Shown one piece after another: positions 1 through 64,000 of a stretch of 64,000 nt of DNA. Location: assembly GCA_902562875.1 (NCBI GenBank), contig CACEVB010000003.1:1-64000 (forward strand). Direction: 5' to 3'. The translations under genes were made by a program, and so were the position numbers. The notes beneath the pieces were generated by a model, which saw only the letters and a list, made by a program, of their open reading frames with translations, was not told the origin of the DNA and did no database searches. Source of the stretch: an uncultured Pelagibacteraceae bacterium (GTDB lineage Bacteria; Pseudomonadota; Alphaproteobacteria; Pelagibacterales; Pelagibacteraceae). Positions within the stretch are counted from its first letter, which is position 1. Every line of letters begins with the position of its first letter.

Positions 1-332
1 TTTAAATTATCAAAATTAAAATTATTTAATAAATTCTCTATTAAAATCTTTTTTAAATCTTCTGCATCCTCGTCTAGGTTAAATACCTCTTTTAATTTAA
101 TTAATTTTATTTTTTCTTGTATAGCTGAATTTATTGCAATTTTTTTAATTTCTGTACTAGACAAATTTTTAAGTTTATTATTAAAAGCAATTAAATAATT
201 TATTTCATTAACAATATCTTGATTAGTTATAATTTCTGTTTCAATCTTGAATTTTATCTCAACTTGACTACTAATTGCCTGATTTGAAGTTATAAATATT
301 AAAAATAATGATAAAACTACACTTCTTATCAT
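1..332 (-). CDS. surA: SurA-like periplasmic chaperone, N-terminal part (runs off window)
   Basis: Partial gene, not in the ORF track. The minus strand is open from an ATG at 332 to the window edge, giving about 110 residues. It begins MIRSVVLSLFLIFITSNQA, a signal peptide, followed by a segment with KIETEIITNQDIVNEINYL, which resembles the start of the SurA N-terminal domain (V-N-x-x-I-T-x-x-D). SurA is the periplasmic peptidyl-prolyl isomerase and chaperone for outer-membrane proteins such as LptD. Its start lies 1 nt after the lptD stop, and lptD-surA is a common proteobacterial gene pair. The PPIase domains would lie outside the window, so the call rests on the N-terminus and context. Confidence 0.75.
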   Translation of the reverse strand, partial: MIRSVVLSLFLIFITSNQAISSQVEIKFKIETEIITNQDIVNEINYLIAFNNKLKNLSSTEIKKIAINSAIQEKIKLIKLKEVFNLDEDAEDLKKILIENLLNNFNFDNL

Positions 333-333
333 T

Positions 334-2700
334 TTAGTTTATGTTTTGTGAATTTGTACCACCAAATGGTATTAACTTGATTGAGAAGAAAATATTCTCT
401 GATGGTTCAAAATCTGCATCTTTATAAAAGGATTTTTTATATTCTAGAGCTGCTATTAAACAATCATTTTTATATTCATAAATTACATCATAATATTCAG
501 TAAGATTTTGATCTAAATTCTTATTTGTTGAAAATCCTAAAGAACTATTTTTGTTCAATTTGAATGTAGTCTCATTTGATATATAACTCTTTTGACTAAT
601 TAAATTACTACTTTCTAAATAATTAAATTTAGTTACAAAATTATTTACTGATAAACCTGTTTCTATCAAATTGTAATTTGTCTCTTTTAAGTCTTTATCT
701 AATGCAAATGAGTAATTAAAATCTAATAACTCTGAAGTATTTAATGAAAGTTTACCAAATACATCAGATCTTTTATTACCAATGGAGGAATTTCTTGGTA
801 AATCTGAATTACCGTTTTTTCTAAAAACCTGACCAGCAGAAAAATTAATTAAATCTTTTTTATTTTCATTCTTTACTGAATAATCAAATCCTAAAGTAAG
901 AGACTCTCCACCCTCGACCATATCATTTCTATTTATTCTATTTTCATCAAATAAATCAATATAATCAATTCTATTGTCATCATTAATTATATTTTTTGTT
1001 TCAGTTGGACTAAATCTTGCAGATAATTTTGGGGTTAAATACTTTTCGTTATTACCAACTTTTTTTAATAGTGGAAATCCTAAATTATAATTTAAAGCTG
1101 ATAAAAATTTTTGATTTGTTTCACTTCCAAAATCATCAGACTTATCTCCATCAAAATTTATATTTTTTATTAATAAAGAAAAATTATTTGTTATCCCATT
1201 TTGTTTAACTTTTAGCATGGAATTGTATCTAAGATCATTTATAACTATACCCTCATATTTATTTGTATCATATTTTTTTTGGTAGCCTGAGGAATTAAAT
1301 AACAAATCTCCATTGTAACTACTAAATAAATTTTTTTCATAATTATAATTAGGGTATACGTATTCGTAAGCGTCAGAGTCTTTTTTTGATAGATCTTCAA
1401 ATATTTCAAAATTAATATTAAACATACTATCTTCATTTTCTTTTTCATATTCAATTAAACTATTTAAATAAGAATAGTTAGAAATTAATGGAGATTCTAT
1501 CTCATATTTTTTTAAATATGTTCTATCTGATGTTGTTTGAATATTAATTTTTAAAGTATCATTATTAATTGTTTTTAATATATTTCCAAAAAAATGTGAG
1601 TTTGTTGAATCATTTTTAAAATTAATACTATGATCTAAAATGTAGTTAGTATTTTTCTCTCTTTGTCTATATTCTGTTTGGAATAGTTTTTTATCATTAA
1701 AAAATAATCTTGGAGAGAAAGTTAAGTCTTTATTATCAGACAATACTTTGTAATAAGGTAACTGTAACGAACTCCCTAACAAACTTGAATTTTTTATCGA
1801 TGGAAGCAAAAATCCCGATTGTCTTTTTACAGTTGGATCTGGGTGAGAAATATATGGAAAATATAAAACTGGTACATCATATAAATTCAACCATGCATTT
1901 TTGTATGAAATTATTTTTTTCTTTTTATCATGTGTAATTTTCTCAGATTTTATTAACCACGGTGGACATTTATCTCCATCCCTAATCTTACAGGATGTAA
2001 ATACACCCTTTCGAATGATTGTTTTGTTTGGCGTATCATTAATTGAATTACCAAAAAGTCTAGGATCGTTTTCTTCATTACCTAGAATAGATTTATCAAA
2101 ATATACTTTGATATCCTTTCCAACAATTTCTTTTTTATTTAAATTTATAATACCCTCTTTAATTTTAAAATTATTACCTTCTATATCATCTAAGCTTAAA
2201 CTATTTACTTTTAGAATTTCTTTTATTAGATAAAAATTAAATTCTTTAAAAGTTAACTTATTTCCAAACTGATCTTCTAAAATAGATTTACTTTTTGAGG
2301 TTATTATCTCTTTTGATTTGTCGTATAAAATATCTGAAGATAACAATGTATATTTATTATCCAAAATTAATTTAGAGTCTCCATTGATGACTATTAATTG
2401 ATTTTTTTTGTCATATTTAATAAAATCTGAATTAATTTTAATATTTTTGTTTTTATCGAAATACTCAACATTTTCTCTAACTATCAAAATAGATTTATTT
2501 TTGTTTAGTGAAGTTTTATCACCTTTTATTAAAATATTGTTGTCCGTTTTTATTTCAACATTACCACTCGCTTCGATTTTGTTGCCTTTTTCGGTAATCT
2601 CTATTTTATTTGATTTTAAATTAAATTCCTCTGATATAGTACTTCGATCAAAGATTACAAAAAATATTATAAAAAAGAATATATAAAATTTACTTTTCAT
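334..2700 (-). CDS. lptD: LPS-assembly protein LptD
   Basis: Outer-membrane beta-barrel that inserts lipopolysaccharide into the outer leaflet. The 788-aa product has a signal peptide (residues 1-24), an N-terminal OstA/LptA-like repeat region (about 25-150) with alternating N/K/I beta strands, and a long C-terminal barrel. The segment SCKIRDGDKCPPWLIKS followed by YFPYISHPDPTVKRQSGFLLP is typical of LptD. Two cysteines lie in that segment and one near the C-terminus, compatible with the inter-domain disulfide of the family. It overlaps the end of lptG by 11 nt and is followed 1 nt later by surA, so lptF-lptG-lptD-surA is probably one transcript. Confidence 0.93.
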   Translation of the reverse strand: MKSKFYIFFFIIFFVIFDRSTISEEFNLKSNKIEITEKGNKIEASGNVEIKTDNNILIKGDKTSLNKNKSILIVRENVEYFDKNKNIKINSDFIKYDKKNQLIVINGDSKLILDNKYTLLSSDILYDKSKEIITSKSKSILEDQFGNKLTFKEFNFYLIKEILKVNSLSLDDIEGNNFKIKEGIINLNKKEIVGKDIKVYFDKSILGNEENDPRLFGNSINDTPNKTIIRKGVFTSCKIRDGDKCPPWLIKSEKITHDKKKKIISYKNAWLNLYDVPVLYFPYISHPDPTVKRQSGFLLPSIKNSSLLGSSLQLPYYKVLSDNKDLTFSPRLFFNDKKLFQTEYRQREKNTNYILDHSINFKNDSTNSHFFGNILKTINNDTLKINIQTTSDRTYLKKYEIESPLISNYSYLNSLIEYEKENEDSMFNINFEIFEDLSKKDSDAYEYVYPNYNYEKNLFSSYNGDLLFNSSGYQKKYDTNKYEGIVINDLRYNSMLKVKQNGITNNFSLLIKNINFDGDKSDDFGSETNQKFLSALNYNLGFPLLKKVGNNEKYLTPKLSARFSPTETKNIINDDNRIDYIDLFDENRINRNDMVEGGESLTLGFDYSVKNENKKDLINFSAGQVFRKNGNSDLPRNSSIGNKRSDVFGKLSLNTSELLDFNYSFALDKDLKETNYNLIETGLSVNNFVTKFNYLESSNLISQKSYISNETTFKLNKNSSLGFSTNKNLDQNLTEYYDVIYEYKNDCLIAALEYKKSFYKDADFEPSENIFFSIKLIPFGGTNSQNIN

Positions 2701-3775
2701 TTATTTTCAAAATACCCACAACTGATACCATGGTTAATATAATTATTGGAAACCATATGGATAACATTATAGGTATTCGCTCATTTATGCCCATCACATT
2801 AAAAAAATAATTTATATAATAAATTATTACAGATAACAAAATACCCATCACAATATTTAAAATTTTTGATTTATTGTATTTGGTATTTAACATTAATATT
2901 GAACCTAGAACTATCATTATTACAAGGTAAATAGGTAAAGCAACTAATTTATTTATGTAACTTTCTATATCTACTGTTGAGTATCCTAATGACTCATAAT
3001 CTTTATATAAATCTAAAAGTTGAAATAAATTTAATGAGGACAAATTAGAAAAAAGGTTGTTGATTTTTTCTAAATTAAAATTACTTTTAATTAATATTCT
3101 TTCTTCTTCACTTTTTTTACCGTTAGTTTCGAAGATTTTAACATCTTCTGCGATCCATATATTCGAGTTAATATCAATTTTTTTTGCCGAAATAGTTTTT
3201 AAAAGAGTAAAATTATTGTCTAATTTACTTATTGAAACATTCTTTAAAAAATTTCTTTCTATCTGTTCAGCATTAACTATATTAATAATATCGTTAATTT
3301 CATCTTTTATCCAAAGACCGTCCTCATTTATTACTGCTAAATATTTATTATCTTCAGTAAAACTATTCTTAAAGCTGAGATAATTATTTTTTAAATTTGA
3401 GGAAATTGTATAATAACCAAAGATTAGAAAGAGGCCAAAAATTGTAGTTATAATTGAAATTATTTTAACTATATCAGAATTTTTTACTCCATAATTTTTA
3501 AAAATAAGCAATTCATCTCTGTCATATAAATGTAAAAAAAACATCTGAGTTGTTATTAAAAAAATAAACGGAAAAATTTCAAATAATATTGACGGAAGAT
3601 TTAATATCGTAAAAAAAATTGGATAATATAAATTAAGTTTCATACCGTCAAAAAATTTAATTTCTTCTAAGATATTTAAAATAAATGTAAGACTTGCAAA
3701 AATTGTAGTCACAATAATTAAATTTTTACAATAAAGTTTTACTAGATACTCTTGGTGTATTTTTAAAACAGCCAT
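2690..3775 (-). CDS. lptG: LPS export permease LptG
   Basis: YjgP/YjgQ-family inner-membrane permease of the LptB2FG transporter, which extracts LPS from the inner membrane. The 361-aa protein has the family architecture: about three N-terminal membrane helices, a periplasmic beta-rich domain (about 130-270) and three C-terminal helices. MAVLKIHQEYLVKLYCKNLI at the N-terminus and the conserved Y-x-R-x-N/D-E-L-like segment YDRDELLIFKNYG near residue 85 support the family. Assignment as LptG rather than LptF rests on gene order, since it is the second permease, next to lptD. It starts 1 nt after the lptF stop. Confidence 0.88.
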   Translation of the reverse strand: MAVLKIHQEYLVKLYCKNLIIVTTIFASLTFILNILEEIKFFDGMKLNLYYPIFFTILNLPSILFEIFPFIFLITTQMFFLHLYDRDELLIFKNYGVKNSDIVKIISIITTIFGLFLIFGYYTISSNLKNNYLSFKNSFTEDNKYLAVINEDGLWIKDEINDIINIVNAEQIERNFLKNVSISKLDNNFTLLKTISAKKIDINSNIWIAEDVKIFETNGKKSEEERILIKSNFNLEKINNLFSNLSSLNLFQLLDLYKDYESLGYSTVDIESYINKLVALPIYLVIMIVLGSILMLNTKYNKSKILNIVMGILLSVIIYYINYFFNVMGINERIPIMLSIWFPIIILTMVSVVGILKINEK

Positions 3776-3776
3776 A

Positions 3777-4892
3777 TTAATGTTTTAACCTCAATTGTAA
3801 AAAAATATAAAAAATTATGGAAAATAAAAAAGGTAAAAAAATTGTAAATAAATTTTTAATATCCAAATTACCTATATATTGAGATAAAATTTGAGATAAA
3901 ATTATTAAAAAAACACCTGTTATAAATAAAATAATTTTCAAATGTGTTAAACCTGCCTCTCTATCAGATTTTAAGGCTAAACATGAACCAATCATAGCTA
4001 AAATTATTATATAAAAAGGAACTACAGATCTTTTATAAAGTTCTTCTGCTATATTTTTAAAACTTTTAAAATTACATTCTAAATATTTATCAGAGAAGAT
4101 TGTTTTGCTAATTTTAATAGATAATATACATTTTAATAGTAACTTTGAAGGCAGTTCTTGAATTTTAGGATGAACCGTTGTTTTAGTCGAATAGTCTGAT
4201 AGATTTATTTGTGTAGTATCGTATGATAATATATTTATTCCTTCATTATTTTTATCAACAATATTACCGTTATAAAGTTCTAAAAAAAATTTATCATCTA
4301 TTTTTTTTATTACTCCTTTTCTAGCTGAAATTATTTTTGAATTTTCTTTATCAGTATTATCTTTTAAATATATATTAATAAATTCACCTTTATTATTTTT
4401 TTTTTCAATAAAAACTGTCAAGTTTTCGACTGTATTTACAAATTTTTTTGATTTTATGAGAGATGGTAAATAATCTATATTTGAAGATCTAATATACGAC
4501 CTAGCTATGTCTTGAGTTTTTGGAACAATAAATAGATTAAGTATTAAATGAAATAATACAATAATTGTCGAAAATTTTATTATAAAGTTAAAAAAATCTC
4601 TTTTTTTTATTCCGTTAATCCAAAAAATAATCAATTCATTTCTGTTTTCGTATTTTATAATTGTATAAAAAAGTGATAAGAAAAACATAAATATTAGAAG
4701 TCTAGATATAATTTTTGGAAAATTTAGTAATGTATAATAAAAATATATTTTAAAACTATGTCCATCTTCTGAGACGAAATCCAAATAATTTACAGCCTGT
4801 ATAACCCAAACAATAAGACTTAGGCTTACTGAGCTTATTATAAAAAATGAAACTGTATCAAAAAAAAATTTTCTAAATATTAATTTTTCCAT
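3777..4892 (-). CDS. lptF: LPS export permease LptF
   Basis: First of two tandem YjgP/YjgQ permeases (371 aa). It has N-terminal membrane helices, the cytoplasmic loop KYENRNELIIFWINGIKK that resembles the LptB-contacting coupling region, a periplasmic beta-jellyroll-like middle domain, and C-terminal helices (about 285-368). It forms the LPS transporter with LptG and the ATPase LptB, which is not in this window. It is transcribed divergently from pepA across a 58-nt AT-rich gap, so this gap probably carries promoters for both. Confidence 0.88.
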   Translation of the reverse strand: MEKLIFRKFFFDTVSFFIISSVSLSLIVWVIQAVNYLDFVSEDGHSFKIYFYYTLLNFPKIISRLLIFMFFLSLFYTIIKYENRNELIIFWINGIKKRDFFNFIIKFSTIIVLFHLILNLFIVPKTQDIARSYIRSSNIDYLPSLIKSKKFVNTVENLTVFIEKKNNKGEFINIYLKDNTDKENSKIISARKGVIKKIDDKFFLELYNGNIVDKNNEGINILSYDTTQINLSDYSTKTTVHPKIQELPSKLLLKCILSIKISKTIFSDKYLECNFKSFKNIAEELYKRSVVPFYIIILAMIGSCLALKSDREAGLTHLKIILFITGVFLIILSQILSQYIGNLDIKNLFTIFLPFLFSIIFYIFLQLRLKH

Positions 4893-4950
4893 TGAAATTA
4901 GCTTATATTAAACATATATAGTTCAACTTTAAGTATATATTTTAAAATTT

Positions 4951-6411
4951 ATGTCTGTTCAAGTCGTCTATAATAGAAGAATTAAATCAACAAAAAAGGG
5001 TATTATAGCCTTATTTGTAGATGAAAAACATAAATTTATTTCTATAGATGGACTTTTAAATAATAAAGAAAATTCTTACCTAAAAAATATTCTTAAAGAG
5101 AAAAAAGGGGATAAAAAAAATATATTCTCAATTAATTTAAATGAAAAAAAAACTGCTGTAATAATACCAGCAGATAATAATGCATCTACAAACGACATAG
5201 AGAATCTTGGTGCAAAATTCTATGACTTTCTTAGTAAAGAGATTATAACAAATATTACACTTGATAACTCTATTATGTCAAAAAAAAATGATTTCAATTT
5301 TATTGATCATTTTTTACATGGTATAAAATTAAAATCATATAAATTTGAGATTTATAAAACGAAAAAAAATAAAAATCCTATTAGGATTGAATTAATATCA
5401 AAATCTATAATGAAAAAATCAAAAAAATTTGAGGCTTTGGAGCAAGGAATTTTTCTAACTAGAGATTTAGTATCTGAACCTGGAAATATTTTACATCCTG
5501 ATGAATACGCAAAAAGACTTAAAAATTTAAGAAAATATGGTTTGAAAATAACAATATACGACAAAAACAAATTAAAGAAACTAGGATGCAGAGCTTTATT
5601 AGGTGTTGGCCAAGGAAGTATACGAGGCACATATATGGTAGTAATGGAGTGGAAAGGTTTAAAAAAAAATTCTAAACCATTAAGTTTTATTGGTAAAGGT
5701 GTTTGTTTTGATACAGGGGGTATTTCTCTTAAACCAGCAAAATTTATGGAAGATATGACCTACGATATGGCAGGATCTGCAGTCGTAGTAGGTTTAATGA
5801 AAAATTTAGCTTTAAGAAAAGCAAAAATAAATGCCATAGGAGTAGTTGGTCTTGTAGAAAATATGCCCGGTGGCAATGCACAAAGACCTGGGGATATTGT
5901 TAAATCATTTTCAGGTAAAACAATAGAAATCTTAAATACAGATGCAGAGGGAAGGTTGGTTTTGGCTGATATTATGGCCTTTACTGAAAAAAAATACAAT
6001 CCATCCTTAATGATTGACTTAGCCACATTAACTGGTGCGATTATAGTTTCTCTAGGCTCAGAATATTCTGGTCTTTTTTCAAACAATGATAAATTGTCGA
6101 ACCAACTATTTATTAGTGGCAATAACGTAGATGAAAAAGTGTGGAGAATGCCCCTTCATAAAAATTACGATAAATTAATTAATTCCCCAAACGCCGATAT
6201 GCAAAATATTAATTATGTTGGAGGAGCAGGCTCGACAACTGCAGCTCAATTCTTACAAAGATTCGTTTCTAAAAATACTCCATGGGCACACCTTGACATT
6301 GCTGGAATGGCTTTTTCTAAATATGGAGGCGCATTAAATCCGAGTGGAGCAACTGGTTATGGAGTTAGACTTTTAAATAAGTTTATAGAGGATTATTATG
6401 AATCAAATTGA
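4951..6411 (+). CDS. pepA: Leucyl aminopeptidase (M17 family)
   Basis: Cytosolic di-metal aminopeptidase that removes N-terminal residues from peptides. At 486 aa it matches the usual PepA length. The M17 signature NTDAEGRLVLAD is at about residue 329. The metal-binding and catalytic segment GKGVCFDTGGISLKP is near 248, followed by DMAGSAVV. The N-terminal domain (1-160) is divergent and lysine-rich. In many proteobacteria pepA lies next to lptF in divergent orientation, as here. The downstream ndk begins inside its last 14 nt, indicating translational coupling. Confidence 0.95.
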   Translation: MSVQVVYNRRIKSTKKGIIALFVDEKHKFISIDGLLNNKENSYLKNILKEKKGDKKNIFSINLNEKKTAVIIPADNNASTNDIENLGAKFYDFLSKEIITNITLDNSIMSKKNDFNFIDHFLHGIKLKSYKFEIYKTKKNKNPIRIELISKSIMKKSKKFEALEQGIFLTRDLVSEPGNILHPDEYAKRLKNLRKYGLKITIYDKNKLKKLGCRALLGVGQGSIRGTYMVVMEWKGLKKNSKPLSFIGKGVCFDTGGISLKPAKFMEDMTYDMAGSAVVVGLMKNLALRKAKINAIGVVGLVENMPGGNAQRPGDIVKSFSGKTIEILNTDAEGRLVLADIMAFTEKKYNPSLMIDLATLTGAIIVSLGSEYSGLFSNNDKLSNQLFISGNNVDEKVWRMPLHKNYDKLINSPNADMQNINYVGGAGSTTAAQFLQRFVSKNTPWAHLDIAGMAFSKYGGALNPSGATGYGVRLLNKFIEDYYESN

Positions 6412-6808
6412 AAAAACACTATCAATAATTAAACCAGATGCTATTGAAAGGAATTTATCTGAAGATATAAAATCTATTTTTTTAAAAAACGGATTTCAAA
6501 TTTTAAATGAAAAAAAAATTAAAATATCCAAAGAAGAAGCTGAACAATTTTATCTAGTCCATCAATCTAAGCCGTTTTATAATGAATTATGTAATTATTT
6601 ATCCTCTGGGCCAATTTTAGTAATGATATTAACTAAGGAAAACGCAGTATCTGAAAATAGAGCATTGATGGGTGCAACCGACCCAAAAGATGCAAAAGAA
6701 GGTACTATTAGAAAAAAATATGGTCTTTCAATAGATAAAAATTCAGTTCATGGTTCAGATAGTACAGAAAATGCTGTCAAGGAAATAAATTTTTTTTTCA
6801 AAGATTAA
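6398..6808 (+). CDS. ndk: Nucleoside diphosphate kinase
   Basis: Transfers the gamma-phosphate of ATP to NDPs through a phospho-histidine. The 136-aa protein has the N-terminal EKTLSIIKPDAIERN and the active-site segment NSVHGSDSTENA, with the catalytic histidine near residue 118. G-x-T-D-P/K-x-A (GATDPKDAKEGTIR) is also present. It overlaps pepA by 14 nt and its stop interleaves with that of convergent purN in a shared TTAA at 6805-6808. Confidence 0.97.
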   Translation: MNQIEKTLSIIKPDAIERNLSEDIKSIFLKNGFQILNEKKIKISKEEAEQFYLVHQSKPFYNELCNYLSSGPILVMILTKENAVSENRALMGATDPKDAKEGTIRKKYGLSIDKNSVHGSDSTENAVKEINFFFKD

Positions 6809-7380
6809 TTATTTTTTTTAAAAATTTTATCTATAGATTTAGGATAAATTATATGTTCAAGTTTTCGTACTTTTTTGGCTAAACTATGTATAGTTTCTCC
6901 ACGAGTAATTTTAGTTTTGCTCTGCAAAATTATTTTCCCAGAATCTAATTTTTTTGTAACATAATGGACGGTGCAACCAGAAAATTTTTCTTTATTTTTT
7001 AAAACTCTTTCATGGGTATTTAAACCCTTATATTTAGGCAATAAAGACGGATGAATATTAATAATCTTGTTTTTAAAAAATTTAATGAAATTTTCTGAAA
7101 GAACTCTCATAAAACCAGCTAGACAAATAAAACATATATTTTTTTTAATTAAATAATCTTTGACTTTTTTTTCAAATTCTTTTTTATTTTTATAATTTAC
7201 TATCTTGTATTCTATATTATATTTTTTAGCATAATTTAAACCATTAGCTTTCGGATTATCAGATAAAACTAAATTTATCGAAATTGGGGAATTTTTTTTT
7301 TTGGAAAATTTAATTAAATTTAAAAGATTTGATCCTCTACCAGAAATAAAAACTACAGTATTTTTCTTTATTAAGTCCAA
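6805..7380 (-). CDS. purN: Phosphoribosylglycinamide formyltransferase (GART)
   Basis: Third step of purine synthesis: 10-formyl-THF-dependent formylation of GAR. The 191-aa product shows the phosphate loop ISGRGSNLLNLIKF at the N-terminus, the active-site stretch IINIHPSLLPKYKGLNTHERVL and the downstream catalytic Asp in GCTVHYVTKKLDSG. It overlaps the end of purM by 10 nt, making a purM-purN operon on the minus strand. Confidence 0.95.
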   Translation of the reverse strand: MDLIKKNTVVFISGRGSNLLNLIKFSKKKNSPISINLVLSDNPKANGLNYAKKYNIEYKIVNYKNKKEFEKKVKDYLIKKNICFICLAGFMRVLSENFIKFFKNKIINIHPSLLPKYKGLNTHERVLKNKEKFSGCTVHYVTKKLDSGKIILQSKTKITRGETIHSLAKKVRKLEHIIYPKSIDKIFKKNN

Positions 7381-8396
7381 GATATTCTATTCTTTAAATT
7401 CACTGGATTTTTTGCCTTTATTATTTTACCAATTATATATGGTTGATATTTTTTATTAAAGTATTTTTTAATTAATTTAAAATTGTCCTCTTTTGCTATT
7501 AAACAAAAACCAACGCCGCAATTAAATGTCATATGCATTTCACTATCACTAACTCCTTTGGATTTAATCCAATTAAAAATTTTTTTTGTTTTAATTTTAT
7601 TTAAATCAATTTCAGCACATAACCCTTTTGGTATTACTCTTTTAATATTATCTTTAAGCCCTCCACCAGTAATATTTGCACATGCGTTAATCAATTTTTT
7701 CTCGTTTAATCTAAGTATCTCGTCTACATAAATTTTAGTAGGTCTTAACAGTTCTTTTTTTAAAAAATTATTTTTGATAATACTTATTTTTCTTTTTTTT
7801 AATATATTTCTAATCAAAGAGAAACCATTTGAGTGCAATCCAGAGGATGGAATTGCTATAATGATATTATTTTTTTTAATTTTATTTCCTATAATAATTT
7901 TTTTTTTGTTTATAAATCCAATTGCAAAACCTGCTAAATCAAATTTATTTCTTGAATATGTACCTGGCATTTCAGCTGTTTCACCACCTAGTAACTCACA
8001 ACCCGCAATTTTACATCCATTTACAATTCCTGAGATTATTAATTTAAGTTTTTTTAAATTTATTCTATCAATTGAAATATAATCTAAAAAAAAATAAGGT
8101 TTTGCGCCTTGCACAATTAAATCATTAACTGACATTGCAACTAGGTCAATACCTATAGTGTCAAATTTATTTAATTGATTAGCAATTTCTAATTTAGTTC
8201 CTACTCCATCTGTACTTGCAGCTAAAAAAAGGTTTTTATTATTAGGAATTTTAGATAATGATCCAAAACCACCAATATTCTTAAAATTAACACTTTTTTT
8301 AGTTTCTTTAACCCTAGATGCTATATATTTTACAAACATATCTGCAGCTTTTATGTTAACTCCACTTTTCTTGTATGTTAAAGATTTAGTTTTCAT
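7371..8396 (-). CDS. purM: Phosphoribosylformylglycinamidine cyclo-ligase (AIR synthetase)
   Basis: ATP-dependent ring closure of FGAM to AIR in purine synthesis. The 341-aa product carries the family motifs GGFGSLSKIP, AASTDGVGTKLEIA, CELLGGETAEMPGTYS and NITGGGLKDNIKRVIP in the right order. It is followed by purN with an overlap. Its ATG overlaps, on the opposite strand, the probable ATG of the DUF2066 gene inside one CATG tetranucleotide (8394-8397), so its promoter must lie within that neighbour. Confidence 0.96.
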   Translation of the reverse strand: MKTKSLTYKKSGVNIKAADMFVKYIASRVKETKKSVNFKNIGGFGSLSKIPNNKNLFLAASTDGVGTKLEIANQLNKFDTIGIDLVAMSVNDLIVQGAKPYFFLDYISIDRINLKKLKLIISGIVNGCKIAGCELLGGETAEMPGTYSRNKFDLAGFAIGFINKKKIIIGNKIKKNNIIIAIPSSGLHSNGFSLIRNILKKRKISIIKNNFLKKELLRPTKIYVDEILRLNEKKLINACANITGGGLKDNIKRVIPKGLCAEIDLNKIKTKKIFNWIKSKGVSDSEMHMTFNCGVGFCLIAKEDNFKLIKKYFNKKYQPYIIGKIIKAKNPVNLKNRISWT

Positions 8397-9477
8397 GATT
8401 TTTAATTTTTTATTTAAAATATTCTATCCTAAAAATATATATAATTTTTTCCAAATTTTGTTTATTTATTTTATATTGTTTTCAACAACAGATGTACTAG
8501 GCAAAACTTATACAGTTGAAAATATTGAAATAACTGAACCATACAACTTATCATTTGATAAAGAAAAAGTTACTGATAAAGCGTTTATATCAGCATTTAA
8601 AGTTTTAAAATCTAGAATTTTAATATCTGGTGATCACAAAAAAGCAAAAATATCTAATCTAAAAAATATCAAACCTATGATCGATTCGTTTTCAATTGAT
8701 GATGAAACTTTTATTAATAACAATTATAGCGCAAGATTTGACGTTATATTTAATAAAAAAAAAATTATAAATTATTACAACAACCAAAATATAATTACCT
8801 CAATACCAAAAAAAAAAAATATTTTGTTTTTACCAATACTTATAGATTTAAATAAAAATGAATTATTTATTTACAAAGATAATATATTTTTTGAGAAATG
8901 GAATAACAAAATAAACCAAAATTTTTTGTTAAATTACTTATTTTTGACTGAAGATTTAGATGACATAAAACTAATTCAGGACAATTTAGATAATATAGAA
9001 AATTATAATTTTAAAGAGTTATTAAATAAGTACAATTCTACAGAGTACATAGTTTGTATTATTTTTAAAGATCAATCTAATGTTAAAATCCTTTCGAAAA
9101 TTAATCTAAGCCAACAGTTATCTGTATCTAGTTTAACATTTAATGATGTTAGACTAGGAGATGATAATACAATTGATGATTTAATTTACAAACTCAAAAT
9201 TAATTATGATGATAAATGGAAAATACAAAATCAGATTAATACAGCAATCAAACTAAATTTAACTGTATCTATTAAATCTGATAAATTAAAAAAAATAAAA
9301 TTGTTTGAAAAAAAATTATATAATACCGACTTAGTTCACAACTTTGAAATTTTTAAAATATCCAGTTTTAATACTATTTATAAAATAGTATATAATGGAA
9401 CACCTAATAAGTTTATAAATTCATTTGGTAAAATATTTGATCTAGATATTTCAAAGGAGATTTGGGAAATTAAATGA
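8395..9477 (+). CDS. DUF2066-like protein, probable exported/membrane-anchored
   Basis: About 360 aa. I prefer the ATG at 8395 over the track's 8353, because 8353 would put 14 extra codons deep inside divergent purM. The N-terminus contains a hydrophobic segment (NFFQILFIYFILFSTTDVLG) that looks like a signal peptide or anchor, followed by KTYTVENIEITEPYNLSFDKEKVTDKAFISAF, typical of the DUF2066 start. Function is unknown. The order DUF2066-hda next to purMN is a recurring alphaproteobacterial arrangement, which is the main support for the family name. It overlaps hda by 4 nt (ATGA). Confidence 0.7.
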   Translation: MIFNFLFKIFYPKNIYNFFQILFIYFILFSTTDVLGKTYTVENIEITEPYNLSFDKEKVTDKAFISAFKVLKSRILISGDHKKAKISNLKNIKPMIDSFSIDDETFINNNYSARFDVIFNKKKIINYYNNQNIITSIPKKKNILFLPILIDLNKNELFIYKDNIFFEKWNNKINQNFLLNYLFLTEDLDDIKLIQDNLDNIENYNFKELLNKYNSTEYIVCIIFKDQSNVKILSKINLSQQLSVSSLTFNDVRLGDDNTIDDLIYKLKINYDDKWKIQNQINTAIKLNLTVSIKSDKLKKIKLFEKKLYNTDLVHNFEIFKISSFNTIYKIVYNGTPNKFINSFGKIFDLDISKEIWEIK

Positions 9478-10145
9478 GTGAACTTAATCAATTATTATTG
9501 AATTTTGATCAAAAGCAAAATTTTAATTATAATGATTTTTATGTAAGTAAAAGTAATTTTTTTGCTTTTAAATTGATTGAAAATTGGCCTAAGTGGGAGA
9601 AAAGAGTAATAAATATTTATGGAGAAAAAAATTGTGGCAAGTCACATCTGGCTGAGATATTCAAATCAAAGTATAAAGCAATAATTTTTGATGAAAAAAA
9701 ATTAAATCAAGATTTTTTTTTAAATTTAAAATTATATGAAAATCTTATATTAGATGATTTTGAAAATAATACTGATGAGAAATTATTATATTCCCTATTT
9801 AACTTTGTAGACCATGAAAACAAATATTTAATAATCAATTCGAGAACTCCTTTAATCAATATTAAATTTAAATTGAAAGACCTAAATTCAAGAGTTAAAA
9901 ACTGTCTATTGGCTGAAATAAAAATCCCCGATGATGAATTAATCTTTGCTTTACTCTTGAAAAACTTTTCAGACAAGCAAATTAAAGTTAACAAAAAACT
10001 TATTGATTACATTGTAAAAAGAATAGACAGATCATATAGAAAAATATCTGAATTTATATATAAGATTGATGAATTAAGTTTAAAAAAAAAGAAACCAATT
10101 AACATATCGAGTTTAAAAGAAATATTAGAGGTAGAAATTGAATAA
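9474..10145 (+). CDS. hda: DnaA-like AAA+ protein, Hda/HdaA type
   Basis: 223-aa protein with a single AAA+ domain similar to the DnaA core: Walker A YGEKNCGKSHLAEIF at about residues 48-57, Walker B NLILDDFEN near 92, sensor-like segment LIINSRTP, then a lid region. It lacks both the DnaA N-terminal domain and the C-terminal DNA-binding domain, as expected for Hda, which promotes hydrolysis of DnaA-ATP together with the beta clamp. The N-terminal SELNQLLLNFDQKQNF could hold the clamp-binding motif (QLLLNF). Start and stop overlap both neighbours. Confidence 0.85.
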   Translation: MSELNQLLLNFDQKQNFNYNDFYVSKSNFFAFKLIENWPKWEKRVINIYGEKNCGKSHLAEIFKSKYKAIIFDEKKLNQDFFLNLKLYENLILDDFENNTDEKLLYSLFNFVDHENKYLIINSRTPLINIKFKLKDLNSRVKNCLLAEIKIPDDELIFALLLKNFSDKQIKVNKKLIDYIVKRIDRSYRKISEFIYKIDELSLKKKKPINISSLKEILEVEIE

Positions 10146-11925
10146 ATATAGAAGTCATAACTGTGGTGAGCTTTCTTTGAATGAAAAAAATCAAAATGTT
10201 TTATTATCGGGATGGATAAATAAAAAAAGAGATCATGGAAATTTATTATTTTTTGATTTAAGGGACAATTATGGAATTACACAGTGTGTTATAGACAAAA
10301 GTAACAAATATTTTTCAGATGTTGAGAAGGTGCATTTAGAAAGTGTAGTACACATACAGGGAAAAGTTATTGAGAGGTCAAAAGAAACCATAAATAAGGA
10401 TATTAAAACAGGACATATAGAAATTAGTCTTTCGCACTTTGAGATTTTGGGAAAATGTGATGAATTACCCTTGCCTGTGTTTAGTGACCAAGACTATTCG
10501 GAAGAAATAAGATTAAAATATAGATTTTTAGATTTGAGAAGAAAAAAAATACATGAAAATATAAACTTAAGATCAAACGTAATTTCATTTATAAGAAAAA
10601 AAATGGGTGAGCTTGGTTTTTTGGAATACCAAACTCCAATTTTAACTTCATCAAGCCCAGAAGGTGCAAGAGATTTTTTAGTTCCAAGTAGAATTAATAA
10701 AGGTAAGTTTTACGCACTACCGCAAGCGCCTCAGCAATTTAAACAATTAATTATGATTTCGGGATTTGACAAATACTTTCAAATTGCACCGTGTTTTAGA
10801 GACGAAGATGCAAGAGCAGATAGAAGTCCAGGAGAATTTTATCAATTAGACATAGAAATGTCTTTTGTAGAACAAGAGGATATTTTCAAAATTATCGAGA
10901 ATCTTATGTTAAGTATTTTCAAAAAATTTTCTAGGAAAAAAATTTTAAATGAAAACTTTCCAAAAATTAAATTTCAAGATGCTATGTTAAAATACGGAAC
11001 TGATAAACCAGATTTGAGAAATCCATTGATTATAAATGAAGTAACAGAAATTTTTAACAGAGATGATGTAACTTTTGAAATTTTTAAAAAATTGATTAAT
11101 AACGGTTCATGTGTCAGAAGTATACTTGTAAAAAATACAAAAGAAAAACCTAGAAGTTTTTTTGACTCTATTGATAAATGGGCAAAAAATGAGGGCACCT
11201 CAGGTTTAGCTTATATTAATTTAGAAAAAGACGATAAGTTGGTTGCAAAAGGACCTATAGGAAAGTTTTTTTCTCAAAACGCTTTAATTAATCTTTCAAA
11301 AATAACAGGTGCAGATGATGGTGATAGTATTTTCTTTGCGTGCGGTAAATCAAAAGATGTAGAAAAATTGCTTTCACTTGCAAGAGAAAAAATTGCTAAG
11401 GATCTAAATTTAATCGATGAAAACGTATTTTCTTTTTGTTGGATTACTGACTATCCAATGTATGAAATTGATGATACTACAAATAAAATCAAATTTAGTC
11501 ATAATCCGTTTTCAATGCCACAAGGTGATGTAAAAAATTTAAATTTAGACAGGCCTTTAGAAATAAAAGCCTATCAATATGATATTGTTTGTAATGGTGT
11601 AGAACTATCTTCCGGAGCAATTAGGAATCATATCCCTGATTTAATGTACAAACTATTTTCGGTAGCTGGATACAATAGTGAACAAGTGAACAATAAATTT
11701 AGTGGTATGATTAATGCCCTTAAATATGGAGCTCCACCTCACGGTGGTATTGCACCAGGTATAGATAGAATAGTAATGTTGTTAGCAAATGAGAAAAATA
11801 TAAGGGAGATAACGATGTTCCCCATGAATCAAAACGCCCAAGATTTGATGATGGATGCACCATCAGAAGTTTCTGATAAACAATTAAAAGAATTAAGTAT
11901 TGTAATAAAAAATAAAAAAAGTTAA
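10138..11925 (+). CDS. aspS: Aspartyl-tRNA synthetase
   Basis: Class II aminoacyl-tRNA synthetase of the bacterial type (595 aa). It has an N-terminal OB anticodon-binding domain (HNCGELSLNE...GWINKKRDHGNLLFFDLRD), motif 2 (FRDEDARADRSPGEFYQLD), an inserted GAD domain (about 280-410) and motif 3 (GAPPHGGIAPGIDRIVMLL). The start is a TTG at 10138 that overlaps the last 8 nt of hda, with no nearby in-frame ATG. Whether it is discriminating or AspRS/AsnRS-like was not judged. Confidence 0.95.
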   Translation: MNKYRSHNCGELSLNEKNQNVLLSGWINKKRDHGNLLFFDLRDNYGITQCVIDKSNKYFSDVEKVHLESVVHIQGKVIERSKETINKDIKTGHIEISLSHFEILGKCDELPLPVFSDQDYSEEIRLKYRFLDLRRKKIHENINLRSNVISFIRKKMGELGFLEYQTPILTSSSPEGARDFLVPSRINKGKFYALPQAPQQFKQLIMISGFDKYFQIAPCFRDEDARADRSPGEFYQLDIEMSFVEQEDIFKIIENLMLSIFKKFSRKKILNENFPKIKFQDAMLKYGTDKPDLRNPLIINEVTEIFNRDDVTFEIFKKLINNGSCVRSILVKNTKEKPRSFFDSIDKWAKNEGTSGLAYINLEKDDKLVAKGPIGKFFSQNALINLSKITGADDGDSIFFACGKSKDVEKLLSLAREKIAKDLNLIDENVFSFCWITDYPMYEIDDTTNKIKFSHNPFSMPQGDVKNLNLDRPLEIKAYQYDIVCNGVELSSGAIRNHIPDLMYKLFSVAGYNSEQVNNKFSGMINALKYGAPPHGGIAPGIDRIVMLLANEKNIREITMFPMNQNAQDLMMDAPSEVSDKQLKELSIVIKNKKS

Positions 11926-12774
11926 TTATTTCTTTCCTTTTAAATTAAGTCTTATATCCGACAAATCGACCAATTTTTTAGCATAATTATTTCTTACAAA
12001 ACCCTTACTAGTAATGTCTTTTACTATTTTTAGTATTTGATTTTGGTTTTCATTCTCAGTTTGATCTGCATTTTTATCAAAATTTTTGTCTTGATTACCT
12101 ATTGATGGTGTATGTGCTAAATCTTCTCTATTTAAATAAGATATAGCCAATTCCCTGAAAATATAATCTAAAATTGAAGTTGCACTTAATATTCTGTCAT
12201 TTCCATAAACTTTGCCTGAAGGTTCAAATTTCGTATCGACGAAAGCGTTAACAAATTCATCTAAAGGAACACCATATTGTAAACCTAAAGAGATGGCTAT
12301 TGCAAAATTATTCATAAGGGCTTTTACCAACTCACCTTCCTTGCTTGTATCTATAAAAATTTCACCTATTTTTCCATCTTCGTATTCTCCTGTGTGTAAA
12401 TATACTTTATGATCACCAACACTAGCCTTTTGAATATACCCTTTTCTACGATCGGGCATGCTAAATCTTTTACTAACACCATCAGAAACCTTATTAATAA
12501 AATTTTGATTAGTTGCTTTTAAGTTTTTGGATAAATTAATTTTTGAATTACTATTTTCTAAAGTTGTACTTATTTCTTTATCGTTAACTTTAGTATCTTT
12601 AGATATTTTATCCAGATTTCTTGTTTTTCTGTTATCTAATTTAATATCAATGATTTCAAATTTTCCGTCATCTCGACTTTCAAGTTCACTGAGTTTTTTT
12701 TCATTTAATTCATCTAAATAATGATTAACTTTAAAGCTACATGTGTAATATGTTTCAACTAGATATTTTGCCAT
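11926..12774 (-). CDS. Free-standing TSCPD-type domain of class II (B12-dependent) ribonucleotide reductase, NrdJb-like
   Basis: 282 aa, beginning [20 protein letters not shown] after an AAGGAAA ribosome-binding site. Residues ~105-222 ([76 protein letters not shown]) closely resemble the C-terminal TSCPD-type region of adenosylcobalamin-dependent NrdJ. The catalytic barrel is absent, and about 100 lysine/asparagine-rich residues lead into the domain. Split NrdJa/NrdJb proteins exist in Pseudomonas, so this may be a subunit of a reductase encoded elsewhere or a regulatory paralogue. It ends directly against convergent aspS. Confidence 0.75.
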
Positions 12775-12888
12775 TTTTTATTTCCTTATATATATATTTA
12801 TATTGAATCGAGACAAAAATTTTATATACAAATTTTAAATTTAGTCTAATTTAAATTTTACAATTTTGAATTGAATTTATAATTTTTT

Positions 12889-13248
12889 ATGTTGACATTT
12901 ATAAAAGAAATTTTTACCTGGTGGAATCGTCAAACTCTTGGAACACGGTTAGATACATTACTTTTTGGAAGGTTGAAAGGTGAAGATGATTTTGGGAATA
13001 AATATTACGAGGATAAAAAGGGAAGAAGATGGGTAATTTATAAAGGAGAAATTGATGCAACAAAAATTCCACAAGAATGGTTTAGTTGGATACATCATAC
13101 AAAAAATAAAATTGAAAACTTACATAAAATTAAAAAATATGATTGGCAAATAAATCATAAGCCAAATCAAACAGGTACTAAAAACGCTTATAAGCCTGAT
13201 AAAAATAATAATGCTACAAAAAAAAAATACACAACCTGGAATAGTTAG
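12889..13248 (+). CDS. NDUFA12-like NADH:ubiquinone oxidoreductase accessory subunit
   Basis: 119-aa homologue of the mitochondrial complex I subunit NDUFA12 (B17.2), found in alphaproteobacteria. Recognised by TWWNRQTLGTRLDTLLFG, GNKYYEDKKGRRWVIYKG and PQEWFSWIHH, which match the conserved core of the family. The C-terminal 30 residues are Lys/Asn-rich and variable. It probably binds the peripheral arm of complex I; none of the nuo genes are nearby. The start of the DUF2155 gene lies inside its last 38 nt. Confidence 0.9.
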   Translation: MLTFIKEIFTWWNRQTLGTRLDTLLFGRLKGEDDFGNKYYEDKKGRRWVIYKGEIDATKIPQEWFSWIHHTKNKIENLHKIKKYDWQINHKPNQTGTKNAYKPDKNNNATKKKYTTWNS

Positions 13249-13618
13249 ACTTATTTTTGTGGTAATTTTTTTTTTGTATTTTCAAAAATTTTCCATTTCA
13301 TCTGAAAATGTCAACGAAATATTACACAGTGTAGAAATTAAAATACTTGATAAAGTTAATTCACAAAATTCTACTTTAAAATTAAAAATAGGGGTAGAGC
13401 AACAATATAAAAATTTAATTATTAAAGCATTGAAATGTCAAAATTCTAAATTCGATGATGACCCGGAGATTATAGCTTATTTACAGGTAAAAGATATAAC
13501 CATTGCTGACAAAGACAAAGTTTACATCTTTAATGATTGGACGTTTGCATCTAGTCCAACAATTAAACCATTTGATCACCCTATTTATGATATATGGTTA
13601 ACTAAGTGTTCCAATTAA
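13211..13618 (+). CDS. DUF2155 family exported protein
   Basis: 135 aa with an N-terminal hydrophobic segment (RLIFVVIFFLYFQKFSIS) suggesting secretion. The DUF2155 core is visible: ILDKVNSQNSTLKLKIG, a cysteine in IIKALKCQNSKFDDDPE, and FNDWTFASSPTIKPFDHPIYDIWLTKC at the end. Function is unknown; in alphaproteobacteria it commonly sits beside the NDUFA12-like gene, as here. A GTG at 13259 is an alternative start that would shorten the signal. Its stop interleaves with that of convergent accC in a TTAA. Confidence 0.82.
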   Translation: MLQKKNTQPGIVRLIFVVIFFLYFQKFSISSENVNEILHSVEIKILDKVNSQNSTLKLKIGVEQQYKNLIIKALKCQNSKFDDDPEIIAYLQVKDITIADKDKVYIFNDWTFASSPTIKPFDHPIYDIWLTKCSN

Positions 13619-14952
13619 ATTATTTTTTCATTATCGAGCCAATTAACATTAAAATCTGACTCGATAAATTTTTTATGATCTAGAAGTTTTTTATGCAGAT
13701 CTATAGTTGTTTGTATCCCATCAATAACAAACTCATCTAATGATCTTTTTGTTCTTTGAATCGCTTCATATCTGTCTCTACCATGACAAATTAGCTTACA
13801 TATCATGCTATCATAATAAGGTGTAACCTTGTAGCCTTGATATATTGAACTATCTACCCTGGTTCTAAAACCTGACGGCTGATGACACATTTTGATTAAA
13901 CCTGGTGAGGGTTGAAAATTTTTACTTGCATCTTCTGCATTAATTCTACACTCTATGGCATGTCCCCTCGGTGATATATCTTTTTGATTAAGAGATGTTT
14001 CACCGTGAAAAGCAATTCTTATTTGTTCTTTTATTATATCAATTCCAGTGACAACCTCTGTAACAGGATGTTCAACTTGTACCCTGGTATTCATTTCTAA
14101 AAAATAATACTTTCCATTCTCATAAATATATTCAACAGTTCCCGCACCCTCGTAATTAATTTGTTCTACCATTTTTACGGTGCGACTTAGTAAATCTTTT
14201 CTCACTTCATCTGTTAAAACAGGACTTGGCGTTTCTTCAATTAGTTTTTGATGTCTTCTCTGAACAGAACAATCTCTCTCATATAAATGTACAGTTCTAT
14301 TTGATCCAGATAAAATTTGTACCTCTATATGTCTCGGGTTTTGAAAAAATTTTTCAATATATACTTCGTCATTTGCAAAGTATTTGGAAGCCTCTATCTT
14401 TGCATTTTTAAAGCTTTGTTCAAATTCACTTTCGCTCCTAACAATTTTTATTCCTTTTCCACCTCCGCCACCTGAGGCTTTAATTAAAACTGGAAAACCA
14501 ATTCTTTTGCAGATATTTTTAGCTTCAGATATATCAGATATTCCTCCTTCTGATCCCTCAATTATTGGCAGACCATATTTTTTTGCTATTTTTTTTGCCT
14601 CAATTTTGTCTCCCATCATTTTAATTAATTTTGAGGATGGTCCTATAAATTTTATTTTATGTTCTTCTAGAATTTTAGCAAAAGAAAAGTTTTCAGATAA
14701 AAAACCATACCCTGGGTGTACTGCATCAGCATTTGTTAACTCTACAGCAGATAAAATAGCAGGAATGTTTAGATAACTATTTATAGGCTTATGTGAACCA
14801 ATACAGATACTTTCATCAGCTAATTTGACGTGCATGCTATTTTTATCTACATCTGAATGTACAGCTACTGTGGATATTCCCCACTCTTTGCATGCTCTTA
14901 TAACTCTAACTGCGATTTCACCTCTGTTTGCAATTAATATTTTTTTAAACAT
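13615..14952 (-). CDS. accC: Acetyl-CoA carboxylase, biotin carboxylase subunit
   Basis: Carboxylates biotin on AccB at the expense of ATP, the first step of fatty-acid synthesis. The 445-aa protein has KILIANRGEIAVRVIRACKE at the N-terminus, the ATP-grasp glycine loop KASGGGGGKGIKI, the HQKLIEETPSP segment and the catalytic EMNTRVQVEHPVTE. Last gene of the minus-strand aroQ-accB-accC operon; its start codon overlaps the stop region of accB by one base. Confidence 0.97.
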   Translation of the reverse strand: MFKKILIANRGEIAVRVIRACKEWGISTVAVHSDVDKNSMHVKLADESICIGSHKPINSYLNIPAILSAVELTNADAVHPGYGFLSENFSFAKILEEHKIKFIGPSSKLIKMMGDKIEAKKIAKKYGLPIIEGSEGGISDISEAKNICKRIGFPVLIKASGGGGGKGIKIVRSESEFEQSFKNAKIEASKYFANDEVYIEKFFQNPRHIEVQILSGSNRTVHLYERDCSVQRRHQKLIEETPSPVLTDEVRKDLLSRTVKMVEQINYEGAGTVEYIYENGKYYFLEMNTRVQVEHPVTEVVTGIDIIKEQIRIAFHGETSLNQKDISPRGHAIECRINAEDASKNFQPSPGLIKMCHQPSGFRTRVDSSIYQGYKVTPYYDSMICKLICHGRDRYEAIQRTKRSLDEFVIDGIQTTIDLHKKLLDHKKFIESDFNVNWLDNEKII

Positions 14953-15311
14953 TATTCTATAATGACCAGAGGCTGTCCAAATTCAACAGGCTCACCATCT
15001 TCAACACAAACTTTTTTTATTATACCGTCATAAGATGACGGCACATGGTTCATAGTTTTCATTGCCTCAACTATCATAATTGTATCACCTTTTTTAACCT
15101 TTCCTCCTATTTTTACAAATGTTTTTGCGCCAGGCTCAGATGCCAAATATGCAGTTCCTACTAATGGACTAGTTACTTTTTTTCCGTAATTAAAATCTTC
15201 ATTTGTCTCTTTTGAACTTTCGTTATTTATATCGCCCAAATCTTTTACTGACAATTTAAGTTCTTCAAGAGCTTTTATGAGTTTTAATATTACTTTTTTG
15301 TCAATTTCCAT
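14952..15311 (-). CDS. accB: Acetyl-CoA carboxylase, biotin carboxyl carrier protein
   Basis: 119-aa carrier, short for AccB (about 150 in E. coli). The biotinylation motif EAMKTMNHV lies in the C-terminal lipoyl/biotinyl fold. The thumb region is kept (SPLVGTAYLASEPGAKTFVKIG), while the Ala/Pro-rich linker is reduced to an NNESSKETNEDFNYG stretch, in keeping with genome streamlining. It overlaps aroQ by 11 nt upstream and accC by 1 nt downstream. Confidence 0.95.
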   Translation of the reverse strand: MEIDKKVILKLIKALEELKLSVKDLGDINNESSKETNEDFNYGKKVTSPLVGTAYLASEPGAKTFVKIGGKVKKGDTIMIVEAMKTMNHVPSSYDGIIKKVCVEDGEPVEFGQPLVIIE

Positions 15312-15747
15312 TTTCTATAAGTTCATGCAATGCATTTATGGCCAAAATATAACATATCGGTCCAATTCCGAATATACCACCGCTCACAACATCACTTAAT
15401 AAAGATTTATGCCTAAATTCCTCTCTTTTATATATGTTTGAAATATGAACTTCAATTATTGGTATTTTTAAAATACTTAAAGCATCTCTAATTGAAACTG
15501 ATGTATGAGTAAATCCTGCTGCATTTATAATAATTCCATTATAAGTATTTCTACTTTCTTGAATATAATCAACTATTTTTCCCTCAATATTAGATTGTTT
15601 AAAATTGATATCTATATTCAACTCTTTAGATTTTTCTAAACATTTTCTTTCAATACTCTCTAAGTTTAATGTGCCATATTGTGATTGTTCTCTTTCACCT
15701 AATAGATTAATATTAGGGCCATTAATTATTAAAATTTTTTTTTTCAC
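15301..15747 (-). CDS. aroQ: 3-dehydroquinate dehydratase, type II
   Basis: Shikimate-pathway dehydratase (148 aa). Starts KKILIINGPNINLLGEREQSQYG, which includes the conserved active-site Asn and the catalytic Tyr/Arg lid. NAAGFTHTSVSIRDAL and EVHISNIYKREEFRHKS complete the type II signature. It heads an aroQ-accB-accC transcript. Only 16 nt separate its start from that of divergent thiS, so the two promoters must overlap coding sequence. Confidence 0.96.
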   Translation of the reverse strand: MKKKILIINGPNINLLGEREQSQYGTLNLESIERKCLEKSKELNIDINFKQSNIEGKIVDYIQESRNTYNGIIINAAGFTHTSVSIRDALSILKIPIIEVHISNIYKREEFRHKSLLSDVVSGGIFGIGPICYILAINALHELIENGN

Positions 15748-15763
15748 TAGAATTTTATATTAT

Positions 15764-15982
15764 ATGACAAAAAAAAATAAAATAAAAATCAAAGTTAATG
15801 GTAAGTTTATTAGTGTTAATAGCCAAAGCACAGTCAAGAACATACTAATTGGAAAGAAAATCCCAATAAATAAAGTTGCAATTGAACTGAATAAGGAAAT
15901 ACTAAATAAATCTAAAATAGATAAAATTAAACTAAAATCAAAAGATATTATTGAGATAGTTCACTTTATTGGAGGAGGATAA
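15764..15982 (+). CDS. thiS: Sulfur carrier protein ThiS
   Basis: 72-aa ubiquitin-fold sulfur carrier for the thiamine thiazole ring. The product starts MTKKNKIKIKVNGKFI and ends in the essential Gly-Gly tail (IVHFIGGG). I chose the ATG at 15764: the track's start at 15605 would place 53 codons antisense inside aroQ. thiG follows with no gap. Confidence 0.92.
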   Translation: MTKKNKIKIKVNGKFISVNSQSTVKNILIGKKIPINKVAIELNKEILNKSKIDKIKLKSKDIIEIVHFIGGG

Positions 15983-16756
15983 ATGGACAAGGATCATTTT
16001 ATTATTGAAAAAAAAAGATTTAAATCTAGATTAATTGTGGGTACTGGAAAATATAAGTCATTTTCTGAGTGTGCAAAAGCCGTAAAGATATCTGGAGCTG
16101 ATATTGTCACTGTAGCAGTAAGAAGGGTAAATATAACTGACAAAAAAAAACCTCTTTTAATGGACCATTTAGATCCAAAAAAGATTACTTATATGCCTAA
16201 TACTGCAGGCTGTTTTACATCTAATGAGGCTTTAAGAACATTAAGACTGGCAAGAGAAATAGGAGGTTGGAAACTGGTCAAACTAGAGGTTCTTGGAGAT
16301 AAAAAAAATTTGTTTCCAGATATGGAAGAAACCCTTAAATCCACGAATGTTTTAGTTAAAGAGGGTTTTAAAGTGATGGTTTATTGTAACGACGATCCTT
16401 TAGCAGCCAAGAAACTTGAAGACGCAGGAGCATCTGCAATAATGCCATTAGCTTCGCCGATAGGCTCTGGATTAGGTATTTTGAATAAAGTCAACATTAA
16501 AATTATTAGAAAACAAACTAAGCTACCTTTAATTATCGATGCAGGAATTGGTGATGCAGCTGATGCAGCTGAAGCAATGCAATTAGGATGTGATGGTGTT
16601 TTAGTAAATACTGCTATAGCTAAATCAAAAAAACCTCTATTAATGGCAGAAGCAATGAAACTTGCGGTCATATCAGGTAGAAAGTCTTATCTGGCAGGAA
16701 GAATAAAATTCAATTTTTTTGGAAGTCCTTCATCTCCTAAAAAAGGGATTATTTAA
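15983..16756 (+). CDS. thiG: Thiazole synthase
   Basis: TIM-barrel enzyme that forms the thiazole phosphate of thiamine from DXP, a glycine-derived imine and ThiS thiocarboxylate. The 257-aa product shows RLIVGTGKYKSF, the Schiff-base lysine in WKLVKLEVLGD, MPLASPIGSGLGI and DAGIGDAADAAEAMQLGCDG, all family signatures. It forms a two-gene operon with thiS; other thi genes are absent, consistent with the incomplete thiamine pathway known in SAR11 (inference). It overlaps convergent rne by 8 nt. Confidence 0.96.
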   Translation: MDKDHFIIEKKRFKSRLIVGTGKYKSFSECAKAVKISGADIVTVAVRRVNITDKKKPLLMDHLDPKKITYMPNTAGCFTSNEALRTLRLAREIGGWKLVKLEVLGDKKNLFPDMEETLKSTNVLVKEGFKVMVYCNDDPLAAKKLEDAGASAIMPLASPIGSGLGILNKVNIKIIRKQTKLPLIIDAGIGDAADAAEAMQLGCDGVLVNTAIAKSKKPLLMAEAMKLAVISGRKSYLAGRIKFNFFGSPSSPKKGII

Positions 16757-18506
16757 CTTTTTTTTTAAAAAATTTTCTTTTATAAAATTTTTTTTTTTTA
16801 AACTTAATAACTTTTGAATTTTCCTCGATATTTTTTATAGAATTAATCTTTTTAAACTCTGATACATTTTCTATCATTTCTAATAATTTACCTACTTTAC
16901 TCTTGAATTCAATTGAGTATTCAGAAATATCAAAATCCTTATTAGGCTCTATAATTAGTTCAACTTTATTCTTTTTTTTAAAATAATTTATATTATCTGT
17001 AAAGTTTTCTTCCATATAACTTTTTATATTATCATTTATTTTTAACAATATAACTTTTGACTTATTCTCGATTGTTTTTAATTCAAGCAGTTTTAAAGTT
17101 TTTAAAGAAAAAGATTCCTTTGTAAGTTTGATTTGCCATTTTACATTACTTTCTCTTAGCCTCTGCCTTGACATTTCTAAAAGCCCAAAATTACTTATCC
17201 TTCCAATCTGAATTCTTGCTCTATCTTTTCTACATCTCTCTTTTAATTTTCTTTCAACTGATTTTTTATTGTTGAAACTCAACATATCTATAAAATCAAT
17301 AATAATTAATCCTGACAAATCTCTAATTTTTATTTGTCTTGATATTTCTTCTGCAGCTTCTAGGTTCGTATCTAAGGCTGTATTTTCAACATTTTTTTGT
17401 TTTATTGATTTTCCAGAGTTGACATCAATAGACACTAATGCCTCAGTTGGATTAATAACTAAATAACCTCCCGAAGATAACTTTACCTCTGTTTTAAAAA
17501 TATCATATAATTTGGACTCTATATTTTCTTTAAAGAATAAAGGTACCTTATCTCTGTATTTTTTTACTTTTTTTAAGTGTTTAGGAAGCATTTTTTTTAT
17601 GTAAGCCTTAGTCTTTTGGTATCCATCATTCCCTTCAACAATTATATTTTGTGTATCATCATCGAACATATCTCTGAGACTTCTTTTAATTACGTCACTT
17701 TCTTGATGTATGAGTGATGGAGCGATAGAGTTTAGTGCATTTTGTTTAATGTTTTCCCAGATTTGAATCAAACTTTTTAAATCATTATTTATTTCATTCT
17801 TTGTTTTATTTGAGCCTGCTGTCCTAACAATTATGCCCATTTCTTTTGGTATCAATATCTCGTTTAAAATTGATCTAATTTTTTTTCTATCACCTGGATT
17901 AAATATTTTTCTAGAAATACCACCACCTTTTGGTGTGTTTGGCATTAAAACAATATATTTACCCGCTATTGATATGAAAGTGCTAAGAGCAGCGCCTTTT
18001 AAACCTCTCTCATCTTTTAATACCTGAACAAGAATTACCTGGTTTGGCTTTATTACTTCCTGAATTTTGTATCTTTTTGAAGGATACTTTTTTTCTTTTT
18101 TAAGTCCAGCAATATAACTTTCATTACTTTTTTCCTCAAAATCTTGGATAACACCATCTTCAGATTTTTCAATCTCTACATTTTCATTTTTTTCACTTTC
18201 TTTTAAAAGATTCTCTCTAGCTTCCTCTTCCTCTTTTTTAATTTTTTCTAAATCATCTCGGGGAAGCTGGAAATAATCACTTTGAATATCATTAAAAGAC
18301 AAGAAGCCGTGTCTGTCTCTGCCAAAATCAACAAATGCAGCTTGAAGTGAGGGTTCTATTCGACTTACTTTACCTAAATATATATTATTCTTAATTAATG
18401 TATTATTAATATTCTCGTATTCGTAGTCTTCAATATTGTTTTCAGATTTAAGTACAACTCTGGTTTCGTTTGGATGCGAAGCATCAATATATAAATTTTT
18501 TGCCAT
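16749..18506 (-). CDS. rne: Ribonuclease E/G, short form without the zinc-link cysteines
   Basis: 585-aa endoribonuclease. The S1 domain (about 38-170) is split by an acidic/lysine-rich insert (about 88-140). The catalytic DNase I-like domain keeps its acidic residues in VSIDVNSGK (about 358) and IIIDFIDM (about 404). After EMSRQRLRES (about 445) the CPxC zinc-link that joins RNase E protomers is missing; the segment continues at once into KESFSLKTLKLLEL, which aligns with the region after the zinc link. The C-terminal degradosome scaffold is reduced to a short basic tail. It is larger than RNase G, so I call it RNase E-like. Confidence 0.9.
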   Translation of the reverse strand: MAKNLYIDASHPNETRVVLKSENNIEDYEYENINNTLIKNNIYLGKVSRIEPSLQAAFVDFGRDRHGFLSFNDIQSDYFQLPRDDLEKIKKEEEEARENLLKESEKNENVEIEKSEDGVIQDFEEKSNESYIAGLKKEKKYPSKRYKIQEVIKPNQVILVQVLKDERGLKGAALSTFISIAGKYIVLMPNTPKGGGISRKIFNPGDRKKIRSILNEILIPKEMGIIVRTAGSNKTKNEINNDLKSLIQIWENIKQNALNSIAPSLIHQESDVIKRSLRDMFDDDTQNIIVEGNDGYQKTKAYIKKMLPKHLKKVKKYRDKVPLFFKENIESKLYDIFKTEVKLSSGGYLVINPTEALVSIDVNSGKSIKQKNVENTALDTNLEAAEEISRQIKIRDLSGLIIIDFIDMLSFNNKKSVERKLKERCRKDRARIQIGRISNFGLLEMSRQRLRESNVKWQIKLTKESFSLKTLKLLELKTIENKSKVILLKINDNIKSYMEENFTDNINYFKKKNKVELIIEPNKDFDISEYSIEFKSKVGKLLEMIENVSEFKKINSIKNIEENSKVIKFKKKKFYKRKFFKKKVK

Positions 18507-18588
18507 AATTTTTGATTATTTAATTTCATTTTTTTAAAATACTGTGCCTTAACATTACCAAATTCATGAGATAATTAAAACAAATAAA

Positions 18589-20928
18589 ATGAAAAGTTTA
18601 TTAAAAAAAATATTAATTTCTTTAAGTTTTATAGTATTACTGATTGGCTTTACGGTAATTAGTATTTTATGGATATATTCTAATAAATTACCAGATTATA
18701 AATTTCTTACAAATTATAAACCTTCAGTTTCAAGCAAATTATATTCTGGAGATGGTAATTTAGTAATCGACTTTTCATCTGAGAAAAGAATATTTATACC
18801 ATTCAATGCAATACCTAAAAAAATAATTCATGCTTTTTTATCTGCAGAAGATAAAAATTTTTTTAAACATCCAGGTGTTGACGCCAAGGGTGTTGTGAGA
18901 GCTTTTTATAACAATATTTTTAATATTTTATCATCTAAAAGATTAGAGGGAGCTTCAACAATAACCCAACAAGTTGCAAAAAATTTTTTACTATCAAATG
19001 AGGTAAGTATAGATAGAAAAATAAAAGAGGCCATTTTAGCCTTCAGAATAGAGAGAGCCTTGTCAAAAGAGAGAATTTTAGAATTATATTTAAATCAAAT
19101 TTATTTAGGTGAGGGCAGTTATGGAATTGCGTCTGCTAGTTTGAAATATTTTGATAAACCAATTAATGATCTAAACTATTCTGAGGCAGCCTTACTCGCT
19201 GCTTTACCTAAAGCACCAAGTAAATACAATCCATATAAAAATATCGAATTAGCAAAATATAGAAGAAATTTAGTAATTAAAAACCTTTATGAAAATTTAT
19301 ATATAAATGAAATTGAATTAAAAAAACTATTAAATTCAAATATTATACTTAATAAAAGAAAAATAATTTATTTAGAGGAATCTAGATATTATGTCGAAGA
19401 GGTAAGAAAATCGATAGTAGAAAAATATGGTTTCGACAAAGTTTATAAACAAGGTTTTAATATTAAAACACCTTTAGATTTAAATTTACAAAAAATTGCA
19501 ACAGAATCTTTGAGAGAAGGTTTAATTAGTTATGACAGAAGAAGAGGATGGCGAGGACCTATAACAAATATTAATTATTCAAAAGATTGGTTTAAAAAGT
19601 TGGATAATTTGAAATTAGAAAAATCAATCGGCTGGGAAATCGCAATTATAAAAAAACTAAATAAGTATTTTGCAAATATTGAAACTCAAAATGAAAAAAA
19701 AGGTAAAATAAATTACTCAGAAATAAGTTGGACAAAAAAAGAATTTTCTCAATTATTTAAAATTGGAGACGTTGTATATGTTAAAAAAAAAAAAAATAAA
19801 AATTATTATTTAATGCAACTTCCTCTTGCTAATGGTGGAGTTGTAGTAATTGATCCTTTTAATGGAAGAGTAAAAGCTATTTCGGGTGGTTTTAGTTTTA
19901 AAAAAAGTGAATTCAACAGAGCAACACAAGCCTCGAGGCAACCAGGATCTGCTTTTAAACCATTTATTTACGCACTTGCTTTAGAAAATAATTTTAGGCC
20001 TAATTCGCTTATATTAGATGCTCCAATCGTATTAGATCAAGGAAAAGATTTAAAATTATGGAAACCAGAAAATTATGGTAAAAAATTTTACGGGTTATCA
20101 ACATTAAGAACAGGAATAGAAAAATCTAGAAATCTAATGACAGTCAGAATAGCCCAACAACTTGGTTTAAAAAAAATTACAAATTTGACAAAAAAGTTAA
20201 ATATATATGACAATCCTGAAGAATTGATGTCCATATCTTTAGGCTCAGCTGAAACAACGTTGTTAAAATTAACCTCAGCTTATTGTGTATTTGTAAATGG
20301 GGGAAAATTAATTAATCCAGTAATAATTGACAGAATACAAGATAGCCAAGGTAATACAATTTATAATTCGGAAAAAAGAGTTTGTGAACAATGTAACAAT
20401 ATATCATATCTTTCAAATAAATTTCCAATTTTAGAAAATAACTTTGAACAGATTTTCTCACCTCAAACTGCGTATCAAATGACTTCAATGTTAGAAGGTG
20501 TTATAGAAAGAGGCACAGGGAAAGGTTTAAAAAATATCAATTTAGACCTTGCAGGCAAAACAGGAACCACAAATAAAAATACAGATACTTGGTTTATAGG
20601 ATTTACTTCTAACTTGGTAGTCGGTGTTTATATAGGTTATGATGTTCCAAAAAGTTTAGGAAAATTTGAAACAGGTGCAAAAACAGCAATGCCAGTATTT
20701 AAATCATTTATAGAGAATGCAATTACTAAAAAAAATGCTAGACCTTTTAAAGTTTCAAAGGACATAAAAATGATGGTAGTAGATGCAAATACTGGAAAAA
20801 AAGCAGATTATGGATCAACAGATACACTGATTGAAGTATTTAAAATCGGTGAAATTAACAACAATTCTTTGGAAAATAAAAATTTAAATTATAAAATATT
20901 AAAAAATAATATATATAATTTTTATTAA
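18589..20928 (+). CDS. mrcA: Penicillin-binding protein 1A (bifunctional transglycosylase/transpeptidase)
   Basis: 779-aa class A PBP. N-terminal membrane anchor at about 8-30. The glycosyltransferase domain has the catalytic Glu in SAEDKNFFKHPGVD (about 87) and EGASTITQQVAKNFLLS. The transpeptidase domain has the SxxK nucleophile in SRQPGSAFKPF (about 454), SRN (about 511) and KTGTTN (about 655). It polymerises and cross-links peptidoglycan at the inner membrane. rne is divergent upstream (82 nt). prfB starts on its stop codon (TAATG). Confidence 0.95.
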   Translation: MKSLLKKILISLSFIVLLIGFTVISILWIYSNKLPDYKFLTNYKPSVSSKLYSGDGNLVIDFSSEKRIFIPFNAIPKKIIHAFLSAEDKNFFKHPGVDAKGVVRAFYNNIFNILSSKRLEGASTITQQVAKNFLLSNEVSIDRKIKEAILAFRIERALSKERILELYLNQIYLGEGSYGIASASLKYFDKPINDLNYSEAALLAALPKAPSKYNPYKNIELAKYRRNLVIKNLYENLYINEIELKKLLNSNIILNKRKIIYLEESRYYVEEVRKSIVEKYGFDKVYKQGFNIKTPLDLNLQKIATESLREGLISYDRRRGWRGPITNINYSKDWFKKLDNLKLEKSIGWEIAIIKKLNKYFANIETQNEKKGKINYSEISWTKKEFSQLFKIGDVVYVKKKKNKNYYLMQLPLANGGVVVIDPFNGRVKAISGGFSFKKSEFNRATQASRQPGSAFKPFIYALALENNFRPNSLILDAPIVLDQGKDLKLWKPENYGKKFYGLSTLRTGIEKSRNLMTVRIAQQLGLKKITNLTKKLNIYDNPEELMSISLGSAETTLLKLTSAYCVFVNGGKLINPVIIDRIQDSQGNTIYNSEKRVCEQCNNISYLSNKFPILENNFEQIFSPQTAYQMTSMLEGVIERGTGKGLKNINLDLAGKTGTTNKNTDTWFIGFTSNLVVGVYIGYDVPKSLGKFETGAKTAMPVFKSFIENAITKKNARPFKVSKDIKMMVVDANTGKKADYGSTDTLIEVFKIGEINNNSLENKNLNYKILKNNIYNFY

Positions 20929-22026
20929 TGGAAAATACAATTTTAGAAATAATTAGTAAAATTGAAAAAGTAAATAAAAGAGTCAAGGAGTATCTTTGAC
21001 AAAAAAAAAATCTACACAAAAATAGACGAAATTAATAAAAGAATTGAAGACAACAATTTTTGGAAAAATAAATCATTAGCTGAAAAAACTTTAAAAGAAA
21101 AAAAAATATTTGATAATATAATTAACGATTATAAAAAAACTGAAATTGAGTGTAACGAAATCAATGAACTTTATAAACTTGCATTAGAGGAAAATAATAA
21201 AGAAATAATTCAAGACCTTGAGAGAAATATTATTAAACTAGATAAAAAATCAAGAAAAAACGAGATTAAATGTTTTTTATCTAAAGATACAGATATATTA
21301 GATGCATACCTTGAGATACATGCTGGAGCAGGTGGAACTGAAAGTCAAGATTGGGCTCAAATGCTTAGAAGAATGTACATGAAATGGTCATATAGTAAAA
21401 ATTTCAAAATTGAATTAATTAGTGAGCATAAGGGGGAGGAAGCTGGAATTAAATCCTCAATTTTAAAGATTAGAGGTGAATATACATATGGCATTTTAAA
21501 AATGGAATCTGGAATTCATAGACTTGTTCGAATATCTCCTTTCGACTCAGGCGCAAGGAGACATACTAGTTTTGCAAGTGTTTGGGTTTATCCAGTAATT
21601 AATGAAAGTTTAGATATAGAGATATTAGACAAAGATCTTAGAATTGATACATACAGATCAAGTGGAGCAGGCGGGCAACATGTAAATACTACCGATAGCG
21701 CGGTAAGAATAACACATCTGCCAACTAAGATTGTTGTTCAATGTCAGAATGAAAGATCTCAACATAAAAATAAAGAAACATGTATGCAAATGCTAAAAGC
21801 TAGACTCTACGAATTTGAATTACAAAAAAAAGAGAAAGAGGAGGAAAATACACAAAAAGCTAAATCTGAAATTGGATGGGGGCATCAGATCAGATCTTAT
21901 GTTCTACACCCTTACAGATTAGTAAAAGACAATAGGTCTAATTTTGAAACAAGTGATCCAGATAAAGTTTTAAATGGAGAAATTGACTCCTTTTTGGAAA
22001 GCTCACTCTACAGGTTAAATGATTAA
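20928..22026 (+). CDS. prfB: Peptide chain release factor 2, with programmed +1 frameshift
   Basis: The track shows only 21361-22026, but the gene starts at ATG 20928, overlapping the mrcA stop. Frame 1 reads 23 codons ending GAG TAT CTT then TGA; slipping +1 on CTTTGA gives GAC at 20998 and an open frame to 22026, about 365 aa in all, the normal RF2 length. The slippery site CTT-TGA-C is preceded by an AAGGAG Shine-Dalgarno-like element, as in E. coli prfB, where RF2 autoregulates by reading its own UGA. The product has the RF2-specific SPF (RISPFDSGARR) and the catalytic GGQ (GAGGQHVNTTDSAVR). Confidence 0.95.
20984..21000 (+). promoter_or_regulatory. prfB programmed +1 frameshift site
   Basis: The sequence CAAGGAGTATCTTTGAC contains an internal Shine-Dalgarno-like AAGGAG, 3-nt spacing, and the slippery CTT codon followed by an in-frame TGA and C. 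Upstream and downstream frames are both open and both encode RF2-like sequence. This is the standard autoregulatory frameshift of bacterial prfB. Confidence 0.93.
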
Positions 22027-24229
22027 ATACATATTTAGAACTTTGTCCTTAACATTTTTATTAATTATTTTTTTTATATTTTATTTAACATTCATCGGTG
22101 TTGAAACATCAAGATTTAATAAAATAATTGAAAAACAGATTTATCAATATGATGAAAAAATTCAAATTGAACTAAAAAAAGTTAATATAAGACTTTTTCC
22201 ATCAGAATTAAAACTTAAACTATATTCAGAAAATGCAAATTTAATTTTTGATAAAAAATTACTAAAAATTAGAAATATCAAATCAAATTTACCATTTAAA
22301 ATTTTTTTTTCAAAAAATAAAACAATAGAAAATCTAGATATTTCAACTGAAAGCAACAACATAAATGATGTCATTAGTTTTATAAGATTGTTTAAAAATA
22401 ACATTAATACAATGCTAGCATCTAGATTTATTAAAAAGGGAAAAGTGGAATTGAATATAAAATTGAATTTTGATGATGAAGGTAAAATTGATGATAATTA
22501 TATATTAAGTGGAAAAATTAATACCGCTGTGATTGAATTACCCGATCAAAAAAAATTAAATACAACTTTTAATTTTTTTGCAAAAAAAAAAGAGTATTCC
22601 ATCACTGATCTTTCAATTAATTATCATGGAATAAAATTAAGTTCCAAAAAAATAAAAATTATAGATAATAAAAACTATTTGAAAATTAATGGTGACATAT
22701 CAAATGATTTTCAAGAATTTAATAAAGGTATTATTTCATTTGTACCAATTAATATTTTTAATAATATAGAGAGTGATAAAATTAATTTACAATCATCAAA
22801 TCAATTTACATTCAATTTAAAAAATAAATTTAAAATTTCTGATGTCAATTTTAATTCAAAATTAAAATTAAAAAATTTAAATTATAAAATTAAAAATCAA
22901 AATTTAAAAAAAATATTTAAAATAAAGGACAAAATAATTTTAAGTAATCATGTAATGGAAATTAATTTAGAAGCAAGTTCGTTAAAACTTTTAGATAGGT
23001 CTAAAATTTCAATAAATGGATCCGGGGAAATAAATAATAACAATATAGTAGATAATTTAACATATAATTTTTCACAAGAAAAAAAAAATAAAGATCTAAT
23101 GTTAAATTTTAAAATTAACCAAAATTCGATAAGTCTAGATGCTCTTGAATATAATAAGGATAAAAAAATTAAGTCTGAAATTGTAGTTGATTTAAATTTT
23201 AATGATAAAAACTATTTAAATTTAAGAAAAATATATCTTAAAGAAAATAACAATTTTTTTGAAATTTTAAATCTAAGAATGGATGATAAAAAAGAATTCG
23301 AAAGTGTTGATAGTATTTCATTAAATTTTGTAAATAATTTTCAAAACAAAAACAAACTCAATATAATAAGAAATAAGAATATTTATACTGTAAAAGGTGA
23401 TGTTTTTGATGGAACCAATGCTATTAATACTTTTATCAATTCTACAAAAACAAATTCTATATTTACATCAAAAAAACAATCTATTTTGCTTGATATTTCA
23501 AAATTTTATATAGATAAAAATAATTATGTTAAAAACTTAAATGGCGAAATTAATTTACACAAAAAAGAGATTTTAGATCTTAAAATTAAATCTGTTTTCA
23601 GTAATGGAGAAAGATTAAATTTAAGTGTTAAAACAAACGAAAAAAACCACCGTGTAACAACTTTATCGACAAGATATCCTAAACCACTCATCAGCAGATA
23701 TAAGTTTATCAAAGGATTTGAAAACGGCAATTTAGATTTTCAATCGATTAAAAAAGACGGAAAATCATATTCAACTTTAATTATTGATAATTTTAAAGTT
23801 AGAGAGGTGCCGGTCTTAGCTAAAATACTCACTCTTGCTTCTCTTCAAGGTATTGCAGATTTGTTAACTGGAGATGGAATAAGATTTACAGATTTTGAAA
23901 TGAAATTTACTAATGAATCCTCATTGATGGAAATACAAGAGATATATGCTATAGGACCAGCAATTTCTTTATTAATGGGAGGTTATGTTGAACAAGATAA
24001 AATTACCAGTTTAAAAGGTACTCTAGTTCCTGCCACTACAATAAATCGAACCATATCCTCTATACCTTTGATTGGAGATATATTAGTTGGAAAAAAGGTT
24101 GGTGAAGGTGTTTTTGGGGTAAGTTTTAAAATAAAAGGATCTCCAAATAATCTTAAAACCACTGTAAATCCTATAAAAACTCTTACCCCTAGATTTATTA
24201 CAAGAACATTGGAGAAATTAAAAGATTAA
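22019..24229 (+). CDS. AsmA/YhdP-like (DUF3971-type) envelope protein
   Basis: 736 aa with one N-terminal membrane helix (about 5-27) and a long beta-rich, Asn/Lys/Ile-rich remainder. The C-terminal 150 residues (VREVPVLAKILTLASLQGIADLLTG, GYVEQDKITSLKGTLVPATTINR, SIPLIGDILVGKKVGEGVFGVSFKIKG) match the conserved end of YhdP/AsmA-like proteins. These are inner-membrane-anchored, bridge-like proteins implicated in phospholipid traffic to the outer membrane. It overlaps prfB by 8 nt and shares a TTAA stop with convergent tyrS. Confidence 0.8.
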   Translation: MIKYIFRTLSLTFLLIIFFIFYLTFIGVETSRFNKIIEKQIYQYDEKIQIELKKVNIRLFPSELKLKLYSENANLIFDKKLLKIRNIKSNLPFKIFFSKNKTIENLDISTESNNINDVISFIRLFKNNINTMLASRFIKKGKVELNIKLNFDDEGKIDDNYILSGKINTAVIELPDQKKLNTTFNFFAKKKEYSITDLSINYHGIKLSSKKIKIIDNKNYLKINGDISNDFQEFNKGIISFVPINIFNNIESDKINLQSSNQFTFNLKNKFKISDVNFNSKLKLKNLNYKIKNQNLKKIFKIKDKIILSNHVMEINLEASSLKLLDRSKISINGSGEINNNNIVDNLTYNFSQEKKNKDLMLNFKINQNSISLDALEYNKDKKIKSEIVVDLNFNDKNYLNLRKIYLKENNNFFEILNLRMDDKKEFESVDSISLNFVNNFQNKNKLNIIRNKNIYTVKGDVFDGTNAINTFINSTKTNSIFTSKKQSILLDISKFYIDKNNYVKNLNGEINLHKKEILDLKIKSVFSNGERLNLSVKTNEKNHRVTTLSTRYPKPLISRYKFIKGFENGNLDFQSIKKDGKSYSTLIIDNFKVREVPVLAKILTLASLQGIADLLTGDGIRFTDFEMKFTNESSLMEIQEIYAIGPAISLLMGGYVEQDKITSLKGTLVPATTINRTISSIPLIGDILVGKKVGEGVFGVSFKIKGSPNNLKTTVNPIKTLTPRFITRTLEKLKD

Positions 24230-25455
24230 TGTAATTTTATTACAGTATGTTTTTTTTTGCCAAACGAAATTTTACAATATCCATTTTTGAAAAAACTGTT
24301 ATCAATAATAAGATTATCTCGTACAATCAAACTATTATTAATTTTAATTCCATTGTTTTTAATAGCACGTCTAATTTCACTTTTAGATGATAATATTTTT
24401 GAAAATAAAATAAAATCTAACAAATTCATACCTTTCACTAAATTGTCTTTTCTTAGATGAATAGATGGAATATCTTTGCCAATATTACCTTTTTCAAAAG
24501 TATCTCTGGCAGTTTTTTCTGCATCTTTTGCCTTAGACCTACCATGCAACATTGCTGTAGTTTCGTTTGCTAAAAGTATTTTTAATTTATTTATATTGTC
24601 AAATTTTTTCAATTCTATTTTATTTACGTTTAAATCAGTAAACATTTTTAAAAATTTTATAACATCATCATCTTCTGTATTCCTCCAAAACTGCCAGTAC
24701 TCATATGCAGATAACAGTTTTGAGTCTAACCAAATGGCTCCTTTTTCTGTCTTTCCCATTTTAGCACCAGAAGCTAATGTTATTAATGGAGTAGTTAAAC
24801 CAAATACTTGTTTTCCAGAATGTCTTTTTACTAATTCCACACCATTAATAATATTTCCCCATTGATCTGAACCTCCTATTTGAAGTTTACAATTTTTTGT
24901 TCTATTTAATTCTAAAAAATCATATGCCTGTAAAATCATATAATTGAATTCCATATAACTTAATGACTGTTCTCTTTCCAACCTTAGTTTGACACTGTCA
25001 AAACCCAACATTTTATTTATAGTAAAATATTTTCCTATTTCTCTTAAAAAATTTATATATTTTAATTTCCCAAGCCATTTATAATTATTAATGAATATTG
25101 GTTTTAATTTAGGATTTTTTGTTTTAAGAAAGATATTAAAAACTTTTTTAATACTATTTATATTATTCTCAATTTGTTTATCTGATAAAATTTTTCTGGT
25201 TTCATCTTTTCCTGATGGATCACCAATTCTTGTTGTGCCACCACCTAATAGAACTATAGGTCTATGCCCGTGCTTTTGCAGCATCCTCAAACACATAATT
25301 TGCAATAAACTTCCAACATGTAAACTTGGGGCTGTAGAGTCAAAACCTATATATGCGTTTATACTGTTATTTTCTAATACTTTTGAAAGTTCATGCTCGT
25401 TGGTACATTGATATAAGTAACCTCTTTCTTTAAATTCTTTTAAAAATTTATTCAT
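24226..25455 (-). CDS. tyrS: Tyrosyl-tRNA synthetase
   Basis: Class I synthetase (409 aa). HIGH-like motif HVGSLLQIM near residue 46, tyrosine-pocket residues in YMILQAYDF and GGSDQWGNIINGVEL, and KMSKS-like KMGKTEKGAIWLD near 232. A C-terminal S4-like domain begins near 345 (SKILSSKSEIRRAIKNNGIK). It is divergent from anmK with a 46-nt gap. Confidence 0.96.
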   Translation of the reverse strand: MNKFLKEFKERGYLYQCTNEHELSKVLENNSINAYIGFDSTAPSLHVGSLLQIMCLRMLQKHGHRPIVLLGGGTTRIGDPSGKDETRKILSDKQIENNINSIKKVFNIFLKTKNPKLKPIFINNYKWLGKLKYINFLREIGKYFTINKMLGFDSVKLRLEREQSLSYMEFNYMILQAYDFLELNRTKNCKLQIGGSDQWGNIINGVELVKRHSGKQVFGLTTPLITLASGAKMGKTEKGAIWLDSKLLSAYEYWQFWRNTEDDDVIKFLKMFTDLNVNKIELKKFDNINKLKILLANETTAMLHGRSKAKDAEKTARDTFEKGNIGKDIPSIHLRKDNLVKGMNLLDFILFSKILSSKSEIRRAIKNNGIKINNSLIVRDNLIIDNSFFKNGYCKISFGKKKHTVIKLH

Positions 25456-25501
25456 GATTTATAGTTCTACAATATACAATTTTTGCTAAAAAAAAATAAT
25501 T

Positions 25502-26644
25502 ATGGCTAAAATATTTACATCTTTAGGATTAATGAGTGGTACTTCTGGTGATGGTATAGATGCCTCAATCATAAAAACCGATGGTAACGATAAATTTGAG
25601 CCGATAAATGACTTTTATTTTGAATATACTGATGAGATTTTTGAAAGATATTTGGAAATTTCAGAAAAGATAAATAGCAAGAATGATTTAACAAAGCTTT
25701 CAAAAAAAATTCATGATTTTGAGAGAGAAATAACCGTATTTAATGCAAAAATTATTAATAAAATTTTAAATAAATATAAAAAACACATTGATTTTATAGG
25801 ATATCATGGTCAAACAATTTATCACAATCCTTTAAAAAAAATTTCAGTACAATTAGGTAATGCAGACTTATTGTCAAACTTAACAAAAATAAATGTAGTC
25901 TACAATTTTAGAGAAAATGATTTGAAAAATGGTGGTCAAGGAGCTCCTTTGACACCAATCTTTCATAAGCTGCTCTCAACTCACTTGAATATAAACCCCA
26001 TTTTTTTTGTTAATATTGGTGGAATAGTTAATGTTACAACAGTATTAAATAATAAAATTTTTGCTACAGATATTGGACCTGGAATGTGTTTAATCGATAA
26101 GTGGGTAAGATTAAATTCAGATTTAAAATTTGACTACGAAGGCAAAATTGCAGCAAGTGGTAAAATTAGTAATAATTTAAATTATTATCTTGATAATTTT
26201 TTTAGTTTGGAGAAAAAAGACGAAAATAAAAAATATATTAAGTCCTTTGATATAAAAGATTTCGATTTATCTTTTATAAGAGGACTTAGATTCGAAGATG
26301 GCGCATCTACATTGGTAGAAATCACAGTAAGTATAATTTTAGATTATTATTTGTATATTAAAAAATTTGCTAAATTAAAAAATACTAATCTCAAAATAAT
26401 ATTAAGCGGTGGTGGAAGAAAAAATAAATATTTAATAAATAGATTAAAATTAAATTTATCAAAATTTAATATTTATGAAAATAACTTAAATTTAATTGAT
26501 GATTATAAAATTAATGGAGATTTTATAGAATCCAAAGCATTTGCATATTTAGCAGTTAGGTCTTTCTTAAATTTACCAACATCTTTTCCAGACACAACAG
26601 ATTGTGATAAGCCAACAGTGGGTGGAGATATTATACTTATATAA
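25502..26644 (+). CDS. anmK: Anhydro-N-acetylmuramic acid kinase
   Basis: Recycles 1,6-anhydro-MurNAc from peptidoglycan turnover by hydrolysing the anhydro ring and phosphorylating to MurNAc-6-P. The 380-aa protein has the family N-terminal phosphate motif GLMSGTSGDGIDASI, then DFIGYHGQTIYHNP, VNIGGIVNVTT, ATDIGPGMCLIDKW and LSGGGRKNKYL. Its stop lies 3 nt from the stop of the convergent hydrolase. Confidence 0.94.
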   Translation: MAKIFTSLGLMSGTSGDGIDASIIKTDGNDKFEPINDFYFEYTDEIFERYLEISEKINSKNDLTKLSKKIHDFEREITVFNAKIINKILNKYKKHIDFIGYHGQTIYHNPLKKISVQLGNADLLSNLTKINVVYNFRENDLKNGGQGAPLTPIFHKLLSTHLNINPIFFVNIGGIVNVTTVLNNKIFATDIGPGMCLIDKWVRLNSDLKFDYEGKIAASGKISNNLNYYLDNFFSLEKKDENKKYIKSFDIKDFDLSFIRGLRFEDGASTLVEITVSIILDYYLYIKKFAKLKNTNLKIILSGGGRKNKYLINRLKLNLSKFNIYENNLNLIDDYKINGDFIESKAFAYLAVRSFLNLPTSFPDTTDCDKPTVGGDIILI

Positions 26645-26647
26645 CAA

Positions 26648-27304
26648 TTAATAAAGTGCTGTCTCTTTATCAATATATTTATTTAAAACTTTAATTAAGT
26701 CTTTATCAGCTTTCGAAAAAAAATGATTAGCATTATTTACACTTTGAAAATCAACATTTATACCTTTTTGTGCACTAAGTCTTTTATTTAGTTCATTTAA
26801 ATTATCATATGGAACTAGTTCATCATTCTTACCATAAATAATTATACCTGATGTGGGGCATGGGGACAAAAAAGAGAAATCATAAACGTTTGGTTGAGGA
26901 GAAATAGCAATAAATCTATTTATTTCTGGTCGTCTCATTAAGAGTTGCATCGCTATTAAAGACCCAAAAGAAAAACCGGAAATCCAGCATTGAGAATTGT
27001 CAAAGTTTTCTCTTTCGATCCAATCTAATGCAGCAGCAGCATCTGCTAATTCCCCTTGACCGTTATCAAAATTTCCGTCACTTTTTCCTACACCTCTAAA
27101 ATTTACTCTACAAACAGAAAAATTATTTTCCATAAAAGTATTAAATGTATCTACAACTACTTTGTTATTCATAGTTCCACCATATTGTGGATGAGGATGT
27201 AGCACTAAAGCAATTGGTGAAGTACTTTTTTTACTTTTAAAATATTTTGCTTCTAATCTACCTGCTGGTCCTGGAATAAAAACTTCTGAAATTTTACTAT
27301 CCAT
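26648..27304 (-). CDS. Alpha/beta hydrolase (COG2945-like)
   Basis: 218-aa protein with an alpha/beta-hydrolase fold. HPHPQYGGTMNNKVV follows the first strands, then FRGVGKSDGNFDNGQGE, the nucleophile elbow ISGFSFGSLIAMQ (G-x-S-x-G, Ser near 111), an acid candidate in YGKNDELVP and the catalytic His in NANHFFSK. This is the COG2945 family, whose substrate is generally unknown. It is divergent from iscR, with the IscR-type operator in the 140-nt gap, so Fe-S status might also affect it (inference). Confidence 0.85.
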   Translation of the reverse strand: MDSKISEVFIPGPAGRLEAKYFKSKKSTSPIALVLHPHPQYGGTMNNKVVVDTFNTFMENNFSVCRVNFRGVGKSDGNFDNGQGELADAAAALDWIERENFDNSQCWISGFSFGSLIAMQLLMRRPEINRFIAISPQPNVYDFSFLSPCPTSGIIIYGKNDELVPYDNLNELNKRLSAQKGINVDFQSVNNANHFFSKADKDLIKVLNKYIDKETALY

Positions 27305-27392
27305 AAATGAAACTGATTATCACTCTCAAAAAAAAATATACATTTTTCTATCAAAACAGGGTGACAAAATGCAAGTTTAAAAATAGATAAAG

Positions 27393-27420
27393 TTGACTAA
27401 ATCACTCGGGAATATATAAA
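27393..27420 (+). promoter_or_regulatory. IscR-type operator overlapping the iscR-suf promoter
   Basis: TTGACTAAATCACTCGGGAATAT fits the alphaproteobacterial IscR-box pattern (TTGACT, AT-rich spacer, ACTCGG...AT). TTGACT (27393-27398) also serves as a good -35, with TATAAA (27415-27420) as a -10 at 16-nt spacing. Binding would block the promoter, which fits autorepression of iscR-suf by holo-IscR. The start of iscR is 25 nt downstream. Motif recalled from known alphaproteobacterial Fe-S regulation; not tested. Confidence 0.75.
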
Positions 27421-27444
27421 TAAAGCGCTAAATTATTGATTTTT

Positions 27445-27873
27445 ATGAAACTATCTACTAAAGGAAGATATGCTGTAATGGCTCTCACAGATCTTGCATT
27501 ATATGATTTAAAGGGACCTGTATCTTTAAGAGATATATCCTTAAGACAAAATATATCCTTATTATATTTAGAACAAATATTTTTAAGATTAAAAAATAAA
27601 GAAATTGTAAAAAGTGTAAGAGGTAAAAAGGGTGGTTATAAGTTATCAAAAGATGCGTCGAAAATAAAATTATCTGAAATATTAAATGCTGTTGACGAAA
27701 AATTAAAAACAGTAAGATGTGTCAAGCATTTAAAAAAAGGATGTAATGGTAAATCAATTAAGTGTAACACACATAGGTTATGGGATGAATTAGATAACCA
27801 TATTAGTTCTTTCTTAGAAAAAAAATATCTTAGTGAACTAGCATATAGAAATAATTTAGAGAGAAGTTTATAA
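27445..27873 (+). CDS. iscR: Fe-S cluster regulator IscR (Rrf2 family)
   Basis: 142-aa winged-helix repressor, first gene of the SUF operon. I start it at ATG 27445 ([20 protein letters not shown], the classic Rrf2 N-terminus); the track start at 27436 uses a TTG three codons earlier. Helix-turn-helix region [20 protein letters not shown], wing [13 protein letters not shown]. Three cysteines for the cluster lie in [23 protein letters not shown], spaced Cx7Cx6C versus Cx5Cx5C in E. coli IscR. Its stop abuts the sufB start. Confidence 0.92.
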
Positions 27874-29309
27874 TGAGAGAAAACGAAATAGATAAATTAA
27901 AAGAATATAAATATGGTTTTACAACTGATATTGAAAATATAAAATCTCCAAAAGGTTTAAATAAAAAAACAATTGAATTTATATCCAAAATAAAAAATGA
28001 ACCAGATTGGATGCTTAGTTGGAGATTAAAGGCTTTTGAAAGGCTACAAAAAATAAAAGAACCAGATTGGCAGAAGCCCAAATATCCAAAAATTGACTAT
28101 CAAGATCTTTATTATTATTCAGCTCCCAAGACAGCGAATAGCAAACCAAAAAATCTTGACGAGGTTGATCCAAAATTAATTGAAACATATAAAAAGCTAG
28201 GAATACCACTTAATGAGCAGAAACGTTTAAATGGTATCGCTGTAGATGCGGTATTCGACTCTGTTTCTGTTGCAACAACATTTAAAGACAAGTTGAATGA
28301 GGTAGGTGTAATCTTTTGTTCAATATCGGAGGCAATACAAAAACATCCAAATTTAGTTAAAAAATATCTTGGTTCTGTAATTCCAATTAATGACCATTAC
28401 TTTGCTACGCTTAACTCAGCAGTTTTTACAGATGGATCTTTCGTATATATACCCGAAGGAGTGAGATGTCCTATGGAATTGTCTACATACTTCAGAATTA
28501 ATGCATCTCAAACAGGCCAATTTGAAAGAACTTTAATAATAGCAGACAAAAATAGTTATGTTAGTTATTTAGAAGGATGTACAGCACCAATGAGAGATGA
28601 AAACCAATTACATGCTGCAAACGTTGAGTTAATTGCGTTAGAGGGAGCTGAAATAAAATATTCAACAGTTCAAAATTGGTATCCGGGTGATGAAAATGGA
28701 AATGGTGGAATATATAACTTCGTAACAAAAAGAGGACTTTGTAAAGAAAAAAATTCAAAAATCTCATGGACACAAGTGGAAACTGGTTCAGCAATAACTT
28801 GGAAATATCCGAGTTGTATTTTGCAGGGAGATAATTCTATTGGTGAATTTTATTCTATAGCGATAACTAATAATCATCAAAAAGCTGATACAGGTACAAA
28901 AATGATTCACTTAGGAAAAAACACCAAAAGCAAAATAATTTCTAAGGGAATTTCTGCAGGTTTTGCAGATAATACTTATAGAGGATTAGTTGATATATTT
29001 CCAAAAGCAAAAAATTCTCAAAACTTTACACAATGTGACTCTTTACTTATGGGAAACAAATGTGGTGCTCACACAGTCCCATATATTAAAAATAGAAATT
29101 CAGATTCAAATATTGCTCATGAAGCTACAACTTCTAAAATTAGTGAGGACCAGTTATTTTATTGTCAACAAAGGGGTTTAAATTCCGAGGAGGCAGTAAG
29201 CTTGATTGTTAATGGGTTTTGCAAAGAAGTTTTGCAACAATTGCCCATGGAATTCGCTGTAGAGGCCCAAAAACTTGTTGGTATAAGTTTGGAAGGCAGT
29301 GTTGGATAA
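27873..29309 (+). CDS. sufB: Fe-S cluster assembly scaffold subunit SufB
   Basis: 478-aa component of the SufBC2D scaffold on which Fe-S clusters are built. SufB features: [26 protein letters not shown], the [15 protein letters not shown] loop, the region around [24 protein letters not shown], and the C-terminal [22 protein letters not shown]. The start overlaps iscR by one base and sufC begins on its stop codon (TAATG), so translation is tightly coupled. Confidence 0.96.
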
Positions 29310-30043
29310 TGCTTGAGATAAAAAATTTAAAAGCCACGATCGATAATAAAAAAATCCTTAATGGTTTAAATTTAAAAATTAACCCCGGTGAAGTTCATGC
29401 TTTAATGGGTCCGAATGGATCTGGTAAAAGCACTTTATCAAATATTTTATCAGGCAAAAAAGGTTATGAAACAAGTGGTGAGATTTTTTATGAGAAGGAA
29501 AATTTATTCGATTTAGAGATTGAAGAAAGAGCTCATAAAGGTATTTTTTTGGCATTTCAGTATCCTTTAGAAATCCCTGGAGTAAATAATAACAATTTTT
29601 TAAAAACTTCTGTAAATGCCATTAGAAAAGCAAATGGGGAAAAAGAATATGATGCTTTGGAATTTCTTAAATTAATTAAGCAAAAAGCTAACGATTTAAA
29701 GTTTGATGAAAAAAATCTAAATAGACAATTAAATGTAGGATTTTCAGGTGGAGAAAAAAAAAAAAATGAAATTTTACAAATGTCGATTTTACAGCCAAAA
29801 CTCTCAATTTTGGATGAAACTGACTCTGGTCTAGATATAGATGCATTAAAAATTGTTTCTAATGGAGTTAATACATTAAAAAATAATAAAAATTCCTTTT
29901 TAATTATTACACATTATCAAAGGTTGTTAAATTACATAAAACCAGATTTTGTCCATGTTTTAAAAGATGGTCAAATTATAAAATCTGGAAATTTTGAATT
30001 AGCAATTGAATTAGAGAATAAGGGTTACGAAGGAATAAATTAA
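29309..30043 (+). CDS. sufC: Fe-S cluster assembly ATPase SufC
   Basis: ABC-type ATPase (244 aa) that drives conformational change of SufBD. The true start is the ATG at 29309 ([15 protein letters not shown]); the track start at 29219 lies 90 nt inside sufB. Walker A LMGPNGSGKSTLSNIL, Q-loop FLAFQYPLEIPG, ABC signature region FSGGEKKKNEILQM, Walker B LSILDETDSGLD and H-switch LIITHYQRLL are all present. It overlaps sufB and sufD by one base each. Confidence 0.97.
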   Translation: MLEIKNLKATIDNKKILNGLNLKINPGEVHALMGPNGSGKSTLSNILSGKKGYETSGEIFYEKENLFDLEIEERAHKGIFLAFQYPLEIPGVNNNNFLKTSVNAIRKANGEKEYDALEFLKLIKQKANDLKFDEKNLNRQLNVGFSGGEKKKNEILQMSILQPKLSILDETDSGLDIDALKIVSNGVNTLKNNKNSFLIITHYQRLLNYIKPDFVHVLKDGQIIKSGNFELAIELENKGYEGIN

Positions 30044-31287
30044 TGGAAAGTATTGATTTCAGAAATTTTTTAAAAGTGCTTAATTTAAGTGAAAAAAATT
30101 TAAATTCTAGAAAAAAAGAATTTGATAAATTTATAAGTCTTGGATTCCCATCAAAAAAATCAGAGGATTGGAAATTTATTGATTTAAATAAAATCATTTC
30201 AAAAAAAATACCAAATTTAAAATTCTTTAATGAATTAGTTAATGTTAATTTTCATAATAAAAATTATTTGAAAGATATTCCTCTTGAAATTGAGAATTAC
30301 AATTATATTTTATCAGTAAACGGATTTTTTAAAGAAGTAAATTTAAAATACGAGAATGAAGACAAAATCGAATTGATAAGAGAAAATAAAACCTTATCTG
30401 AAAACACAAATCATTCACTAACTCATCTAAATAATGCTTTATACTTTGATTATTTAAAAATTGTTATAAAAGAAAAATATATCTTTAATCAACCTTTAAT
30501 ATTTATCAACTTAGTGTCAGATAATATAGAGAGCACTAACATTAATTTTAAATTTGATATAGTTATGGAAAAGAATTCAAGCTTAAGTTTACTAGATTTT
30601 AATTATGATAAGTCTGAGAATAATTTTATTAATATTAGTAATCATTTTATACTAAGAGAAAATTCTATATTAAAAAATTATAAAATTAATTTGAGCAATA
30701 ATTTTAATTTAAATTATTCAATTCAAAATGTTGATATCTATAAAAATAGTATTTTTGAGAATTTTTTAATTTCAGGAGGATCGGATTTAGTTAAAAATGA
30801 AATAATATGTAATTTAAAAGAGGAATTTAGCTCTGCTTTCGTAAATGGCATAATAAATTTAAAGAAAGATCAACAACATGAAATTAGGTCTAAAATATAT
30901 CACTTATCTGAAAATACAAAAAGTTATCAGCTAATTAAATGTTCTCTAAAAGAAAACTCAAAAGCAGTTTATCAGGGAAAAATATTTGTTGATTCTTCAG
31001 CTCAAAAAACAGACGGGTATCAGCTAAGTAAAGCTATACTTCTTAATGAGGGTACCGAATTTAATGCTAAACCCGAGTTAGAAATTTATGCTGATGATGT
31101 AAAATGTTCACATGGTTCTTCATCTGGAAATTTAGATGAAAATAAGATTTTTTATTTAATGACAAGAGGTTTAAATATGCAGGAAGCAAAACAGATCTTA
31201 CTAGATGGATTCTACTTAGAAGTAATTGAAAAAATTACTGACAACAAAATAAAAGAAATTATAAAAATATTAATGAATATAAAATGA
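30043..31287 (+). CDS. sufD: Fe-S cluster assembly subunit SufD
   Basis: 414-aa SufB paralogue that partners SufB in the scaffold. The N-terminal part is divergent; SKKSEDWKFIDLNKIISKK fits the SufD start. The conserved C-terminal core has SAFVNGIINLKKDQQHEIRSKIYH, VYQGKIFVDSSAQKTDGYQLSKAILL, ADDVKCSHGSSSGNLDENKIFYLMTRGL and a final helix. The His in CSHGSS is the conserved SufD residue. Position between sufC and sufS supports the call. Confidence 0.94.
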   Translation: MESIDFRNFLKVLNLSEKNLNSRKKEFDKFISLGFPSKKSEDWKFIDLNKIISKKIPNLKFFNELVNVNFHNKNYLKDIPLEIENYNYILSVNGFFKEVNLKYENEDKIELIRENKTLSENTNHSLTHLNNALYFDYLKIVIKEKYIFNQPLIFINLVSDNIESTNINFKFDIVMEKNSSLSLLDFNYDKSENNFINISNHFILRENSILKNYKINLSNNFNLNYSIQNVDIYKNSIFENFLISGGSDLVKNEIICNLKEEFSSAFVNGIINLKKDQQHEIRSKIYHLSENTKSYQLIKCSLKENSKAVYQGKIFVDSSAQKTDGYQLSKAILLNEGTEFNAKPELEIYADDVKCSHGSSSGNLDENKIFYLMTRGLNMQEAKQILLDGFYLEVIEKITDNKIKEIIKILMNIK

Positions 31288-32501
31288 ACATTGACAATAT
31301 AAAAAAAGAATTTCCAATATTTAGTAATAAAATTCATAACAATGATTTAGTTTATTTAGATAGTGCTAACTCTTCACAAAAACCTTTAGTTGTTGTTAAC
31401 AGAATATATGATTTTTATACAAAAGAATTTTCAAATGTTGGCAGAAGTGTTCATTATTTGTCTGTAGCTGCAACAAATTTATATGAGAAAACAAGAAGCT
31501 CAGTCCAAAAATACTTAAATGCTAAAGACAAAAATGAAATAGTATTTACCAAAGGCGCAACGGAAGCTATTAATTTAGTGGCAAGTACATTTAGCCAGGA
31601 ATTTTTACAAGAAGGAGACGAAATATTATTAACAGAATTAGAACATCACTCAAATTATGTACCTTGGCACTATTTAAGAAAATCAAAAGGAGTCAAAATA
31701 AATTTTGCAGAGATTGATGAACATGGGGACATATCAATTGAAAATATTGAGAAAAAAATTACTCCTAATACTAAAATGATTGCAATCACACATTTATCAA
31801 ATGTGACTGGCGCGATATTGCCGATAAAAGAAATAACTCAATTAGCACATTCAAAAGGAATTCCTGTAATGGTTGATGGTTGTCAAAGTGCTCCACATAT
31901 GAAATTAGATATGCAAGACCTAGATTGTGATTTTTACGCCATATCATGTCATAAAATGTATGGCCCCACAGGCTTAGGTATATTATACGCAAAAAAAAAA
32001 TGGCTAGATAACCTTCCTCCTTATCAAGGTGGTGGAGGAATGATTAATGAGGTAAAAAAAAATGATATTTCCTACAGTGAGCTACCGAACAAATTCGAAG
32101 CTGGCACAATGGCAACCGCACAAGTGATAGCATTTGATGAGTCAATTAATTTTTTAAATAAAATAGGAATAGATAACATTATATCTCATGAAAAAAAGTT
32201 ATTGGATTATGGAGAAGAGATTTTAAGAAAAAACAACTCTGTAAAGTTAATTGGAAACCCCCAAAAAAAAGGAGCAGTTTTGTCATTTACTATAGATGGT
32301 ATTCATCCACATGACATAGCTACAATACTTGACGAGGATGGTGTAGCTATAAGAGCCGGACATCATTGTTGTCAGATTCTACATGATAAATTAGGTTTAA
32401 CAGCATCTGCAAGAGCTTCACTAGGTGTTTATAACAATAAAGACGATCTAGATAAATTAAATGAATCTATAAATAATTGTAAGAAAATCTTTAATAAATA
32501 A
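31284..32501 (+). CDS. sufS: Cysteine desulfurase SufS
   Basis: PLP-dependent type II cysteine desulfurase (405 aa) that supplies sulfur to the SUF system. PLP lysine in AISCHKMYGPTGLGILYAK (about 226), histidine stacking region TELEHHSNYVPW, and the persulfide Cys in AIRAGHHCCQILHDKLGL near 363. It overlaps sufD by 4 nt (ATGA) and abuts sufU, its probable sulfur acceptor. Confidence 0.96.
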   Translation: MNIDNIKKEFPIFSNKIHNNDLVYLDSANSSQKPLVVVNRIYDFYTKEFSNVGRSVHYLSVAATNLYEKTRSSVQKYLNAKDKNEIVFTKGATEAINLVASTFSQEFLQEGDEILLTELEHHSNYVPWHYLRKSKGVKINFAEIDEHGDISIENIEKKITPNTKMIAITHLSNVTGAILPIKEITQLAHSKGIPVMVDGCQSAPHMKLDMQDLDCDFYAISCHKMYGPTGLGILYAKKKWLDNLPPYQGGGGMINEVKKNDISYSELPNKFEAGTMATAQVIAFDESINFLNKIGIDNIISHEKKLLDYGEEILRKNNSVKLIGNPQKKGAVLSFTIDGIHPHDIATILDEDGVAIRAGHHCCQILHDKLGLTASARASLGVYNNKDDLDKLNESINNCKKIFNK

Positions 32502-32962
32502 TGAATTTAAAAGAACTATATCAAGAAATTATTTTGGACCATGGAAAAAATCCAAGAAATTTAGGTAAATTTGAAAATTTCAACAAGGATGCAAAAGGTC
32601 ATAATCCGTTATGTGGAGACAAAGTACATTTATTTCTAAAATTAGACGAAAACAAAAAGATAAACGATATATCTTTTGAGGGACAAGGTTGTGCTATTTC
32701 AATGGCTTCAGCATCTATTATGACTGATTTAATGAAGGGCAAAAATGAGAGACAAGTAAAAGAATTAATATCTAAATTTTTAGAGATGATTAAAGAAAAA
32801 GATGATATAGAATCTAATTTACTTAATGATGATGAAAAAACAAAATTAATGAGCTTAGGCGGAGTAAAAAATTTTCCAATGAGAGTTAAATGCGCAACAT
32901 TATCATGGCATGCATTATCTTCGGCGTTAGATGATTTTCAAAAAAAGGTTACTACAGAATAA
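32501..32962 (+). CDS. sufU: SufU/IscU-like sulfur-transfer protein
   Basis: 153-aa protein of the NifU_N family. The three conserved cysteines are in HNPLCGDKVHLF (about 46), GQGCAISMASAS (about 72) and RVKCATLSWHAL (about 134). The insertion between the second and third Cys and the start LKELYQEIILDHGKNPRN point to the SufU rather than the IscU type. In Gram-positives SufU is a zinc-dependent sulfur acceptor for SufS. Position immediately after sufS fits the same role here. Confidence 0.92.
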   Translation: MNLKELYQEIILDHGKNPRNLGKFENFNKDAKGHNPLCGDKVHLFLKLDENKKINDISFEGQGCAISMASASIMTDLMKGKNERQVKELISKFLEMIKEKDDIESNLLNDDEKTKLMSLGGVKNFPMRVKCATLSWHALSSALDDFQKKVTTE

Positions 32963-32963
32963 A

Positions 32964-33260
32964 ATGGAATTAAAAGAAAAAATAATTCAAGAAATAAAAA
33001 AAATCTATGATCCAGAAATACCGGTAAATATATATGAACTTGGTTTAATTTACGAGATTTCAATTAATAAGGATCAAGCAAAAATTAAAATGACATTGAC
33101 AACACCAAATTGTCCTGTTGCTGAAAGTCTTCCTAAAGAAGTTAAAGACAGCGTAATGCAGGTTGAGGGAATAAAGAAAGTAGAACTAGATTTAGTTTGG
33201 GACCCACCTTGGAATAAATCAATGATGTCAGAAGCAGCGAAACTGGAATTAAATTTATGA
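32964..33260 (+). CDS. sufT: SufT / MIP18-family (DUF59) Fe-S maturation factor
   Basis: 98-aa DUF59 protein. The start at 32964 (MELKEKIIQEIKKIYDPEIPVN) is preferred over the track's 32931, which lies inside sufU. The family core YDPEIPVNIYELGLIYEI, LTTPNCPVAESLP with its conserved Cys, and DLVWDPPWNKSMMSEAAKLEL are all present. SufT proteins assist Fe-S maturation under high demand. It overlaps sufA by 4 nt. Confidence 0.92.
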   Translation: MELKEKIIQEIKKIYDPEIPVNIYELGLIYEISINKDQAKIKMTLTTPNCPVAESLPKEVKDSVMQVEGIKKVELDLVWDPPWNKSMMSEAAKLELNL

Positions 33261-33592
33261 GTCAACAAGTGATCAAACTTAGTGCAAATGCCGCTGAGAG
33301 AATTAAAGAGATAATGTCAAAAAGTGAAAAAGAAACTTTAGGTTTAAGGGTAGGAGTAAAGTCTGGAGGATGTGCAGGGATGGAGTATGTTTTAGAGTAC
33401 GCAAAGAATATTAACCCAACAGATGAGGTTATTGAAGACAAGGGAGTTAAAGTTTTTATAGACCCAGCAGCTATAATTTATCTTATTGGGACAGAAATGG
33501 ATTACAAAAAAGACGAATTTTCATCATCCTTTGTATTTAATAACCCTAACGAAACAGAAAGATGTGGTTGCGGAGAATCTTTTAAAGTTTAA
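33257..33592 (+). CDS. sufA: A-type Fe-S carrier SufA/IscA (HesB family)
   Basis: 111-aa A-type carrier that passes clusters to apo-proteins. Three conserved cysteines: SGGCAGMEY (about 38) and RCGCGESFKV at the C-terminus. The N-terminus VIKLSANAAERIKEIMSK fits the family. Last gene of the suf operon; it ends 1 nt from the stop of convergent glnA. Confidence 0.95.
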   Translation: MSQQVIKLSANAAERIKEIMSKSEKETLGLRVGVKSGGCAGMEYVLEYAKNINPTDEVIEDKGVKVFIDPAAIIYLIGTEMDYKKDEFSSSFVFNNPNETERCGCGESFKV

Positions 33593-33593
33593 T

Positions 33594-35000
33594 CTAGCAA
33601 CTATAATACATATCAAACTCGATTGGATGAGGAGTATGTTCAAAGTTGTGAATTTCTTCCATTTTCAGATCTATGTAAGCATCTATTTGGTCATCGGTAA
33701 ATACATTTCCTTGTGTTAAGAATTTTCTATCTTTGTCTAAGCTTTCCATTGCTTCTCTTAATGATCCACAGACCGTTGGAATTTTCTTAATTTCTGACTC
33801 ACTTAATGCATATAAATCTTTATCAAATGATTTACCTGGATCAATTTTATTCTTAATTCCATCAAGACCTGCCATTAACATGGAAGCAAAAGTTAAATAT
33901 GGATTGCCAGATGCATCTGGAAAACGTATTTCACATCTTGCAGCCTTCTTGCTTAAAGTTATAGGTATTCTGCAAGATGCAGATCTATTTCTTGCAGAGT
34001 AGGCAAGTAATACTGGTGCTTCGAAACCTGGAATTAATCTTTTATAACTATTTGTAGTAGCATTAGCGAAAGCATTAATGGCTCTTGCATGTTTTAAAAT
34101 TCCTCCAATATAATGAAGAGCAGTTTTTGAAAGACCTGCATATTCATTACCCATAAATAATGGTGTACTACCTTTCCAAATAGATTGATGAACATGCATT
34201 CCTGATCCGTTATCGCCTTTTACAGGCTTAGGCATAAAAGTAGCTGTTTTTCCAAAAGAATGTGTAACCATGTGAACTGCATATTTATAAAGCTGAATAT
34301 TGTCTGCTTGATTAACTAAAGTTCCAAAATACATACCTAACTCATGCTGGCTAGGTGCTACTTCATGGTGATGTTTTTCAACTTTAATTCCCATATCTTT
34401 CATAGCTTTCAAATATTCACTTCTCATGTCTTGAGCACTATCAACAGGAGGCACTGGGAAATATCCTCCTTTAACTCCTGGCCTATGACCCATGTTACCG
34501 TTTTCGTATTTCTTTCCAGTGTTATAAGGACCTTCTGTACTATCAATTGAAAAACCGGTCTCATTCATATCATTTTTATATCTGACATCATCAAATACAA
34601 AAAACTCTGGCTCTGGACCAAAAAAAGCTTTATCACCTATCTTTGTTTTTTTTAGATAGTCCTCAGCTTTTTTTGCAGTTCCTCTAGGATCCCTCTCATA
34701 TGGATCTTTCTTGACCGCATCTAATATATCGCAAAAAATATTAAGAGTATTATGTGAAGTAAATGGGTCCACTACAGGTCTAGATAAATCAGGCTTTAAT
34801 ATCATGTCTGACTCGTTTATAGCCTTCCAGCCTGCAATAGATGAACCATCAAAAAAAATACCCTCATCTAACATTTCATTATCTACAACTTTTGCGTCCA
34901 TTGTGACGTGCTGTAACTTACCTCTTGGATCTGTAAATCTTAAATCTACATATTCTATTTGTTTATCTTTTATTATTTTTTGAATATTTTTTGCACTCAT
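33594..35000 (-). CDS. glnA: Glutamine synthetase type I
   Basis: Ammonium-assimilating enzyme, 468 aa from the ATG at 35000, which has GGAG at good spacing (track start 35093 adds 31 unsupported codons). [18 protein letters not shown], the metal site [25 protein letters not shown], and the ATP-site segment [23 protein letters not shown] are diagnostic. The DLYALSES loop retains the tyrosine that GlnE adenylylates in GS-I, so covalent regulation is possible. Divergent from ybaK-like with an imperfectly understood dyad in the gap. Confidence 0.97.
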
Positions 35001-35073
35001 AATTCTCCTATATAAAGTTGGCTTATTAACAAAAAAAAGTATATTAATATCGCCGTTTAAATTAATAACTAAT

Positions 35074-35088
35074 ATGCATTGTATGCAT
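35074..35088. promoter_or_regulatory. Dyad ATGCAT-N3-ATGCAT between glnA and the YbaK gene
   Basis: Two copies of the self-complementary hexamer ATGCAT separated by TGT sit about 75 nt upstream of glnA and 48 nt upstream of the divergent YbaK gene. Spacing and symmetry suggest a dimeric regulator site. The regulator is unknown; an NtrX-type nitrogen regulator is only a guess. In so AT-rich a genome a chance occurrence cannot be excluded. Confidence 0.35.
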
Positions 35089-35135
35089 AGCATTAAAACT
35101 TAAAATTTAAATGCAAGCAATCAATTAATAGTTGT

Positions 35136-35618
35136 ATGAGTGATTTATTACATAATGAACCAGTAAAAAGAGTACAGAGTGTAATAAATTTATTCGACAA
35201 AAATATTAAAATTCAAGTTTTAGTAAACACAGCTAGAACAGCATTAGATGCTGCAAAAGCTCTAAATTGTGAGGTAGGAGCAATCGTAAAGAGTCTTTTA
35301 TTAAGAAAAAACGATTTATATTTTTTATGCCTTGTATCTGGAGATAAGCGGTGTTCTTTAAAAAAGTTAAAAAAAATTTTCAATGTAAAAGATTTAAGTA
35401 TGGCTGATGCTCAAAAAGTTAAGAGCGTCACTGGATTTACTATTGGAGGTGTATCACCAGTTGGATCAAAAAGTAAATTAGAAACTTTGATAGACCACAA
35501 CTTAGAAAGATTTGATAATCTATATGGTGCCGCAGGACACCCAAATGCAATTTTTAAAATTAGCTTTGTTAACTTGCAAAAAATAACTTCTGGAAAAATT
35601 ATGGATATAACGGAATGA
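35136..35618 (+). CDS. YbaK/ProX-family aminoacyl-tRNA deacylase
   Basis: 160-aa free-standing editing-domain protein. Family marks are the conserved lysine in GAIVKSLLLRKND (about 49), SGDKRCSLKKLKK, MADAQKVKSVTGFTIGGVSPVG and the final GAAGHPNAIFKIS. Such proteins hydrolyse mischarged tRNAs (for example Cys-tRNAPro or Ala-tRNAPro). Substrate cannot be told from sequence alone. It overlaps the downstream DMT exporter by 4 nt. Confidence 0.88.
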   Translation: MSDLLHNEPVKRVQSVINLFDKNIKIQVLVNTARTALDAAKALNCEVGAIVKSLLLRKNDLYFLCLVSGDKRCSLKKLKKIFNVKDLSMADAQKVKSVTGFTIGGVSPVGSKSKLETLIDHNLERFDNLYGAAGHPNAIFKISFVNLQKITSGKIMDITE

Positions 35619-36508
35619 CAACACCAAAGACTATTGACTACATATTGCTTTCAATACTTTCTCTTATATGGGCCTCCGCTTTTTTTAATATTAAAATTGC
35701 CACTTATTCATATGGTCCACTTACTATTGCGTTTTTGAGAATATTTTTAGGAGCTGTTCTAATTGTAATTATATGTTTTTTTAAGAAAATAAAAATTGAA
35801 GCCTTTTCCAAAGATTGGTATTGGTTTGCAATCATAGGATTTGTAAATTTAGTAATACCTTTTTTTTTAATTGCTTACGGAGTTCAAAAAATTCAAAGTA
35901 ATCTTGCAGCAATTTTAATGTCTACTACACCATTAAGTTCAGCAATACTTGCACATTTTTTTACAAAAACTGAAAAAATAAATTTTACAAAAATAATTGG
36001 TGTTATAGTTGGTTTTGCCGGAATTATAATTTTATTTTCAGATAATGTTCTTATTAATAATGAAAATTTATTTTACGCATTAATGATATTAGTTGGATCA
36101 ACTTTTTATGTAGTTGGTGGAATTTTAACTTTAAAAATAAGTTCAAAAAAAAATGAAAACCTAACAAGTTCAATTTTAATTTGGGGCTCATTAATTATAT
36201 TTCCCATAATGATTTATTATGAACAACCTTGGAGTCTAGTACCTAGAGTTGACTCAACAATTTCTTTAATTTATCTTGGAGTTTTTCCAACAGGAATTGC
36301 TTGGTTAATAAGATTTCATATACTAAAAAAAAATGGACTGGTTTTTCACTCACAAGTAGCATATTTGATACCAATATTTGGTGTTATTTTGGGATATATA
36401 TTTCTAAAGGAAGTTATAACTTTTAAAGTTTTAATAGCATTATTTGCAGTAGTTATTGGATTTTATTTTGTTAAGCGATCAATTAAGCAAAATCTTTCTT
36501 CAACTTAG
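35615..36508 (+). CDS. EamA-family DMT transporter (copy 1)
   Basis: 297-aa inner-membrane protein with ten predicted helices arranged as two EamA repeats. LSLIWASAFFNIKIATYSYGPLTIAFLRIFLGA in the first repeat and IPIFGVILGYIFLKEVITFKVLIALFAVVIGFY in the second are typical. It presumably exports a small metabolite; the substrate is unknown. It may be cotranscribed with the YbaK-like gene. It overlaps convergent mmuM-like by 26 nt. Confidence 0.88.
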   Translation: MTTPKTIDYILLSILSLIWASAFFNIKIATYSYGPLTIAFLRIFLGAVLIVIICFFKKIKIEAFSKDWYWFAIIGFVNLVIPFFLIAYGVQKIQSNLAAILMSTTPLSSAILAHFFTKTEKINFTKIIGVIVGFAGIIILFSDNVLINNENLFYALMILVGSTFYVVGGILTLKISSKKNENLTSSILIWGSLIIFPIMIYYEQPWSLVPRVDSTISLIYLGVFPTGIAWLIRFHILKKNGLVFHSQVAYLIPIFGVILGYIFLKEVITFKVLIALFAVVIGFYFVKRSIKQNLSST

Positions 36509-37409
36509 ATAATAATGATATATGAATTGGGTTTGTTTCACAACATCCCCCGATTATTGTTGCTCCATTATCTAAAAATTTTTTACCTAAATTTTTAAAT
36601 AATTCATCAGCCACTTCTTTTTTTCCCATGACAGTATTAAGGTTAACTGCATCTTCATCATGCTTCGCTGTATTTATTTCTCTAACCGGAGATGGCTCAT
36701 CTTTTCCCCACAAGTTAACTTTATACCCAAAAGGTAAATTTTGTTTTTTTAACTCTGCAATAGAATTTTCGGCAATCTCCATGGATACACACGATGCTAT
36801 AATTCCAATCCAGCTAGAGTGTTTATATTTTTTAACAACTTCTGTTATTGTTTCTCCAGATGGAAGTTTTCCTTTTTTATTTAAATGTAAACCAACTAGG
36901 ATAGGTTTATTATGTTCATCTATTACGTCTGATGCAATATCGATTTCCCTTCCACTTGATATGACATCTAAATAAAAAAAATCTACATAATCCTTAATAC
37001 AACTAACTTGCTCACTAAATCCCTTATAAATTACGTTATTCTCTCTAATATCCTCTCTATAGGTGTCGTGTTGAGCTGGTAAACTTCCTCCTATAACTAT
37101 TTTTTTATTTGATCTTTCTCTTGCTTTTATAGCAAGTTCACAAGCCTTTTTATTTGCAAATTCAAAAAGGTGATTTACTCTATTTTGTTCCATTCTTATT
37201 CTTCTACTAGAAAAGTTATTAGTAATTATGACTTCCGCGCCAGCTGAAATATAAGCTAAATGACAATCTATGATTAAATTATGATATTTTTTATCAAGAA
37301 CTGCGCTTGTTGACCAAAGTGTTCCCTTAGAAACTAAGCCTTTAGCATGTAGTTCTTGGCCCATTCCTCCATCTAATATTCTTAATTTCTTAAAAAAGTT
37401 TTTATCCAT
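36483..37409 (-). CDS. mmuM: Homocysteine S-methyltransferase family protein
   Basis: 308-aa zinc-dependent methyltransferase of the MmuM/BHMT type. N-terminal RILDGGMGQELHAKG, IITNNFSSRR, GGSLPAQHDTYRED, and the C-terminal zinc ligands GGCCETNPIHI (plus a Cys in IIASCVSMEIAE) define the family. It methylates homocysteine to methionine; the donor could be S-methylmethionine, betaine or another methylated osmolyte, which SAR11 uses heavily. The donor cannot be fixed from sequence. Divergent from the ALDH gene over 118 nt. Confidence 0.82.
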   Translation of the reverse strand: MDKNFFKKLRILDGGMGQELHAKGLVSKGTLWSTSAVLDKKYHNLIIDCHLAYISAGAEVIITNNFSSRRIRMEQNRVNHLFEFANKKACELAIKARERSNKKIVIGGSLPAQHDTYREDIRENNVIYKGFSEQVSCIKDYVDFFYLDVISSGREIDIASDVIDEHNKPILVGLHLNKKGKLPSGETITEVVKKYKHSSWIGIIASCVSMEIAENSIAELKKQNLPFGYKVNLWGKDEPSPVREINTAKHDEDAVNLNTVMGKKEVADELFKNLGKKFLDNGATIIGGCCETNPIHISLLSKLKKDFA

Positions 37410-37527
37410 AAATTAATGTTGATTATAGTGATCAATTTTACAAGCTCAAGTTGAGTTTAAATTATGTCTTATTTACATTCAAACTAAAAGGGTTTTTAAT
37501 ACAAATATAAAAAACTATGGAGGAAAA
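37410..37527. other. Divergent intergenic region between mmuM and ALDH
   Basis: 118 nt holding both promoters. It contains a CTCAAGTTGAG palindrome (near 37443) and, toward the ALDH, a short possible stem AGTTT...AAACT ending CTAAAAGGG. The latter vaguely recalls the 3' end of SAM-II riboswitches, but I could not build a convincing pseudoknot, so no riboswitch is claimed. Confidence 0.3.
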
Positions 37528-39072
37528 ATGAGCGCAGAAGCATTGAAAGTGTCTTCAGTACTAGATACCTCTCACCTTAAGGTTAAATTTCCATTTAAAG
37601 CAAAATATGGAAACTACATAAATGGAAAATTTGTAGAGCCTAAGTCTGGCAAATATTTTGATAATAGTAGCCCGATTTCAAATGAGAAAATCTGTTCTGT
37701 TGCACGATCAAACGAAAAAGACGTAGAAGCTGCATTAGATGCAGCTCACGCGGCCTTCCCTGAATGGGGAAAAACAGACATCACAACCAGATCTAATATT
37801 TTGAATAAGATTGCTGATGTTTTAGAAAAAAACTTAAACTTGTTAGCGGTTGCTGAATGTTTGGATAACGGCAAACCCATTAGAGAATGTATGGCAGCAG
37901 ACTTGCCACTGGTTATTGATCATTGGAGATATTTTGCAGGTGTTATAAGAGCAGAAGAAGGCTCTATTGCTGAAATAGCAAATAATCAATATTCCTATAA
38001 CTTTCATGAACCATTGGGCGTAGTTGGTCAGATTGTTCCGTGGAATTTTCCATTACTAATGGCAACATGGAAATTAGCACCAGCTTTAGCTGCAGGAAAC
38101 TGTTCAGTGTTAAAACCAGCTGAACAAACTCCAGCATCAATTATGGTAATGATGGAACTTATAGGAGACTTGTTACCTCCAGGTGTTGTTAACATAGTTA
38201 GTGGTTTTGGATTAGAGGCGGGTAAACCTTTAGCTTCATCTAAAAGAGTTGCAAAAGTTGCATTTACTGGTGAAACAACAACTGGTAGATTGATTATGCA
38301 ATATGCAGCACAAAATATCATTCCAATAACATTGGAACTTGGTGGAAAATCGCCAAACATTTTCTTTGAAGATATAATGGATAAAGATGATGATTTCTTT
38401 GATAAGTGTATTGAAGGTTTTGTGATGTTTAATCTTAATCAAGGGGAAGTTTGTACATGCCCAAGTAGAGCATTAGTTCAAGAATCTATCTATGATAAGT
38501 TCATGGAAAGAGCTATAGCTAGAACAAAAGCTGTTGTACAAGATAATCCTTTAAAAATGGAAACAATGATTGGAGCACAGGCATCAGTAGAGCAAATGGA
38601 GAAGATTAAATCTTATCTTGAGCTTGGTAAAAAAGAGGGTGCAAAGGTTCTAACAGGTGGAAGTGTTGCAAAATTAAACAGTGGACTGGAAAAAGGTAAT
38701 TACATTCAACCAACTGTTTTTGAAGCTAAAAACGATATGAGAATCTCTCAAGAAGAGATTTTCGGACCTGTAGTATCTGTGATTAAATTTAAAGACGAAG
38801 CAGAGGCATTAAAAATTGCTAATGATACTCTTTATGGTTTAGGAGCAGCTGTATGGACTAGAAATGGCAATATAGCTCACAGAATGGGAAGAGCGATACA
38901 AGCGGGTATAGTGTGGACTAATTGTTATCATGCTTATCCAGCTCACTCTCCTTTTGGTGGATATAAACAATCAGGAGTTGGAAGAGAAACTCATAAAATG
39001 ATGCTTGATCACTATAGACAGAATAAGAATCTACATGTCTCTTATGCTGAAAAGAAATTAGGCTTCTTTTAA
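37528..39072 (+). CDS. NAD-dependent aldehyde dehydrogenase (AcoD/ExaC-like)
   Basis: 514-aa ALDH with a strong ribosome-binding site (GGAGGAAAAATG). Catalytic Glu in [13 protein letters not shown] (about 271) and nucleophilic Cys in [17 protein letters not shown] (about 310). NAD-binding [23 protein letters not shown]. The extra N-terminal 25 residues and the downstream DUF779 gene match the ExaC/AcoD group that oxidises acetaldehyde and other short aldehydes, although a betaine-aldehyde type activity cannot be excluded. A strong hairpin follows the stop codon. Confidence 0.9.
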
Positions 39073-39087
39073 AGAATAATATATACT

Positions 39088-39112
39088 GGCCCATGATTCT
39101 AAATCATGGGCC
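39088..39112 (+). terminator. Perfect 10-bp hairpin between the ALDH and DUF779 genes
   Basis: GGCCCATGAT-TCTAA-ATCATGGGCC is a perfect 10-bp inverted repeat with a 5-nt loop, 15 nt after the ALDH stop. No run of T follows, so it may attenuate, protect the 3' end of the upstream message or mark an RNA-processing site rather than act as a simple intrinsic terminator. The ATG used by the ORF track for DUF779 (39106) lies inside the 3' arm. Confidence 0.7.
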
Positions 39113-39123
39113 GTACTTTAAAA

Positions 39124-39474
39124 ATGAAAGTATCTGCAACAAATTCAGCGCTCGATCTACTATCTGAACTTCAGGGAAAATATGGTGAAAAATTAATGTT
39201 TCATCAATCAGGAGGTTGTTGTGATGGTAGTGCTCCAATGTGTTTTCAAGAAGGTGAATTTCCCCTTGGAGATAATGATGTGAAATTAGGTGAAATTGGC
39301 GGCGTTCCTTTTTATATGAATGGTGATCAATATGAAAAATGGAAACATACCGATTTAACAATTGATGCTGTTAAAGGTATAGGTGGTATGTTTTCGTTAG
39401 ATAACGGAACAGGTCGCAGATTTCTGACAAAATCAGAAATCTGCTTAGTCGTTGACAACGACGAAAAAAAATAA
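39124..39474 (+). CDS. DUF779 family protein
   Basis: 116 aa from ATG 39124 (MKVSATNSALDLLSELQ), which aligns with the usual DUF779 start; the track start at 39106 is inside the hairpin stem. The core is very typical: MFHQSGGCCDGSAPMCF, GEIGGVPFYMNGDQYEKWKHT, KGIGGMFSLDNGTGRRFL. Three cysteines in GCCDGSAPMC could bind metal. DUF779 genes are commonly adjacent to aldehyde dehydrogenase genes, as here. The molecular role is unknown. Confidence 0.88.
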   Translation: MKVSATNSALDLLSELQGKYGEKLMFHQSGGCCDGSAPMCFQEGEFPLGDNDVKLGEIGGVPFYMNGDQYEKWKHTDLTIDAVKGIGGMFSLDNGTGRRFLTKSEICLVVDNDEKK

Positions 39475-39481
39475 ATTTTTC

Positions 39482-39799
39482 TTATTGTCCTGGAGCTTTG
39501 TAACCAATCTTACTTGCTTTAGTTGTAGCTTTAGTAAAGTCTATAGCTTCCAAAATTGTTAAATTTTTTACTGCGCCTGATGATTCTACAACTAATTTAA
39601 TTGCAGCAAAGTCCTCAAATGCTCCTAAGTCTATTACAACAATAAAATCATATGAACCCCTAACTATATCCATACTGTGTATTGTTCCACCCACAGCTTT
39701 TGTTAGTTGTTCTACGACAGCTTTTCTATCACTTGTAGGATCTTTCATAAATCCCTGAAAAGCTTTATCGGTATAATTACCCATTACATATGCTTTCAT
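39482..39799 (-). CDS. GYD-domain protein (copy 1)
   Basis: 105-aa protein of the GYD family (small ferredoxin-like alpha/beta barrel). MKAYVMGNYTDKAFQGFMKDPTSDRKAVVEQLTKAVGG, VRGSYDFIVVIDL and AAIKLVVESSGAVKNLTILEAI follow the family pattern. Strong ribosome-binding site (AAAGGAGATAGAATG). A paralogue sharing P-T-x-D-R and V-R-G-x-x-D lies at 51761-52084. Function unknown. Confidence 0.82.
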   Translation of the reverse strand: MKAYVMGNYTDKAFQGFMKDPTSDRKAVVEQLTKAVGGTIHSMDIVRGSYDFIVVIDLGAFEDFAAIKLVVESSGAVKNLTILEAIDFTKATTKASKIGYKAPGQ

Positions 39800-39893
39800 T
39801 CTATCTCCTTTTTTAAAAAATTAATCCTAACAAAAATTATATATTTGTAAAAAAATTAAATTGTCTCAATTAAATCAACAAATTAAGGGGGAT

Positions 39894-40745
39894 TTATTTC
39901 CTTGTAGCAATAAATACACCAATAGATGCTATTATAAATCCAATTAAATCAATCGCAGTTAAATCTTCATTTAAAAATAGCCAGGCCATAGAAGCTGTTA
40001 CAATAGGAATTAAAAAGAAAAGAGATATTGTTTTGCTAGCTGAGTTTTTTTTTATCAAAAACATTAAAATTGAAAATGCACCCAAAGAAACTAAAAAAAT
40101 CTGGTGACCCATTGCCAACATGAATTGTATATTTATTTTTAAAAAAGGTTTTTCAAAAATAAAAAAAATTATTATCAAATGAAATAATACTGCTCCTATA
40201 GCTTGATACATATTATTCACTGCTAAAGGAATATTATTACTTACTTTCTTTTGCCAAATCGTCGAAATTGTAATAGCTAACAAAGCAACTATTGTAGAAA
40301 TTATTCCTTCCAAAGGCAATGACTTTCCAACATCAAAACCAATAACTAAAACAGCTCCTGCAAACCCCATAAGAACACCAATCCATTGATTAAATGATAC
40401 GTTTTCATTTAGTATATATCCTGCAAAAATATTCGTAAGGATTGGCTGTAAAGTAACAATCAAGGCAACTATTCCAGTTGGAAGCCCAATGAAAATTGCA
40501 TAAAAAACTCCACCAAGATAAAATCCATGAAACAAAATTCCAGTACTTAAAGAGTTAATTAAATTATTAATACTTACTTTTAAAAGAAGTTTTTTGAAAA
40601 TACAAAATGCAAAAAAACACAAACCTACAAAAAAAAATCTAAAGGCTAATGCAGAAAAAGGGTCACTGTTTAAAACAATAGGTAATGTTGTGATAAAAGC
40701 TGAAGACCACAGTAGAACAAATATTAGAGGGAAAAACTTTGACAC
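39894..40745 (-). CDS. EamA-family DMT transporter (copy 2)
   Basis: 283-aa inner-membrane protein, about ten helices in two EamA repeats: LLWSSAFITTLPIVLNSDPFSALAFRFFFVGL and ITLQPILTNIFAGYILNENVSFNQWIGVLMGFAGAVLVIG in the first, MAWLFLNEDLTAIDLIGFIIASIGVFI in the second. Substrate unknown. Divergent from the second ALDH. Confidence 0.88.
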   Translation of the reverse strand: MSKFFPLIFVLLWSSAFITTLPIVLNSDPFSALAFRFFFVGLCFFAFCIFKKLLLKVSINNLINSLSTGILFHGFYLGGVFYAIFIGLPTGIVALIVTLQPILTNIFAGYILNENVSFNQWIGVLMGFAGAVLVIGFDVGKSLPLEGIISTIVALLAITISTIWQKKVSNNIPLAVNNMYQAIGAVLFHLIIIFFIFEKPFLKINIQFMLAMGHQIFLVSLGAFSILMFLIKKNSASKTISLFFLIPIVTASMAWLFLNEDLTAIDLIGFIIASIGVFIATRK

Positions 40746-40813
40746 TTTATTTTTATTAATTTAACTATATATTCAAGTTAATTTATCATTAAATAGATCA
40801 TAAAAAAAAAATT

Positions 40814-42256
40814 ATGTATAGCAAATTTGGACAATTTATAGACGGAAAATGGTTAGAGGCTGAAAAAAAAGAAACTTATGAAGTAATCAATCCAGCAACA
40901 GAGGAAATAATTGGTAATGCTTCAAAAGCATCAAGGGCAGATGTGCAAAAAGCGCTGAAATCAGCACAACAAGGACTGGAGATTTGGAGAAATACAGATC
41001 CCTGGACAAGATCAAGTGTGATAAGAAAAATTGCAGATCTTATAAGAGAAAAAAAAGAAATTTTAGCAAAGTGGATGGCGATGGAAAACGGCAAACCTTT
41101 ATTAGAAGGTTTAGCTGAAGCAAATGGATCTGCAGATATATTTGAATGGAATTCTGAGGAAACGAAAAGAATATTTGGTCAAACTGTAGAAAGTAGAAAT
41201 AAAAATACACGTATCCATGTTTACTACCAACCAGTTGGTGTTGTTGCCGCTTTAGTACCATGGAACTTTCCGCTAATTTTAGCATCAAGAAAAATTTCAA
41301 CAGCCTTAGCAGCAGGTTGTTCGGTAATTTGCAAACCAGACGTAATAACTCCTGGAACCGTAATGGAATTAGTAGATATTTGTAAAGAGGCTGGTGTACC
41401 ACCTGGTGTAGTGAATCTTCTTTCTGGAGATCCACCATCTATATCTAATCAGCTTCTTGAATCTGATATAGTTAAAAAGGTGTCTATCACAGGTTCTACT
41501 AGAGTAGGAAAACTAATTCTAAAAAAAGCAGCAGATAAAGTACAAAGGGTGACAATGGAACTCAGCGGTCACTCTCCATTTATAGTTTTTGATGACGTCG
41601 ATATCAATAAAGTTGCTGATATGGCAATTAGCGCGAAGTTTAGAAATAATGGACAAGTATGTATTTCGCCTAACCGATTTTATATTCAAGAAAATAAAAA
41701 ACAGGAGTTCATAGCTGCTTTTATAGACAGAACAAAAAAACTTAAAATCGGAAATGGTATGGACGAAGGAACACAATTAGGACCTTTGACTACTGCTAAA
41801 AGGTTAGCAGAAATTGAGGATTTAGTTGAAATTACAAAAAAAGAGGGAGCGAAAGTATTATTGGGTGGAAAGCGACCTCCTGGATTTAATAAGGGCTTTT
41901 ATTATGAACCAACAGTATTTGATGAAGTTAAAGATAATTTTACAATTATGAGCCAAGAACCATTCGGACCTCTTGTACCAATGTTATCATTTAAAAGTTT
42001 TGACGAAGTAATAGAAAGAGCAAATAACAACGACTTGGGTTTATGTAGTTATATCTATACAAACTCTATGGATAAAGCTAATAGAGCATCAGAACTTATG
42101 GAAACAGGTACCGTTGCAGTAAATACTCACCAGGTTCCTCTTGCCGAAGCTCCATTTGGCGGGATAAAACAAACAGGATATGGTCGAGAAGGCGGTTCAA
42201 TGGCTATTAAAGATTATTTGAATGTAAAATATACTCACTTAGGACTAAAGGTATAA
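40814..42256 (+). CDS. Aldehyde dehydrogenase, succinate-semialdehyde dehydrogenase-like
   Basis: 480-aa ALDH of the GabD-like group. VPWNFPLILASRKISTALAAGCSVICKP, the Glu-containing MELSGHSPFIVFDDVDI (about 250) and the catalytic Cys in FRNNGQVCISPNRFYIQ (about 285). The usual ELGG is ELSG here. It is followed 7 nt later by an FAH-family gene, suggesting a small catabolic module for a C4-C5 or aromatic/uronate-derived intermediate. The exact substrate is not resolved. Confidence 0.87.
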   Translation: MYSKFGQFIDGKWLEAEKKETYEVINPATEEIIGNASKASRADVQKALKSAQQGLEIWRNTDPWTRSSVIRKIADLIREKKEILAKWMAMENGKPLLEGLAEANGSADIFEWNSEETKRIFGQTVESRNKNTRIHVYYQPVGVVAALVPWNFPLILASRKISTALAAGCSVICKPDVITPGTVMELVDICKEAGVPPGVVNLLSGDPPSISNQLLESDIVKKVSITGSTRVGKLILKKAADKVQRVTMELSGHSPFIVFDDVDINKVADMAISAKFRNNGQVCISPNRFYIQENKKQEFIAAFIDRTKKLKIGNGMDEGTQLGPLTTAKRLAEIEDLVEITKKEGAKVLLGGKRPPGFNKGFYYEPTVFDEVKDNFTIMSQEPFGPLVPMLSFKSFDEVIERANNNDLGLCSYIYTNSMDKANRASELMETGTVAVNTHQVPLAEAPFGGIKQTGYGREGGSMAIKDYLNVKYTHLGLKV

Positions 42257-42263
42257 AACTTTA

Positions 42264-43112
42264 ATGAAATTATCTAGAATTGGAGATATTGGACAAGAAA
42301 AACCAGTTTTGATAGACAAAGATGGTAATTACAGAGATTTGTCAAGGATAATAAAAGACTTTGATCCATCAACATTAAATTTTAATACATTAAAAAAAAT
42401 ATCTGAAATTGACATAAATTCATTATCGATACTTTCTAAAGTTAGTAGAATAGGTGCATGTGTGAAAAACCCGTCAAAATTTATAGGAATTGGATTAAAT
42501 TTTAAAGATCATGCTCTTGAACAAAATCTTCCGATACCAAAAGAACCAATAATATTCTCAAAGTTTACAAACTGCGTTTGTGGTCCAAATGATGATATTC
42601 AAATTCCCAAAGGTTCTAATCATACCGACTGGGAGGTTGAATTAGGATTTGTTATGGGTAAACAGGCAAAGTATGTATCAGAGGATGAAGCCCTAGATTA
42701 TGTTTTAGGTTTTACTTTAGTGAACGATGTAAGCGAAAGAAACCTACAAAAAAATAGAGGTTTAACGTGGGACAAAGGAAAAGGATTTGATACTTTTGGA
42801 CCAATCGGTCCATATATCTTAACTAAAGATGAGATTGGAGATTATCAAAACTTAAATATGTTTTTAGACATAGATGGAGAAAGAATGCAAACTGGAAATT
42901 CTAAACAAATGATTTTTGATATAAAAAAACTAGTATCTTATATGAGTCACTGTATGACATTATTCCCAGGTGATATTTGTTGTACCGGAACACCCCCTGG
43001 GGTGGGTGAAAATATGAAGCCACCAAGATTTTTAAAGGGTGAGGAAACAATTATTTTAGGTATTGATAAATTAGGTACTCAAAAACATAAAGTGATAAAA
43101 TTTACGAAATGA
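42264..43112 (+). CDS. Fumarylacetoacetate hydrolase (FAH)-family protein
   Basis: 282 aa. The C-terminal FAH domain has the metal-binding carboxylates in NHTDWEVELGFVMGKQ, FTLVNDVSERNLQ and the GPYILTKDEIGD, GDICCTGTPPGVGENMKPP loops. The N-terminal 55 residues (MKLSRIGDIGQEKPVLIDKDGNYRDL) are typical of the YcgM/ureidoglycolate-lyase-like and 2-keto-3-deoxy sugar hydratase group. It cleaves or decarboxylates a 2-keto acid; substrate unknown. It lies between ALDH and ppc and overlaps ppc by 4 nt. Confidence 0.87.
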   Translation: MKLSRIGDIGQEKPVLIDKDGNYRDLSRIIKDFDPSTLNFNTLKKISEIDINSLSILSKVSRIGACVKNPSKFIGIGLNFKDHALEQNLPIPKEPIIFSKFTNCVCGPNDDIQIPKGSNHTDWEVELGFVMGKQAKYVSEDEALDYVLGFTLVNDVSERNLQKNRGLTWDKGKGFDTFGPIGPYILTKDEIGDYQNLNMFLDIDGERMQTGNSKQMIFDIKKLVSYMSHCMTLFPGDICCTGTPPGVGENMKPPRFLKGEETIILGIDKLGTQKHKVIKFTK

Positions 43113-45796
43113 TCAAAAGAGATTTATATTACGAAAGAATTCCAACAAAAACTTTAAGAGATGATGTGAGATATCTTGGTAATATATTAGGAAGAGTAAT
43201 TAAAGAGCAAGAGGGTGGTAAGTTTTTTAATATTGTAGAGAGAACTAGATTATTATCCAAAGCTAATATTGCAAATAAAAATAATAAAGAACCATTTAAA
43301 AAACTTTCTCAGCAAATTAAAAAACAAAATCCATCAAATATTTATCAATTAACCAGAGCATATAATCATTTCATGAATCTCTATAATTTAGCTGAGTCTA
43401 TCGATGCCTCTAGAACTCTAGATCAATATGAAAATACAAAGAAATCAAAAAAAAGAATTAATGTTTTTATAGAAGAAATTTTTGAAAGTTTTTTTAAAAA
43501 TAAAAATATTTCTAACAATAAAATTTATAACATTGCTAAAAATATGAATATAGGGATAGTACTGACTGCCCATCCAACCGAAGTAAAAAGAAGAACCTTA
43601 ATACAAAAATATCACACATTAACCGAAATTTTAGAACAAAGAAATTTATTAAAAAATTACCCTTCAAAAATTAAAATTTTAGATAAAAGAATGTTTGATG
43701 AAATTTCAATTATTTGGAATACAGATGAATTAAAAAGATCAAAACCTACACCATTTGATGAGGCAAGGTGGGGATTAGCAATTATTGAAGATAGCTTATG
43801 GGAAACTATTCCTAAGGTTTATAGAAGATTAAATCAAATTTTTGTGAAAAATATGAAAAAAGGACTTCCTAAGAATTTTAATCCAATAGAATTTGGATCA
43901 TGGATGGGTGGAGACAGGGACGGAAATCCATTTGTTACATCTTCAGTTACCGAAGAAGTTATACTTTTATCCAGATGGGAAGCTGCAAAATTATACGAAA
44001 AATCACTTACAAAATTGATTAGATCATTTTCTATGCAAAAATGCTCAAAAAAAATACTTAAAGCTACTGGGAAAACATATGAACCTTACAGGGTTTATCT
44101 CCGACCTTTAAGAGATAAAGTAAGACAAACACATAGGTTAATCGAGCAATATTTGGTTCAAAAAAATTCATTAGACGAAAAGAAATTAATATCTTCTAGA
44201 GAGGAAATTTTAAAACCTTTAAGAGTTGTCAGAGAGTCACTAGAACAAAATCAAAGTGAAAATATAGCCAGTGGTGAATTATTAGATTTAATGAGAAGGG
44301 CAAAGTGCTTTGGAATAAATCTGGCCAGATTAGATATTAGACAAGAATCCTCTAGACATTCACAACTTCTCTCAGAAATAATAAAAACCAAATATAATAA
44401 AAATTATCAATCTTGGACTGAGAACGATAAAATTAAATTTTTGTCTAAAAAATTAAAAGATAAAAATTTTATCAACAATTTTAATTTTAAAAATAAAGAA
44501 AATAAAGAGGTTTGGTCCACTTTTAAAATTTTAGCTAAACAACCTGAGGAGTGTCTAGGAGCTTATGTGATTTCTATGACATCTTCTGCATCAGATATAC
44601 TTTCGGTTATGCTTTTGCAAAAAGAAGCAAATGTTAAAAAAAAATTAAGAGTTGTGCCTTTATTTGAAACTTTAGATGATTTAATTAATGCTAAAGCAAT
44701 AATGAATAATTTATTTGGTCTTTCTTGGTATAAAAAAATGATAAATAATAAACAAGAAATAATGATAGGCTATTCAGATTCAAGTAAAGACGCTGGAAAA
44801 CTATCAGCAAGTTGGCATCAATATAAATTACAGGAAGATGTTGTGAAGCTTTCAAAAAAATTCAAAATAGATGTAACATTTTTTCATGGAAGAGGTGGAT
44901 CAGCTGGAAGAGGAGGGGGTCCAATTCAAGCTACTTTAAGATCTCAACCTCCAGGATCGGTTAATGGGAAAATAAGAATTACTGATCAAGGAGAAGTTAT
45001 ACAGCAAAAATATGGTTATGAACCTTTAGCAAAATATAACTTGTGCAGTTATATAGGATCAGTTATGCAAGCAACTTTAAATCCACCACCAAAACCTAAA
45101 GATAAGTGGAGAGATTTAATTCAAAAAATGTCTGAGATTTCCACAAGCTCATATAGAAAAAATATTACACCTAATTCAGAATTTATAAGATATTTTAAAA
45201 CAGTCACTCCGCATATGGCATTAGGAAAACTATCAATTGGCTCCAGACCCTCTAAGAGAAAAAATGTAGATAGCATTAAAGGTTTAAGGGCTATTCCTTG
45301 GGTATTTGCTTGGACTCAGATCAGATTGATGTTGCCCGCGTGGCTAGGTACTGCTGAGGCCCTAAGATACTCTTCAATAAAAACTTTTAAAAAAACACTA
45401 ATAGATATGGAAAGAAATTGGCCATATTTTAATTCAACTATGGACTTGTTGGATATGGTTCTATCAAAGGTAGATCCTGAAATTTCAAAAGTATATGAGG
45501 AAAATTTAGCTGATAAACAGTTAAAAAGAGTGGGAAAAAAATTAAGATTTCAATTTGATGCTGTTAAAAAGCTAAATCACGATATCACTCCTAGAGAAAT
45601 ACTTCATCAAAGGAAAGCTTTTAGAGGACCAGCTATCATAAGAAATATTTATGCTGAAGTTTTAAATGTTTTACAAGCAGTTGTAATGAGTAAATTAGGC
45701 AACAAAAGACTCGATAAACAAAGTAAAAAAAAACTTAATGATGCGTTAATGACGAGTATTGCTGGAATATCTGCAGCGATTAAAAATACTGGTTAA
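43109..45796 (+). CDS. ppc: Phosphoenolpyruvate carboxylase
   Basis: Anaplerotic fixation of bicarbonate onto PEP to give oxaloacetate. 895 aa, the usual bacterial length. Catalytic histidine in IVLTAHPTEVKRRT (about 154), the lysine/arginine cluster in FGSWMGGDRDGNPFVT, ARLDIRQESSRH, and the essential FFHGRGGSAGRGGGP loop near 592. The regulatory C-terminal end (GKKLRFQFDAVKKLNHDITPREIL...GISAAIKNTG) is present. It abuts ccdA by 1 nt. Confidence 0.96.
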   Translation: MIKRDLYYERIPTKTLRDDVRYLGNILGRVIKEQEGGKFFNIVERTRLLSKANIANKNNKEPFKKLSQQIKKQNPSNIYQLTRAYNHFMNLYNLAESIDASRTLDQYENTKKSKKRINVFIEEIFESFFKNKNISNNKIYNIAKNMNIGIVLTAHPTEVKRRTLIQKYHTLTEILEQRNLLKNYPSKIKILDKRMFDEISIIWNTDELKRSKPTPFDEARWGLAIIEDSLWETIPKVYRRLNQIFVKNMKKGLPKNFNPIEFGSWMGGDRDGNPFVTSSVTEEVILLSRWEAAKLYEKSLTKLIRSFSMQKCSKKILKATGKTYEPYRVYLRPLRDKVRQTHRLIEQYLVQKNSLDEKKLISSREEILKPLRVVRESLEQNQSENIASGELLDLMRRAKCFGINLARLDIRQESSRHSQLLSEIIKTKYNKNYQSWTENDKIKFLSKKLKDKNFINNFNFKNKENKEVWSTFKILAKQPEECLGAYVISMTSSASDILSVMLLQKEANVKKKLRVVPLFETLDDLINAKAIMNNLFGLSWYKKMINNKQEIMIGYSDSSKDAGKLSASWHQYKLQEDVVKLSKKFKIDVTFFHGRGGSAGRGGGPIQATLRSQPPGSVNGKIRITDQGEVIQQKYGYEPLAKYNLCSYIGSVMQATLNPPPKPKDKWRDLIQKMSEISTSSYRKNITPNSEFIRYFKTVTPHMALGKLSIGSRPSKRKNVDSIKGLRAIPWVFAWTQIRLMLPAWLGTAEALRYSSIKTFKKTLIDMERNWPYFNSTMDLLDMVLSKVDPEISKVYEENLADKQLKRVGKKLRFQFDAVKKLNHDITPREILHQRKAFRGPAIIRNIYAEVLNVLQAVVMSKLGNKRLDKQSKKKLNDALMTSIAGISAAIKNTG

Positions 45797-45797
45797 T

Positions 45798-46505
45798 ATG
45801 ATCGAAATTTTTTTTGCATTAGGTGCTGGCATAATTAGTTTTCTATCACCATGTGTGTTACCTTTAATACCAGGCTATATTGCTTATATCTCAGGTAGCA
45901 CATTAGATGAATTGCTTGAAAAAAAAAATATAAATTTACTTCCAATAATTTTATTCACTTTAGGATTTTCAATAGTTTTTATAATATTTGGTGCTGCTGC
46001 TTCTTTTATCGGACAATTATTACTTAAGAATTCAATAGGATTAAGAATTTTTGCTGGTGTAATAATTATTATATTTTCACTACATATTATTGGAATAATA
46101 AATATTAAGTTTTTAAATTATGAAAAAAGAATTCAATCAACTAGTAATAAAGGATTACTTGCACCAATTCTAATAGGAATGGCGTTTGCATTTGGATGGA
46201 CCCCGTGTATAGGACCAATACTTGGATCAATTTTAATATATGCGTCTACTACAGATAGTCTTGCAAAAGGTATAATACTCTTAAGTTTTTATTCCATTGG
46301 TTTAGCTTTACCATTTATAGTTTCAGGATATTTGATCCAAAAATTTATGCTAGTTTCAAAAAATCTTAAACAAAAAATGACAATAATTAATAGAATAGGT
46401 GGATCACTTTTATTAATAACCGGTGTATTAATAATTACAAACCAATTACAAGTCATAGGTTATTTTCTTTTAGAAATTTTCCCTCTTTTACAAAAATTTG
46501 GTTAA
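45798..46505 (+). CDS. ccdA: Cytochrome c biogenesis protein CcdA (thiol-disulfide transporter)
   Basis: 235-aa inner-membrane protein with six helices. The reductant-relay cysteines are in FLSPCVLPLIPGYIAYISG (helix 1) and FAFGWTPCIGPILGSIL (helix 4). Start placed at ATG 45798, just after the ppc stop; the track's 45759 lies inside ppc. CcdA passes electrons from thioredoxin to periplasmic thiols for cytochrome c maturation. The stop is shared with convergent EamA copy 3 through TTAA. Confidence 0.93.
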   Translation: MIEIFFALGAGIISFLSPCVLPLIPGYIAYISGSTLDELLEKKNINLLPIILFTLGFSIVFIIFGAAASFIGQLLLKNSIGLRIFAGVIIIIFSLHIIGIINIKFLNYEKRIQSTSNKGLLAPILIGMAFAFGWTPCIGPILGSILIYASTTDSLAKGIILLSFYSIGLALPFIVSGYLIQKFMLVSKNLKQKMTIINRIGGSLLLITGVLIITNQLQVIGYFLLEIFPLLQKFG

Positions 46506-47368
46506 GTTATTTTTTCTCCTTTTTTTGTGTAAACAATTAAAATAACTCCAAATAAAATTATTGAACCTCCTAAATATAATTCAGTAGTTGGGCTTTCTTT
46601 AAGTAGAAGTATTGCTGCCAGTAAACCAGTTAGCGGAATACCCATTGTTACAATAGGCAAAACTTTATAAAGAGGATTATTCTTTAATACATAATAAAAA
46701 CACCCATAAGTAACAGGCTGCATAAAGAAACCTAAATAAATAGCAATTATCCAAGAATCCATGTTCGCAGACTTTATGTAATTTAAAGAATTTCCATCAA
46801 AGATATTTGATAATAATATTAATATTGGTCCAGAAAAAAGTGCTAGCCATGCAACTAAAGTTAAAGAATTCAACTCCTTACTTAAAGGCTTAACTAATAC
46901 TTGTCCTAAAGCCCAAATGCCTGATCCTAATATAGTGAGAAAAATTCCTAAAAATTTTCCATCTAAACTTGGTGAACCAATTAAAACATATACTCCAATA
47001 AAGGCTACAAATATTCCAATCAAACTTCGTATCGTTGGTTTTTCTTTAAGCATAAAATATGCAAACAAAACACCAAATGGAACTTCTGTTTGCACCAACA
47101 AAACTGCTGCAGAGGCATCTATTAAATTTAACCCACTATAAGTAACACTGTATTGAATTGTATTTGCAACTAATGATGCGATGAAAATTTTTACAAGATA
47201 TCCTTTAGGTACTGGAAACCACCATATTAAAATGGATGCTGCGAATGTGAATCTCAAACCCATTAGAAGTATTGGAGGAAAATCATCCATTGCAGGTTTC
47301 GCTATTACAAAACCAAATCCTAAAAAAATTGGTACTAATGAAGCAATAAGTGAATCTTTAATTGTCAA
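46502..47368 (-). CDS. EamA-family DMT transporter (copy 3)
   Basis: 288-aa inner-membrane protein with two EamA repeats: PIFLGFGFVIAKPAMDDFPPILLMGLRFTFAA and FGVLFAYFMLKEKPTIRSLIGIFVAFIGVYVLIG, then LLAAILLLKESPTTELYLGGSIILFGVILIVY. The start overlaps the end of the dioxygenase gene upstream by 4 nt, so the two are likely coexpressed and might handle related metabolites (inference). Substrate unknown. Confidence 0.88.
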   Translation of the reverse strand: MTIKDSLIASLVPIFLGFGFVIAKPAMDDFPPILLMGLRFTFAASILIWWFPVPKGYLVKIFIASLVANTIQYSVTYSGLNLIDASAAVLLVQTEVPFGVLFAYFMLKEKPTIRSLIGIFVAFIGVYVLIGSPSLDGKFLGIFLTILGSGIWALGQVLVKPLSKELNSLTLVAWLALFSGPILILLSNIFDGNSLNYIKSANMDSWIIAIYLGFFMQPVTYGCFYYVLKNNPLYKVLPIVTMGIPLTGLLAAILLLKESPTTELYLGGSIILFGVILIVYTKKGEKIT

Positions 47369-48468
47369 AAATTAAATTTTCTTTTTAAATGTCTTAATTT
47401 ACCCTCTGTACTATCAAAATCAATATATGCACCTTGTAGAAATCTACTACCTTCATTTGTATCAAATTCTGTTCTACCATGTAACAATCTATAATTATCC
47501 ATCATCAATAAATCTCCAGGCATTAACTTAAATTCAATTCTATATTCATCTGAATTATACATTTCAGAAATTTTATTCCTTGCTTTATAGTATAGATCTA
47601 ATTCTTTTTTTTTTAAAATTGGTACAAAATCTAATCTTGGACTAAATTTAACTTGTTTAAATTTTTTATTTTCATCTAATTTTATTAATTCTGACCAACC
47701 TTCTAAAATAACATCTTTGTCTATAAATTTAAATTTGACCTTTACCTTTGTAAGAATGTCATAATATTCTCTAAATTTATTTTTTAGATCTTCGGTTACT
47801 GTGTAACCATCTACTAAAGTTGAAAAACCCCCAGTCACTTCATTAATTATACAATGTAAAAGCTGAATACAAGGGACCGGATTTCTATATGGATTATCAG
47901 TATGTGGAGCGAGAGGTAAGGATGTGTATGCTAAATCGTTTGGATTTGGTAAAGATTTAACATTAAAAAATTCTCCAAAATTCGTTCTTCTTATACTTCC
48001 TATAGAATTTGCAAATTTTACTATGAAATTATCATTAGTAGGAACATTTTTAAAAATTACAAAACCATATTTATAAAACTTAATTAGTAAATCATACATA
48101 ATCCTACTCTCGAAAAGATCATCTGTGTAATTATATTTTTCAAAGTTAACAAAGGTAGAATTCCATTTCTCTTTTTTTAATGATTGAATAAAAAAATCAT
48201 CTTTAGAATATTCTTGTATGATTTTATCAATCTCTAATTTAAAATTCACACCGTCGTTAAAGTCTATCTCAAGAAAATCATTATTAATATTTGCACTTTT
48301 AATAGAAATATCAGTTTTTAAACAAGTTGGATCAAATTTTCTTTGCTGCGTATAATTATCAAAGTATTCCTCATTACTGACCCTCTCTCTTAACCAGAAA
48401 GGATGAATCTCTTCAGATGAAGATCCATTATTAAATAGAACTTTGTTATTGTGCAATTCAATTTTCAT
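47365..48468 (-). CDS. BBOX/TauD-like Fe(II)/2-oxoglutarate dioxygenase
   Basis: 367 aa. The N-terminal DUF971-like segment (IHPFWLRERVSNEEYFDNYTQQRKFDPTCL) joined to a TauD domain is the layout of gamma-butyrobetaine hydroxylase and trimethyllysine dioxygenase. The 2-His-1-carboxylate facial triad is visible: HTD in LAPHTDNPYRNPVPCIQLLHC (about 192) and the distal His in MMDNYRLLHGRTEFD, followed by Arg for 2-oxoglutarate in GSRFLQGAYID. Carnitine-related or another quaternary-amine oxidation is plausible, but the substrate is not proven. Confidence 0.85.
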   Translation of the reverse strand: MKIELHNNKVLFNNGSSSEEIHPFWLRERVSNEEYFDNYTQQRKFDPTCLKTDISIKSANINNDFLEIDFNDGVNFKLEIDKIIQEYSKDDFFIQSLKKEKWNSTFVNFEKYNYTDDLFESRIMYDLLIKFYKYGFVIFKNVPTNDNFIVKFANSIGSIRRTNFGEFFNVKSLPNPNDLAYTSLPLAPHTDNPYRNPVPCIQLLHCIINEVTGGFSTLVDGYTVTEDLKNKFREYYDILTKVKVKFKFIDKDVILEGWSELIKLDENKKFKQVKFSPRLDFVPILKKKELDLYYKARNKISEMYNSDEYRIEFKLMPGDLLMMDNYRLLHGRTEFDTNEGSRFLQGAYIDFDSTEGKLRHLKRKFNF

Positions 48469-48524
48469 TATTTGTAGGATTATTTAAAATTTAACTTTTA
48501 TCAAGATAAATAAAATAGTATGAC

Positions 48525-49337
48525 ATGATAATCATGACACAGATTAAAAAGTTTAATTACAAAATCTATTATAAATTCCTCAATAATTTAGCAAAAGAAT
48601 TAACTAGATTTTATATTGCGAAATTAAATAAGTCTTTTAAGGTGTCTAATAAATTGAAGGGAAGAGGATATGACCCAGTTACATCATCCGATAAAGCCTT
48701 TGAGAGGTTTATAAGGTCTAAAATTACAAAAAAATTTCCTGATCATCAAATTATAGGAGAGGAATTTGGTAAAAAAAAATCAGATAGTAATTATTCTTGG
48801 GTAATAGATCCAATAGATGGGACAAGGTCCTATGTTATCGGAAATCCTTCATGGAGTAATTTAATTTCTATAAACTATAAAGGTGACCCAATTTTAGGAT
48901 TAGCAAATTTTCCCGAATTAAAAAAATATTATTTAAATTTTAACAATAAAGTTGCGTATAAATTTGAAAATGGAAAAAGAAAAAGAATAAAAGTTAATAG
49001 TAAAGTAAACTTTAATAAAGCTAGAGTTGCTGGTGCATTTCATGGAGGATTATCGTTAAATAAACAAAAAAAAATTCCTAAAGTTCTAAAACTTCTTGAG
49101 TTTCCATGTTTTGATGCTTTAAGTTACTCACATTTAGCTGAAGGTAAAATAGATATAGTTTTACAATGTGGAAATAAAATATGGGATATTCACCCGCTAA
49201 TTCCTATAATTAATGCAGCAGGAGGGAAAGTGTCAACTTGGAAAGGAAAGGAGGCAAAGAGAGGTGGAAATATTATCGTTGCCAATAATGAAAAGAATAA
49301 AAAACAAATGATCAAATTACTTAAACCAGTAAGTTAA
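48525..49337 (+). CDS. hisN: Inositol monophosphatase-family protein, HisN-like histidinol phosphatase
   Basis: 270 aa, Mg-dependent phosphatase fold. Metal ligands in IIGEEFGKK (about 83), WVIDPIDGTRSYVIGNPSWSNLIS (about 99) and WDIHPLIPIINAAGG near the C-terminus, which together form the IMPase signature. DPIDGTRSYVIGNPSW resembles bacterial HisN more than inositol phosphatases, but this assignment is by recollection. An ATG at 48534 is an alternative start. First of a hisN-AhpD-DUF952 set. Confidence 0.78.
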   Translation: MIIMTQIKKFNYKIYYKFLNNLAKELTRFYIAKLNKSFKVSNKLKGRGYDPVTSSDKAFERFIRSKITKKFPDHQIIGEEFGKKKSDSNYSWVIDPIDGTRSYVIGNPSWSNLISINYKGDPILGLANFPELKKYYLNFNNKVAYKFENGKRKRIKVNSKVNFNKARVAGAFHGGLSLNKQKKIPKVLKLLEFPCFDALSYSHLAEGKIDIVLQCGNKIWDIHPLIPIINAAGGKVSTWKGKEAKRGGNIIVANNEKNKKQMIKLLKPVS

Positions 49338-49346
49338 AGGAGGACT

Positions 49347-49739
49347 ATGCCAATTTTTAAACCAATAAATGAAAATGAAGCATTAGGTAAAGTAAAAGAA
49401 GTTTATGAAGATATAAAAAGTTCTAGAAAAATAGAAGAGGTTCCAAATTTTTGGAAATATATTGCAAATGATCATGAAACACTTGAGAGAACATGGAGCT
49501 CAATGAAACAGGTTATGAAAAAGGGTGCATTAGACGAGATAACAAAAGAATTAATTTATGTTGCTGTTTCGGTTTCAAATGGATGCGAGTATTGCATTAG
49601 ATCTCATAGTGCAGCAGCAATTAAAAAAGGCGCAACTAAAGAAATGCTAAGCGAAATGATTGCAGTAACAGGTATGGCTAACGAAGCAAATAGATTAGTT
49701 GAAGGTTATCAAGTAGAACTAGATGAAAAATTTAAATAA
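49347..49739 (+). CDS. AhpD-like / carboxymuconolactone decarboxylase-family protein
   Basis: 130-aa alkylhydroperoxidase-type protein with a strong Shine-Dalgarno (AAAGGAGGACTATG). The redox CxxC and nearby His are in VSNGCEYCIRSHSAAAIKKGAT (about 75-95), the AhpD signature. It probably reduces peroxides or acts as a disulfide-based oxidoreductase in the cytoplasm; the electron donor is unknown. One of several thiol/oxidative-stress genes in the 49-57 kb region. Confidence 0.85.
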   Translation: MPIFKPINENEALGKVKEVYEDIKSSRKIEEVPNFWKYIANDHETLERTWSSMKQVMKKGALDEITKELIYVAVSVSNGCEYCIRSHSAAAIKKGATKEMLSEMIAVTGMANEANRLVEGYQVELDEKFK

Positions 49740-50062
49740 TGAGAATAGACTATGTTTATAAAATTTGCACAAAAAAAGAGTGGGATAATTTAAAACAAAA
49801 AAGATCTTGGCAGGGATCAAGAAGTGATATTAAAGACGGATTTATTCATCTTTCAAATAGGGAACAAATTAATCAAACTTTAAAAAAGTATTATTTAGGT
49901 CAAAAAAATTTAATTTTATTAATTTTAAAAGTAGATACTTTAACAAATCTTGTTTGGGAAAAATCTACTAATGGAGAAAAATTTCCACATTTATACTCTA
50001 AGTTAGAAATAGATAGTGTTTTAGATAGCAAAGAAGTTATTGGTGACCAATATCTCTTCTAG
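49739..50062 (+). CDS. DUF952 family protein
   Basis: 107-aa protein with the DUF952 pattern: VYKICTKKEWDNLKQKRSWQGSRSDIKDGFIHLS, LILLILKVDTL, LVWEKSTNGEKFPHLYSKL. This fold resembles ADP-ribosyl-transferase-like small domains, but function is unknown. Its ATG overlaps the AhpD-like stop, and its 3' end overlaps the convergent small membrane protein by 26 nt. Confidence 0.82.
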   Translation: MRIDYVYKICTKKEWDNLKQKRSWQGSRSDIKDGFIHLSNREQINQTLKKYYLGQKNLILLILKVDTLTNLVWEKSTNGEKFPHLYSKLEIDSVLDSKEVIGDQYLF

Positions 50063-50282
50063 GATCTTTTGTGTTTCTTATTTTATCTAAAAATCCTGAT
50101 AATTTTGCAGTTATATATATGATATATACAACCGTTAAACCAAGGGCCATTGTTGATAAGAAAGTGTATAAGGCTGTTAAAAATTGTTCGCCAACCCAAG
50201 AGTTAAAATCTCCATTAGCAAAATAAAGAACATTCCAAAATATAACAAAGAATACTTCATATAATATTATAATTTTAAACAT
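50037..50282 (-). CDS. Small inner-membrane protein of unknown function
   Basis: 81 aa with two hydrophobic helices (IIILYEVFFVIFWNVLYFA and a segment near FLSTMALGLTVVYIIYITAK) and a charged C-terminus (KIRNTKDPRRDIGHQ). No family recognised. Last gene of the minus-strand run of small genes; it lies 25 nt after DUF2798, and its 3' end overlaps convergent DUF952. Confidence 0.6.
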   Translation of the reverse strand: MFKIIILYEVFFVIFWNVLYFANGDFNSWVGEQFLTALYTFLSTMALGLTVVYIIYITAKLSGFLDKIRNTKDPRRDIGHQ

Positions 50283-50307
50283 TTTTTCAAATCAGTTTAT
50301 AATCATT

Positions 50308-50535
50308 CTAAGATGATTTAGTAATTTTTTCCACAAGTTTTCTTGCAACAGGAGCAACGAATAAAATAGCTGTTATAGCTATAGGAAAGCTTATTAACCA
50401 AGCTTTTAAAAATCTGTTAACAAATTTATCGTCCATTCCTGTGTTTATAAATGTAATTATTAATGTCATTAATAAACTCATTCCAAATCCCATTATTAAA
50501 GTAAATAAAAGATTAGAATATTTTTTTGAAAACAT
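50308..50535 (-). CDS. DUF2798-like small membrane protein
   Basis: 75 aa with two helices. KYSNLLFTLIMGFGMSLLMTLIITFINTG and FLKAWLISFPIAITAILFVAPVARKLVEKI match the DUF2798 pattern (F-x2-L-M-x3-M-x-F ... W-x2-a-w-x-v-a-f-P). Function unknown. It starts 3 nt after the TPR gene upstream on the same strand. Confidence 0.75.
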   Translation of the reverse strand: MFSKKYSNLLFTLIMGFGMSLLMTLIITFINTGMDDKFVNRFLKAWLISFPIAITAILFVAPVARKLVEKITKSS

Positions 50536-50538
50536 TTA

Positions 50539-51090
50539 TTAAATGCTTTCTTGTTGTATCAATATTTGAAGTTTTTCAATCATCATTAATGGAGTTTTCA
50601 TAGCTGGATAGACTTTGTGTGCCTCAACATAACTATCAATTGCTTTTTGATAGTTTTTCAAAGCTGTTTGAACCATCCCTTGTCCAGATAAAGCACCAAA
50701 ATGCCTTTTCTCTAGTTTCAAAACTTCATCAATATCATTTTGCGAAAGTTCATAACTGCCCATCAAGTATAGCACTGTTGCTCTTTTATTCCACGCCTCT
50801 GCCCATTTAGGATCTAATTCTATAGCTTTTGAAAACACATTGTGTGCTGAAGTCAGTTGGTTTTGAGACATATAATATGAACCTTTTGCAAGAAGATTTG
50901 TAAGACTTTCTTCAGAGGGATGAGTAGTCCACATCTTCCAAATTTTAGTTTCAATTTCTTTTGCAGCAATAGAGCTGTTTGTGCTCTTTAACTGATTAAA
51001 TAAATTATTTAATTTTGTATTGTATTGATCACTTGCATACGAAATACATGATAAAGAAATTAATATTAAAGATAATAATATTTTTTTCAC
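50539..51090 (-). CDS. Exported TPR-repeat protein
   Basis: 183 aa. Signal peptide with cysteine in the h/c region (LLSLILISLSCISYASDQ), so either a secreted or a lipid-anchored form is possible. TPR-like helices follow: SYYMSQNQLTSAHNVFSKAIELDPKWAEAWNKRATVLYLMGSYELSQNDIDEVLKLE, then a third repeat near AVDSY. Probably a periplasmic protein-interaction module. It starts next to the NTF2-like gene with no gap. Confidence 0.72.
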   Translation of the reverse strand: MKKILLSLILISLSCISYASDQYNTKLNNLFNQLKSTNSSIAAKEIETKIWKMWTTHPSEESLTNLLAKGSYYMSQNQLTSAHNVFSKAIELDPKWAEAWNKRATVLYLMGSYELSQNDIDEVLKLEKRHFGALSGQGMVQTALKNYQKAIDSYVEAHKVYPAMKTPLMMIEKLQILIQQESI

Positions 51091-51411
51091 TTATTTTGGC
51101 ATAGGAGTTGCACCAGTCTCAAGACTCATAATTTTTCCATCTTTATATCTATAAACTGCCATCACTGCCTCAACATTACCGTCATCAAAAGTTACAAAAG
51201 CATGGTGAACACCTACTTCGTCATTTTCATAAACAACTCTTGATTTATCTTGTTTGATATCACCACTCATAGCCCATTTAATTATATCACTTTTCCCCAA
51301 AGTGTTTCCTGATTTATGCATAGTAAATTTAAAATCATCGTGCAAAAGATTATTCATAGATGCCTCATCTTTATTTTTAATTGCACTACTATATTTTTCT
51401 ATTATTGACAT
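51091..51411 (-). CDS. NTF2/SnoaL-like protein (copy 1)
   Basis: 106 aa with a compact NTF2-like pattern: IIEKYSSAIKNKDEASMNNLLHDDFKFTMHKSGNTLGKSDIIKWA, then beta strands ending VMAVYRYKDGKIMSLETG. No signal peptide. The fold often binds small hydrophobic ligands or acts as an isomerase; here the ligand is unknown. Strong GGAG ribosome-binding site. Confidence 0.72.
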   Translation of the reverse strand: MSIIEKYSSAIKNKDEASMNNLLHDDFKFTMHKSGNTLGKSDIIKWAMSGDIKQDKSRVVYENDEVGVHHAFVTFDDGNVEAVMAVYRYKDGKIMSLETGATPMPK

Positions 51412-51436
51412 TTATATTCTCCTATATTTTATTTTT

Positions 51437-51742
51437 CTACATAGTACTAGACTCTTCACAAATTACAAAAGTACTTTTTTCATCTGTATTTGATCTTCTG
51501 TGTCCAACTATTTGCTGATGTGCATCTGAATTATACCAACCCATTGCCTTTTCCTTGCTCTCGAATTCAATAACAACTGAAAGTGTACCTTGTTCACCCT
51601 CGCTTGCTAGTTTATCTGGGGTTCTTACTAAAAATTTTCCTCCATATGCCTCAATTGTTGCATCAACTTTTGATGCATAATCGGCTCTAAACTTCTCCAT
51701 ATTTTTTATTTTTGGATGAGCTATGACATAAGCTTTTCCCAT
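51437..51742 (-). CDS. DUF1330 family protein
   Basis: 101-aa dimeric alpha/beta-barrel (Dabb-like) protein. KAYVIAHPKIKNMEKFRADYASKVDATIEAYGGKFLVRTPDKLASEGE and VVIEFESKEKAMGWYNSDAHQQIVGHRRSNTDEKSTFVICEE are characteristic of DUF1330. Function unknown. Preceded by a strong GAAAGGAG site. Confidence 0.85.
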   Translation of the reverse strand: MGKAYVIAHPKIKNMEKFRADYASKVDATIEAYGGKFLVRTPDKLASEGEQGTLSVVIEFESKEKAMGWYNSDAHQQIVGHRRSNTDEKSTFVICEESSTM

Positions 51743-51760
51743 TTTAATCTCCTTTCAATA

Positions 51761-52084
51761 TTATTTTCCTGGTTTAATTACACTATTAGCTGCATTTGCT
51801 GCGTTACTAAAAGCCCTATTATAGTCAATTACCTCATGAACCATTAAATCATCCATAAGGCCAGAATTTTTAAAAGCTATTTTTAATGCAACGGCTTGCT
51901 CATATTCTCCTTCAACGCAAGAAATTACATCAAATCTGCCTCTTACCCACTCGTACGAAACAAGCTTTAAACCAGCTGCTTCTGTCGCTTTTTTTGTAGA
52001 AGCAAATCTGTCTGCAGTTGGTTCATTTTGCATTCTCTTCATTAACTCTCCACTTATTTTACCTATTAAATAAAATTTTGCCAT
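51761..52084 (-). CDS. GYD-domain protein (copy 2)
   Basis: 107 aa, same family as 39482-39799: KFYLIGKISGELMKRMQNEPTADRFASTKKATEAAGLKL, YEWVRGRFDVISCVEGEYEQAVALKIAFKNSG. The two copies share P-T-x-D-R and V-R-G-x-x-D but are otherwise diverged. The Dabb-like fold matches its neighbour DUF1330. Function unknown. Ribosome-binding site TAGGAGAATATATG. Confidence 0.8.
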   Translation of the reverse strand: MAKFYLIGKISGELMKRMQNEPTADRFASTKKATEAAGLKLVSYEWVRGRFDVISCVEGEYEQAVALKIAFKNSGLMDDLMVHEVIDYNRAFSNAANAANSVIKPGK

Positions 52085-52095
52085 ATATTCTCCTA

Positions 52096-52473
52096 TTATT
52101 CCAATGTTCCTCTCAGTTTTTCAATTTGATCTTTAGAACCCGGTATCAAATCATAAATAAATGAATTACATTTATCATTTCTTTCTTCATTAAATGGTTT
52201 ACCAATTAATTTGTCCAATTCTTCGTTAGTACCTTTATTAATTTCCTCGCCTTTAACTTTTTCATTTAGTAAATATTCTCTTACAATTTTGTAAGAGGCT
52301 AAAGCGTATTCAAGTCTGATAGCCTCAATTTCATTAGCAGGTATAAATGATATCGAAGTATAATGACCCAAGCATTTTATGGCTTTTTCCTTGTCCTCTT
52401 TAGTTATATGGCCTCCTGCAAAAGAAATATTAGTGTAAAAAATGATTATCAAACTTAAAAATATTTTCTTCAC
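52096..52473 (-). CDS. Secreted protein of unknown function, paralogue A
   Basis: 125 aa with a cleavable signal (KKIFLSLIIIFYTNISFAGG). The mature part has two cysteines (EKAIKCLGHYTS and NDKCNSFIYDLIPGSKDQIEKLRGTLE). It is clearly related to the adjacent protein at 52476-52853: both 125 aa, both with one Cys after KDxEKA, a GTN motif and a C-terminal D-x-C-x2-F...IP-x2-KD-x2-EK. A disulfide in the periplasm is likely. No known family recognised. Confidence 0.6.
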   Translation of the reverse strand: MKKIFLSLIIIFYTNISFAGGHITKEDKEKAIKCLGHYTSISFIPANEIEAIRLEYALASYKIVREYLLNEKVKGEEINKGTNEELDKLIGKPFNEERNDKCNSFIYDLIPGSKDQIEKLRGTLE

Positions 52474-52475
52474 TT

Positions 52476-52853
52476 TTAATATAAAGTTTGTACAACTTTT
52501 TCGACACGGTCTTTACCATTTGGAATAGTTTCCTCTAAAAAAGTATGACAATTATCAGTTAGCTCTTTGTTATATTTTGAGCCGTAATATTTATCCACTG
52601 CCTTGTTAGTTCCATCGTCCCAGTCTTTTTCCTTAATACCTATCTCTAAAGCATAAGTTTTCCACACTTTAACTGAAGCCATAGATTTTTCCTTCATACT
52701 ATACTCAAAAGTTTCTCCAGATGGTAAAAAGTAATTAGCCATATATATACCAACACAATCCCACGCTTTCTCAGTATCTTTTTTACTTAAACTTTCAGCG
52801 TTTGCAGTATTTATAAATATAAAACTTGTTAAGACTAATATTAATTTTTTCAT
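52476..52853 (-). CDS. Secreted protein of unknown function, paralogue B
   Basis: 125 aa, signal peptide KKLILVLTSFIFINTANAES with an AxA cleavage site. Mature protein: KKDTEKAWDCVGIYMANYFLP...DDGTNKAVDKYYGSKYNKELTDNCHTFLEETIPNGKDRVEKVVQTLY. It aligns end to end with paralogue A just downstream, indicating tandem duplication followed by divergence. The two cysteines are conserved between copies. Ligand or partner unknown. Confidence 0.6.
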   Translation of the reverse strand: MKKLILVLTSFIFINTANAESLSKKDTEKAWDCVGIYMANYFLPSGETFEYSMKEKSMASVKVWKTYALEIGIKEKDWDDGTNKAVDKYYGSKYNKELTDNCHTFLEETIPNGKDRVEKVVQTLY

Positions 52854-52855
52854 AA

Positions 52856-53146
52856 TTAAACCTCAACTTTTGATAATTCCCACAATTGCACATTATCTAC
52901 ACATTCTGCATAAATTGCTTTAGCTTTTGGGTTATTTCCAGCAACAAATTCTTTCATTCCCGACTCATTATGAACTGAAACCTTAAACAGAATACCGCTT
53001 TTATCAGGTTTCATTCCTCCAATAGTTTTTTCTGGATAAGCAACACTTTTTCTTACTTCCATACCCTCATCAGACTGCATCCATCCCATAAAAGTTTCTA
53101 GTTTACCTTCTTTAAGGTTAACTAAAGCTAACATTTCTTTTTCCAT
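52856..53146 (-). CDS. Small cytoplasmic protein, possible Dabb/ABM-like fold
   Basis: 96 aa, no signal. MLALVNLKEGKLETFMGWMQSDEGMEVRKSVAYPEKTIGGMKPDKSGILFKVSVHNESGMKEFVAGNNPKAKAIY suggests an alternating beta-alpha-beta pattern as in small dimeric barrels, but I do not recognise the family with confidence. Ribosome-binding site AAGGAG. It sits between the secreted pair and the SnoaL-like gene, within the same run. Confidence 0.55.
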   Translation of the reverse strand: MEKEMLALVNLKEGKLETFMGWMQSDEGMEVRKSVAYPEKTIGGMKPDKSGILFKVSVHNESGMKEFVAGNNPKAKAIYAECVDNVQLWELSKVEV

Positions 53147-53170
53147 TTTTTTCTCCTTATAAAAAATTAT

Positions 53171-53554
53171 TTATTTTTTCATCGCATTAAACATGCTTAG
53201 AGTATCATCAAAAGTCATCATAATTTTAGTTTTTCCTTCATCACTTGATTCAAAATAATGACCAAATATCGTGTCCATATTGTCAGCAGTTGCATGCACT
53301 CTAACAAATACTTTGTTACCTTCACTAATCATATCTAGAATCTTTAAATGAAAATTTGGCCATAATGATGGAATTTTTGACATTGCAGCCATCATCGCTT
53401 GTTTACCTTTATGAACTCCAGATAATGGGTGAACACCTTCTTTGCCTGGAAATGTCCATACAATATTATCATCAATCATTTCATTGAAAAAAGTTTCCAT
53501 ATCACCTTTGCCAAAAAGCTCATATGCTTTTCTTGTTTGCTCTTTTACGTCCAT
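53171..53554 (-). CDS. SnoaL-like / NTF2-like protein (copy 2)
   Basis: 127 aa. TRKAYELFGKGDMETFFNEMIDDNIVWTFPGKEGVHPLSGVHKGKQAMMAAMSKIPSLWPNFHLKILDMISEGNKVFVRVHATADN is typical of the SnoaL-like/limonene-epoxide-hydrolase-like superfamily. Substrate unknown. Strong AAGGAG ribosome-binding site. It is unrelated in detail to copy 1 at 51091, though both share the fold. Confidence 0.75.
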   Translation of the reverse strand: MDVKEQTRKAYELFGKGDMETFFNEMIDDNIVWTFPGKEGVHPLSGVHKGKQAMMAAMSKIPSLWPNFHLKILDMISEGNKVFVRVHATADNMDTIFGHYFESSDEGKTKIMMTFDDTLSMFNAMKK

Positions 53555-53585
53555 TTTTGCTCCTTTAGTTTACTTTATTTTTAAT

Positions 53586-53870
53586 TTACATTTTAGAAAA
53601 GTCCATCACCTGAGAACATTCCTCTGAAGTAGTGTCAAAAAAGTTATTCATGTCTCCCAACTGATCTATAATAGCTTGCGGGCTTTCTGCTTGCCATTTA
53701 CAATACATTTTCATCGAGCTTCCTGCGCCCATCATTGTCATGTGACACACAGCTTTTTCTCCATTCACACCTTTTTTAAGATCCTCTGGAGATGTTGAGC
53801 CAACAACTTCATGGAACTTTTTCTTCATTTCTTCCGATTTAAAAACGTGTGTTGCTAAGTAATCTTTCAT
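53586..53870 (-). CDS. Small protein of unknown function, first gene of the small-gene run
   Basis: 94 aa, no signal peptide. MKDYLATHVFKSEEMKKKFHEVVGSTSPEDLKKGVNGEKAVCHMTMMGAGSSMKMYCKWQAESPQAIIDQLGD could be another ferredoxin-like fold, with three cysteines and many methionines. No family recognised. Strong GAAAGGAAG ribosome-binding site, and a TATACT -10 candidate upstream, suggest it heads the run. Confidence 0.55.
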   Translation of the reverse strand: MKDYLATHVFKSEEMKKKFHEVVGSTSPEDLKKGVNGEKAVCHMTMMGAGSSMKMYCKWQAESPQAIIDQLGDMNNFFDTTSEECSQVMDFSKM

Positions 53871-53900
53871 AATCTTCCTTTCAAAATTAAATTTTATTTA

Positions 53901-53906
53901 AGTATA
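53901..53906 (-). promoter_or_regulatory. Candidate -10 (TATACT) for the small-gene run
   Basis: On the minus strand TATACT lies about 30 nt upstream of the start at 53870, in the 81-nt gap after cysK. No good -35 is seen at 16-18 nt; TTGTCA lies at 22 nt, too far. This could be a -10-dominated promoter or one for another sigma factor. Position only; no expression evidence. Confidence 0.3.
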
Positions 53907-53951
53907 AATTGAAAAAGTAAACGTTTTATGACAATACAGCTATGTGGTTTT

Positions 53952-54968
53952 TTATATCCAGCTAGGTACAGGAAGACCTTTTTCCTGTAAAAATTTCTTA
54001 TTAAACATCTTGGAGTTGTATTTATCGGATTTGTCGCAAAGGATTGTCACGATTGTTTTGCCTGGTCCTAATAATTTTCCTAATCTAATTGCACCAGAAA
54101 TATTTACTCCACAACTTGTTCCAAGACTTAAACCTTCGTTCTCAATTAAATCAAATAAAACCGGTAAAGATTCATTATCGCTTATAGAAAAAGCACCGTC
54201 GATTTTAGCCTCCGCAAAATTTGCCGTAACTCTACTTGATCCAATTCCCTCTGTTATCGATCCTCCTTCGCTCTTTAACTCACCATTTTCAATGTAGTTA
54301 TAAAGCGAGGAACCATATGGATCTGATAAATATATTTTAATATTTTTATTTTTCTCTTTAAGATATGAGCTAACACCTGCAATTGTCCCACCTGTTCCAG
54401 AAGCACAAACAAACCCATCAACTTTTCCGTCTGTTTGTTCCCAAATTTCAGGACCTGTACTTTCATAATGTCCTTTTAGATTAGCAGTGTTATCAAATTG
54501 ATTAGCCCAAACTACTCCATGGTTATTTGAGCTTTTTAATTCGTCTGCAAGTCTTCCAGCAACCTTTACATAATTACCATCATCTTTATATGGTTTAGGA
54601 GGAACTAATTTTAATTCTGCCCCCATGTTTTTGAGCATATCTTTTTTTTCTTGTGTTTGATTATCATTCATAACAATTACAGTTTTATAACCTACCGAAT
54701 TTCCAATTAGACAAAGTCCAATTCCAGTATTGCCAGCTGTTCCCTCAACAATAGTCCCCCCTTTAGAAATTAATTTTTTCTCTTCAGCATCTTTTATTAA
54801 AGCTAGTGCCGCTCTATCTTTTACTGATCCACCTGGATTAAGATATTCAGCTTTACCGTAAATATTGCATCCAGTTACTTCGGATGCAGCTCTTAATTTA
54901 ATTAAGGGTGTATTTCCAATTCCTGAAACAAAATTATTCTGAAAATTCTTCATTTTTTTCCTCGTCAC
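53952..54968 (-). CDS. cysK: Cysteine synthase A family (O-acetylserine sulfhydrylase)
   Basis: PLP enzyme that makes cysteine from O-acetylserine and sulfide. 338 aa. [16 protein letters not shown] lysine in [25 protein letters not shown] and the phosphate-binding GTGGTIAGV all present. The C-terminus is longer than in E. coli (about 323), ending GLPVPSWI, as in a group of alphaproteobacterial enzymes. An ATG at 54953 (MKNFQNNF) is an alternative start. It overlaps cysE by 35 nt, forming a cysE-cysK operon. Confidence 0.93.
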
Positions 54969-55518
54969 TTATACCATAAGGTTTAAATTCTTCTGTAGCT
55001 GTTCCAACATTTCTTGCTGGGATTCCTACCATAACTCCATTTTCAGGAACATCTTTAGTCACTACTGCATTTGCTCCAATTTTTGCGTTCTTTCCAACTA
55101 CAATAGGTCCAAGTACTTGAGCTCCAGATCCAACAACAACATGGTCATGAAGAGTAGGGTGTCTTTTAGTTTCTCTTTGATTTTCAGAATTTATACTTGG
55201 CGATATTCCTCCAAGTGTTACGTTATGATAAATTGTAACATTGTCCCCGATATCCGAAGTTTCTCCAATTACAACACCCATGCCATGATCAATAAATAAA
55301 TTTTTTCCAATTTTAGCTTTTGGATGAATTTCAATTCCAGTCATAAATCTTGAAAATTGAGAGACTACTCGTGCTATCAAATCAAACTTTGCAACTGCAA
55401 AAAAATTTGCAATTTTATGCATGAATACTGCTTTTGCACCTGGATAAGTTAGTATTACAGACAGTTTTGACTTAGCAGCTGGGTCTCTTTTTATTATAGA
55501 TTCTAAAAATTCGTTCAT
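54934..55518 (-). CDS. cysE: Serine O-acetyltransferase
   Basis: Makes O-acetylserine for CysK. 194 aa, the short EpsC-like form without the long N-terminal helices of E. coli CysE. Left-handed beta-helix hexapeptide repeats ([74 protein letters not shown]) and the catalytic His in FIDHGMG. The C-terminal tail is short and acidic (EEKNEEFSE); the tail is where feedback inhibition and CysK docking occur in the family. Confidence 0.95.
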
Positions 55519-55549
55519 AATTATCTAATAGATTTAATTAAATTTAATT

Positions 55550-55669
55550 TTAGTCGTTACAACAACAACAATCAGATTTTGATTTGCAAACACATTCATG
55601 GTTATGTTTACAAGCACATTTATCGTTAGTGCAATTCTTACATTTACATTTTTGATTATTGCAAATCAT
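55550..55669 (-). CDS. Putative metallothionein-like cysteine-rich miniprotein
   Basis: 39-aa ORF, too short for the track, in the gap between cysE and the ETHE1-like gene. Its translation has 12 cysteines and 2 histidines: four CxC pairs spread over the first 28 residues and a terminal run of four Cys (SDCCCCND). The CxC spacing is typical of metal-thiolate cluster proteins. It shows no obvious similarity to the SmtA/Metallothionein_Pro pattern. No clear Shine-Dalgarno is visible. Expression is unproven, but cysteine density at this level in so AT-rich a region is unlikely by chance. Confidence 0.6.
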   Translation of the reverse strand: MICNNQKCKCKNCTNDKCACKHNHECVCKSKSDCCCCND

Positions 55670-55716
55670 AAGAAATATATAATTATTATATTTATAAATA
55701 CAACTTATAATTTTAA

Positions 55717-56409
55717 CTAGATTTGGTCTAAAGTAAGACCCTTAACATTTGCAGGAACAGCAATATCCATCATTTTTGGATTAGATAAATTCAGATTTTG
55801 CATTATATCAGCATATTCTTCTTTAGATTTTACCTGCAATCTAGGATTATTATTTTTTTCATTTTCAATCGTTGAAAATTTATTTCCGTTATAATCGTGT
55901 GCTGGGTATACAAGAGTATTTTCAGGAAGTTTTAAAAGTTTATTAAACAGTGAATCGTAAGCATCATATGAGCTTCCATTTTGAAAATCTGTTCTACCTG
56001 TACCGTTAATTAATAATGTATCTCCTGTAAACACTCTATCATTCATCAGATAACTATAAGAACAATCAGTATGACCAGGTGTATACATTGCTTTTAGTTC
56101 AATATTTTCTATTTTAACTTTTTCGTTATCTTTTATTTTTAAATCTATTACCTCTGATTTTGAGTTCTCTCCCATTATTCTTGCACAGCTTGTCCTTTTA
56201 TTTAACTCATTTAACGCCGTTATATGGTCAGCATGAATATGTGTATCAATAACTTTGACTAATTTTAGTTTGAGATTTTCCAGAATTTTAAGATATTCTT
56301 CAGTGTGTTCAATAACTGGGTCTATAATTAAAGCTTCACGACCCTCTCCACTAGAAATAATATAAGTGTAGGTTGAAGATTTTTTATCAAATAATTGATT
56401 AAATATCAT
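55717..56409 (-). CDS. MBL-fold persulfide dioxygenase (ETHE1-like)
   Basis: About 230 aa from ATG 56409 (MIFNQLFDKKSSTYTYII), preferred over the track's 56448. Metallo-beta-lactamase motif THIHADHITALNEL, then TPGHTDCSYSYLMND, FTGDTLLINGTGRTDFQNG and VYPAHDYNG. These match ETHE1-type sulfur dioxygenases that oxidise glutathione persulfide to sulfite. Iron ligands would be the two His and Asp of these motifs. Placement beside cysEK supports a role in sulfur homeostasis. Confidence 0.85.
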   Translation of the reverse strand: MIFNQLFDKKSSTYTYIISSGEGREALIIDPVIEHTEEYLKILENLKLKLVKVIDTHIHADHITALNELNKRTSCARIMGENSKSEVIDLKIKDNEKVKIENIELKAMYTPGHTDCSYSYLMNDRVFTGDTLLINGTGRTDFQNGSSYDAYDSLFNKLLKLPENTLVYPAHDYNGNKFSTIENEKNNNPRLQVKSKEEYADIMQNLNLSNPKMMDIAVPANVKGLTLDQI

Positions 56410-56484
56410 ATATTTATTAATATTATAAAAAATTGCATAGCAAATCAATCTTGCATATAATTTAATTTAAAAAAGGAGACATAA

Positions 56485-57147
56485 ATGACATTAAAAATTA
56501 ATAGTGTTGCACCAGATTTTACAGCACAAACCCAAATGGGGGAGATAAAGTTCCATGAATGGTTGGGAGACAGCTGGGGAGTTTTATTTTCACACCCAAA
56601 AGATTTTACACCCGTATGCACAACAGAATTAGGCGCTTTAGCAAGAATGAAACCAGATTTTGATGCAAGAAACGTAAAAGTTATGGGTTTATCAGTTGAT
56701 CCTGTATCTGATCACGAAAAATGGTTAGAAGACATAACAGATGTATGTGGGATGAAACCCGAGTACCCAATTGTTGCAGATGAAAAGTTAGAAGTAGCTA
56801 AGTTATACAATATGTTAGAAGGTGATGCTGGAACTTCTTCAATGGGAAGAACAGCCGTTGATAACGAAACTGTGAGAACAGTATATATTGTAAGACCTGA
56901 TAAAAGAATCGGTCTATTTCTTACTTATCCAATGACAACCGGAAGAAATTTTGGTGAAATTTTAAGAGCAATAGACTCTATGCAAAGAACAGCTAAACAC
57001 AAAATAGCAACCCCTGCAGATTGGAAACCAGGCGAGGATGTAATTATTGTACCTAAAGTAACAAATGAGGAAGCTAAAAAAATATATCCAGATGGCTGGG
57101 AGACAATTAAGCCGTATTTAAGAAAAGTACCTGACCCACAAAAGTAA
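56485..57147 (+). CDS. 1-Cys peroxiredoxin (Prx6-type)
   Basis: 220 aa, strong AAAAGGAGACATAAATG start. The peroxidatic Cys is in HPKDFTPVCTTELGALARM (about 47). Length, GTSSMGRTAVDNETVRTVYIV and the C-terminal WKPGEDVIIVPKVTNEEAKKIYPDGW...PYLRKV match the Prx6 class; no second resolving Cys in the usual place. It reduces H2O2 or lipid peroxides. Followed by a methyltransferase frame that begins at its end. Confidence 0.93.
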   Translation: MTLKINSVAPDFTAQTQMGEIKFHEWLGDSWGVLFSHPKDFTPVCTTELGALARMKPDFDARNVKVMGLSVDPVSDHEKWLEDITDVCGMKPEYPIVADEKLEVAKLYNMLEGDAGTSSMGRTAVDNETVRTVYIVRPDKRIGLFLTYPMTTGRNFGEILRAIDSMQRTAKHKIATPADWKPGEDVIIVPKVTNEEAKKIYPDGWETIKPYLRKVPDPQK

Positions 57148-57214
57148 GTTAGATACAAAATTATTAGACCAACAATCTCAGCATTGGGAAAAAAATTTCT
57201 CGAATAAGCCTGAG

Positions 57215-57799
57215 ATGTTTGGTTTAGATGCAAGCGAACCAGCAAAAAAATCTTTAAAAATTTTTCAAGAAAATAATATTAATACTGTAGTTGAACTAGG
57301 AGCCGGACTTGGGAGAGATAGTATTTTTTTTTCCCTAAATAATCTTTCTGTAACTTCATTAGATTATAGCCAGTCAGGCATAAATATAATAAATAAAAAA
57401 ATTAATAATAATAAACTAAAAAATATTAGCACTAAAGTATTTGATATTAGACAAAAACTGCCATTTGAGGATAACTCAATTGATGGGTGTTTCTCTCATA
57501 TGCTATATTGTATGGCATTAAGTAATCAAGATTTGCTAAACCTTAATAAGGAAATTTGCAGAATATTAAAACCAGAGGGATTAAATATTTATACTGCTAG
57601 AAACGAGCATGATGGTGATTATAAAAATGGAATACATAGAGGTGAAAACATGTATGAAAATGAAGGATTTATAGTTCACTTTTTTAATAAAACAAAAATC
57701 AAATATTTAACTGATGGATTTAAAAATATAAAATTAGAAAATTTTGAAGAGGGAAAATTTCCAAGAAAACTTTATTTTGTTGTAAACAAAAAAATTTAA
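57215..57799 (+). CDS. Class I SAM-dependent methyltransferase; 5' end uncertain
   Basis: 194 aa from the first ATG. SAM-binding motif VVELGAGLGRDSIFFSLNNLSVTSLDYSQSGI, then FDIRQKLPFEDNSIDGCFSHMLYCMAL. The same frame stays open upstream to a stop at 57119, and its translation (TKLLDQQSQHWEKNFSNKPE) looks like genuine protein leading into MFGLDASEPA, but contains no ATG, GTG or TTG. The only NTG codon is CTG at 57131, overlapping the peroxiredoxin 3' end. The true start may therefore be CTG or another non-canonical codon. Substrate unknown. Confidence 0.8.
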   Translation: MFGLDASEPAKKSLKIFQENNINTVVELGAGLGRDSIFFSLNNLSVTSLDYSQSGINIINKKINNNKLKNISTKVFDIRQKLPFEDNSIDGCFSHMLYCMALSNQDLLNLNKEICRILKPEGLNIYTARNEHDGDYKNGIHRGENMYENEGFIVHFFNKTKIKYLTDGFKNIKLENFEEGKFPRKLYFVVNKKI

Positions 57800-58497
57800 T
57801 TAATTCGTTTATATTTTTTCATAGAAACACTTGCTAATAATAAATTTGGATCTATAAAAGTTTTTGATTTTTTAATTTTTTTAAAAGATTTGTAAGCAAA
57901 TATTGCAATTGGAAGTTCAGTACAACCTAAAATTATTTTTTTACATTTAATTTTTATTAAATAGTTCACAGCAGGTTTAATTGCTTTTTCAGCTTCTTTA
58001 ACTTTACCTGTTTTTACAAATCTAATAGCTTTATTTACTGAATTGATTTGTAGGGATTTGCTTGGACTGACTAAATTGAAATGTTTATTAAAATATTTAC
58101 TGTAAACTTTGGTTTTTAAAGTTGCCTCTGTACAGAGAATCCCAATTTTTGAATTTTTTTTACACGTTTTTTTTGTGTGCAAATACACTTCTTTTGGCAT
58201 GCTTATTATTGGAATTTTAATTTTTTTTTGTAAGTCTTCATGCCAGTGATGTGCCGTGTTGCATGGCATTACAATAAATTTACATTTATTTTTTTTTAAC
58301 AAGTTACATCCTTTAATAAGACTTTTTAAAACGTAATTATATCTATTAAGATTTTCAGGCCTTTTTGGAATATTTGATTTGTTAAATAGTATAAAGAGAG
58401 GATATTTCTGATCTGTTTTACCTACGTTTAATTTTGCCAATTTATTGCAGAAGTCTAAACCCGCTCTAGTACCCATGCCTCCCAAGATTCCAATCAT
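57796..58497 (-). CDS. Aspartate/glutamate racemase family protein
   Basis: 233 aa. N-terminal MIGILGGMGTRAGLDFCNKL and the two catalytic cysteines in FIVMPCNTAHHWHEDL (about 80) and IILGCTELPIAIFAYK (about 196) are the Asp/Glu racemase signature. PLP-independent; racemises aspartate, glutamate or a related compound, to be settled by biochemistry. Basic, lysine-rich. It shares a TTAA stop with the convergent methyltransferase gene. Confidence 0.88.
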   Translation of the reverse strand: MIGILGGMGTRAGLDFCNKLAKLNVGKTDQKYPLFILFNKSNIPKRPENLNRYNYVLKSLIKGCNLLKKNKCKFIVMPCNTAHHWHEDLQKKIKIPIISMPKEVYLHTKKTCKKNSKIGILCTEATLKTKVYSKYFNKHFNLVSPSKSLQINSVNKAIRFVKTGKVKEAEKAIKPAVNYLIKIKCKKIILGCTELPIAIFAYKSFKKIKKSKTFIDPNLLLASVSMKKYKRIN

Positions 58498-58582
58498 TTT
58501 TCCCTAGTGTATTTGTAGTTGTTATCTAATTAATTGTTAAAAAAATCAATGATTATATCGTCCAAAAGTATTAATGTAATTA

Positions 58583-59746
58583 ATGAATGGAAATCTAATT
58601 GTTCTAACCTTAAGTCAAATTTTTAGTTTCACTGCTGCACCAGTAACTGTTTTTCTAAGTGGAATAATTGGTTCACAGATTAGTCCATTAAAATCTTTAT
58701 CAACTCTTCCAATGTCTATTTCGGTTGTAGGAATTGCTATCGGTGCAGTAATAGCGTCTAAATTGATGAGCATAACAGGTCGAAAAATTGGTTTTATAAT
58801 TGCATCAGTTGGAAATACATTAGTATCCGTTTTAGCCGCGTACTCAATCTTTATTCAAAGCTTTTATCTTTATTGTTTTGTTAACTTTTTTTTGGGTATG
58901 GGCATGGCTTTTACACATCAATATCGCTTTGCCGCTGCTGAAAGTGTGAACAAAGATAAAGTACCACGTGCTATTTCAATAATTTTACTTGGAGGAATTG
59001 TTTCAGCCTTTATAGGTCCAAGTGTTGCAAATTTTTCTAAGGATATGTTTAGCAATCATATGTATGTAGGATCTTATTTATCTCTAGCTGCATTAACTTT
59101 CTTACCAACAATTTTCTTCCTCTTTTATAAAAATACTTCAAAAATAGAAATATCTGTTAAATATTCTGGTAGAAGTTATATAGAACTTATTTCTCAACCG
59201 AGATTTTTACAAGCTGTTATATCTTCAGCGTTTGGTTACGCTATTATGACTTTTTTGATGACAGGAACCCCATTAAGTATGCATGTAATGGAAGGAATTA
59301 GCTTAAACAAGACAAGTATAGTTATACAAATTCATGTTGCTTGTATGTTTTTACCTTCATTAATTGCAGGTAATTTAATTAAAAAAATTGGTCATTCAAA
59401 TATGATGTATGTGGGAGTAGGTCTTTACTGCATAACGATAATAATAAGTCTATTTGATCAGTCATTTTTAAATTATATGTTTGCGCTTATCTTTTTAGGT
59501 TTTGGGTGGAATTTTTTGTTTATATCAGGGACCAGTTTATTAGTTTTAACATACAATGAAGAAGAAAAATATAGAGCTCAAGGTTTTAATGATTTTGTAG
59601 TCTATTCTGTTCATGCTATAGGAAGTTTATCTGCAGGCGTTTTAATAGTTCTAACAAATTGGAAAATAATGAATTTAATTTGTATACCTTTAATTATTGT
59701 AATTATATTAATCACACTAAGAGCAGATCTTTTAACCAAAAAATGA
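58583..59746 (+). CDS. MFS transporter
   Basis: 387-aa inner-membrane protein of about 12 helices. The loop after helix 2 is ASKLMSITGRKIGFIIASVGNTL, matching the MFS A-motif (G-x3-D/N-R-x-G-R-R/K) in relaxed form. The C-terminal half has a second symmetry-related loop (NLIKKIGHSNMMYVG). Direction and substrate unknown. It overlaps the downstream LysE-type gene by 4 nt (ATGA). Confidence 0.88.
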   Translation: MNGNLIVLTLSQIFSFTAAPVTVFLSGIIGSQISPLKSLSTLPMSISVVGIAIGAVIASKLMSITGRKIGFIIASVGNTLVSVLAAYSIFIQSFYLYCFVNFFLGMGMAFTHQYRFAAAESVNKDKVPRAISIILLGGIVSAFIGPSVANFSKDMFSNHMYVGSYLSLAALTFLPTIFFLFYKNTSKIEISVKYSGRSYIELISQPRFLQAVISSAFGYAIMTFLMTGTPLSMHVMEGISLNKTSIVIQIHVACMFLPSLIAGNLIKKIGHSNMMYVGVGLYCITIIISLFDQSFLNYMFALIFLGFGWNFLFISGTSLLVLTYNEEEKYRAQGFNDFVVYSVHAIGSLSAGVLIVLTNWKIMNLICIPLIIVIILITLRADLLTKK

Positions 59747-60357
59747 GTTTTTTATTACTTGGATTTTTTACAGGCATAAGTTTAATTTTAGCTATTGGAG
59801 CACAAAATATATTTGTAATAGAGCAGGGACTTAAAAAAAATTATGTATTTATTGTTTGTTTAATTTGTTCTTTATCAGATTTTATTTTAATTTTTTTGGG
59901 GTTATTCTTATTTGAACATCTCAAAATATATTTTACAAAAAATGTAGAGCTTATATTTAATATATTGTTATTCATTTTTCTAATTTTCTTTATTTATAAC
60001 AAAGTAATTTCCTTGTATAAAAAAAATAATATTAATTTTGAAAATGAAAATTTAAATTTTAAAAAAATAGTAATTAAAACTCTTGGATTTACCTATTTAA
60101 ATCCTCATGTTTATTCTGATACAGTTTTTTTTTTAGGAAATTTCTCAAAAAATTTTTTAATTATTAACAAATATCTGTTTGGCTTTGGTGCTTCTATTGC
60201 ATCTATTCTATTTTTTTTTTCGTTGGGATATCTTGCAAAATTTTTTTCTAGCAACTTAGTTAATTCAAATACATGGAAAATAATAAATTTTTTCATAATT
60301 ATATTTATGACAGTATTATCTAGTTACGTATTTATGGATATAATCGATTTAATTTGA
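59743..60357 (+). CDS. LysE/ArgO-type amino acid exporter
   Basis: 204 aa from ATG 59743; the track start at 59659 lies inside the MFS gene. Family marks: ILAIGAQNIFVIEQGLKKNY near the N-terminus and LGFTYLNPHVYSDTVFFLG (the conserved L-N-P-x-x-x-x-D segment). Six helices predicted. ArgO/LysE proteins export basic amino acids such as lysine or arginine. With the MFS gene it forms a two-gene transport unit. It overlaps convergent hisD-like by 9 nt. Confidence 0.86.
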   Translation: MSFLLLGFFTGISLILAIGAQNIFVIEQGLKKNYVFIVCLICSLSDFILIFLGLFLFEHLKIYFTKNVELIFNILLFIFLIFFIYNKVISLYKKNNINFENENLNFKKIVIKTLGFTYLNPHVYSDTVFFLGNFSKNFLIINKYLFGFGASIASILFFFSLGYLAKFFSSNLVNSNTWKIINFFIIIFMTVLSSYVFMDIIDLI

Positions 60358-61635
60358 AAAACCGTATTTTCTTAACCTTACATCACTTGTTCGAGCGTGG
60401 GCTTCCATACCCTCATATCTTGAAATTCTTGCAGCAGCTGAACCAACTTCTTTAGTAGATTCTTTTGTCATTCTTTGAAAACTAAGCGTTTTAATAAATT
60501 TTCCAACAAATAAACCTCCTGTATATTTTCCTGCACCTTTGGTAGGTAAAATATGATTTGTTCCTGAACATTTATCCCCATAAGCTACAGTAGTTTCTTC
60601 TCCAATAAACAATGATCCATAATTTTTTAATCTTTCGTGAAACCATTTGTCATTTTTAGTTTGTACTTCTAAATGCTCTGGTGCGTATTCATCACTTATT
60701 TTGGCCATGTCTTCATCATTTTCACATAGTATTACTTCTCCGTAATCTCTCCATGCAGATTCTGCACTAGTTCTTGGTAGCTCAGGTAATTCTAAAATTA
60801 ATTCAGGAACTCTTTTCATTACTTCATCTGCAAGTCTTTTACTTGTGGTGAACAGCCAAGCTGGGGAATTATATCCATGTTCAGCTTGCCCGACTAAGTC
60901 AACAGCAACAATTTCTGAATCTGCTGTTTCATCCGCTATTATTGCGATTTCAGTAGGTCCAGCAAATAAATCTATACCAACTTTTCCAAATAAAATTCTT
61001 TTTGCCTCTGCTACAAACTGATTTCCAGGACCAACTAACATATCTGCAGGTTCATTTCCAAACATACCATATGTCATTGCAGCAATTGCAGGGACACCAC
61101 CCAAGTTTAAAATTTTGTCTGCTCCACATAGATTAGCTGTGTAGATTACAGAAGGATTTGCACCGATACCTCTTTTTGGTGGGCTACAAGCAATAATATT
61201 TTTAACACCAGCGACTTTTGCTGTTGTAACACTCATTACTGCTGATGCTATATGAGCGTATCTTCCACCCGGTATATAACATCCCGCAGTATTAACTGGT
61301 ATTAATTTTTGACCAGCGTACAAACCTTTGGAGAGTTCAACTTCAAAATCTTGACCATAGTTTTGAAGTTGTGCTTCAGCAAACTTTTTAACTCTGTCGT
61401 AAGAGAACTTTATATCATCTTTAGTTTTTTGATCTAATGATTTGCTAATTTCCTCAATTTTATCATTGGAAACTATAATTTCTCCATCATACTTATCAAA
61501 TTTTTTTGTTAATTCCTTACATCCATCTTCTCTTGATTTTTCAAGATCATTTAAAAGTTTTTGAACAATTTCTCTGGTTTTAACATCATCAGTAGATGGC
61601 TGCTTAGGTGATTTTTTTAAATACTTTATTCCCAT
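60349..61635 (-). CDS. Histidinol dehydrogenase-family enzyme (HpsN/HisD-like)
   Basis: 428 aa. HisD-family features: NTAGCYIPGGRYAHIASAVMS, VGPGNQFVAEAKRILFG, FAGPTEIAIIADET, the zinc-ligand region DLVGQAEHGYNSP, catalytic APEHLEVQT. Where E. coli HisD reads AGDYASGTNHVLPT, this protein reads VAYGDKCSGTNHILPTKGAGKYTGG, and it ends GMEAHARTSD. From recollection this is closer to the sulfopropanediol dehydrogenase (HpsN) group than to biosynthetic HisD. No his genes are adjacent; an acyltransferase lies upstream on the same strand. Confidence 0.8.
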   Translation of the reverse strand: MGIKYLKKSPKQPSTDDVKTREIVQKLLNDLEKSREDGCKELTKKFDKYDGEIIVSNDKIEEISKSLDQKTKDDIKFSYDRVKKFAEAQLQNYGQDFEVELSKGLYAGQKLIPVNTAGCYIPGGRYAHIASAVMSVTTAKVAGVKNIIACSPPKRGIGANPSVIYTANLCGADKILNLGGVPAIAAMTYGMFGNEPADMLVGPGNQFVAEAKRILFGKVGIDLFAGPTEIAIIADETADSEIVAVDLVGQAEHGYNSPAWLFTTSKRLADEVMKRVPELILELPELPRTSAESAWRDYGEVILCENDEDMAKISDEYAPEHLEVQTKNDKWFHERLKNYGSLFIGEETTVAYGDKCSGTNHILPTKGAGKYTGGLFVGKFIKTLSFQRMTKESTKEVGSAAARISRYEGMEAHARTSDVRLRKYGFSN

Positions 61636-61656
61636 ACAAAAATTCTATTTCATTAA

Positions 61657-62568
61657 TTAATCTAAAGCAACTACAGCTGCTGCAATTGATGCTAATCTAG
61701 CTGTCGCCACATCTGATCTTGATGTAATTACCACAGGAATCTTTCCTCCAACCACAACACCAGCTGCACACGCACCCATAAAATAAACCATAATCTTTAC
61801 TAGCGCATTACCAGTTTCTACACTCGGTACCAATAAAACATCTGCATCCCCTGCAACTGTATTTTTTATACCTTTAATTTCAGCAGATTTTTTTGAGATA
61901 CTATTATCAAATGCTAAAGGTCCAAAAACATCAGCTATTAAATTTTCTTTTTTTGCTAATTCAGTTAATTCTTTTGCATCTATAGAACTTTGAACACTAT
62001 CTAAAACCTCTTCTGTTGCAGATAAAACTGATACTTTAGGTCTTTTATTTCCAATCCTATTACAAAAATTTATTGCATTTTTTAGGATATGCATTTTTGT
62101 TTTTACATTTGGGCTTACATTTAATGCCCCGTCAGTAATAATTAAAGGTTTGTCCTCTTTATTTAATGTCATGTGCCAAATATGACTTAATCTTGTTTTT
62201 CTAATTAAATTATATTTTTTTTTGATTACTTCTTTCATTAATACATCAGTATGAATATGCCCTTTAACAATTATTTTTATTTTTTCTTCTGATGCTAATT
62301 TAGCAGCAAGCACTGCTGTTTTATTTTCATTTTTCTCATCAATTATTTGAAATTCAGAAATATCAAAACTTAATTCTAATGCGCATTTTTCTATCTCTGA
62401 TTTATCTCCTATAAATATTGGAATTATCAAATTTTCATTCACTGCATCCATTACAGACATCATTGTTATTGATTTACCAGCATTTACAATTCCTGCAGGA
62501 ATTCCTTTTTTCAGATGAGCAACATCTAAAAGATTATTAGGACACACAATTTCTTTATCTGACAGCAT
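61657..62568 (-). CDS. Phosphate acetyl/butyryltransferase-family protein
   Basis: 303 aa of the PTA_PTB fold: FIGDKSEIEKCALEL, KGHIHTDVLMKEVI, IITDGALNVSPNVKTKMHILKNAI, LSATEEVLDSVQSSIDA, FGPLAFDNSISKKSAEIKGIKNTVAGDADVLLVPSVETGNALVK and a glycine-rich end. It transfers an acyl group between CoA and phosphate. No acetate or butyrate kinase is nearby. It is upstream of the HisD-like gene (21 nt), so the two may form a catabolic pair. Whether the acyl group is acetyl is not resolved. Confidence 0.85.
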   Translation of the reverse strand: MLSDKEIVCPNNLLDVAHLKKGIPAGIVNAGKSITMMSVMDAVNENLIIPIFIGDKSEIEKCALELSFDISEFQIIDEKNENKTAVLAAKLASEEKIKIIVKGHIHTDVLMKEVIKKKYNLIRKTRLSHIWHMTLNKEDKPLIITDGALNVSPNVKTKMHILKNAINFCNRIGNKRPKVSVLSATEEVLDSVQSSIDAKELTELAKKENLIADVFGPLAFDNSISKKSAEIKGIKNTVAGDADVLLVPSVETGNALVKIMVYFMGACAAGVVVGGKIPVVITSRSDVATARLASIAAAVVALD

Positions 62569-62676
62569 TTAATTGATCTTTATATATTAAGTTAATATGG
62601 CATAAAATAGAAATTACAGTTAAAATTGGTCACTTTGATGCATTGGAACAAAAAAAATATTATTTAGATATAAAAT

Positions 62677-63120
62677 ATGAGTTCTGAAACTATTAAAATA
62701 AATTGGAATTGTAGACATACTTGGAAAAAGAGTTCTAAAAATACTGCTTGGTGTTTATTAGGATGTTCAATAGGAGATTTTGGAACAATATTATTTTTTC
62801 AATTATCTGAAGTTCCATTTCCAATATTAGGCATAATGATTTTAGCAATAATTAATGGATTAATAACAAGTATAGCTCTTGAAACAGTAATACTTATTAA
62901 ACAAAACTTCAGTTTACAAAATGCTATTAGGACTGCATTTGGTATGAGTTTTATTTCTATGATAAGTATGGAGATTGCAATGAACTTAACAGATTATGTA
63001 TTGACAGGCGGTGCAATATTAAATTGGTATGTTATACCCATAATGTTGGCAATAGGATTTATTACACCTTTACCTTACAATTATTACAAATTAAAAAAAT
63101 ATAACATAAGCTGTCATTAA
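62677..63120 (+). CDS. DUF4396-like membrane protein
   Basis: 147 aa. NCRHTWKKSSKNTAWCLLGCSIGDFGTILFFQ at the N-terminus is the DUF4396 signature (W-L-L-G-C-x-I-G-D). About four helices follow, ending TPLPYNYYKLKKYNISCH. Function unknown, possibly a metal-related membrane protein since His and Cys flank the helices (inference). First of three same-strand envelope genes. Confidence 0.78.
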   Translation: MSSETIKINWNCRHTWKKSSKNTAWCLLGCSIGDFGTILFFQLSEVPFPILGIMILAIINGLITSIALETVILIKQNFSLQNAIRTAFGMSFISMISMEIAMNLTDYVLTGGAILNWYVIPIMLAIGFITPLPYNYYKLKKYNISCH

Positions 63121-63121
63121 A

Positions 63122-63508
63122 ATGGAAACTTTAATACAAAATATATTAGCGATAGTATTAGGAATGATGATTTTTTTTTCATTCGTTTTAGCGCCCATGA
63201 TATTTAAAATATTGGATGTTCAAAATGCTGGAAAATTCGTTAGAAAAATTTTCCCTTACTATTATTTCGTAAATCTTATTTTTTTGAGTATAGCAATTAT
63301 TATATTTATAATGATTTCCTCATTTGGAGTAAATTTTTACGTAACATTAGCTTTAGCTATATCATTTATTTTTGCACAATTTTTTTTAATGCCATTGATA
63401 AATAATTTAAAAGATAATAACGAAGAAAAAAAATTTAAATATGCCCATGGAGCATCGGTCGTGATAAATTTCACTCAAATTATAGGATTAATTTATATCT
63501 TAATTTAA
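63122..63508 (+). CDS. DUF4149-like small membrane protein
   Basis: 128 aa with four helices: ILAIVLGMMIFFSFVLAPMIFKILD, VRKIFPYYYFVNLIFLSIAIIIFIM, LALAISFIFAQFFLMPLINNLKD, and the C-terminal KFKYAHGASVVINFTQIIGLIYIL. The pattern matches DUF4149 (G-x4-F-x3-v-aP-x-f ... f-p-x-Y ... H-g-x-s). Function unknown. It ends on the start of the next gene (TAATG). Confidence 0.72.
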   Translation: METLIQNILAIVLGMMIFFSFVLAPMIFKILDVQNAGKFVRKIFPYYYFVNLIFLSIAIIIFIMISSFGVNFYVTLALAISFIFAQFFLMPLINNLKDNNEEKKFKYAHGASVVINFTQIIGLIYILI

Positions 63509-64000
63509 TGAGAAAATTATTAATTTTTTTTTTTATTTTTATTCCAAATTATTCTTATCCGAATGAAAATATTGTCAAATTTTTAAAAGAAGGAAAAAAA
63601 ATAGTCTTTATAAGACATGCGCTGGCTCCAGGAAACGGTGATCCAAATAATTTTGATTTAAAAAATTGTTCCACTCAAAGAAATTTAAATGAAGATGGAA
63701 GAGCTCAGTCAAAGAAAATTGGAGATTTTTTTAAAAATAATAATATTAAAATCGACAAAGTTTTATCTAGTGAATGGTGCAGATGTAAAGATACCGCCAA
63801 AATAGCTTTTGGAAAATTTGAAACCTTTAAAGCTCTAAATTCTTTTTATGAAGAGCGATTTTCAAAAAATAGATCTAAGCAAATAAAAGATTTAAATAAC
63901 TATATTTCTAAATGGAAAAGTGATTCTAATCTAATTATTGTGACACATTATGTTGTCATTTTGGATATTTTAGAGCGTGGAACTTCTTCTGGAGAAATGA
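63508..64000 (+). CDS. Exported histidine phosphatase-family protein (truncated by window end)
   Basis: Partial, not in the ORF track. ATG at 63508 overlaps the DUF4149 stop; the frame is open to the window end, about 164 residues. Signal peptide KLLIFFFIFIPNYSYPNE, then the phosphohistidine motif KIVFIRHALAPGNGDPNN, RNLNEDGRAQSKKIGDFF and VLSSEWCRCKDTAKIAFG, with the second His in LIIVTHYVVILDI. Resembles secreted SixA/phosphoglycerate-mutase-like proteins. Substrate unknown. Confidence 0.8.
   Translation, partial: MRKLLIFFFIFIPNYSYPNENIVKFLKEGKKIVFIRHALAPGNGDPNNFDLKNCSTQRNLNEDGRAQSKKIGDFFKNNNIKIDKVLSSEWCRCKDTAKIAFGKFETFKALNSFYEERFSKNRSKQIKDLNNYISKWKSDSNLIIVTHYVVILDILERGTSSGEM

Follow-up and report, generated by a model that had tools for sequence, protein, structure and literature searches.

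A combinatorial, probably exchanged slot of small single-gene cassettes downstream of cysE-cysK in SAR11 bacteria

What holds together an uninterrupted run of eleven small genes in a SAR11 genome: joint function in a single machine, or the properties of the place in which the genes sit? The run lies in a window of 64,000 nucleotides that belongs to SAR11 (Pelagibacteraceae), and among named records the nearest that share the block are SAGs of uncultured Pelagibacteraceae. The original prediction proposed a possible coordinated envelope or stress module with cytoplasmic and periplasmic parts. Its description of the block was accurate: eleven minus-strand ORFs run from position 53870 to 50037, encode proteins of 75-183 aa and are spaced by 0-31 nt (in order, 31, 24, 2, 2, 11, 18, 25, 0, 3 and 25 nt). 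The explanation that we hold to be probable on the whole is that the block belongs to a hypervariable slot of exchanged cassettes, read as an operon, which would provide a small-molecule menu.

The window contains 71 called genes, 28 of which encode at most 183 aa, and the longest same-strand run of such small genes is eleven, a length never attained in 20,000 random shuffles of the genes. The block follows immediately on cysE (54934-55518) and cysK (53952-54968), which form the upstream anchor on the same minus strand (53952-55518). At its other end it meets convergent plus-strand genes of the DUF952, CMD and inositol monophosphatase (IMP) families, which together with a minus-strand TauD gene make up the downstream anchor (47365-50062). 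Genes past the IMP-TauD side vary too, so that the array may form the most pronounced section of a larger hot spot. A reading of the array as foreign DNA or a compositional outlier was dropped, since its GC content is merely 1.0 sd above the window mean.

Most array members are cytoplasmic pocket proteins. The predicted DUF1330, TPR and two NTF2/SnoaL-like proteins all pass Pfam cut-offs: g07 (51437-51742, 101 aa) matches DUF1330 (E = 1.9e-22, 79.8 bits, above the gathering cut-off); g02, or snoaL1 (53171-53554, 127 aa), and g08, or snoaL2 (51091-51411, 106 aa, SnoaL/DUF4440), match the SnoaL-like family SnoaL_2 (PF12680) with 44.4 bits (2.7e-11) and 29.7 bits (1e-6) against a cut-off of 27; and the TPR of g09 (50539-51090), a secreted protein whose GTG start abuts the stop of g08, exceeds its own. 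The small membrane protein g10 (50308-50535) likewise lies above the gathering cut-off for DUF2798 (E = 2e-23, 82.6 bits). For g06 (51761-52084, 107 aa) a GYD domain had been predicted; the similarity to PF08734 is there (E = 1.4e-5), but its 25.5 bits fall below the gathering cut-off of 31.4, and the protein is possibly a distant GYD relative. The cytoplasmic cassette g01 (53586-53870, 94 aa), preceded by a strong Shine-Dalgarno (SD) site and present in 34 arrays, has a weak SCO4226-like match (E = 0.12). Among the most conserved array members is g08, found in 61 of 69 genomes, for which a sequence search of solved structures gave one weak match. No Pfam family rose above its cut-off for g03 (52856-53146, 96 aa), for either of the secreted paralogues g04 and g05, or for the membrane protein g11 (50037-50282, 81 aa), which overlaps the convergent DUF952 gene by 26 nt.

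Structure prediction adds to the description of these latter proteins. A sequence search yielded no convincing solved homologue of g03, and its predicted structure is of a ferredoxin-like alpha/beta type at moderate confidence (pLDDT 67). The top Foldseek matches of this model are NIPSNAP, Dabb and ABM proteins (E = 7e-3, probability 0.99; best Z 7.7, below 8), and on this model g03 is a candidate for a dimeric alpha/beta-barrel (Dabb)-like fold. The family comprises two mutually exclusive classes, about 44% identical, which occur together in none of 51 genomes. The secreted paralogues g04 (52476-52853, 125 aa) and g05 (52096-52473, with a GTG start and a predicted mature chain that begins GGH) are 36% identical to each other; g04, of the family here called SEC, is a predicted helical bundle with invariant Cys33 and Cys102. 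A fold search with the SEC helical-bundle model returned no significant match, its ferritin-like and Tai4 matches being weak.

The region downstream of cysK was compared from 80 genomes and seven named loci by calling ORFs, clustering them and reading their order; calling and clustering were simple, the genomes are non-independent, and genome-wide controls rest on the loci and on PMC2217521. The slot was complete up to the opposite-strand IMP/CMD/DUF952 anchor in 70 genomes from the window's own genus. It usually holds 8-12 genes, drawn from about 20 small single-domain families and nearly always on the cysK strand, the inverted genes belonging solely to one membrane family and to SMR. The other families in the slot are DsbA-like proteins, two cupins, DUF3764, an SMR transporter, several secreted proteins and a multi-pass membrane protein, among which SMR, DsbA, DUF3764 and one cupin pass Pfam cut-offs. 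The 70 genomes show 57 distinct arrangements, and 26 divergent representatives (cysK less than 95% identical) show 26. Order conflicts affect 33 of 123 family pairs, some of them stemming from duplicate copies (for example, a second snoaL2), and part of the order diversity is presence or absence. Between two representatives, a cassette keeps the same downstream neighbour in 6-47% of cases, compared with 100% for cysE-cysK, which are adjacent in 300 of 300 genome pairs. Closed or single-contig genomes show the same order diversity, so MAG chimerism is not its cause. Variation is greatest in the 5' part, from cysK to snoaL2; the tail, which runs from snoaL2 through TPR or DsbA to DUF2798/SMR, changes less. 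In one genome, L168, which we take to be HTCC1062, all that the slot contains is a single small unassigned ORF plus two SMR genes. None of the DUF1330 genes inspected in SAR86 and in more distant SAR11 lineages lies in an array. Synteny across SAR11, by which the predicted module was to be checked, is upheld as to location, the same small co-directional families recurring at the cysK slot across the genus, but not as to a fixed order or content. On these sequence comparisons, the block is very probably one filling of a combinatorial, exchanged slot that SAR11 genomes carry between cysE-cysK and the anchor on the IMP side.

Could the parts nevertheless work together as one envelope or stress machine? 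Their co-location, co-direction and near-zero gaps are conserved, cytoplasmic, membrane and secreted parts are found together, and among the representatives g03 never occurs without snoaL2 (18 of 18). Against such a machine, almost any subset of the families occurs; a second SAR11 genus carries g03 without snoaL2; and the presumed HTCC1062 genome L168 is missing almost the whole array. Correction for multiple testing (best p = 0.0047, 171 tests) leaves no family pair with significant co-occurrence, which favours independent parts over one machine. With content and order differing nearly everywhere, the fixed coordinated module that had been proposed is not sustained, and we regard joint action of the parts as unlikely. 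Of the 15 cassette families tested, 14 have a median dN/dS of 0.033-0.092, similar to the 0.068 of cysK, and sec26 has 0.16; these values point to strong purifying selection on the cassettes, which, together with their near-independent assortment, suggests a portable menu rather than a single machine.

Several lines of evidence indicate that the cassettes pass between genomes. The identity of a cassette and that of the flanking genes are nearly uncorrelated across genomes (r from -0.32 to 0.53). Between the window and L120, for instance, snoaL1 and g03 are each 97% identical, GYD 90%, SEC 76%, g01 51% and DUF1330 43%, with cysK at 90% and IMP at 66%. Most blocks of homology open 2-31 nt ahead of a start codon and close no more than about 20 nt from a stop, and what separates closely related genomes is clean indels that span one to three cassettes. 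In the second SAR11 genus, where the array occupies another locus, identity reaches 96% (amino acids) and 88% (nucleotides) for g03 and 97% and 90% for g01, compared with 59-61% for cysK. The array of G033 is located next to sugar-nucleotide genes and is accompanied by the final 49 codons of a cysK, and the intact cysE-cysK of that genome is without an array. Three genomes of another family (G191, G418 and G495, a HIMB59-like lineage, one of them presumably HIMB59) carry mini-arrays of two to four cassettes (g03-cupin-c27-snoaL2) in one conserved slot. Across 385 genomes sampled from the whole class, g03 is limited to SAR11 and the HIMB59-like lineage, and SEC to SAR11.

These observations also bear on the view that the array descends vertically from a single large ancestral operon, which lineage-specific loss has pared down as expected in streamlined genomes. 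Many family pairs do show a majority order, and presence or absence retains phylogenetic signal, as that view would have it. Loss cannot, however, reverse gene order, put near-identical genes beside others that are 43-51% identical, yield cross-genus identities of 96-97% with cysK at 59-61%, or relocate an array along with a fragment of cysK, and we consider an origin by loss improbable. Exchange is frequent but not free-running: on a flank-gene tree of 69 genomes each family shows 2-13 presence changes, the class of g03 switches six times as against 17 when shuffled, and both family presence and class keep some of the signal of descent.

On the very probable exchanged-slot reading, the slot draws on about 20 single-gene cassettes. 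Each comprises its own upstream start region (often with a strong SD site) and the ORF to its stop, and exchange among SAR11 lineages adds, removes, replaces and reorders them singly or a few together. The route would be homologous recombination in the anchors and in shared cassettes, together with short repeats at the seams. Strand and spacing make it somewhat better than an even guess that the cassettes are co-transcribed as an open-ended operon read from cysK onward. Promoter and terminator scans matched the shuffle expectation, and no structured RNA or riboswitch near the block matched Rfam up to E = 0.5. The SD sites had been called unusually strong; within the window 7 of 11 starts are strong, which does not set them significantly apart from other genes (p = 0.08), but the claim holds for cytoplasmic cassettes when relatives are pooled, energies of -6 or below occurring, across these non-independent genomes, in 64% of cytoplasmic cassettes, 18% of control genes and 19% of secreted or membrane cassettes. 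Somewhat speculatively, and rather against expectation, the ribosome-binding seam (A-rich, AGGAG, A-rich, ATG) might itself serve as short exchange homology in a recombinase-free cassette system, in which every transfer would put one intact, ready-to-translate gene into the operon. Near-identical SD-to-start repeats flank the indels between L126 and L124 (AGGAGAAAAAAATG versus AGGAGGAAAAAATG) and between L183 and L136 (AAAGGAG on both sides). Repeats of this kind are expected for any gene-precise indel in such an array, and the causal role of the seam is a candidate one.

Cassette-like content could also be the work of a phage, an integron or a transposon. The spacing speaks against it, intra-array gaps in relatives having a median of 11 nt and only 17 of 480 being at least 57 nt, which leaves no room for attC. 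Nor was a tRNA found in the window, a recombinase among the Pfam-named array genes and their neighbours, a g03 or SEC relative in the viral contigs scanned, or g03 in phage records, and a mobile-element origin is very improbable. The phage version was rejected after scans of viral contigs with g03 and SEC alignments and a tblastn search of phage records with g03 gave no relatives.

As to what the exchanged cassettes do, the Dabb, SnoaL/NTF2 and cupin folds serve many bacteria as small pockets that accommodate hydrophobic or reactive compounds, and SMR proteins act as exporters. Drawing entirely on this general knowledge of the folds and of SMR export among their neighbours, we tentatively suggest that independent pocket proteins (Dabb, NTF2, cupin) may bind or transform reactive small molecules in detoxification, a proposal that we rate as possible but doubtful. 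Secreted and membrane members (SMR, DUF2798) would handle the periplasmic or export side, and every genome would hold a locally useful menu. Variable, co-directional, transferred small genes are likewise features of a polyimmunity or inter-bacterial defence array, in which small immunity genes are collected by transfer, and the T6SS immunity protein Tai4 (4jur_O) is among the non-significant fold matches (E = 2.0) of the SEC helical bundle with its two invariant cysteines. DUF1330, GYD, cupin, DsbA-like and SMR proteins are, however, enzyme- or transporter-like and constrained like cysK; the defence library matched only TPR and, weakly, a cyclase; no toxin gene was recognised near the array; and searches of defence and phage libraries gave nothing useful. 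Immunity is thus a very unlikely role for the array as a whole.

SAR11 bacteria are what may be the ocean's most abundant heterotrophs, and the slot offers a natural experiment on the gain and loss of small-molecule functions one gene at a time. It also supplies uncharacterised families under strong selection, of which g03 and SEC are nearly confined to SAR11 in the class-wide sample. In the papers searched we found no description of the cysK-slot locus and nothing that links SAR11 with DUF1330; the one match for Pelagibacter and SnoaL concerns Vibrio. The slot is likewise unmentioned, by the terms searched, in SAR11 flexible-genome papers (PMC7318151, PMC11898729, PMC12636525, PMC12416821).

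Among known systems, integron cassette arrays resemble the slot in being built of co-directional, probably promoterless single-gene units, and differ from it in that attC-sized gaps are largely absent here and no integrase was found. Because the slot is nearly empty in L168 (presumably HTCC1062), a survey with HTCC1062 as its reference could hardly see it. The hypervariable regions HVR1-4 of SAR11 were defined on that genome, at gene numbers starting 42, 523-568, 1162-1173 and 1214-1221 (Wilhelm et al. 2007, PMC2217521); the cysK slot is, like them, a hypervariable SAR11 locus, but lies at other gene numbers. SAR11 gene order is reported to be kept in 96% of comparisons between neighbours, rearrangements falling at operon boundaries (PMC2217521), and the shuffling of single genes inside a tight same-strand run is an exception to this near-fixed order. 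Replacement flexible genomic islands exchange whole clusters, such as the O-chain cluster of Pelagibacterales (PMC4033161, PMC11898729). The slot shares with them a fixed location, variable content and, probably, recombination via conserved flanks, but it does not resemble a surface-polysaccharide cluster, and the units that change hands and order in it are single cassettes from recurring families. In additive flexible genomic islands (Lopez-Perez et al. 2014, PMC4033161), integrases or transposases flank the gene cassettes by whose presence or absence strains differ. Presence or absence of gene cassettes between strains at one site is found here as well; unlike in those islands, no integrase, transposase or phage gene turned up among the array genes and neighbours that Pfam could name, and the unit is a single gene in a tight same-strand run. 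The cassette slot fits the definition of neither an additive nor a replacement island.

The tail of the slot, the variable run of single-gene cassettes beside cysE-cysK, also takes in larger insertions, since in one clade (L135 and L140–L148) a TRAP-like transporter block (f43–f46 and f39) sits between the SMR and DUF2798 genes. In genome G033 the array (L201, 6046–9150) occupies a moved location, where it adjoins sugar-nucleotide/O-antigen-like genes and is accompanied by a 3' remnant of cysK. Another SAR11 genus (L196–L200) has an array ending in GYD at a different locus, with an additional member, a 97-aa protein that, judged by eye, looks Dabb/ABM-like. Mini-arrays are housed in one conserved slot of the HIMB59-like lineage of G191, G418 and G495 (L212, L213 and L214), with the compositions g03-cupin-c27-snoaL2, g03-cupin-snoaL2 and g03-snoaL2.

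In the window, the genes upstream of cysE (55717–57147) include one for a metallo-beta-lactamase-fold protein and another for a 1-Cys peroxiredoxin; with CMD on the opposite flank, the surroundings are thiol/peroxide-flavoured.

Within a small sample and with a crude signal predictor, no x-G-His start was found in the other signal-peptide families sampled, and the mature chain is predicted to begin x-G-His (GGH or DGH) in members of four unrelated secreted cassette families: g05 (window 52096–52473, minus strand) and the sec26, scupin41 and sec81 cassettes of L116–L185. Such a start has the residue pattern typical of a Cu/Ni (ATCUN) site at the amino terminus.
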